Positions 1 through 32,061 of a stretch of DNA of 32,061 bases are shown in pieces. Source of the DNA: Syntrophobacteraceae bacterium. Its GTDB lineage: Bacteria; Desulfobacterota; Syntrophobacteria; Syntrophobacterales; Syntrophobacteraceae. Position 1 is the stretch's first letter, and every line of letters begins with the position of its first letter. Under the pieces are notes generated by a model that saw only the letters and a program-made list of their open reading frames with translations, did not search any database and was not told the origin of the DNA. Position numbers and translations under genes: made by a program. The DNA lies in NCBI GenBank assembly GCA_031292215.1, contig JARLHO010000099.1, positions 1-32,061 on the forward strand, read 5' to 3'.

Positions 1-3000
1 ACATTCGGCAATGCTTTTGTAGTCATCGGGAGCGCTCGGTTCATCCCCGCGTGTGCGGGGAACATCCTATCGCTACCCCGTAAAGCGTCCTCATGGGCGG
101 TTCATCCCCGCGTGTGCGGGGAACATCTTATCTCGTCGGCCAGGGCCGCAACCTGGAACGGTTCATCCCCGCGTGTGCGGGGAACATCGCATCCATTGCG
201 CCCAGAGATCCCGCACAGCCGGTTCATCCCCGCGTGTGCGGGGAACATCCCGTCCCTGTATTTTTGTGCCGCCAGTCGCCCGGTTCATCCCCGCGTGTGC
301 GGGGAACATTTGCATGCTCAGGGCATTGCTTGGAGCATCCTCGGTTCATCCCCGCGTGTGCGGGGAACATGAGCCGGTGAGCAGCCTCCAGGCGATGCGT
401 GCCGGTTCATCCCCGCGTGTGCGGGGAACATGGGGCCACAGATCGGAGGCTCTGCAATGGCAACGGTTCATCCCCGCGTGTGCGGGGAACATCGTTGCCG
501 TGTCACGGGGATCTCTGGAGAAATCGGTTCATCCCCGCGTGTGCGGGGAACATTGCCGATCTCAACAAGACCCAGGACGGAGCTTCGGTTCATCCCCGCG
601 TGTGCGGGGAACATACTTTTTTTAGACTTTTTTTTAGACCAGACCCCGGTTCATCCCCGCGTGTGCGGGGAACATCCTCGCTTTCAACGTGGGCTATCCC
701 GAGTTGTCGGTTCATCCCCGCGTGTGCGGGGAACATGGCGGTTTTGCCGCTGGTGTCGAACCAGGCGTCAGGTTCATCCCCGCGTGTGCGGGGAACATGG
801 CAGAGGAAGTCTTTGACCCGCCCGATTCGGCGGTTCATCCCCGCGTGTGCGGGGAACATGCCACAAATGCGAATCGGCCATGAGGCCCACGCCGGTTCAT
901 CCCCGCGTGTGCGGGGAACATTTTCGATATTTTTAATTTCATACCTCCCCCCCCGGTTCATCCCCGCGTGTGCGGGGAACATTACCTTGCGGACAATTTC
1001 AAAACGGCGAATTTCGGTTCATCCCCGCGTGTGCGGGGAACATATTAAATACTAAAGGCCGCTGAAAGCAGCGGCCGGTTCATCCCCGCGTGTGCGGGGA
1101 ACATGGATATTCTTCGATTAACAATATCCTCGTAAACGGTTCATCCCCGCGTGTGCGGGGAACATCAAACCTTTGGATAACGGCAGGTGCTACTCAGCGG
1201 TTCATCCCCGCGTGTGCGGGGAACATTTGATACAGTAGGTGGAGGTGAGCCGAGTATCCGGTTCATCCCCGCGTGTGCGGGGAACATGATTTCCCCACTC
1301 GCCTTGTAATGCGCTATTGCGGTTCATCCCCGCGTGTGCGGGGAACATTTAGACTTTTAGACTACTAATAATATCAATAACGGTTCATCCCCGCGTGTGC
1401 GGGGAACATCGCCGAGACACAAGCTCAATGGCCGTCCGGCTCGGTTCATCCCCGCGTGTGCGGGGAACATTTCCGGCGTGCAACAGCACTGGCCTTTCCT
1501 GCCGGTTCATCCCCGCGTGTGCGGGGAACATTCAATGCGTCCCTGCGGGGTATTGGCGTGCGCCGGTTCATCCCCGCGTGTGCGGGGAACATCAGCCACA
1601 TACCCCACGTCGGACGAGCTGGGCCGGTTCATCCCCGCGTGTGCGGGGAACATTTTTACTGCGTTTAGATAAGTCATGCCATCTCCGGTTCATCCCCGCG
1701 TGTGCGGGGAACATCCAAGCAAACTGGCCGCTTCGGTAGTTGTGATCGGTTCATCCCCGCGTGTGCGGGGAACATAATTTCTCCATTTGCTCTTATGATA
1801 GGCGCACCGGTTCATCCCCGCGTGTGCGGGGAACATATTGGTTTTCCATCGGAGGCTACGCCTGAATCCGGTTCATCCCCGCGTGTGCGGGGAACATTAC
1901 TGTCAGACTGTCGGTATCCCCGTACAACACGGTTCATCCCCGCGTGTGCGGGGAACATGTTTCCTGATTTGTACATACGAGGGCGAACTGCGGTTCATCC
2001 CCGCGTGTGCGGGGAACATACCTGTAGACATAGCGACGAACGTGTGTAGTCCGGTTCATCCCCGCGTGTGCGGGGAACATTCAAGTTGCAAATGATAGCG
2101 CGGCCGAAACAGCGGTTCATCCCCGCGTGTGCGGGGAACATTCCTGCAAAACTAAAAACACCTCAGCAGCTTTCGGTTCATCCCCGCGTGTGCGGGGAAC
2201 ATAATTAAGCTGAACGATCCTCCTGATAGAGTACCGGTTCATCCCCGCGTGTGCGGGGAACATCAAATCCTGAACAGGGAAAAGAAGGCATTGGACGGTT
2301 CATCCCCGCGTGTGCGGGGAACATCAATGCAGTGAAAACTTTGTCGGTCTGTTTTGCGGTTCATCCCCGCGTGTGCGGGGAACATTGGCAATGTTTGATT
2401 TTTCTAAAATTCCCGACTGGTTCATCCCCGCGTGTGCGGGGAACATGGTCCGATTAATAGGAAACGTAGCCTATCTAACGGTTCATCCCCGCGTGTGCGG
2501 GGAACATTCGATGCCTTTCTGGACAAGGGAGACTGGCCGCTGGTTCATCCCCGCGTGTGCGGGGAACATTGGCACAGAAGGGGAAACCTGATCTTTGGGA
2601 GCGGTTCATCCCCGCGTGTGCGGGGAACATCGGCGTTGGCTATGATGCAGCCAAAGATATAGCGGTTCATCCCCGCGTGTGCGGGGAACATCGGGTGTGA
2701 AGAACGCCATTTTTTCTCTATCACGGTTCATCCCCGCGTGTGCGGGGAACATCTATAACAATGCCGTATTCGGTATTACGTCTCCGGTTCATCCCCGCGT
2801 GTGCGGGGAACATATTGTGGAGCTGCGACTCTAATGGCAGTCACTCGGTTCATCCCCGCGTGTGCGGGGAACATGCCGCCTGGATAATCGTGGGGGCATC
2901 GGCTGACGGTTCATCCCCGCGTGTGCGGGGAACATGCTATGCTATAGAAAGCGAGAAGTAAATGGGACGGTTCATCCCCGCGTGTGCGGGGAACATTCCA

Positions 3001-3728
3001 GCACTAGCAGTTGCCATTTTTACTGTTCCGGTTCATCCCCGCGTGTGCGGGGAACATGGTGGCTTCTTTTATTTCATCCATTCCTAATTCGGTTCATCCC
3101 CGCGTGTGCGGGGAACATACAATCTAGTGAGTACTCGCAAGCGTTACAGGCGGTTCATCCCCGCGTGTGCGGGGAACATGCTTTAGGGATACCTTTTACT
3201 TTTCCTATTAACGGTTCATCCCCGCGTGTGCGGGGAACATTAGAAGCGGCTCCCAGACTGGAACTGTTTTAACGGTTCATCCCCGCGTGTGCGGGGAACA
3301 TAGGCTCCGTTAGCTGCTCTTGGATTAGGTACACGGTTCATCCCCGCGTGTGCGGGGAACATCTGGGTAGGCTCCCTCAAATTCATTTTCACTGCGGTTC
3401 ATCCCCGCGTGTGCGGGGAACATGATTATACCAGAATAGCATTTCGGCGCAACTGCGGTTCATCCCCGCGTGTGCGGGGAACATCAATTGTTCCCGCTCT
3501 ACCTAATTTGGTTGGGCGGTTCATCCCCGCGTGTGCGGGGAACATGATTACGGCCGCGGTCTCAGTCTGATCCGCGCCGGTTCATCCCCGCGTGTGCGGG
3601 GAACATAGCCCGAACAGCTCGTGGTGCACGAGTCCCATCGGTTCATCCCCGCGTGTGCGGGGAACATCCCTGGCGTCGACTCCCGCAAGCATCCGTGGCC
3701 GGTTCATCCCCGCGTGTGCGGGGAACAT
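1..3728 (-). CRISPR. Type I-E CRISPR array, 61 full repeats, truncated at left edge
   Basis: The 29-bp repeat (plus strand begins CGGTTCATCCCC and ends GCGGGGAACAT) occurs 61 times, first at 37-65 and last at 3700-3728, at a 61-bp period. The repeat is essentially invariant apart from its first base, and carries the inner palindrome CCCCGC-GTGT-GCGGGG. Bases 1-4 (ACAT) are the tail of a further repeat, so 61 spacers are visible and the array continues out of the window. Spacers are 32 nt except three of 33 nt (737-769, 860-892, 2508-2540). Read on the minus strand the repeat ends in GATGAACCG, the usual I-E orientation, so transcription runs leftward from the leader beside cas2. New spacers should therefore be at the right end. 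No degenerate terminal repeat is seen, in keeping with the distal end lying outside the window. Confidence 0.99.
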
Positions 3729-4048
3729 ACTTCCTGCACCTTATTGAAAACACTTTTAAATTCTCATCTCGAAAAATCCACCGAGCAAGCAGGGGCGTTT
3801 TAACGGGCGGAAGAGACCACATAATTGTGCGGGATCGACCTTTACCATTAGATGATATCCTCGGCTCTTATTTGAAACTTTGATCTGCTTCCAGTTTCCA
3901 GTAATGTAACCCCATGTCTGTCACGGCCAGGGAAAGCTTTTGTAAAAGCTGTCTCTAAAGAGTGGGTTTTAGGAGTCATCAATATACTCGTTCCTCATGG
4001 CCGAGATATCGAGCAGTCCGGTCTGCTTGAGCCTCTCTATAGCGATTT
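3729..4048 (-). promoter_or_regulatory. CRISPR leader region between cas2 and the array
   Basis: This 320-bp gene-free stretch lies between the cas2 stop and the first (leader-proximal) repeat, in the place and orientation of a type I-E leader. The part next to the array is AT-rich. A weak promoter-like pair can be drawn on the minus strand (TTGCTC, 17 nt, GAGAAT, ending about 40 nt before the repeat), but it is not convincing. A short perfect inverted repeat, AGCTTTT-GT-AAAAGCT, sits at 3935-3950. I could not identify a clear IHF consensus. The leader role is inferred from position; the exact leader length is unknown. Confidence 0.7.
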
Positions 4049-5249
<1,201 letters not shown>

Positions 5250-5342
5250 GAACGGTACTCCATCAAAATGAAAAAACTAATGTCCAGCGTGTTGGCAAGG
5301 CGGGTTTGGGAGATTCTCAAAGACGCGAGCAAAGAGAGCCCA

Positions 5343-6014
5343 TTACACCCGTCTGATAAGCATAAGGCCGCAGCCGAAGCCTTTGACTGGGCCAATGCCC
5401 GAAAAGAGACACTCCTTGATGAATTTATCCGGTTGGTCAACAATCAGGACACCGGTAAAATCCAGCGTGCTGAAAGTGATGGGCTTGTTGCCTTTGCCCT
5501 TGAACAGCTTGTGTTGCTGGTACCCATCGACGCGCACATTGCCGCTTGGAACATGAAATCCAAACCTTTCACAGCGTTCCATCAGCCAGCGCTCACCTTG
5601 GTTCTGAATGATCTCGCTTTCGTCAATTCGCTCCCCTTGGGTTTTGAGGACGGTTTTCGCCTCCATGATCACATCATGCCGGTGCTGACGGCCAAGCTCA
5701 TCACGTTTAGAGCGTATCGGATTGACACGCAGGGTGAATGCAAGACGTTGCCCGACAAAAAGCTTAGGCGCATACGGTTTACTGAAAATCTCCCACAAGC
5801 CGGTAGCGTCCCGGGGGCTGCGTTCCGAGACAGTATAGAATGTCGGCCATCCATTCACCGTCTCATGCCGATAGAGGAAGTCTCGCGTACGAACTGGGCT
5901 GTCGGTAAAGAGATTCCAGACCTGACGGTGCGACTGGTATCCTCCCCCTTTGCTCAGCAGGGCCACGTCGCGTGGTGAAACATTTTTGCCAAGCCGAATC
6001 ATGGTGAAGAACAT
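5343..6014 (-). CDS. cas6e: crRNA endoribonuclease Cas6e (CasE/Cse3)
   Basis: Cas6e cleaves the repeat hairpin in pre-crRNA and stays bound to the 3' handle as a Cascade subunit. The product is 223 residues. Near the N terminus YQSHRQVWNLF supplies Y26 and H29, fitting the catalytic Tyr/His of the family, and the C-terminal glycine-rich loop GIGPVKGFGCGLM is typical. The ATG at 6014 is chosen over an upstream start in the same frame because the minus strand carries AGGAGG a few bases before it and because family members begin MFFTMIRL-like. Only 2 nt separate it from the cas5e stop. Confidence 0.96.
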   Translation of the reverse strand: MFFTMIRLGKNVSPRDVALLSKGGGYQSHRQVWNLFTDSPVRTRDFLYRHETVNGWPTFYTVSERSPRDATGLWEIFSKPYAPKLFVGQRLAFTLRVNPIRSKRDELGRQHRHDVIMEAKTVLKTQGERIDESEIIQNQGERWLMERCERFGFHVPSGNVRVDGYQQHKLFKGKGNKPITFSTLDFTGVLIVDQPDKFIKECLFSGIGPVKGFGCGLMLIRRV

Positions 6015-6016
6015 TC

Positions 6017-6733
6017 CTAGTCCTCCTTTGGCACGGAGCAATAATGCTCGCGACGCTCGGCGAATTGCCAGCGGGTTCGATTTAGCGGCACATCCCGGCG
6101 CGTCATGATTTTTTCGTGGGTAAAGCCGCTGTCCTGCTCGGTTTCCCAGTAGAGCAATGTGTAAGATCGGTTGGACATACCGGTCAGTTCGCCGTCATGA
6201 AAGCTCACACTCGTCAGTGCCTCGTTTAGAGTCCCTTTTATTACTACCTGGGGCTGAAGGGGCAATGCAAGAGGGCAGGACTTGCGCCCGAGGTAAAGAG
6301 TGAATGCCGGTTTCGCCAAGGCTCCAGCCAACTGCCGCGCCGTATAGGTCGCACCAGCTCGGACTTCAACCGCCACGGTGTAGGCAGCATCGCAGCGGTA
6401 GTCGCGGCGGGAAAGAATCGTATTGAGGTCATCGACCGCGAGTTCCGAGCGCCGCGTGTAATGGGTCTTACCCCGTTTGGCTGAAGGGACCTGAATTGTG
6501 TGATAGTCGCGCAACAGCGTCCCCATGGCGTCAACGCGAACGGCGAAAGTACATGCTTCCGTCAGTGTCTTCTGGCGCTCGGCTTCATCCCTTCGTATGC
6601 CTAAAGCTGCTGCCAGCAGACCGATAATGGCTGATTTGCTTGGATGTGCAAAGCTTGGGCGGTATTCGCCCACGGCTATGTCACCCCAAGCCGCCAGGGG
6701 ACCGTAGAGGCGAAAAATGAGATATTCGCGCAT
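6017..6733 (-). CDS. cas5e: Cascade subunit Cas5e (CasD)
   Basis: Cas5e caps the 5' handle of the crRNA in Cascade. The 238-residue protein starts YLIFRLYGPLAAWG and continues PSFAHPSKSAIIGLLAAALGI, the conserved N-terminal ferredoxin-like (RAMP) fold signature of Cas5e. Its position between cas7e and cas6e is canonical, with gaps of 4 nt upstream and 2 nt downstream, implying tight co-translation. Length is close to the family norm (about 225-250). Nothing odd is seen. Confidence 0.96.
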   Translation of the reverse strand: MREYLIFRLYGPLAAWGDIAVGEYRPSFAHPSKSAIIGLLAAALGIRRDEAERQKTLTEACTFAVRVDAMGTLLRDYHTIQVPSAKRGKTHYTRRSELAVDDLNTILSRRDYRCDAAYTVAVEVRAGATYTARQLAGALAKPAFTLYLGRKSCPLALPLQPQVVIKGTLNEALTSVSFHDGELTGMSNRSYTLLYWETEQDSGFTHEKIMTRRDVPLNRTRWQFAERREHYCSVPKED

Positions 6734-6737
6734 GCGC

Positions 6738-7793
6738 TCACCCCTTCACAAAAGTAATTATGTCGTTCAAACTCCCTTCGCCGGTTTCGGCGTTCATTAC
6801 CTTCTTGTCCTTGGCACATGGTCCGTAGACTTTTTCCATGTTCGACCGTTTGGACTCAAGATCGATGATAGCTTTTGACAGAATATCTTCGCCACGCACA
6901 GGCTTGAGGAAGGCAACCGACAACGAGCGGGGTTGCTGCTCGCCCTTTTCCGCCATTAGGTACGATGCATAGGCACGGGAACCAAAGCTGTTTTGCTTGC
7001 CATTGGGTGCAACCTTGGCTGCTGCCTCGACCAGAGCGGCAAGGGCTTGGTTCGCCAGTGTCTGATCTCCTCCCAGGTTTTTGACCAGCAGGTCCCGATT
7101 TATGCAGAGATAGAGATAAAAAAGTCCAGCGGCAAATTCCGTCTCGCCGATATGGGCCGCTCCGAGATCGTCTACGCCTTGGTTCAGGTCATCTACCGCA
7201 GTGAAATAATCGTCTTCAACAGCAACCTCATGGACGGTGATCGCATGCGCCACCTGTACGGCTGCCTCGGTGTTGAAGGCGGGAGCACTCGCCAGCATTC
7301 TTCCGAACATCGCTATGTCGGCAGCCGAGTGTTGTCGCATGAGCAGTGCGAGGTCGGCGGAAGTTGGAGCCGTGCTGTTCGACGACAGTTTCTCTACCAG
7401 TTTCTCGATGCCGGCCCTTTCCTCGGGACTGAAATGGGCTAGTTGCTCGATCTCGAGTTCTTCGAGAGTTTTTGCAGAGTTCTCTTTCTTACACTTGCCA
7501 AAAACTTCGGCGATCTGCTTGGCCCAAGCTTTGGCCGGAGCCTCGGCCACACCCTTTTTAAGGAATGCATTATATGTTTCGACTCCCATGGCCTTGGTGC
7601 GGGTCCCCACATGCCCCTTCATGGCCACTGCAAACAAATCGGAAGTCCTCCAGGCCCGTTTGAGGCTCTGTGACGATATCCTTAGACGATTTTTCCCGCC
7701 CATGACAGCGGTCTTGGGGCGTCCCAAATCGTCGCGGTTGAGGTTTGAGGGCGGATAAGAGGTCAGCAGGTGCAGTTGAATAAAAGTACTCAT
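6738..7793 (-). CDS. cas7e: Cascade backbone subunit Cas7e (CasC/Cse4)
   Basis: Cas7e polymerises as the six-subunit backbone that holds the crRNA spacer. The 351-residue product begins FIQLHLLTSYPPSNLNRDD and has GGKNRLRISSQSLKRAWR, both strongly conserved in this family; near the C terminus is PRSLSVAFLKPV. The ATG at 7793 is preceded by AAGGAG at suitable spacing. A 112-nt gap separates it from cse2, the largest inside the operon. No gene is visible in that gap, so it may hold an internal control site or a separate ribosome-loading region. Confidence 0.97.
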   Translation of the reverse strand: MSTFIQLHLLTSYPPSNLNRDDLGRPKTAVMGGKNRLRISSQSLKRAWRTSDLFAVAMKGHVGTRTKAMGVETYNAFLKKGVAEAPAKAWAKQIAEVFGKCKKENSAKTLEELEIEQLAHFSPEERAGIEKLVEKLSSNSTAPTSADLALLMRQHSAADIAMFGRMLASAPAFNTEAAVQVAHAITVHEVAVEDDYFTAVDDLNQGVDDLGAAHIGETEFAAGLFYLYLCINRDLLVKNLGGDQTLANQALAALVEAAAKVAPNGKQNSFGSRAYASYLMAEKGEQQPRSLSVAFLKPVRGEDILSKAIIDLESKRSNMEKVYGPCAKDKKVMNAETGEGSLNDIITFVKG

Positions 7794-7905
7794 AGTGTGG
7801 ATCTCCTTGGTGGTATGTGTATTGACATGAGGATAAAAAACCTCGATGCTTTTGCGGCTGTGGACATTGTGCTCGACAAGCAGCCCTTATGAAAACCCTA
7901 TGATG

Positions 7906-8406
7906 TCACGCCTCACCCGGTGCCTTTGAATAGTAATCAAACGCCCATTTCTTGCGTGTTCCTTCATTCCAGAAATAAACTCCCTGGGCTAGACTCTGAA
8001 GGTTGACCGTTCCGCCCAGCAAAGCGATGATCCTGGTCATGCTGGTGAAAAGATCCTCCTGCCTCTTCACCTTCAGTATCCGGCGAAAGCGCAAGCCGCT
8101 GACCCTTGCCGAAAGGTCGGCCTTTCCAGATGCCATCTGTTCGGCAATGGAGCTTCCCTCACTGTCTGCCTTGACGCGGGCTGCAAGACCGGCAATCAGC
8201 GCCAACCCTTCACAATCAACCGAACCGTAACGGGAGACCGCCATGCGCAGGCGATGATACGCCGGAGAGAACGCAACTTGTGTAAGGGTAGCCGAACGCC
8301 GCAGCACCGCCCGTTCGCCGCGATTTTTGTCCATCTCCCGCCACCAGGAGAGCAGTGCTTGATTCTCGGGTGAATCCTTATCAAACCGGAGATACTTTGA
8401 ATCCAT
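7906..8406 (-). CDS. cse2: Cascade small subunit Cse2 (Cas11e/CasB)
   Basis: Cse2 forms the dimer along the Cascade belly that stabilises the R-loop. The product is 166 residues, near the usual 160-180, alpha-helical, with the conserved N-terminal LLSWWREMDKNRGERAVLRRS and basic segment LRFRRILKVKRQEDLF towards the C terminus. The ATG at 8406 is chosen because AGGAGG precedes it by about 5 nt on the minus strand; an in-frame GTG 15 nt upstream would overlap that ribosome site. It lies 43 nt after cas8e. Confidence 0.94.
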   Translation of the reverse strand: MDSKYLRFDKDSPENQALLSWWREMDKNRGERAVLRRSATLTQVAFSPAYHRLRMAVSRYGSVDCEGLALIAGLAARVKADSEGSSIAEQMASGKADLSARVSGLRFRRILKVKRQEDLFTSMTRIIALLGGTVNLQSLAQGVYFWNEGTRKKWAFDYYSKAPGEA

Positions 8407-8449
8407 GAAACCTCCTTTCACAGTCTGAGTTTCAAACGATCAATCCTGT

Positions 8450-10075
8450 CTATTTCCGTACTTTTGAGGCCCTCTTGCTCACCGCCGAAGCCTTCGGTTG
8501 TCCTTCGACCGTTAGTTCGAGCAGGTCTTTAATTTTTTTGCCCCTGTTGAATCTTCCCAGATCTTTTCGGGCGATAACGACCCTTTTGGGGTCGGCATCT
8601 TCAATTGGGCCTTCCCATGCATAAGCGTCAAAACGCACCAGAGCTTCCTTGCACAGGGAATCAAGCCAAGCTGCGCGACACGCCATGGTATCGCCACCTG
8701 ACCCCAAATCCTCCTTCAAGGCTTGCAACGTTTCGTAGAAGTCCGGTTCCGTGTTTTGCCAGAAGCTGGTAGTTAGAAACGAAGTGTCTCCCTTGACTTC
8801 GCTGGGACGTCTAAACCAGGCTTTCTTTACGGCCGTTCTGATATTTCCTGCTATTTCCACCGCAGTCTTAATCATGGCTGCCACGCAATGTTCATGGTGC
8901 TCCCTTTGCGATGCTTCAATTTGCAGAAGTGGCATTTTCGCCTCGTACCAACAGCGGGCTTTCATATTGTCCATGTCGTAGCCGAATGCCCACAACCGGA
9001 ATTGCCAGTCGCTCTGCTGGCGTATCTCGCGAAACTCGTGGACAACACGAGCCGGTGTACGCTTATCGCTACTATCTTCCTGCACAAAGCCAAGCCAATG
9101 CCGATAGAATAAGCCGCCTTCTTGAGCGTGTGCTGGCAACGGGAGGCCATCCTTATTGCGACCATAAGGCGAAAGCGGATGAAGCCAGGCGCCTGTGAAA
9201 TTCATTCCGTAGTTCTTCTCCCGATACATATCAATGAGCCGGTCGGACCGCTTATCGCATATACCGCACCGGCCGGCTTTCAGGGTACCAAGTGTTAATC
9301 TGATCCGGCGCGGCATTCCCCAATACACCATGGCCGGGTGGGTATCCTCAGGTGTAGTGTCTATTCCTGCCTTGCTGTCGCTTGCTCTGGTTCCGGCAAG
9401 CCATGGGAAAATACACGCTTCAGCCGCGAGTGAGGCATTACCACAACTAGCCAGGAAGCCGGCATTCTCCAGCACGTTCAGCCAGACTGTGTGCCACAGA
9501 GTATTATGGCGCTCATCTCCGACAACCAAGGTTGACAGCGGTCCGCCACCCCGTAGCGACGTTCTGTAGCCAACACCGCCCGAAGGCGCATTTGTTTGCA
9601 TGGTAAACAGGGCAGTAGCGCAGCAGGCCGGGCACATGCAGACCACTGAATCCCGCTTTACAAAATGATCCTTATTCTGTTCGCAGGTATGTTCGCCGGG
9701 CATATCAATAAGAAGTCGAGCTATGCTCTTTTCCGGTGTATCAATTCTGTCAAAATCCTGCATGAATCTCGGTCCGTCTCCAGCAAGTTCAAAAGCATTC
9801 CGTACAGCAGCGCACTTTATTTGCAGTTCCTCCGGTTCCAACGGCTTTTTCAGCTTTATCTTCCAATCCACCCCATTGGCCGGCGGCGCCGCCGTCTGGA
9901 CCAAGCCAATCAGGAACTGGATCAGCGCACCGTTGAAGTCGGGACGCGATGCATTCAGCAAGACAACCGGATTCTCGACAAAGCGGTCCGTCACTTCCCA
10001 CGGGGCAATCATCTCTTCGGTCCCATCATGTCTCTTTACCGGAATCCATTTCTCATCAATCAGATTAAAGCGCAT
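8450..10075 (-). CDS. cas8e: Cascade large subunit Cas8e (CasA/Cse1)
   Basis: Cas8e recognises the PAM and recruits Cas3. The 541-residue protein starts MRFNLIDEKWIPV, the family start, and contains GGVGYRTSLRGGGPLSTLV at about 166-184, the most conserved part of Cse1. A cysteine cluster (C131, then CMCPACC at 146-152) suggests a bound metal, as in several Cse1 proteins. The ATG at 10075 is preferred over the longer frame starting near 10297 because that extension lies inside cas3, and because AGGAGGG stands just upstream. Only one base separates it from the cas3 stop, so translation is probably coupled. Confidence 0.95.
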   Translation of the reverse strand: MRFNLIDEKWIPVKRHDGTEEMIAPWEVTDRFVENPVVLLNASRPDFNGALIQFLIGLVQTAAPPANGVDWKIKLKKPLEPEELQIKCAAVRNAFELAGDGPRFMQDFDRIDTPEKSIARLLIDMPGEHTCEQNKDHFVKRDSVVCMCPACCATALFTMQTNAPSGGVGYRTSLRGGGPLSTLVVGDERHNTLWHTVWLNVLENAGFLASCGNASLAAEACIFPWLAGTRASDSKAGIDTTPEDTHPAMVYWGMPRRIRLTLGTLKAGRCGICDKRSDRLIDMYREKNYGMNFTGAWLHPLSPYGRNKDGLPLPAHAQEGGLFYRHWLGFVQEDSSDKRTPARVVHEFREIRQQSDWQFRLWAFGYDMDNMKARCWYEAKMPLLQIEASQREHHEHCVAAMIKTAVEIAGNIRTAVKKAWFRRPSEVKGDTSFLTTSFWQNTEPDFYETLQALKEDLGSGGDTMACRAAWLDSLCKEALVRFDAYAWEGPIEDADPKRVVIARKDLGRFNRGKKIKDLLELTVEGQPKASAVSKRASKVRK

Positions 10076-10076
10076 G

Positions 10077-12845
10077 TTATCCCTCCTTTTTTGTAACACT
10101 GACGCCGAGAGTCGGATTATACGAGATCTCGACGATTCCGCCATTCCTGTCAGTGGCGCTACCTCGCCAGATCCCGTCGGCTTGAGGAGAAAGCGCAACG
10201 AGGATGCTCCACTTTCCTTTATCCGGCAGATGGATTTTAAGTCGTTCCAATTCACCCCGAAGTACAGGATCGGCATGATCGGTTTCAGCATGAACAATGG
10301 CGCTGCGCAAGCTTAACTGGCTCATATCCCACGGGAACAATCCGCCCTTTGAATACCACGGAGTCAATTTACCTCCGTCCCAGCGAGCAAGGCGAACCGT
10401 GCTCTCAATTTCGCCAAGGCGCGTGGGAGTGCACATATCCTCCAACCACTGGTTTGGCGTGGCTTCGTATCCTTGTTCGAGTTTCAGCATATTTATGTTG
10501 GCGAGGGATCGTTCTGCCTGCTGCTTTGCTTCGGCATCGAGGTCCAGTCTTCTGAGCTTTTCGGGAATGCGCCCGTCTGCATCGTCGCAGAAGACGGTCT
10601 CAACCAATTCCCGAGCATCATCGGGCATTCGCAATACACGCGCTTCGCACAAGAGCCGCGATGTGAGCCACAAACAGCCGTGGCTTGGATAAACGAAAGC
10701 GGCTTTGGGAAATGCCGACTTGAACCAATCTGCCTGGACGTTGTCTTCCGGTAATGGACCATGAATTATGAAAACTGGTGCTTCGCGTCGGTCGGCGCCG
10801 GCGTAAACCGGCAACAGGTTTCCCCGCTCGTCGCGTAAATGACGGTGAAGCCTGCCGGCCCGCTGAATCAGTAAGTCCATCGGCGCCAAATCAGAGATCA
10901 ACAGATCGAAATCCAGGTCAAGTGACTGTTCTACGACTTGGGTTGCTATCAGGACTTTCCCGCGTCGTTGATTTTCTCCGCTTTGCTTGCCAAAAGAGGT
11001 ACAGACTGCGGTTTCGATGTCAAGCCGGTCACCCATTGCAAAGCGGGCATGAAAGAGCATGACACGTTCCGCTCCAATTATTGCTCGAATGTTTTCAAAG
11101 CCTGTCATTGCATCGTGCACGGTATTCCGTATCCAGCAAACGCACTTTCCCTGCTTCGCAGCCGAAATAATCAACCGCTCGACTTCCTCCCGCTCGGGGA
11201 CATTCCGTACGGCTACGCTTATCCTGCGTTTCGTGGTAGCTGCAACCGGTGTTTCAACACAACCCTCATCCCTGGAAAAATGTGTCGCCAGTGGATATGC
11301 ACGCGAAACGACCGGCGCAAAAGTCTCCATTCCAAGACCACGGGCAAAACTTTTCACCAGATCCTGACGCACCTGCACAGGTAAGGTGGCGGAAAGCAGG
11401 ATTGCGCTTCCTCCCAAAGCGGCATGAAAAGAGAGCAGCGTCTGGAGAAGCTTGTTCATATAGGCGTCGTAGGCATGTACCTCATCGACAATAAGGATAT
11501 GCCCGACTAGCCCGAAGAGACGAAGCGACTGAAAGCGTGACGGCAGTATAGCCAAGAGCGCCTGGTCCAGGGTGCCGACACCAACATCTGCCAGGAGCGC
11601 TTTCTTTCGGTTATCCGCCAGCCATGAGGAACACTGGGCAACAGCCGTGTCTTCATCGGTACCGTATGAGAGTTGGCCGTCCTGGTCCTGAGAGATCGAG
11701 CGCAGAAAGGATTCCGAGAGATGCCTTGCTCCGTGCGCCAAAACGATGGAGGGTGAAGAATCGTCCGTGAAAAGCGTCTTGTATGTTGCGGCTACCCGTT
11801 CATACATTGCATTTGAAGTCGCCATCGTCGGCAAGGCGATGAAAAGACCGTTTCCCTGTCTCTTTAACATGAGGCTTTGCGCGAGAAGAAGTGCTGCCTC
11901 TGTCTTGCCCGAACCCGTGACATCTTCGAGGATGAAAAGTTGGGGCGAAAGCGCTACTGGACATTCGATGACATGTCGCTGTAAGGGTGTCGGCTCTTTG
12001 ATGAAAGGGAACATATCCGAAAATGGACTGGCGCTTGGTCGCGGGCTGGCAGGGCCGATTCCCGCTTCCCGGACGGCTCGGTCCGCCCGAGGAACCGCCA
12101 AGCTCTGCCAGTATTCGGTAAGAGGCATCGGAGTTTCAGAAAAGGGGAACCAACCGCTGTTTGACCCTATCCAGTCGCATAGCACCGCAAATCCAGATAT
12201 GAGCCATGAAGTTTTCCGGATTGAATCGTAAATTTGAATGGGTGAAGATAGTTCACCGACAGGACCCAAGTTATCGGTCAAAAATTCACCAAAATCATGA
12301 AGGAATTCTATTGCGGCAGTTGACGCATCGCGACCGAAGTAGGCCGAGAACCTGAGCCCCAAGCCATTTGGCCCTGTCAACCGAGGCGGTGAACCGTGAT
12401 GGCCCGTGCACGCCTTGGCAATCACCTCGAAGATTTCCTGCCAATAATCTGAATAATGATCAAAATCTAGAAAACTTGCGGATGTGTTTTCTTTAAATGC
12501 ATCCCACAGTACCTTAGACCATAAGAGGTTTCCAAGGCTGTCATGGCGCACGGAATAAGGCTTGTTGAAACATCTGCCCTGAAGCCTTTCGAGCAGATCC
12601 GGTCTCAGGTTTTGGAAGGTCTCGGAGAATTTGCCGATATCGTGAAGCGCAAGAAATAGAATTAGGAGATGGCGGCAGGTCGTCGCGCCTAATCCTGTGG
12701 ATTCCGTGAATCTATGCAATATCTCAGGGCGCCCTGTCAGCAACGTATTGCCCACCGCCGCTATATCCAGGCAATGATAAGGGAGCATGTGGAAGCTTAG
12801 CCCGTTCTTCTCCGCTTTTCCCCAGTACCGAAAGTAGCTTACCAT
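10077..12845 (-). CDS. cas3: CRISPR-associated helicase-nuclease Cas3, type I-E
   Basis: Cas3 is recruited by Cascade and unwinds and degrades target DNA. The 922-residue protein has an N-terminal HD nuclease domain (H24, H68-D69, H149-H150, D224 in CDWIGSN) followed by a superfamily 2 helicase: Walker A TGSGKT at 310-315, DEVH at 454-457, SAT at 485-487 and motif VI QRAGRLHR at 661-668. The order HD then helicase, and the length, fit type I-E. The ATG at 12845 is chosen because GGAGG lies 5 nt upstream; a GTG two codons earlier overlaps that site. It is the first gene of the cas operon, so the promoter should lie in 12846-13147. All catalytic motifs appear intact. Confidence 0.97.
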   Translation of the reverse strand: MVSYFRYWGKAEKNGLSFHMLPYHCLDIAAVGNTLLTGRPEILHRFTESTGLGATTCRHLLILFLALHDIGKFSETFQNLRPDLLERLQGRCFNKPYSVRHDSLGNLLWSKVLWDAFKENTSASFLDFDHYSDYWQEIFEVIAKACTGHHGSPPRLTGPNGLGLRFSAYFGRDASTAAIEFLHDFGEFLTDNLGPVGELSSPIQIYDSIRKTSWLISGFAVLCDWIGSNSGWFPFSETPMPLTEYWQSLAVPRADRAVREAGIGPASPRPSASPFSDMFPFIKEPTPLQRHVIECPVALSPQLFILEDVTGSGKTEAALLLAQSLMLKRQGNGLFIALPTMATSNAMYERVAATYKTLFTDDSSPSIVLAHGARHLSESFLRSISQDQDGQLSYGTDEDTAVAQCSSWLADNRKKALLADVGVGTLDQALLAILPSRFQSLRLFGLVGHILIVDEVHAYDAYMNKLLQTLLSFHAALGGSAILLSATLPVQVRQDLVKSFARGLGMETFAPVVSRAYPLATHFSRDEGCVETPVAATTKRRISVAVRNVPEREEVERLIISAAKQGKCVCWIRNTVHDAMTGFENIRAIIGAERVMLFHARFAMGDRLDIETAVCTSFGKQSGENQRRGKVLIATQVVEQSLDLDFDLLISDLAPMDLLIQRAGRLHRHLRDERGNLLPVYAGADRREAPVFIIHGPLPEDNVQADWFKSAFPKAAFVYPSHGCLWLTSRLLCEARVLRMPDDARELVETVFCDDADGRIPEKLRRLDLDAEAKQQAERSLANINMLKLEQGYEATPNQWLEDMCTPTRLGEIESTVRLARWDGGKLTPWYSKGGLFPWDMSQLSLRSAIVHAETDHADPVLRGELERLKIHLPDKGKWSILVALSPQADGIWRGSATDRNGGIVEISYNPTLGVSVTKKEG

Positions 12846-13147
12846 TTCCACCTCCAGCTCAATCCATCAGATGTTACTCCATTAAAACGACAAAAGATTC
12901 TACATCATTACCGTTCGATTAAATATCAATAATAGGTCTGAAAGGCGCGCTTTTCATCGGCCATGAAATGGACTGGATACGGTAAATGACACTGCAAGGA
13001 CCCGTTCTCGCAGCAATGAGAATGGTGGATGCGCAAATGTAAGAATGTTTCAACATATTCGTAACAATCGCATGAGACAATCGCACGCGTAGCCGGCCCG
13101 CCGGCAAGTGCATTCCAACGCCATCAGATACAGGAAACCAGGATGAG
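12846..13147. promoter_or_regulatory. Divergent intergenic region between cas3 and the glycosyltransferase
   Basis: This 302-bp non-coding stretch separates two divergently transcribed units, so it should contain the cas-operon promoter (minus strand) and the promoter of the 13148 gene (plus strand). The 12880-12935 segment is AT-rich. On the minus strand TTGATA (12924-12929) and TAGAAT (12897-12902) are present but 21 nt apart, too far for a standard sigma-70 promoter. Near 13043-13060 there is an imperfect inverted repeat, GAATGTT..AACATATTC, and near 13093 a GC palindrome GCCGGC-CC-GCCGGC. I cannot assign either to a known regulator. Confidence 0.45.
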
Positions 13148-14161
13148 ATGAAAATAGCTATTCCCACCGACGCATGGCATCCGCAAGTAAGCGGCGTAGT
13201 AACAAAATTTGAGCGCATTGCCCGGGAACTGGGGACTATGGGCCATGAAGTTTGCCTGATCACCCCCGATATGTTCAAAACGGTTCCTTGTCCCACGTAC
13301 CCGCAAATCAGGCTTGCGCTCCGCCCCGGCAAAAGGATAGCCGATCTTTTCGACTCCTTTGCTCCCGACTACATTCACCTGGCGACCGAAGGCCCCATCG
13401 GATTGGCCGCCCGTTCGTATTGTGTAAAGGCGACCTATCCTTTTACCACTTCCTATACGACCAGGTTTCCCGAGTACATACGGTTGCGGTTCCCCATACC
13501 CCGGGGCGTGACCTATGCCGTGTTGCGTTGGTTTCATAACGCCTCCTCGGCAGTAATGGTAACCACCTCCGCCATGATCGAAGAACTCCGGAATTGGGGA
13601 TTTAAAAACCTTGTTCAATGGAATCTCGGAGTGGACTCGGCCCTTTTTTCACCCGCCGCCAGGGAACAATTGACCGACAAAAGACCCATTTTGATGTATG
13701 TGGGAAGAGTGGCCGTAGAGAAAAATATCGAGGATTTCCTAAATCTTAAAATCGATGGAACCAAGTACGTGGTCGGTGACGGACCGGACTTTTCAAGGCT
13801 TAAGGCAAAATATCCGCAGGCCAGGTTTCCGGGTTATAAAAGCGGGGAGGAACTGGCAAGATATTTTGCGTCCGCCGATGTCTTCGTCTTCCCGAGCAAA
13901 ACGGATACCTTCGGGCTGGTAATGCTTGAAGCCTTGGCCAGCGGAGTCCCGGTTGCCGCCTATCCCGTAAGGGGTCCGCTGGACGTTTTGATTCAGGGCC
14001 AGACGGGCTATATGGATGAGGATCTGGGAAAGGCCGTGATCGACGCTATGGCAATAGATCGCGCCAAGTGCCGGGAATATGCGCTCTCCTACACCTGGAC
14101 CGGGAGCACAAAGCAATTTTTCGAAAACCTTGCCCTCATCCGGCGAAAGGGAAAACCATGA
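13148..14161 (+). CDS. GT4-family glycosyltransferase (alpha-mannosyltransferase-like)
   Basis: Predicted cytoplasmic or membrane-associated glycosyltransferase using a nucleotide-sugar donor. The 337-residue protein has two Rossmann-like halves (GT-B fold): an N-terminal acceptor half with IPTDAWHPQVSGVV and a C-terminal donor half with YVGRVAVEKN at about 184-193 and SKTDTFGLVMLEALASG at 250-266, where the usual first Glu of the EX7E motif is Asp253. This pattern fits GDP-mannose-dependent lipid mannosyltransferases of the GT4 family; the exact acceptor is unknown. The ATG at 13148 has AGGA upstream. It overlaps the next gene, a lipid kinase, by 4 bp (ATGA), suggesting joint work on a glycolipid or diacylglycerol pathway. 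Confidence 0.85.
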   Translation: MKIAIPTDAWHPQVSGVVTKFERIARELGTMGHEVCLITPDMFKTVPCPTYPQIRLALRPGKRIADLFDSFAPDYIHLATEGPIGLAARSYCVKATYPFTTSYTTRFPEYIRLRFPIPRGVTYAVLRWFHNASSAVMVTTSAMIEELRNWGFKNLVQWNLGVDSALFSPAAREQLTDKRPILMYVGRVAVEKNIEDFLNLKIDGTKYVVGDGPDFSRLKAKYPQARFPGYKSGEELARYFASADVFVFPSKTDTFGLVMLEALASGVPVAAYPVRGPLDVLIQGQTGYMDEDLGKAVIDAMAIDRAKCREYALSYTWTGSTKQFFENLALIRRKGKP

Positions 14162-15120
14162 GAATTGCGGCAATCGTAAACCCTGTGGCCGGGCGCCGAA
14201 AGGCCGGGAGGAAGTGGCCCCTTCTTCTCCAGTCGGTCGGTAGTCTTGCGGGCGAGGTCGATACATTCTGGAGCCGATATCCGGGCCATTGCGTCTCCCT
14301 TGCCGCATCGGCTCGCCGGGCCGGCTACGACAGGGTGATCGCCGTGGGCGGAGACGGCACGCTAAACGAAGTCCTAAACGGACTGTGGTGGGAAGAAAAG
14401 GGGCGTATGCCTTCCCTTGGCATGGTGCCCTTCGGAACGGCGTGCGAGTATGTTCGAAATTTTGAGATCGGCCGTGGAATGTCTGGCCGGTTCCAGACGG
14501 CCGTGGGGGAGTCGGCTGCCAGGGTGAGTCTTGGCCTGTGCCGCTATCGCGTTGGAGATCGCCTCGAGCAAAGAGTCTTTGCGATGGTTCTCGGATTAGG
14601 TTTTGACGCGGAAGTGGTTCACAATTTCAATAGACTGGGGTTTACTCGTTCCTGCTGGCTTTCTTACGCAATCGGCGCTCTGGTTGCAATGAGAAACATG
14701 CGGCCGTTTTCTCTTGAAGGCGCCGTTGACGGTTTTCGTTTTCAGGTCGATACCCTCTTTTTCGGAGCGCTCCTCGGGCAAAGCATCGCAGAAGGAATGA
14801 AGATCGCCCCGCGTGCGTCCCCGTCAAGCGATCGACTGGAGTTTGTACGCGTCTCGCCGGTCTCGCCGGCGGGATTACTCTTAGAGATTCTGCGAGCCTA
14901 CCTGGTGGGGATAAATAATAATACCCGAACTACGACCAGGTTGCCGGGAAGGAGAGCAGAAATCGGTTCCCGTCGGCCGGTCAGGTTCGAAGCCGACGGA
15001 GAACTTCTTGGAATGACCTCCGCCGTTGCTATCGAGTTGATACCCGAGGCCTTTAGTTTTGCCGCCCGCAAAGTGAAGAGCCGTTCACCAAATAGTAACG
15101 AAAAAGTCATGGTATTGTAA
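14158..15120 (+). CDS. Diacylglycerol/lipid kinase family protein
   Basis: Member of the DAGK-catalytic (LCB5/YegS-like) family that phosphorylates diacylglycerol or related lipids with ATP. In 320 residues it shows NPVAGRR at 8-14, the nucleotide-binding GGDGTLNEVLNG at 64-75 and PFGTACEYVRNF near 91-102, a variant of the usual GTGNDFAR-like segment. A C-terminal beta-rich part ends with FEADGELLG. The ATG at 14158 is chosen because it forms an ATGA overlap with the preceding glycosyltransferase; the open frame upstream is inside that gene. Substrate specificity cannot be told from sequence alone. Confidence 0.87.
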   Translation: MRIAAIVNPVAGRRKAGRKWPLLLQSVGSLAGEVDTFWSRYPGHCVSLAASARRAGYDRVIAVGGDGTLNEVLNGLWWEEKGRMPSLGMVPFGTACEYVRNFEIGRGMSGRFQTAVGESAARVSLGLCRYRVGDRLEQRVFAMVLGLGFDAEVVHNFNRLGFTRSCWLSYAIGALVAMRNMRPFSLEGAVDGFRFQVDTLFFGALLGQSIAEGMKIAPRASPSSDRLEFVRVSPVSPAGLLLEILRAYLVGINNNTRTTTRLPGRRAEIGSRRPVRFEADGELLGMTSAVAIELIPEAFSFAARKVKSRSPNSNEKVMVL

Positions 15121-15203
15121 CAAAAACTTAACTTCGATTGGCTATCATAAAGGTAACCTTACTAGCGACATTGTTTTTTTCCAGGCTGCGAGGGGAGGCT
15201 ATC

Positions 15204-15431
15204 GTGGAAAAAACTGATTGTTCTTTCAAACAGTTCGATGGGCGCGTGTTCGCCTTGGATAAACACCGGCTAAAGGTTTTTCGAGTATTTCCAACCCAGG
15301 TCTATGAAGTACGGGACGTGATTTTGCGAACGACTGTGCGCCTGCGCGGGAGCGAAATATCCGAGGAGGCGGCTTACAGGATTTCCCGGTTCGATGGCGA
15401 TCTCGAATCGGCGCTAAAAACTGCGGGATAA
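15204..15431 (+). CDS. Small protein of unknown function (75 aa)
   Basis: I do not recognise this 75-residue protein. It is moderately charged, with no signal peptide or membrane segment if the GTG at 15204 is used; that start has a good AGGGGAGG site about 6-7 nt upstream. A longer reading from a TTG at 15138 would add a hydrophobic-looking stretch but lacks a ribosome site. It follows the lipid kinase by 83 nt and its last 18 bp overlap, convergently, the end of the minus-strand cassette. Codon use looks ordinary, but no function can be offered. Confidence 0.55.
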   Translation: MEKTDCSFKQFDGRVFALDKHRLKVFRVFPTQVYEVRDVILRTTVRLRGSEISEEAAYRISRFDGDLESALKTAG

Positions 15432-15566
15432 AAGTTCGGGTTCGGCGATGGGAGAGAACCTTCTTCGGTCAGGAACCGACGCAACATCTCCAATGACCTG
15501 ACAGAGCTGCCCGTGGTCGGGGCTGAAGCACCATGTATTGTCGCTCTCGAATTTAGATAGAGTCAT
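15414..15566 (-). CDS. Possible 50-aa protein coupled to the RNA ligase gene
   Basis: The open frame starts with an ATG that overlaps the RNA ligase stop as ATGA (15563-15566), the same kind of junction used between the upstream genes of this cassette. The 50-residue product starts MTLSKFESDNTWCFSPDHG and has two cysteines and no recognisable domain. It could be a real small cassette component, a remnant of a longer gene, or chance. The last 18 bp overlap the end of the plus-strand gene at 15204-15431. Only the overlap geometry supports it. Confidence 0.35.
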   Translation of the reverse strand: MTLSKFESDNTWCFSPDHGQLCQVIGDVASVPDRRRFSPIAEPELLSRSF

Positions 15567-16252
15567 GGGATGGTTTCCATCTTCAACCGATTGGCCTTGA
15601 TGGCGGAATGTGTCCAATGCCTTTCAACCGCTTGGATAAAGGCAGGACGGACCAACTTGGCTCTTTTAACCAGCCAGTCGCCTTGGTCGAACCGAAGATA
15701 AAGTCCCTCTGCCAGTTTGTCGCTGAGTTGAGACTGGGCCAGGAGTTTATTTAATCTCGAAAGCGTGAAGCGACCACTATGTAATCTTGGCGCTTGAGAG
15801 ATACCAAGGACCCGAAAAATCTCGTCTCGGCGAGTGCAGGAGAAAAAACGAGCGACGTTTTTATCATAGACATCGAAACCCAGAAACCAGTCCGGCAACC
15901 GGTCATAGACGACCGAGTGCTCTGCGTAGCACCATTCTCCGAAAAGAATGTAACGGTCGGTCAATTGTTGGAAAAGCTCATCAGTTCTTCGAGCCAGCCA
16001 GTCGGCAAGCTTTTTCCATTGCCCCGTACTCGGAAGATGAAGGTATGCCCCTCTATTTTGGGCGCGGATATTCCCATTGGCGTCAAAGGAAAGCCCTAGA
16101 TTCGCTCCGTCCACCTTTTCTTCAACGACAAGCTCATGTCGCAAGAATTCATTTCGGTCAAATTCCGACAGGACCTTATCCCCCCTGACTTGAACGTTAC
16201 CGAGGAGCGCTAGATGTGGGGTGGAGGGAAACTTGAAAAAAGCGTCTTTCAC
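15563..16252 (-). CDS. ATP-dependent RNA ligase (Rnl2-like nucleotidyltransferase)
   Basis: RNA ligases join RNA ends through a lysine-AMP intermediate. The 229-residue protein shows the nucleotidyltransferase motifs in order: motif I EKVDGAN with K46 as likely nucleophile, QNRGAY at 65-70, motif III LFGEWCY at 103-109, motif IIIa DWFLGFDVYD at 121-130, motif IV EGLYLR at 182-187 and motif V WLVKRAKLVR at 193-202. No separate C-terminal domain is obvious, so it is a minimal catalytic core. The start is a GTG at 16252 that overlaps the PIN gene stop by 4 bp (GTGA). Being last or next to last in a cassette with a putative ribonuclease suggests it reseals RNA; that role is inference. Motif set also occurs in some DNA ligases, but the spacing is RNA-ligase-like. 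Confidence 0.82.
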   Translation of the reverse strand: MKDAFFKFPSTPHLALLGNVQVRGDKVLSEFDRNEFLRHELVVEEKVDGANLGLSFDANGNIRAQNRGAYLHLPSTGQWKKLADWLARRTDELFQQLTDRYILFGEWCYAEHSVVYDRLPDWFLGFDVYDKNVARFFSCTRRDEIFRVLGISQAPRLHSGRFTLSRLNKLLAQSQLSDKLAEGLYLRFDQGDWLVKRAKLVRPAFIQAVERHWTHSAIKANRLKMETIP

Positions 16253-16779
16253 GCGCCCATCTTCTCCTCATACTTTGTCCGGGCATAGTCAGGACACAGG
16301 AAATGCACGGTAATCCCGACCTCCGCCAAGGCGCCACTCCATCCCCACCACTTGCTGTCTGTCGCCTGTAAGACCGGCGGTTTAGCCCGATGGGCGTTGG
16401 AGACGGCGATGAACTTCCGATCAGAGTCATCGAACCGGGACAAGCCACCATGCTCAGGGAATTCGTTGTATGACTCACCATTTTTTGTAATCGTAACGCG
16501 ATCCTGATCGGGAAAATTCCAGCGATTGTCATGAACCCACTTCATGAATTGATCTCCCATGCCGGGCTGACCGCTCATACAGAGTTGGTTACGATATTCA
16601 GTGAATATTTCATCCCCGGTATCCAATACCAAGCCGCCTTTTTTGATGATGGATGCTACAGCTTCAACACAAGCGTTGACACACTCGGTCAACTCCTCAG
16701 GTATTGTTGGAGCAAGGGCAAGATTTGCAGTTTTCGGCACATTGGTGTCGACAAGGTACTTTTTAGGCAGGCCGTTCAT
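16249..16779 (-). CDS. PIN-domain-like nuclease
   Basis: The 176-residue protein resembles PIN (VapC-fold) metal-dependent ribonucleases. It starts with the hydrophobic strand and first acid pair KKYLVDTNVP (D11, N13), has acids E57/E61 in DTGDEIFTEY, a cluster FDDSDRKFIAVS (D117, D118, D120) and a final TDSKW (D141), matching the spacing of the PIN active-site acids. It is longer than typical VapC toxins (about 130). It overlaps the ATPase stop by ATGA and the RNA ligase start by GTGA, so it is sandwiched between them and probably co-translated. RNA as the substrate is the family expectation; a DNA target is not excluded. Confidence 0.72.
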   Translation of the reverse strand: MNGLPKKYLVDTNVPKTANLALAPTIPEELTECVNACVEAVASIIKKGGLVLDTGDEIFTEYRNQLCMSGQPGMGDQFMKWVHDNRWNFPDQDRVTITKNGESYNEFPEHGGLSRFDDSDRKFIAVSNAHRAKPPVLQATDSKWWGWSGALAEVGITVHFLCPDYARTKYEEKMGA

Positions 16780-18182
16780 TCAGAAGCCTCCGCTGGGCTG
16801 CTGTTTTGGCGCATGCGCTTCTTCATAGCCGCTCTTGATTGTTCCGTGATGTCTCCCATCTCATCGCCGAAGAAGTTTTCCGGCCAATTGCGGATGTTTC
16901 CAAAGAGGTCAATTTGCAACGGTTCCAGAGTGGCAGGAGCCTTGGCTATGTTGGCGAAGAAAGCGGACACATTTTCTTTTGGCACGATATCTTCGGCAAT
17001 TCGCCGTTGTAGTCGCCGCAAAAAATGCTCGGAGTGGGTTTCTATGATCACCTGGATGTTCCTGTCAGCGCCGTTTTCTCTGGAGTTGACGACATCTATC
17101 ATCACATCGGCCAACGCCGATTGGGCATTCGGGTGCAGGTGAATCTCGGGCTGCTCCATTAGAATAATCGACCCTTGGGGTGCGTAGAAACACTGCACCA
17201 AAACTGGAAGTACCTGGGAAATACCAAAACCGACATCCGGGAGATCCACCCAGTCCTGCGATCCTCTGGTTCGGACCTTGACTTCATATTCCTGCCGTTG
17301 TTCGGAGATAGGATTGACCTTGAACTCTTCGATCAACCCCATTTCCTTAAGTTTCAGCGCAATAATCTCTTCGAAGGGCTTAGCTGCGCGCCTGTAGGCA
17401 AGACTAATTTTTCGGCTTCGAGCTGCCAGTATGGCAGCCACGGTATTTTCACCGGCATAGCCGACACTTTCAGGCTCGATACCTGTCCATGAGTATAACC
17501 GTTCGGTCTTGATGCGAAGTGGGCCAAGGTAATTAAGCAACCCGAAAAGTTTTTCATGACGCAGATTAAGCGCCTGAACGAAATCTGCGTTCTGATAGTA
17601 GGCAACCACCTCATCGGGAAAGCCGTAAAAACGAACAGGCGCACCGGGAGACCAAGCCCGGCCAGGTTTTCTTCTTAGTGAGTATTTCTCGGCTTCAACT
17701 TTGTATTCGGCTTTAGTTCCGGACTTCCGTTCCATTCCAATGGAGGCTCTTGGTTTGTCCTTGTAGACCAGTTGGTACTTCAGGTGATCCAGAACCAAGG
17801 AACGTTGCTCTTTTTCTCCCAAGCCAACGCCGGCTTCAAAAGACAGGGTGTCGCCAGAAAAAATCTTACCGGAAACCGGGTCTTTAAACCTTAACGTATC
17901 TCGAAAATCCCATTGGTATTCGAAGGAGATCTTATTAGAAGGGTTATGGTGAAAAACCATTTCCTGATAAGAGCCGAGTTGGACCGCCGAGTTTTTTCCA
18001 CCTGGATAGAAGACCGCTTTTCGGTCCGGGGATTCAACGGTCTGCTTCAACATCATCAAAAATTGTCCGATGCTGGATTTACCTGAACTGTTCGCACCAA
18101 AGAACAAGGTAATGGGGGCCATGCGGATGTTCCCGGTGTCTTCCCATATTTTAAAATTCTTTATCCGCAATTGTTGTAGCAT
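16776..18182 (-). CDS. AAA/ABC-type ATPase (DUF3696-like, OLD/SMC-related)
   Basis: The 468-residue protein has an ABC-type split ATPase layout: N-terminal IKNFKIWEDT and Walker A GANSSGKS at 29-36, a long insert of about 270 residues, signature-like DVGFGISQVLP at 316-326, Walker B ILMEQPEIHLHP at about 340-351 and an H-loop ETHSEHFLRR at 381-390. The C-terminal tail (NFFGDEMGDI) is like that of DUF3696 ATPases. There is no TOPRIM domain, so it is not a full OLD nuclease; the nuclease partner is probably the next gene. The ATG at 18182 has GGAGG upstream, lies 1 nt after the preceding stop, and the gene ends in an ATGA overlap. Such ATPases commonly act as sensors in defence systems; the specific role here is inference. 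Confidence 0.85.
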   Translation of the reverse strand: MLQQLRIKNFKIWEDTGNIRMAPITLFFGANSSGKSSIGQFLMMLKQTVESPDRKAVFYPGGKNSAVQLGSYQEMVFHHNPSNKISFEYQWDFRDTLRFKDPVSGKIFSGDTLSFEAGVGLGEKEQRSLVLDHLKYQLVYKDKPRASIGMERKSGTKAEYKVEAEKYSLRRKPGRAWSPGAPVRFYGFPDEVVAYYQNADFVQALNLRHEKLFGLLNYLGPLRIKTERLYSWTGIEPESVGYAGENTVAAILAARSRKISLAYRRAAKPFEEIIALKLKEMGLIEEFKVNPISEQRQEYEVKVRTRGSQDWVDLPDVGFGISQVLPVLVQCFYAPQGSIILMEQPEIHLHPNAQSALADVMIDVVNSRENGADRNIQVIIETHSEHFLRRLQRRIAEDIVPKENVSAFFANIAKAPATLEPLQIDLFGNIRNWPENFFGDEMGDITEQSRAAMKKRMRQNSSPAEASE

Positions 18183-18183
18183 C

Positions 18184-18468
18184 TCATTCGCCTCCCATTC
18201 GTGTTACAGCCTTATCGTACCACATGAGCAGCTTCGGGTCTTCCTGGATGATTGCTTGCGGGATTTTGCCAGCGACCTTAATACTGGTAGAGTAGTCGCG
18301 CTCTTGCCAACCTTTCTTTGACAGATCTGCGATAGTCAAGACGTCGCCCGTTTTTACGTCCATCAAATTATCTCTCAGGTATGGAGTCAAGGTTGCCCAG
18401 GATAGCCCCGCATCGATCTGTAATTTACAGTTACTATCAATTACTGGCAAGCGTTTTACAGATCCCAT
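18184..18468 (-). CDS. Unknown 94-aa protein, first gene of the ATPase-PIN-ligase cassette
   Basis: I do not recognise this protein. It has 94 residues, no membrane segment, and a central stretch YLRDNLMDVKTGDVLTIADL followed by a basic KKGWQERDYS. The ATG at 18468 lacks a clear ribosome site upstream, so a different start is possible. Its stop is one base from the ATPase start, which argues that it belongs to the same operon. Small leading genes in such cassettes can be regulators, antitoxins or adaptor proteins, but nothing in the sequence decides this. Confidence 0.6.
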   Translation of the reverse strand: MGSVKRLPVIDSNCKLQIDAGLSWATLTPYLRDNLMDVKTGDVLTIADLSKKGWQERDYSTSIKVAGKIPQAIIQEDPKLLMWYDKAVTRMGGE

Positions 18469-18743
18469 TTGAGAAACCCCGAGGGATTGTGAGAGAGCAG
18501 CGGTAGGTTATGAGTGCGACCGCCTCCCCCGGAAGTGTTTGGAGCCGCGCCTCGGAGCCGGTGGCCCAATCGGTGTATCAGCGCAGCCTTCAGCCTCTTT
18601 AGCGCGGCAAAGGAGGGTGTCGGCCTCTATTGACCCGTTTTGGCCGGTATGTTACATGGCCACGTGAATCCATTGCCGGATTCAAAGCGCATGGGTCTGC
18701 GCGATTCTTAAAGAGACTGCCGCCAATCGAGGGGATATGAACC
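18469..18743. promoter_or_regulatory. Divergent intergenic region between the defence-like cassette and hypA
   Basis: This 275-bp stretch contains no credible gene and must hold the promoters of two divergent operons. On the plus strand TTGACC (about 18629-18634) is a plausible -35 element for the hyp operon, but a matching -10 is weak (TACATG-like at 17 nt). A GAGGGG ribosome site lies before the hypA GTG. I checked for a sigma-54 -24/-12 pair, common for hyp operons, and did not find one with correct spacing. Confidence 0.4.
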
Positions 18744-19127
18744 GTGCACGAACTCTCCATTGCCCAGAGTCTTCTTGACATCATTGTCGATGAGTCTAAA
18801 AACCATCGGCTGGGGCACGTAAACTTGGTCAGGCTCCGGGTCGGAGAGCTTGCGGCCGTGGTTTCCGAATCCCTTCGGTTTTGCTTCGACCTGGTGAGCC
18901 GCGATACCGTGGCTTCCGGGGCGATAATTGAAATCGAAACGGTTGCGGTAACGGCCCGCTGTGATAAGTGTGATTTTTCTTTTGAAATAAAGGACCGGGT
19001 ATTCGAATGCCCGAGGTGCGCGGAACCCGTCTTCGAAATGGTCGGCGGACGGGAGCTCTACGTGATGAGCATAGAGGGTGAAACGGGAGAAGAGGATGGC
19101 GCAGATAAAGGTGCCGGTGGTTCGTAA
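18744..19127 (+). CDS. hypA: Hydrogenase nickel-insertion protein HypA
   Basis: HypA delivers nickel to the hydrogenase large subunit together with HypB. The 127-residue protein starts MHELSIAQSLLDI; the N-terminal His2 is the nickel ligand of the family, which fixes the GTG at 18744 as start. The zinc site is present as two CXXC pairs, C73-C76 and C89-C92. The tail after about residue 112 is acidic and longer than in most HypA. It overlaps hypB by 32 bp and heads the hyp operon. Confidence 0.96.
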   Translation: MHELSIAQSLLDIIVDESKNHRLGHVNLVRLRVGELAAVVSESLRFCFDLVSRDTVASGAIIEIETVAVTARCDKCDFSFEIKDRVFECPRCAEPVFEMVGGRELYVMSIEGETGEEDGADKGAGGS

Positions 19128-19803
19128 CATTTTGCAGGCCAATGACAGGCTTGCCTCCGAAAACCGGAACCGCTTCGATGAGGCGGGAATCTTTGTGGTG
19201 AACCTCATGAGTTCGCCCGGAGCGGGCAAGACCTCGCTACTGGAAAAAACCATAGACGCGCTGGCCGCTCGGATGGGCATTGCGGTGATCGAAGGTGACC
19301 TCCAATCGTCTTGCGATGCCGAACGGATACAAAAAAAGGGCGTTCAGGCCGTGCAGATCAATACGGACGGCGGCTGCCACCTGGACGGCAACATGATCCA
19401 GATAGCCCTTGACTCGCTTGACTTATCCCAAGTGGACCTTTTGATAATCGAAAACGTCGGCAATCTCGTGTGCCCCGCCGAATTTAACCTCGGCGAGCAT
19501 GAAAAGATCACGATGCTAAGCGTTGCCGAAGGTGACGACAAACCGATCAAATACCCCCTGATTTTCCAGATTTGCTCCGTCCTTCTGGTAAATAAAATCG
19601 ATCTGCTGCCCTATACGGACTGCGATGTTGCAAAAATTCGCCAAACGTCGAAACAGTTAAATCCGGCGGGCAAGGTATTCGAAATTTCCTGCAGGACCGG
19701 GGAAGGCTTTGGCCCCTGGCTCTCCTGGATCGAGGAGAAGGTTGGCGAGCACCGCAAAATTCGGGCGGGCGCAGCCGTTCCCCCGCAAGCCGACAGCCAC
19801 TGA
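19096..19803 (+). CDS. hypB: Hydrogenase nickel-incorporation GTPase HypB
   Basis: HypB is the SIMIBI-class GTPase that drives nickel insertion. In 235 residues it shows the P-loop SSPGAGKTS at 39-47, the conserved metal-site cysteines C73 (SSCDAER), C94-H95 (GGCHLDG) and C126, and NKIDLLPY as the guanine-specificity motif. It lacks both the histidine-rich nickel-storage region and the N-terminal CXXCGC site found in some homologues, so it is the minimal form. The ATG at 19096 is chosen because GGGAGAAGAGG stands just upstream; a longer frame begins 18 nt earlier without such support. Starts inside hypA. Confidence 0.96.
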   Translation: MAQIKVPVVRNILQANDRLASENRNRFDEAGIFVVNLMSSPGAGKTSLLEKTIDALAARMGIAVIEGDLQSSCDAERIQKKGVQAVQINTDGGCHLDGNMIQIALDSLDLSQVDLLIIENVGNLVCPAEFNLGEHEKITMLSVAEGDDKPIKYPLIFQICSVLLVNKIDLLPYTDCDVAKIRQTSKQLNPAGKVFEISCRTGEGFGPWLSWIEEKVGEHRKIRAGAAVPPQADSH

Positions 19804-19805
19804 CG

Positions 19806-22190
19806 GTGAAATCCCCGGGCGAAAAGACACTCTCGGTTGAGTCGCGCGCACCCGGTTTGGAGACCGGGCGCCGTGTTGTGGTCAAAGTCCGTGGAATCGT
19901 GCAGGGCGTTGGCTTTCGACCTTTTATTTACCAGTTGGCCGGGCGATGCCGGTTAAACGGGTGGGTCCGAAACCAGTCGGACGGGGTGGAAATCGAAGTC
20001 GAAGGTCCCCCCGGTTCGGTTGCAACCTTCATTCGATCTATTTCCAGCGAACATCCTCCGTTGGCCAGGATCACAGCCGTTGAAACGGCCGATCTTCCCT
20101 ACCGGCGGCTAGAAGGGTTCACAATAGAGGAAAGCCGCGCGGTGGCCTCGCGCTCCACACTGATTTCTCCCGATGTCTGCACCTGCTCCGACTGCCTGCG
20201 CGAGCTCTTTTCTCCAAACGACCGAAGATTTCGCTATCCCTTTATCAACTGCACCAATTGCGGCCCCCGATACACGATTATAAAGGACATCCCCTACGAC
20301 CGGAAAAATACCACAATGGCGCGGTTTACCATGTGCCCGCAATGTTTGGCCGAGTATGGCGACCCCGTTAACCGGCGCTTTCACGCCCAGCCAAACGGTT
20401 GCCCGCAGTGCGGCCCGCAGGTGTGGCTCGAAGACTCCCGGCGAAAAGTCATCGCCACCCGAGAGGATGCGGTGCGAAAGACAACGGAGCTCCTCGATGC
20501 CGGAGCAGTCGTCGCGGTAAAGGGCCTTGGCGGCTTCCACCTGGCGGTCGGGGCTTTTGACGAAGGGGCGGTAAGGCGCCTTCGGGGCCGAAAGGTTCGC
20601 GAGGAAAAGCCCTTTGCCGTTATGTTTTCAAAACTCGAAGATATCGCGCTCCATTGCCGGTTGAACTCCGGGGAAGAGGAGTTGCTGCAAAGCCCGGCAA
20701 GGCCCATCGTGCTTCTTTTGAAACACAGGGATCGGCTCGGCGGCGCTCCTCGGGTTGCTCCAAGCGTTGCTCCCAAAAACAACCGCCTTGGCGTCTTTTT
20801 GCCGTATACCCCGCTTCATTTCCTGCTCTTTTACGGCGCCCCCGGCCGTGCGCTCGTAATGACCTCCGGCAACCGCAGCGATGAGCCGATCGTTTACGAA
20901 AATGAAGACGCCCGTCTAAGCCTTGCGGGAATTGCCGACTATTTCCTCTTTCACGATCGCGATATCTTTATGCGCTGCGACGATTCGGTAGCCGTCGTCC
21001 GGGGAGGCCGCGCCCGTTGTGTCCGCCGGGCAAGAGGATACGCGCCGGTGCCGGTTTTTTTGGCAGACTCGTGCCCAACGGTTCTGGGCGTTGGCGCCGA
21101 ACTCAAAAATACCGTCTGTCTAACACGCGGTAAAAGCGCTTTCTTGAGTCCTCACACAGGAGATCTTGAAAATCTCGAAACGCTTCGCTCCTTTGACCAT
21201 TCCATCCTCCATCTCGAACGAATCCTCGAAATTCGGCCCGAACTCATCGTCCATGACATGCACCCCGATTATTTAAATACCCGCTGGGCGCTAAAACAAC
21301 GCGACCTTCCCGTATTGGCCGTCCAGCACCACCACGCGCACATTGGCGCGGTAATGGCCGAAAACGGGATCGATGGGCCGGTGATCGGCCTGGCTCTTGA
21401 CGGGACAGGCTTTGGCGCAGACGCAACTATCTGGGGCGGGGAAGTCCTGCGTGTCGATAAATCCGGCTTTGAACGGCTCGCACATTTTAAACACGTTCCT
21501 CTGCCCGGAGGCGCAAAAGCGATCAAAGAGCCGTGGCGCATGGCTCTTGGCTACCTGTGGACCATTGACCCGGAGAGTGTCGCGAGCAGGTTCGCGGACC
21601 TTTTGGCCGCCTGGCCGGCCCGAGACGTGCCGATAATCTTACGGATGCTTTCCCGCGGGCTCAACTGCCCGCTCACCTCTTCGTGCGGAAGACTCTTCGA
21701 TGCGGCTGCTGCCCTTTGCGGCGTCTGCCTGCGTGCCACCTACGAAGGGCAGGCTGCAATCGAGTTCGAACAGGCCATAGAACCCGATGACGGCTGCTAT
21801 CATGGAAAAATCGAAACCACTTCCTTCGCCTCTTCGCGCGGGAAAATCCTTCTCATCGACCAGTTCCCGATAATCGAGGCCCTGGTCGAAGACCTGCGGC
21901 AAGGGGTCCCGGTCGCAAGAATCGCCGCCAGGTTCCATAACGGGATCGTACACATTCTCGGGGAGGCCGTGGGCGCGGCATGCGCCCTGACGGGCATAAA
22001 CCGCGTGGCCCTTGGCGGTGGGGTCTTCCAGAACGGCTATCTCTGCGATCGGCTGGAAAAAGAGCTCCTGGCAATGGGCCTTGGGGTCTTCTCCCACGCT
22101 GAAGTGCCGCCCAATGACGCATGCATATCTCTTGGCCAGGCGTGGATCGGCGCCCAAAGGCTTTTGGCAAAGGAGGAGCATCTGCTGTGA
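19806..22190 (+). CDS. hypF: Carbamoyltransferase HypF
   Basis: HypF makes the cyanide precursor by transferring a carbamoyl group from carbamoyl phosphate to the C-terminal cysteine of HypE. The 794-residue protein has an acylphosphatase domain (VRGIVQGVGFRPF at 28-40), two zinc fingers (C127/C130/C149/C152 and C177/C180/C199/C202), a YrdC-like domain and a Kae1-like domain with HHHAHIGAV and ALDGTGFGAD. The start is a GTG 2 nt after the hypB stop with no clear ribosome site, so it relies on coupling; about 20 residues precede the usual family start. It overlaps hypD by GTGA. Confidence 0.96.
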   Translation: MKSPGEKTLSVESRAPGLETGRRVVVKVRGIVQGVGFRPFIYQLAGRCRLNGWVRNQSDGVEIEVEGPPGSVATFIRSISSEHPPLARITAVETADLPYRRLEGFTIEESRAVASRSTLISPDVCTCSDCLRELFSPNDRRFRYPFINCTNCGPRYTIIKDIPYDRKNTTMARFTMCPQCLAEYGDPVNRRFHAQPNGCPQCGPQVWLEDSRRKVIATREDAVRKTTELLDAGAVVAVKGLGGFHLAVGAFDEGAVRRLRGRKVREEKPFAVMFSKLEDIALHCRLNSGEEELLQSPARPIVLLLKHRDRLGGAPRVAPSVAPKNNRLGVFLPYTPLHFLLFYGAPGRALVMTSGNRSDEPIVYENEDARLSLAGIADYFLFHDRDIFMRCDDSVAVVRGGRARCVRRARGYAPVPVFLADSCPTVLGVGAELKNTVCLTRGKSAFLSPHTGDLENLETLRSFDHSILHLERILEIRPELIVHDMHPDYLNTRWALKQRDLPVLAVQHHHAHIGAVMAENGIDGPVIGLALDGTGFGADATIWGGEVLRVDKSGFERLAHFKHVPLPGGAKAIKEPWRMALGYLWTIDPESVASRFADLLAAWPARDVPIILRMLSRGLNCPLTSSCGRLFDAAAALCGVCLRATYEGQAAIEFEQAIEPDDGCYHGKIETTSFASSRGKILLIDQFPIIEALVEDLRQGVPVARIAARFHNGIVHILGEAVGAACALTGINRVALGGGVFQNGYLCDRLEKELLAMGLGVFSHAEVPPNDACISLGQAWIGAQRLLAKEEHLL

Positions 22191-23281
22191 AATACCTCGA
22201 TGAGTACAGGGACCCCCAATTGGCGAAAGACCTTATCGAAAAACTTCGCCGCAGGAGCTATTCCAAAAAGCAAATCAGGCTCATGGAGATCTGCGGCACG
22301 CATACCGTGGCCATATTCAGATCCGGCCTAAAAGAGCTTCTGCCCGAGCAAATCAGGCTCATAAGCGGTCCGGGTTGCCCCGTGTGCGTCACGGCAAACG
22401 AAGATATCGACCGGGCAATATGGCTTTCAGGGATACCCGGGGCAATCATTGCCACCTTCGGAGATCTCGCGCGGGTTCCCGGTTCGTCTTCCTCGCTCCA
22501 TATCGAAAGGAGCAAGGGGGCGGATGTGCGGATCGTCTATGCCACCCTGGACGCTCTGCGGATAGCTCGTGAAAACCCCGGCCGGCAGGTCGTATTTATC
22601 GGGATAGGGTTTGAGACGACAGCGCCCACAATAGCCGCGGCGGTCCAGCAGGCCGCAAGGCTTGGCGTTACAAACTTCTCGGTTTTTTCGGCCCATAAGC
22701 TTCTGCCGCCGGCCATGAGGGCGCTGCTCGATGGCGGGGAAGTAAAAATCGACGGCTTTATATGCCCGGGCCACGTGAGCATTGTGATCGGGGCCGGGGC
22801 ATATGTTGAGGTGGCGCAAAAGTATGCGACCCCCTGCGTGATTACCGGCTTTGAGCCTCTGGATATCCTGCAGGGCGTAAGCCTTCTGATCGACCAGGTG
22901 GAAAGCGGGCGAGCGGTAGTCGAAAACCAGTACCGACGGGCCGTTACCCGGGAAGGAAATGTCGCTGCGCGAAAATTGATTGATGAGGTCTTCGAGCCCG
23001 TGGATTCCACCTGGCGAGGCATGGGATTCCTACCGAAAAGCGGGCTCCGTTTTCGCGCCGAGTGGGAAAAATTCGACGCGGCCAAGCGGTTCGCAATGCC
23101 TGAGATAAAGGTGTTGGAGCATCCGGGCTGCAAGTGCGCGGAGGTGCTTCGCGGGATTATTTCGCCGCCCGAATGCGGCCTTTTTCGCAAGGCATGTTCG
23201 CCCGGGGCGCCAAAGGGCCCGTGCATGGTGTCTTCGGAAGGAACCTGCGGCGCCTATTACAGGTACCACCGCGTGGTGTGA
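22187..23281 (+). CDS. hypD: Hydrogenase maturation Fe-S protein HypD
   Basis: HypD carries the Fe(CN)2CO unit as it is built, normally in a complex with HypC. The 364-residue protein has MEICGTHT (C36), GPGCPVC (C64, C67), GIGFETTAPT and the cysteine-rich C terminus (HPGCKCAEVL, PPECGLF, GTCGAYYRY) that binds a 4Fe-4S cluster. The GTG at 22187 overlaps the hypF stop (GTGA) and has AGGAGG at 22171-22176. In many genomes hypC sits directly before hypD; here there is no room for it. Confidence 0.97.
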   Translation: MKYLDEYRDPQLAKDLIEKLRRRSYSKKQIRLMEICGTHTVAIFRSGLKELLPEQIRLISGPGCPVCVTANEDIDRAIWLSGIPGAIIATFGDLARVPGSSSSLHIERSKGADVRIVYATLDALRIARENPGRQVVFIGIGFETTAPTIAAAVQQAARLGVTNFSVFSAHKLLPPAMRALLDGGEVKIDGFICPGHVSIVIGAGAYVEVAQKYATPCVITGFEPLDILQGVSLLIDQVESGRAVVENQYRRAVTREGNVAARKLIDEVFEPVDSTWRGMGFLPKSGLRFRAEWEKFDAAKRFAMPEIKVLEHPGCKCAEVLRGIISPPECGLFRKACSPGAPKGPCMVSSEGTCGAYYRYHRVV

Positions 23282-23344
23282 AGGATACGGAAGCAATAAA
23301 ATGGCTGGCCAATCGAGTGAGTGTATCGACCCAAGGCGCAGCCC

Positions 23345-23378
23345 TTTTGACCGGCCGTCGTCTCCCGGCCGGTCAAAA
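23345..23378. repeat. Perfect 13-bp inverted repeat between hypD and hypE
   Basis: Arms TTTTGACCGGCCG (23345-23357) and CGGCCGGTCAAAA (23366-23378) flank an 8-nt loop. The hairpin would be very stable. It lies in the 167-bp gap between hypD and hypE, the only large gap in the hyp operon. Neither side is followed by a T-run, so it is not a standard terminator; it could be a protein-binding palindrome or an mRNA-stabilising or processing structure. Confidence 0.75.
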
Positions 23379-23448
23379 AGACAGTTTTCTCTGTGCCCCG
23401 TGGTTTCGTTTTGTCTTTTATTTTTGTCTTTTTCTAAGGGGATACATA

Positions 23449-24459
23449 ATGGACCCGGAACTTGTTCAGCTCGACCAGGGAAGCGGCGGGCAAGCTATGC
23501 ACGAACTAATCGATGGGCTTTTCCTTCGTGCTTTCGACAATCCGCTTCTTCGGGCAAGAAACGACTCCGCGGTTTTTGAAATCGCCGGCGGCCGTCTTGC
23601 CATGACCACCGATTCCTATGTGGTCGATCCCCTGTTTTTTCCGGGGGGAAACATCGGAAGCCTTGCCGTGCACGGCACGGTAAACGATCTTGCAATGTGT
23701 GGGGCAAAGCCGCTCTACATTACGGCCGGCTTCATCCTGGAAGAGGGTCTGCTCCTGGGAGATCTGAAAAAAATTGTGGCTTCGATGGCCGGGGCGGCGC
23801 GGGAAGCCGGAGTGCAGGTGATCGCCGGCGACACCAAGGTGGTGCCCAGAGGAAAGGCGGATAAGCTCTTTATCAATACTTCCGGTATCGGGATCGTCCG
23901 GGACGGACTAGATATTGCGGGCTCCCGGGCCCGGCCGGGCGACCTCGTGCTGATAAACGGCACGATTGGCGACCACGGCATGGCGGTCATGTGCAAACGC
24001 GAGGGGCTGGAGTTTGAAAATGAAATCCAAAGCGACTCGGCGGCTTTGAGCGGCCTCATCGATCGGATGCTTTGCGCCTTTTCCGGTATACACGTACTGC
24101 GCGACCCGACGCGAGGCGGGGTGGCCACGACCTTAAATGAGATAGCCGAACAGTCGGGGGTGGGGATCCGGTTGGAAGAAGAAGCCCTTCCGGTCCGGGG
24201 GGACGTGGTGGGGGCCTGTGAGGTGCTGGGACTTGATCCGCTCTACGTCGCCAATGAAGGCAAAGTCCTCGCGATTGTTCCCCCAGGTGGCGCCCAAGCC
24301 GTGCTTTCGGCCATGTTGTCCCATCCGCTCGGAAAATCCGCCTGCATTATGGGGGAAGTCGTTTCCGACGACCCGGGAAGGGTCTATCTTCGGACCAGGA
24401 TAGGGGGCTCGCGCATAGTGGATATGCTGCGCGGCGAGCAGCTTCCCCGCATCTGCTGA
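23449..24459 (+). CDS. hypE: Hydrogenase maturation dehydratase HypE
   Basis: HypE dehydrates its C-terminal thiocarboxamide to thiocyanate, which becomes the cyanide ligands. The 336-residue protein is of the AIR synthase/PurM type: QGSGGQAMHELI near the N terminus, MTTDSYVVDPLFFPGG, AVHGTVNDLAM, VIAGDTKVV and DPTRGGVATTLNEIA. It ends in PRIC; the C-terminal cysteine is the carbamoylation site, so it is intact. The ATG at 23449 has AAGGGG upstream and matches the family start. It follows hypD after the 167-bp gap with the palindrome. Confidence 0.97.
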   Translation: MDPELVQLDQGSGGQAMHELIDGLFLRAFDNPLLRARNDSAVFEIAGGRLAMTTDSYVVDPLFFPGGNIGSLAVHGTVNDLAMCGAKPLYITAGFILEEGLLLGDLKKIVASMAGAAREAGVQVIAGDTKVVPRGKADKLFINTSGIGIVRDGLDIAGSRARPGDLVLINGTIGDHGMAVMCKREGLEFENEIQSDSAALSGLIDRMLCAFSGIHVLRDPTRGGVATTLNEIAEQSGVGIRLEEEALPVRGDVVGACEVLGLDPLYVANEGKVLAIVPPGGAQAVLSAMLSHPLGKSACIMGEVVSDDPGRVYLRTRIGGSRIVDMLRGEQLPRIC

Positions 24460-24475
24460 TACGGAACCGACCAAT

Positions 24476-25609
24476 ATGTTCATGAGAAAAAAATCCTTAT
24501 CGGGCGCAAAAGGCTCAAAGTGCCTTCTGTGCGGTGAACTTTTGCCCGAGGTCGCCCGCTGCATAGGGATTTGCCCAACGTGTGTCAGAAATCGCCCCCG
24601 GGAGTGCAGGGAGCGCCTGGAGCTGGTCCATGCCGAATCCAGGGAAATGTTTGGCCTTCCTACCCGTCCTCCCGCAAACCCCGAGGGAATCGATTGCGAA
24701 CTCTGTGTCCATCGCTGCCGGCCGGGCAGGAACCAGAAAGGCTACTGCGGCGTAAGACACGGGAGCGAGTCGAGCATGCGAACCGACGGCAGAACTCGCG
24801 CCCTCGTATCCTTCTACCGCGACCCGTTGCCCACCAACTGCGTTGCCGACTGGGTCTGCGCCGGCGGAACCGGGGAGGGTTATCCTGATTTCGCAAACGA
24901 GTGCGGCCCCGAAGTGGGGTTCTACAACCTGGCCGTATCCCTTGAGGCCTGCAACCTCAATTGTCTGTTTTGCCGGAACTGGACCTTTCGAAAGGCCCAA
25001 CTCGCGCCAAGGTGGACGTCCATCGAGACCCTGGGAAAAGAAGTCGACGAGTCTACGAGTTGCATATGCTTTTTGGGGGGAGACCCCGGGCCGCAGTTGC
25101 CCTACGCCGTTCGCCTGAGCGAGGAGGCGAGAAACAAAAATCCAGGCAGGATCCTTCGTATCTGCTGGGAAACAAATGGCGCTCTTGACCCTTCGGGGCT
25201 AAAAAAAATGATCGGGCTGGCCGTAAAATCCGGGGGATGCGTAAAAATCGATCTCAAAGCCTGGAACCCCTCGATACACCGCGCGCTTTGCGGTATTGGA
25301 AATTCAAAAATACTGGAAAATTTCGCAAGAGCCGCCGAGTGGGCCTCAAAGCGCCCGTCTCCGCCGGCGCTTGTGGCCAGCACCACACTCATTCCCGAAT
25401 TTATCGACGAAGAGGAAATTTACGGGCTGGCCTCCTTTATCGCCCGAATTGATCCGGACATACCTTACGCGCTGCTGGCATTTGCTCCCCAATTTCTCCT
25501 GGACGATTCTCCAACGACTTCCACCGACCAGGCTCTGGCTTGCCTTAAGGCCGCAAAACTGGCCGGCCTCACTCGGGTTCGCCTGGGCAACGAACATCTC
25601 CTGAGCTGA
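24476..25609 (+). CDS. Radical SAM protein, PflX/AmrS-like
   Basis: The 377-residue protein carries the radical SAM cluster motif CX3CX2C as CNLNCLFC (C159, C163, C166), which binds a 4Fe-4S cluster and S-adenosylmethionine. Upstream are further cysteine groups: C16-C19 and C29/C33/C36 in a zinc-ribbon-like head, and CELCVHRC (74-81) with GYCGVR (90-94), as in PflX and AmrS-type proteins (activating-enzyme-like, COG1313/COG1180). The substrate is unknown. It starts 16 nt after hypE, so it may be the last gene of the hyp operon. Either ATG (24476 or 24482) could be used; neither has a strong ribosome site. Confidence 0.82.
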   Translation: MFMRKKSLSGAKGSKCLLCGELLPEVARCIGICPTCVRNRPRECRERLELVHAESREMFGLPTRPPANPEGIDCELCVHRCRPGRNQKGYCGVRHGSESSMRTDGRTRALVSFYRDPLPTNCVADWVCAGGTGEGYPDFANECGPEVGFYNLAVSLEACNLNCLFCRNWTFRKAQLAPRWTSIETLGKEVDESTSCICFLGGDPGPQLPYAVRLSEEARNKNPGRILRICWETNGALDPSGLKKMIGLAVKSGGCVKIDLKAWNPSIHRALCGIGNSKILENFARAAEWASKRPSPPALVASTTLIPEFIDEEEIYGLASFIARIDPDIPYALLAFAPQFLLDDSPTTSTDQALACLKAAKLAGLTRVRLGNEHLLS

Positions 25610-25728
25610 TGTCCTTTCTGGTTCGGCCGAGCTGATTTTGCTTGCCGATTGCCTCCAAAAGACATATAGAGGACTAGATGGCTGGTCAAACCCCGGCAAT
25701 GGCTCTTTCCTCTTGTGAGGCAAACGAC

Positions 25729-26541
25729 ATGATTATTATCGGCGAAAAGATAAATGGCACCCGAAAAGAGGTTGGCGCAGCGATTGTAAAGCGCGATGCC
25801 AACTTTATAGGCGATCTTGCGCTGCGCCAGTTTCAAAGCGGAGTAACGTTTCTCGATCTCAATGCGGGTGGATTACCCGAGCGCGAGCCCCAAGACTTGG
25901 CGTGGCTGGTTCAAACCGTGCAGGAAGCAGTCCCCGAGGCCACGCTCTGCCTCGATAGCCCCAATCACCTGGCTTTGCTTGCAGGAATCGAAAAAGCCGC
26001 AAAAACGGTCATGCTAAATTCCCTTAGCGCGGAGCTGTTTCGCGTTGAGGGCGTGTTGCCCCTCGCCTGTCAATTCCAAACGGAACTGATAATCCTGCCC
26101 ATTGGCGACAAGGGAATCCCCCCGGACGCGGAAGGGCGCATGACTATAGTGAGGCAACTGGTGGAGATGACCCGAAAGGGTGGGCTCCCTGATGAAAAGC
26201 TCTATGTGGATCCTCTTGTGATGGCGATCTCAACCGGCATCGAAAACGGCAACATCACTCTTGAGACCTGCCGCAAGATCAGGGAGGAATTCCCCGCGGT
26301 CCACCTCACGTGCGGACTATCCAATATTTCCTTTGGAATGCCGCTTCGCTCCATATTAAACCAGGCCTTCCTGGTCCTTGCGATTCAGGCGGGCATGGAT
26401 TCCGCGATCCTCGATCCGCAAAATCGCGAGCTGAGGGCGATGATGATGGCTGCCGAGACCGTCCTGGGAAAAGACCGCCACTGTATGAACTTCAATCGGG
26501 CCTTTCGGGCCGGGAAAATCGGGCCGGTGAAGGGCTCCTGA
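25729..26541 (+). CDS. Pterin-binding (tetrahydrofolate:corrinoid) methyltransferase
   Basis: Member of the dihydropteroate-synthase-fold methyltransferases (AcsE/MtgA/MtvA type) that move a methyl group between a corrinoid protein and tetrahydrofolate. The product is 270 residues: start MIIIGEKINGTRKEV, strand FLDLNAGG, LCLDSPN, then YVDPLVMAIST and LTCGLSNISFGMP, the typical barrel motifs in order. The ATG at 25729 is chosen because the family begins at this point and GTGAGG lies upstream; an in-frame ATG at 25678 would add 17 unrelated residues. It starts an operon with a UroD-like methyltransferase and corrinoid proteins. Direction of transfer in vivo is not shown by sequence. Confidence 0.88.
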   Translation: MIIIGEKINGTRKEVGAAIVKRDANFIGDLALRQFQSGVTFLDLNAGGLPEREPQDLAWLVQTVQEAVPEATLCLDSPNHLALLAGIEKAAKTVMLNSLSAELFRVEGVLPLACQFQTELIILPIGDKGIPPDAEGRMTIVRQLVEMTRKGGLPDEKLYVDPLVMAISTGIENGNITLETCRKIREEFPAVHLTCGLSNISFGMPLRSILNQAFLVLAIQAGMDSAILDPQNRELRAMMMAAETVLGKDRHCMNFNRAFRAGKIGPVKGS

Positions 26542-26566
26542 AAAAACCGTGGAGCCCCACCCGCAG

Positions 26567-26593
26567 GTTGGGCTAAGCGCAGCGCAGCCCAAC
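26567..26593. repeat. REP-like hairpin element
   Basis: Inverted repeat GTTGGGCT (26567-26574) and AGCCCAAC (26586-26593) around an 11-nt loop AAGCGCAGCGC, in the 113-bp gap between the first two methyltransferase genes. The stem and GCGCAG-type loop resemble the dispersed intergenic hairpins common in many proteobacteria and the element at 30850-30876. Not followed by a T-run. Confidence 0.6.
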
Positions 26594-26654
26594 ACAAAAC
26601 GGGAACTTCCCGAACCAGCGTTTCGAACCGCACAATTACATAGGAGAGGAAGCG

Positions 26655-27989
26655 ATGATGGAAGGTTGGGAGAACATGTCCTCGAGCCAGAGGCAGGATG
26701 CGTTACTGGCAAAATGGGTGTCCGGAGAAGGAATAGAGTTTGCCGACGATCAAGTGAAGGCTGCTTACCAATACCGGGCCGGATTGATACGGGATGCCGC
26801 AACGCTAAAAAATACCCCGGAGAGGGCGCCGATCGTCATTTTGGGCACATTTGCCCCCACCATGCTCTACGGCTGTTCGGCCAAAAAGGCCATGTACGAC
26901 CCGGAGGCGCTGGGCAAGGTTTGGGTCGATTTCGCAAAGGACTACGATGCCGACGCATCGGGTAATCCCGCCCTGGTGATGAACGGCCCCCCGCTTGAGG
27001 TGCTCGACTACAATCTCTATAAGTGGCCGGGGCACGGGCTAAAGGAAGAGCAGGGTTACCAGTTTCTGGAAAGGCCCTACATGAAGGCCGAAGACTATGA
27101 CCACTTTATAGCCGATCCGACCGACTACTGGTTTCGTGTCTGGTTGCCTCGCACCCATGGCGCCCTGGAGGGTTTGGGCTATTTGCCTCCGGTCTACGGC
27201 ACCATGGAACTTCCCGCCGCCGGGCCCTGGCTTGCCACCCTCGGCGCTCCTCCCGTCCAGGCGGCCTTGAAGGCCCTCATGGAGGCGGGAGCTGCGGCCT
27301 TCGATTGGATAGGGAAACTCCTCCCCTATATGGGAAGGATTTTGAGTTCAGGCTATCCGATGTATGCCGGAGGCTTTGCCAAAGCCCCGTTCGACGTTTT
27401 GGGCGATTCGTTCCGAGGGACCGGCGAGTTGATGATGGACCTCTACCGCAGGCCTCAAAAGGTGCTCGAAGCCGTCGAAAGGATCGTGCCGCTCATGGTG
27501 GGGCTTGGTTCGAGTATGGCTCTGGCCAACGGAAACCCCCTGGTCTTTATCCCGCTCCATAAGGGCGCCGATGGATTTATGTCCAACCCGCAGTTTGAAA
27601 AATTCTACTGGCCCACACTGAGGAAGGTGATCGTGGGTTTGGCCGAAAAGGGCTGTGTTCCGCTCTGTTTTGTCGAGGGAGCCTATAACCAGCGTCTCGA
27701 ATTTTTGGCGGACCTTCCCACGGGCGAGTGTATCTTTATCTTTGACCGGACCGATATGGCGGAAGCCCGGCGGGTATTGGGCGGAAAATCCTGTATCGGT
27801 GGCGGGTTCCCGGTGTCCCTCATTATGACCGGGACCCCCAAGGATGTGGAAGAGGAGACAAAGAGGCTGTTGGATAAAGCGGCAGGCGACGGTGGATACA
27901 TCCTCAGTATCGGGTGCGCAATGGATGAAGCCCGGGAAGACACCCTCAGGGCTTTTATTGAAGCCGGCAAAAAATATGGCAAATATTAG
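26655..27989 (+). CDS. UroD-like methyltransferase (MtaA/MtvB-like)
   Basis: The 444-residue protein belongs to the uroporphyrinogen-decarboxylase-fold family, which includes methanol/methylamine and O-demethylase methyltransferases. Seen features: an N-terminal helical part of about 55 residues, GTFAPTMLYGC, then PLHKGADGFMSNPQFEKFYWPTL cut here as HKGADGFM and FYWPTLRKV, CFVEGAYNQRLEFL, and GCAMDEARED near the end. True heme-pathway UroD is unlikely: the gene sits between a folate-type methyltransferase and a corrinoid protein. By analogy with three-component O-demethylases it would methylate or demethylate the corrinoid partner from an unknown donor. ATG 26655 has AGGAGAGGA upstream; the next codon is also ATG. 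Confidence 0.82.
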   Translation: MMEGWENMSSSQRQDALLAKWVSGEGIEFADDQVKAAYQYRAGLIRDAATLKNTPERAPIVILGTFAPTMLYGCSAKKAMYDPEALGKVWVDFAKDYDADASGNPALVMNGPPLEVLDYNLYKWPGHGLKEEQGYQFLERPYMKAEDYDHFIADPTDYWFRVWLPRTHGALEGLGYLPPVYGTMELPAAGPWLATLGAPPVQAALKALMEAGAAAFDWIGKLLPYMGRILSSGYPMYAGGFAKAPFDVLGDSFRGTGELMMDLYRRPQKVLEAVERIVPLMVGLGSSMALANGNPLVFIPLHKGADGFMSNPQFEKFYWPTLRKVIVGLAEKGCVPLCFVEGAYNQRLEFLADLPTGECIFIFDRTDMAEARRVLGGKSCIGGGFPVSLIMTGTPKDVEEETKRLLDKAAGDGGYILSIGCAMDEAREDTLRAFIEAGKKYGKY

Positions 27990-28002
27990 GGAGGGACAAC
28001 CC

Positions 28003-28635
28003 ATGCAAGACCTCGTAAACGCAGTAGTGGAAATGATGGAGGATGACGCCCTGGCTCTTGCGAAAAAATATCTCGAGGCGGGTGCGGATCCGTTGCAAGT
28101 TGTCGAGGCATACAAGGATGCTTTGAAAATAATCGGTCAGCGTTTTGAGCAGGGAACCTACTTCGTCCCGGAGCTGATCCTTGCGGGCGAAATGATGAAT
28201 GGGGCGTCGAGTCTCATAAAGCCTTACCTTTCCCACGAGCAGGGAAAGGGCGACGGTAAGATCGGAAGATTTCTCTTGGGCACCGTGGAAGGAGACATCC
28301 ACGATATAGGAAAGGGCATGGCGGCCATGCTCATGGATATTAACGGCTTTGAGGTAAAAGACCTCGGAGTGGATGTTTCCGCGAAACGTTTCATTGAGGA
28401 GGCCAAAAAGTTTCAACCTCATATAATCGGCCTTAGCGGTCTTTTGACCCTGTCCTACGATTCGATGAAGCAGGTGGTGCAGGCCCTAAATGATGCGGGG
28501 ATGCGGGACAAGGTCAAGGTGATAATCGGCGGGGGCCAGATGGACGATCACGCCTGCCAGTATGTGGGCGCCGATGCCTGGGTGATCGATGCGGTGGCTG
28601 GTGTCAGGTATGCTCTCGAATGGATGGAAAAATAA
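28003..28635 (+). CDS. Corrinoid (B12-binding) methyl carrier protein, first copy
   Basis: The 210-residue protein is the cobalamin-carrying shuttle of a methyltransferase system. It has the N-terminal helical cap (ALALAKKYLEAGADP, about 16-30, and FVPELILAGEMM) followed by a Rossmann-like B12 domain with DIHDIG at 98-103 (H100 as lower cobalt ligand), GVDVSAKRF, SGLLTLSYDSM and the terminal GGGQ. The ATG at 28003 has AGGGAGGGA upstream; an earlier in-frame ATG overlaps the previous gene. It lies just after the UroD-like gene and directly abuts the regulator gene. Confidence 0.93.
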   Translation: MQDLVNAVVEMMEDDALALAKKYLEAGADPLQVVEAYKDALKIIGQRFEQGTYFVPELILAGEMMNGASSLIKPYLSHEQGKGDGKIGRFLLGTVEGDIHDIGKGMAAMLMDINGFEVKDLGVDVSAKRFIEEAKKFQPHIIGLSGLLTLSYDSMKQVVQALNDAGMRDKVKVIIGGGQMDDHACQYVGADAWVIDAVAGVRYALEWMEK

Positions 28636-29379
28636 TTGTCCGAGCGGATCGACAAAGACCGTTTCGAACCGGCATATGCTCAACTGGCCGCGATTCTTCG
28701 TCGGCAAATAGCCGGGGGGATCTACCCGCCTGGCGGGAAAATCCCCTCGGAGTCCTCGATCGGCAAGGAGTACGGGCTTTCTGTAATGACCGTACGGCAA
28801 GCCATCGGGGTGCTTACGCAGCAGGGGCTGGTCGAGCGGGTTCAGGGGTGCGGGACATTTGTCAAATCCGTTAGCCTCACCGGCTCTCGATTTGGCCTGG
28901 AGAGCATCGAGGATATCTTTCAGGACCCCGGGCGCACCAGGGTCAAGGTGCTCCGGATGAGCCCCGGGAGGGCGGATGCTAAAACCGCTGAAAAGCTCGA
29001 GCTGGCCGAAGGCGCAAGGGTGATCCTGATCCGACGTCTTTTGCTGCGGGAGAACCTGCCCGCCATGTGCCACGAAGGGCGCATCCGGTGCGATTTTACA
29101 CGTCCGCTCGTGGAAGCCGAGTTGGAAGTGGGGCCTCTGTCCGATCTTTTTCGAGGAAACGGCGGCGGGGTGGCGAAAAAATGCGCCTTAACGATCCTTC
29201 CGACTGTTTTTGACAGCGAACAGGCCCGCCTGCTAAACCAGCCGGAGGGCGGGCCGGCTTTTCGGCTGGAATATCTGGTCTACGACTTCGACGATATCCC
29301 CTTCGGTTGGGGGTGGTTTACGGCTGCGCCGGAAACCCTTGTGTTAAAGACAAAACTTGGCTTGTGGGATGAATCTTAG
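28636..29379 (+). CDS. GntR/HutC-family transcription regulator with UTRA domain
   Basis: The 247-residue protein has an N-terminal winged helix-turn-helix (AYAQLAAILRRQIAGG, GKIPSESSIGKEYGLS, TVRQAIGVLTQQGLV, GCGTFV, about residues 13-76) followed by a UTRA ligand-binding domain (about 95-240). Such proteins are usually repressors relieved by a small molecule related to the pathway. The start is a TTG placed immediately after the stop of the corrinoid gene; there is no ATG in the frame before the DNA-binding helices. Being embedded between two corrinoid genes suggests that it controls this operon; no operator was identified. Confidence 0.9.
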   Translation: MSERIDKDRFEPAYAQLAAILRRQIAGGIYPPGGKIPSESSIGKEYGLSVMTVRQAIGVLTQQGLVERVQGCGTFVKSVSLTGSRFGLESIEDIFQDPGRTRVKVLRMSPGRADAKTAEKLELAEGARVILIRRLLLRENLPAMCHEGRIRCDFTRPLVEAELEVGPLSDLFRGNGGGVAKKCALTILPTVFDSEQARLLNQPEGGPAFRLEYLVYDFDDIPFGWGWFTAAPETLVLKTKLGLWDES

Positions 29380-29396
29380 AGCGCGGAGCGATCCTC

Positions 29397-30074
29397 GTGC
29401 CGGAAAAGACTAGTAACTCGAAAGCCCTTGAGACAGGGGAACTGGCCGCCCTGGTGGCTGAGCTGCGGGAAGATGAGGCTTTGCTCTACATCGAGGGCAG
29501 GCTTGCTGCGGGGGAGTCTCCCGCCGAACTTTTGCGCGCCTGCCGGCAAGGGATGCAAATGGTTGGCTCGATGCACGAGCAGGGCCGGTATTACATATCT
29601 GGACTGATCATGGCCGGCGAGATAATGCGCCTGGCAGTCGAACTGATCCGGCCGGTCATGGTCGGCAAGACTTGTGGCGGAAATTCCTGGCGGGTGCTGC
29701 TTGGGACCATTCAAGGCGACCTCCACGACATCGGGAAAAATCTTTTTCGGGACCTCCTGGAATGCCACGGTTTTACGGTCATGGATCTCGGTGTCGACGT
29801 TTCGCCCAAAGACTTTATTTCCGCCCAACTCGTGTTTAAACCCCACGTGGTAGCCGCCTCGGCCCTTGTAACCGACAGCTTCCCCCATCTTCGGGAACTG
29901 GTTCGATTATTTGATGCCGGCGGTCGGCCCGAAACCGGGCGGCGGCCTTTCATCCTGATTGGTGGTGGGCAGGTGGACGAGAGGGTGTTTACAATGAGCG
30001 GCGCGGACCAGTGGGGGGAGGACGCTTTTGCGGGAGTCAATATCTGCCGCGGCTTTATGGAGCGAAACCAATGA
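29397..30074 (+). CDS. Corrinoid (B12-binding) methyl carrier protein, second copy
   Basis: The 225-residue protein has the same two-part layout as the copy at 28003: helical cap (EALLYIEGRLAAGESP, YYISGLIMAGEIM) and B12 domain with DLHDIG at 108-113 (H110 as cobalt ligand), MDLGVDVSPKDF, ASALVTDSFPHL and GGGQVDERV. The two copies are clearly related but diverged, so they may serve different methyl donors. Start GTG at 29397 with GGAG upstream. It overlaps the next gene, tag, by ATGA. Confidence 0.9.
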   Translation: MPEKTSNSKALETGELAALVAELREDEALLYIEGRLAAGESPAELLRACRQGMQMVGSMHEQGRYYISGLIMAGEIMRLAVELIRPVMVGKTCGGNSWRVLLGTIQGDLHDIGKNLFRDLLECHGFTVMDLGVDVSPKDFISAQLVFKPHVVAASALVTDSFPHLRELVRLFDAGGRPETGRRPFILIGGGQVDERVFTMSGADQWGEDAFAGVNICRGFMERNQ

Positions 30075-30664
30075 CCCCAAGATGTCCCTGGGTGGATCTG
30101 AGCAAACCCGACTACGTGCGATACCACGACACGGAATGGGGTGTTCCTGTCCACGCGGAGCGTCTGTTGTTCGAATTTCTTATCCTGGAAGCGTTTCAAG
30201 CCGGCTTGAGCTGGTACACGATCCTCAAAAGACGACAAACCTTTCGTGCGGCCTTCGATGACTTCGATCCGGCCAAGGTTGCCCGCTATGATGAGCGAAA
30301 GGTCTTGGAGCTTCTCGGAAATCCCGGAATTATCCGAAACCGCGCAAAAGTGGCGGCGGCGGTCAACAATGCCGGGAGGTTCCTGGCGGTCCAGCAGGAG
30401 TTTGGCACATTCGATGCCTATATCTGGGGGTTTACCGATAACCGGCCGATTGTAAACGCCTTCCGCGCATTGGAGGATTTTCCGGCCAAAACTCCCCTCT
30501 CCCTGACAATATCCAAGGATTTGGCCAATAGAGGCTTTACCTTCGTTGGGCCGACGATAATCTATGCCCACATGCAAGCCACCGGAATGGTAAACGATCA
30601 TACGGTTGATTGTTATCGAAGGCAGGAGATCCTTACCTCTTACTCGAGTCCACCGCTTCCATAA
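30071..30664 (+). CDS. tag: DNA-3-methyladenine glycosylase I
   Basis: Tag removes 3-methyladenine from DNA. The 197-residue protein has the family zinc site (C5 in RCPW, H19 in YHDTEWGVP, H177 and C181 in NDHTVDC), the catalytic region LEAFQAGLSWYTILKRR with E40, and GFTFVGPTIIYAHMQATGMVNDH. The ATG at 30071 overlaps the stop of the second corrinoid gene by ATGA, so translation is coupled to the methyl-transfer operon, an unusual arrangement. The last 10 residues are non-conserved. Confidence 0.95.
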   Translation: MTPRCPWVDLSKPDYVRYHDTEWGVPVHAERLLFEFLILEAFQAGLSWYTILKRRQTFRAAFDDFDPAKVARYDERKVLELLGNPGIIRNRAKVAAAVNNAGRFLAVQQEFGTFDAYIWGFTDNRPIVNAFRALEDFPAKTPLSLTISKDLANRGFTFVGPTIIYAHMQATGMVNDHTVDCYRRQEILTSYSSPPLP

Positions 30665-30758
30665 ATTTTGATGGAACTCCATTCGATCTTTTGCATATGG
30701 AAGGAATTCCCTGGACTGAGCTCGTATTTATTCTGACGCGCAGGGCTAGGCTCAATCG

Positions 30759-30793
30759 CCCCCCTTTTTTCAAAAGGGGGTTGGGGGGATTTC
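30759..30793. repeat. Dispersed C/G-run hairpin repeat
   Basis: CCCCCTTTT (30760-30768), TTC loop, AAAAGGGGG (30772-30780), followed by TTGGGGGGATTT. This is the widespread intergenic repeat type that reads AAATCCCCCC-AACCCCC-TTTT on the other strand. It lies in the 385-bp gene-free region between tag and tRNA-Gly. It might act as a transcription end or an RNA structure, but its family is known mainly as a dispersed repeat. Confidence 0.65.
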
Positions 30794-30849
30794 GACTCGG
30801 GATAAAACTCCCTCCCTATTGTTAATCCCATGCTCTTTTAAGATGCAAG

Positions 30850-30876
30850 GATGGGTGAAACGCAGTGCAACCCATC
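30850..30876. repeat. REP-like hairpin element
   Basis: Inverted repeat GATGGGT (30850-30856) and ACCCATC (30870-30876) around a 13-nt loop GAAACGCAGTGCA. The loop and stem resemble the element at 26567-26593 (AAGCGCAGCGC loop), so the two are probably members of one dispersed family. The rest of 30665-31049 shows no gene. Confidence 0.6.
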
Positions 30877-31049
30877 GCCCTGACGCATCTCGTAGGAAAC
30901 CACAAGTTTCATTCTCGATAAAATCCCGTCCTAAAATGGGGCGGCGCGCTCTTGTGGCCCTGAGCTTGTATCACGTGTCCGGCATGCTGCAGAATTAGAT
31001 GCGGGTATGGTTTGGGGGGAGTATGTAAGTGATGCTTCGATAGGTAAGG

Positions 31050-31126
31050 TGGAGCGGGAGACGGGATTCGAACCCGCGACCCTCAGCTTGGAAGGCTGAT
31101 GCTCTAGCCAACTGAGCTACTCCCGC
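31050..31126 (-). tRNA. tRNA-Gly (anticodon UCC), CCA encoded
   Basis: On the minus strand a full cloverleaf is readable: acceptor GCGGGAG with CTCCCGC, D-arm GCTC..GAGC, anticodon stem TCAGC/GCTGA with loop CTTCCAA (anticodon TCC), T-arm GCGGG-TTCGAAT-CCCGT (one G-T pair), discriminator T, and an encoded CCA at 31050-31052. The anticodon reads GGA/GGG glycine codons. It is convergent with the tag side and downstream of pyrR on the same strand. No integrase or attachment-site duplication is seen nearby. Confidence 0.97.
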
Positions 31127-31212
31127 TCAAAGGAAGCTTTCTAACACAAAAAACCTAAAGTTTTAAGCCCTAAATTGAGCCGGTCCAAAGATTTGTCCCG
31201 TTTGCGCCACAA

Positions 31213-31770
31213 TCACCGGGCACTTTTCCTTGGCCCTTCGACCACTACCTTGTCTACGCCGTCCTTTTCAGTTAGCAATACATTGACCTGCTCTTCGGGG
31301 CTGGTATCCAGGGCGATGCCGACAAACTGGCTGCAAATGGGCAACTCTCTATGGTCCCTGTCCACGAGCACCGCCACCTGGACCCTCATCGGGCGGCCGT
31401 AGTCGATCAGGGCGTCAAGGGCCGCGCGGACGGTCCTCCCGGTAAACAGCACATCGTCGATAAGCACGACTTCCAGGTCATCTATGCGAAACGGCAGATT
31501 GGTGCCCTGGAGCACGGGCTGAGTGTGCAGGCGGGTCCAGTCGTCTCTGTAGAGAGTAATGTCGAGCGAGCCGAGAGGCACGGGAGCACCAAGCCTTGCC
31601 GATATTATATGAGCTATCCTTTGGGCAAGAAAAACGCCGCCGGTGTGAATCCCAACCAGTGCAAGCCGGTGCGGGTCCCTGCTGGATGCGATTATATCTG
31701 CCGATAGGCGCTCCAGCGCGGCCTGAATGTCCTCGGCTTCCATTATAACGCGACCGTCGACGTATCCCAT
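31213..31770 (-). CDS. pyrR: PyrR bifunctional regulator / uracil phosphoribosyltransferase
   Basis: PyrR-type phosphoribosyltransferase that can make UMP from uracil and PRPP and in some bacteria regulates pyrimidine genes by binding mRNA. The 185-residue protein has LVGIHTGGVFLAQRI near 38-52, the SLDITLYRDD segment at 68-77, and the PRPP-binding VVLIDDVLFTGRT at 101-113, all typical of PyrR. The ATG at 31770 gives a family-like length; ribosome site is weak (AGAGGCGGG). No pyr genes lie in the window, so a regulatory role here cannot be judged; it may act alone as an enzyme. Confidence 0.93.
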   Translation of the reverse strand: MGYVDGRVIMEAEDIQAALERLSADIIASSRDPHRLALVGIHTGGVFLAQRIAHIISARLGAPVPLGSLDITLYRDDWTRLHTQPVLQGTNLPFRIDDLEVVLIDDVLFTGRTVRAALDALIDYGRPMRVQVAVLVDRDHRELPICSQFVGIALDTSPEEQVNVLLTEKDGVDKVVVEGPRKSAR

Positions 31771-31890
31771 GTCAGTGCCCGCCTCTGAAAGCGAAGATCA
31801 AAAACATTAAAGGCGCCTTCCGACGCCCTTATCAGCTTCTGGCTGCCTTGAGATCGTAAAATCCTCAGAAAGCTCTACGTAGCAATTTTT

Positions 31891-32061
31891 TCAAAATATG
31901 TCAATTGTTATGCCTCGGAACTGGATATTCGATATAGCGCTCGGCCCAAAGCGACCAAAGCAGAACAGGGTCATAAAAAAAATCAGAAAAATTGCCAAGA
32001 ACCTGCATTTCATCCACTTCACTTCGTAGCTGAGACGACCGTCAGGATTGGGGTCTGGACG
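31891..32061 (-). CDS. Possible 3' end of a gene entering from the right edge
   Basis: Reading inward on the minus strand from base 32061 there is a 57-codon open frame ending in TGA at 31891-31893. Its translation contains SYEVKWMKCRF followed by a hydrophobic stretch (LAIFLIFFMTLFCF) that could be a membrane helix. Either it is the end of a longer gene cut by the window or a small membrane peptide starting at the ATG at 32013; it may also be chance. The remaining 31771-31890 bases up to pyrR hold no visible feature. Confidence 0.25.
   Translation of the reverse strand, partial: RPDPNPDGRLSYEVKWMKCRFLAIFLIFFMTLFCFGRFGPSAISNIQFRGITIDIF

Follow-up and report, generated by a model that had tools for sequence, protein, structure and literature searches.

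The type I-E CRISPR array at the start of contig JARLHO010000099.1, from a Syntrophobacteraceae bacterium, contains four junctions between repeat and spacer that depart from the pattern followed in the rest of the array. The question raised by this locus is whether these four junctions record spacers that were cut one base too far into the PAM and, if they do, how much of the PAM the array can disclose. We use "window" below for the whole stretch of DNA that was analysed, which is 32,061 nt in length.

The array, its cas genes and the irregular junctions

The segment from position 1 to 12851, the features of which are collected in Table 1, is an ordinary type I-E CRISPR-Cas locus. On the minus strand, the repeat has a 28-nt core, ATGTTCCCCGCACACGCGGGGATGAACC, followed by a final G; the core is identical in 61 of 61 repeats, and the assignment to type I-E follows from a 28/29-nt I-E repeat, a period of 61 nt and an adjoining cas1e-cas2e pair. 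The type I-E cas set is complete, as all 8 of the proteins tested match the NCBIfam models expected of them. Seven of the 8 scored above the cut-off of an I-E-specific model, and Cas3 fell under the cut-off of the E. coli-type Cas3 model (487.4 vs 569 bits). We note that the domain match in cas8e spans residues 78-588 of 615; the open reading frame, as listed, begins upstream of this domain and shares sequence with the cas3 frame. The nearest relatives of the Cas1e protein among 80 loci carry mostly Desulfuromonadales, Geobacter or Geotalea labels, the best of them at 90% identity; also, a 26-nt core of the repeat is identical in Geotalea toluenoxydans (locus L030).

Table 1. Features of the window that are referred to in the text; spacers are numbered from the leader
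Feature	Position	Strand	Remarks
Type I-E CRISPR array	1..3728	(-)	61 complete repeats, leader side at 3729
Spacer 49	737..770	(-)	T then G, 34 nt
Spacer 47	860..893	(-)	G then G, 34 nt
Spacer 22	2386..2418	(-)	A then G, 33 nt
Spacer 20	2508..2541	(-)	A then G, 34 nt
Presumed leader, between cas2e and first repeat	3729..4048	(-)	inferred from position only
cas2e	4049..4381	(-)	TIGR01873
cas1e	4326..5249	(-)	TIGR03638, 388.6 bits, cut-off 215.6
cas6e	5343..6041	(-)	TIGR01907
cas5e	6017..6733	(-)	TIGR01868
cas7e	6738..7793	(-)	TIGR01869
cse2	7906..8421	(-)	TIGR02548
cas8e/cse1	8450..10297	(-)	TIGR02547
cas3	10077..12851	(-)	TIGR01587 core and TIGR01596 HD models, above cut-off

The end of the array that lies away from the leader coincides with the contig edge: the window starts at base 1 of its source contig, one of 177 in an assembly of 4.9 Mb, and the ATGT found there corresponds to the first 4 bases of a 62nd repeat. 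A 90-nt repeat-spacer-repeat query against the organism's own genome gave 60 matches, all of them within the array at 1..3728, although a diverged second array may escape a search of this type. Further along the window, at 15563-18468 on the minus strand, are an AAA ATPase with a DUF3696 domain (PADLOC HEC-03B, E 1.3e-132) and its partner (HEC-03A, E 1.5e-27), which adjoin a protein with an RNA_ligase domain (PF09414) and a 94-aa open reading frame whose residues 51-93 match the final portion of PglX-type methylase models. Judged from these matches, the 15563-18468 module is likely a second defence module near the I-E locus.

With the repeat counted as 28 nt, 57 of the 61 junctions are regular, in that the core is followed by G and 33 nt precede the next repeat, for a period of 61 nt; the 61st junction was classed by means of ATGT, the start of the 62nd repeat that is clipped by the contig edge. 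Direct reading of the array bore out what the first-pass annotation had described for the other four junctions. Their positions, 770, 893, 2418 and 2541, were exact; on the plus strand a C precedes each of them; GAACC is followed by TG, GG, AG and AG, respectively; and three of them carry one extra base, with 34 nt at 770, 893 and 2541, or 33-nt spacers when 29 nt are assigned to the repeat. The four are not equivalent, since the last G of the repeat is truly absent only at 770, 2418 and 2541 and is present at 893, which is merely one base long. The appearance expected of a slipped spacer, namely a last base that is not the PAM G with a G next to it, was accordingly seen at 770, 2418 and 2541 and was not seen at 893. 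The chance that all three of the G-less junctions would have G next is p ~0.04 (using the window's own first-base frequency, 19/57), which by itself is weak evidence.

Junction statistics in pooled type I-E arrays

We pooled junctions from arrays adjoining cas1e in other genomes, at 129 loci that comprised 9 from relatives, 80 from a species-genome collection and 40 further stretches (38 from a cas1e search of 395 genomes of the phylum and two from relatives). The cas1e search gave 49 places over the cut-off, of which 38 were taken; the rest were the window itself, a locus (L014) that was already partly included, and nine that were omitted. Scripted array finding in the 129 loci yielded 123 arrays with 4018 unique junctions after removal of 187 duplicate spacers, and filtering kept 3832 of these in 107 arrays. 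The window was excluded from this set, and none of its 61 spacers was present in it. The 186 junctions filtered out came from arrays in which the last base was not mostly G, the repeats were degenerate or the repeat 3' end was altered, and they include three junctions of L030 that combine a 60-nt period with a last base other than G; with these three removed, none of the 26 short cases has an aberrant base. At least one aberrant last base occurred in 48 of the 107 pooled arrays. Among these bases T was the most frequent, followed by A and then C, and T was mostly without G next.

By comparison with the pooled set, the window array was unexceptional. Aberrant last bases numbered 3/61 in the window vs 115/3832 in the pool (p 0.43) and long spacers 3/61 vs 75/3832 (p 0.12), and we rejected an unusual error rate since neither count is significantly above the pooled one. 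Clustering of the irregular spacers (20 with 22, and 47 with 49) was likewise rejected: a permutation test on 75 arrays of an earlier pooled set plus the window, in which the arrays counted were the 10 to 27 having at least 2 irregular spacers, was not significant at any distance or for any class (p 0.11-0.61).

In regular junctions (last base G, period 61 nt), the first spacer base was G in 1032/3612 cases (28.6%), which we took as background. Where the last repeat base was A, G came next in 19 of 31 junctions (p 1.5e-4 in the set of 3832). This excess persisted with array-matched expectation (9.0 expected vs 19 seen, p about 1e-4), drew on 15 arrays, and was confined to the one position, as the base that follows showed no G excess (8/31). 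Enrichment of G was thus found for the A class, which bears on 2418 and 2541; it was not found for the T class, which bears on 770 (21/59, p 0.13-0.15, not significant), or for C (7/25, not significantly above background). Aberrant last bases were also commoner in long spacers, with 8/75 at periods of 62-63 nt vs 107/3719 at 61 nt (Fisher p 0.0017), and in 6 of the 8 that were both aberrant and long a G came next (p 0.009). Cases with a 62-nt period kept the normal G in 63 of 70 instances, and in these G came next at the background level (19/63). A rough estimate from the excess over background puts the slipped fraction at 0.75 for AG junctions, 0.87 for aberrant junctions of long spacers with G next and 0.28 for TG junctions irrespective of length; background by itself would account for about a quarter of the AG class.

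A nearer subset of 2262 junctions, picked roughly by locus number and not strictly of one phylum, ran in the same direction as the full pool with less power: A was followed by G in 9/15 (p 0.016), T in 13/30 (p 0.086) and aberrant long junctions in 4/6 (p 0.07). Long spacers with the normal G had G next in 12/28 of this subset, against a background of 30.1% (p 0.11), which leaves some room for GG slips. Finally, in 394 genomes of another order, searched by pattern independently of the pool, 12 irregular junctions were found, and A was followed by G in 2 of 3.

Readings of the four junctions

We consider it likely that 2541, 2418 and probably 770 resulted from a slip on the PAM side, that 893 is simply long and uninformative about the PAM, and that the locus is in other respects an ordinary type I-E locus. 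In type I-E the last repeat base is supplied by the incoming fragment, normally as the G of the AAG PAM. Trimming of the PAM-side end one base too far out would then carry in two PAM bases, AG at 2541, AG at 2418 and probably TG at 770; the far end would be unmoved at 2541 and 770, to give 34 nt, and would have moved too at 2418, to give 33 nt. By the junction statistics, two or three of the 61 entries in this array were probably stored one base off.

The best case is 2541, which has AG and is long, and is probably a one-base slip into an AAG PAM. The junction at 2418, with AG and 33 nt, is probably a slip at NAG in which the far end also shifted, the alternative being capture at a non-AAG PAM. 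For 770, with TG and a long spacer, a slip at an NTG PAM is the probable reading and an NNT PAM plus a long spacer its rival; we favour the slip mainly on account of the extra base in the spacer, as the T class in general is not significantly enriched. The first-pass annotation had explained all four junctions as one-base slips into the PAM. That explanation stands for 2541 and 2418 on the strength of the A-then-G count and moderately for 770 on the strength of its length, and it finds no support at 893, where G next is at background. The accompanying claim that the array itself reports ANG-type PAMs was an overreach. A one-base slip exposes only the last two bases of the PAM, so the leading A has to come from the literature, in which Vink 2021 (PMC8482600) gives AAG as the PAM of a type I-E repeat cluster of Geobacter, a cluster that may not include the window's repeat. 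With that addition, we infer that the three fragments lay at NAG/NTG sites with A as the leading PAM base.

We regard it as unlikely that the G-less junctions arose by capture in the normal register at NNA or NNT PAMs, the following G being a chance first base of the spacer. Events of this kind are documented in E. coli K12: in Swarts 2012 (PMC3338789), the base at the end of the repeat agreed in every case, deviating ones included, with the third base of the PAM, and the aberrant last bases were attributed to normal-register capture at AAT, CGA and AAA PAMs (CCT with AAT, CCA with AAA and CCA with CGA). The window's array resembles that system in having a last repeat base that differs according to the PAM captured, and departs from it in that the aberrant E. 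coli bases were assigned to non-AAG PAMs in the normal register. The pooled set also contains many junctions suited to normal-register capture: T is more frequent, with 59 junctions, than A with 31 or C with 25, and in 38 of those with T no G comes next, so that most T junctions are not slips. However, capture in the normal register predicts neither the G that follows A in 19/31 junctions nor the link with long spacers. Furthermore, where a G comes after an AAA PAM, the sequence contains AAG one base off, and at this point the normal-register and slip readings partly merge.

A point mutation that altered the repeat's final base once the spacer had been acquired, or an error of assembly (the genome is in 177 contigs), could account for any single junction, but we think it very improbable as a general explanation: it fails to predict either G next or long spacers and, with 61 cores identical over 28 bases, mutations would need to strike the 29th base only. 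The slip on the PAM side remains our preferred reading for 2541, 2418 and, with less assurance, 770.

The situation at 893 is different, and here a long spacer produced by a one-base error at the non-PAM end is the reading we prefer and hold to be fairly likely. The pooled 62-nt cases, most of which kept the normal G with G next no more often than background, agree with it, as does a passage of Staals 2016 (PMC5059440) according to which most wrong-length spacers of type I-F map to canonical PAMs. Against it, a slip at NGG would give an identical appearance, and the 12/28 seen in the nearer subset would be compatible with a minority of GG slips. The most suitable reading of 893 is therefore that of a long spacer without PAM information, and its GG is no evidence of slippage.

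Off-register storage has precedents in other systems. Slipped spacers of E. coli type I-E were reportedly found experimentally (Shmakov and coworkers, 2014; known to us through papers that cite that work). Those spacers are like the ones proposed here in being stored off-register from an AAG PAM, and unlike them in being experimental, whereas the window's were read from a natural array without donors. Slipped E. coli spacers are cited in passages of both Musharova 2019 (PMC6568314) and Richter 2014 (PMC4117759). One-base offsets also figure in Staals 2016 (PMC5059440) and Richter 2014 (PMC4117759) in connection with slipping in type I-F; in the latter, of 7 long protospacers (33 nt) that lacked GG at the normal place, 6 had it at an offset of one base, and these long protospacers resemble the window's 34-nt cases.

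Donor searches and the use of junction statistics

We searched for donors of the four irregular spacers in several collections. The whole array, compared with 50,697 GenBank phage records, matched 14 places in 8 records and gave no protospacer of the four spacers among the 8 best places, one per record, all of which overlap repeat sequence; the 6 further places lie in two of the records. This search of the whole array was the one that covered the other 57 spacers. Exact pieces of 16-21 nt from the four spacers, sought in viral contigs, returned 0, 0, 1, 5 and 25 stretches and no protospacer, and the best extended matches (26/34 and 25/34) were put down to chance or to a motif in common. For three of the four, back-translated patterns gave 0 matches in viral contigs; spacers 2541 and 770, sought in 55 genomes of the class with as many as 3 mismatches allowed, matched the array itself only; and the four spacers singly gave no match to plasmids at E 0.1. 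Four of the 12 irregular junctions from the other order were also compared with phages, with no match, and so did not provide a positive control with a known donor.

Several spacers have features of their own. One frame of spacer 49 (737-770) reads DAWFDTSGKTA, and five viral contigs share 17 exact bases with this spacer, which would be the WFDTSG-coding part if the frame is right; the match falls off in the flanks, and the shared stretch is perhaps a conserved coding motif. In spacer 44 (1044-1076), inspection by eye shows a perfect inverted repeat of 8 bp, GGCCGCTG...CAGCGGCC, with a T-rich stretch after it, an arrangement that looks like an intrinsic terminator of the donor. TTTAGAC occurs twice each in spacers 51 (621-639) and 39 (1348-1362), one copy in spacer 39 taking its first T from the repeat end, and it occurs 2 times in the window from 4001 to 32061, both strands counted. 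Possibly, spacers 51 and 39 derive from related donors.

PAM slippage in type I-E is an already established phenomenon, from E. coli, and the error rate of the window's array is ordinary. By itself the present finding therefore matters little, and what it offers is a modest idea for a method, based on the A-then-G excess in natural arrays. The excess of T without a following G suggests a second class of error, such as capture at AAT PAMs. Tentatively, and with more doubt than confidence, we put forward repeat position 29 together with spacer position 1 as a donor-free record of errors, in which A then G would represent AAG slips and the T excess AAT-like captures. In the literature searched we found no earlier use of natural-array junction statistics in this way, which does not in itself prove novelty. 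If the idea is true, thousands of arrays could be compared for their error rates and for the middle base of the PAM with no need to find a phage. As a method, junction statistics in natural arrays can supply the middle PAM base and a trimming-error rate for uncultured hosts whose phages are unsampled.
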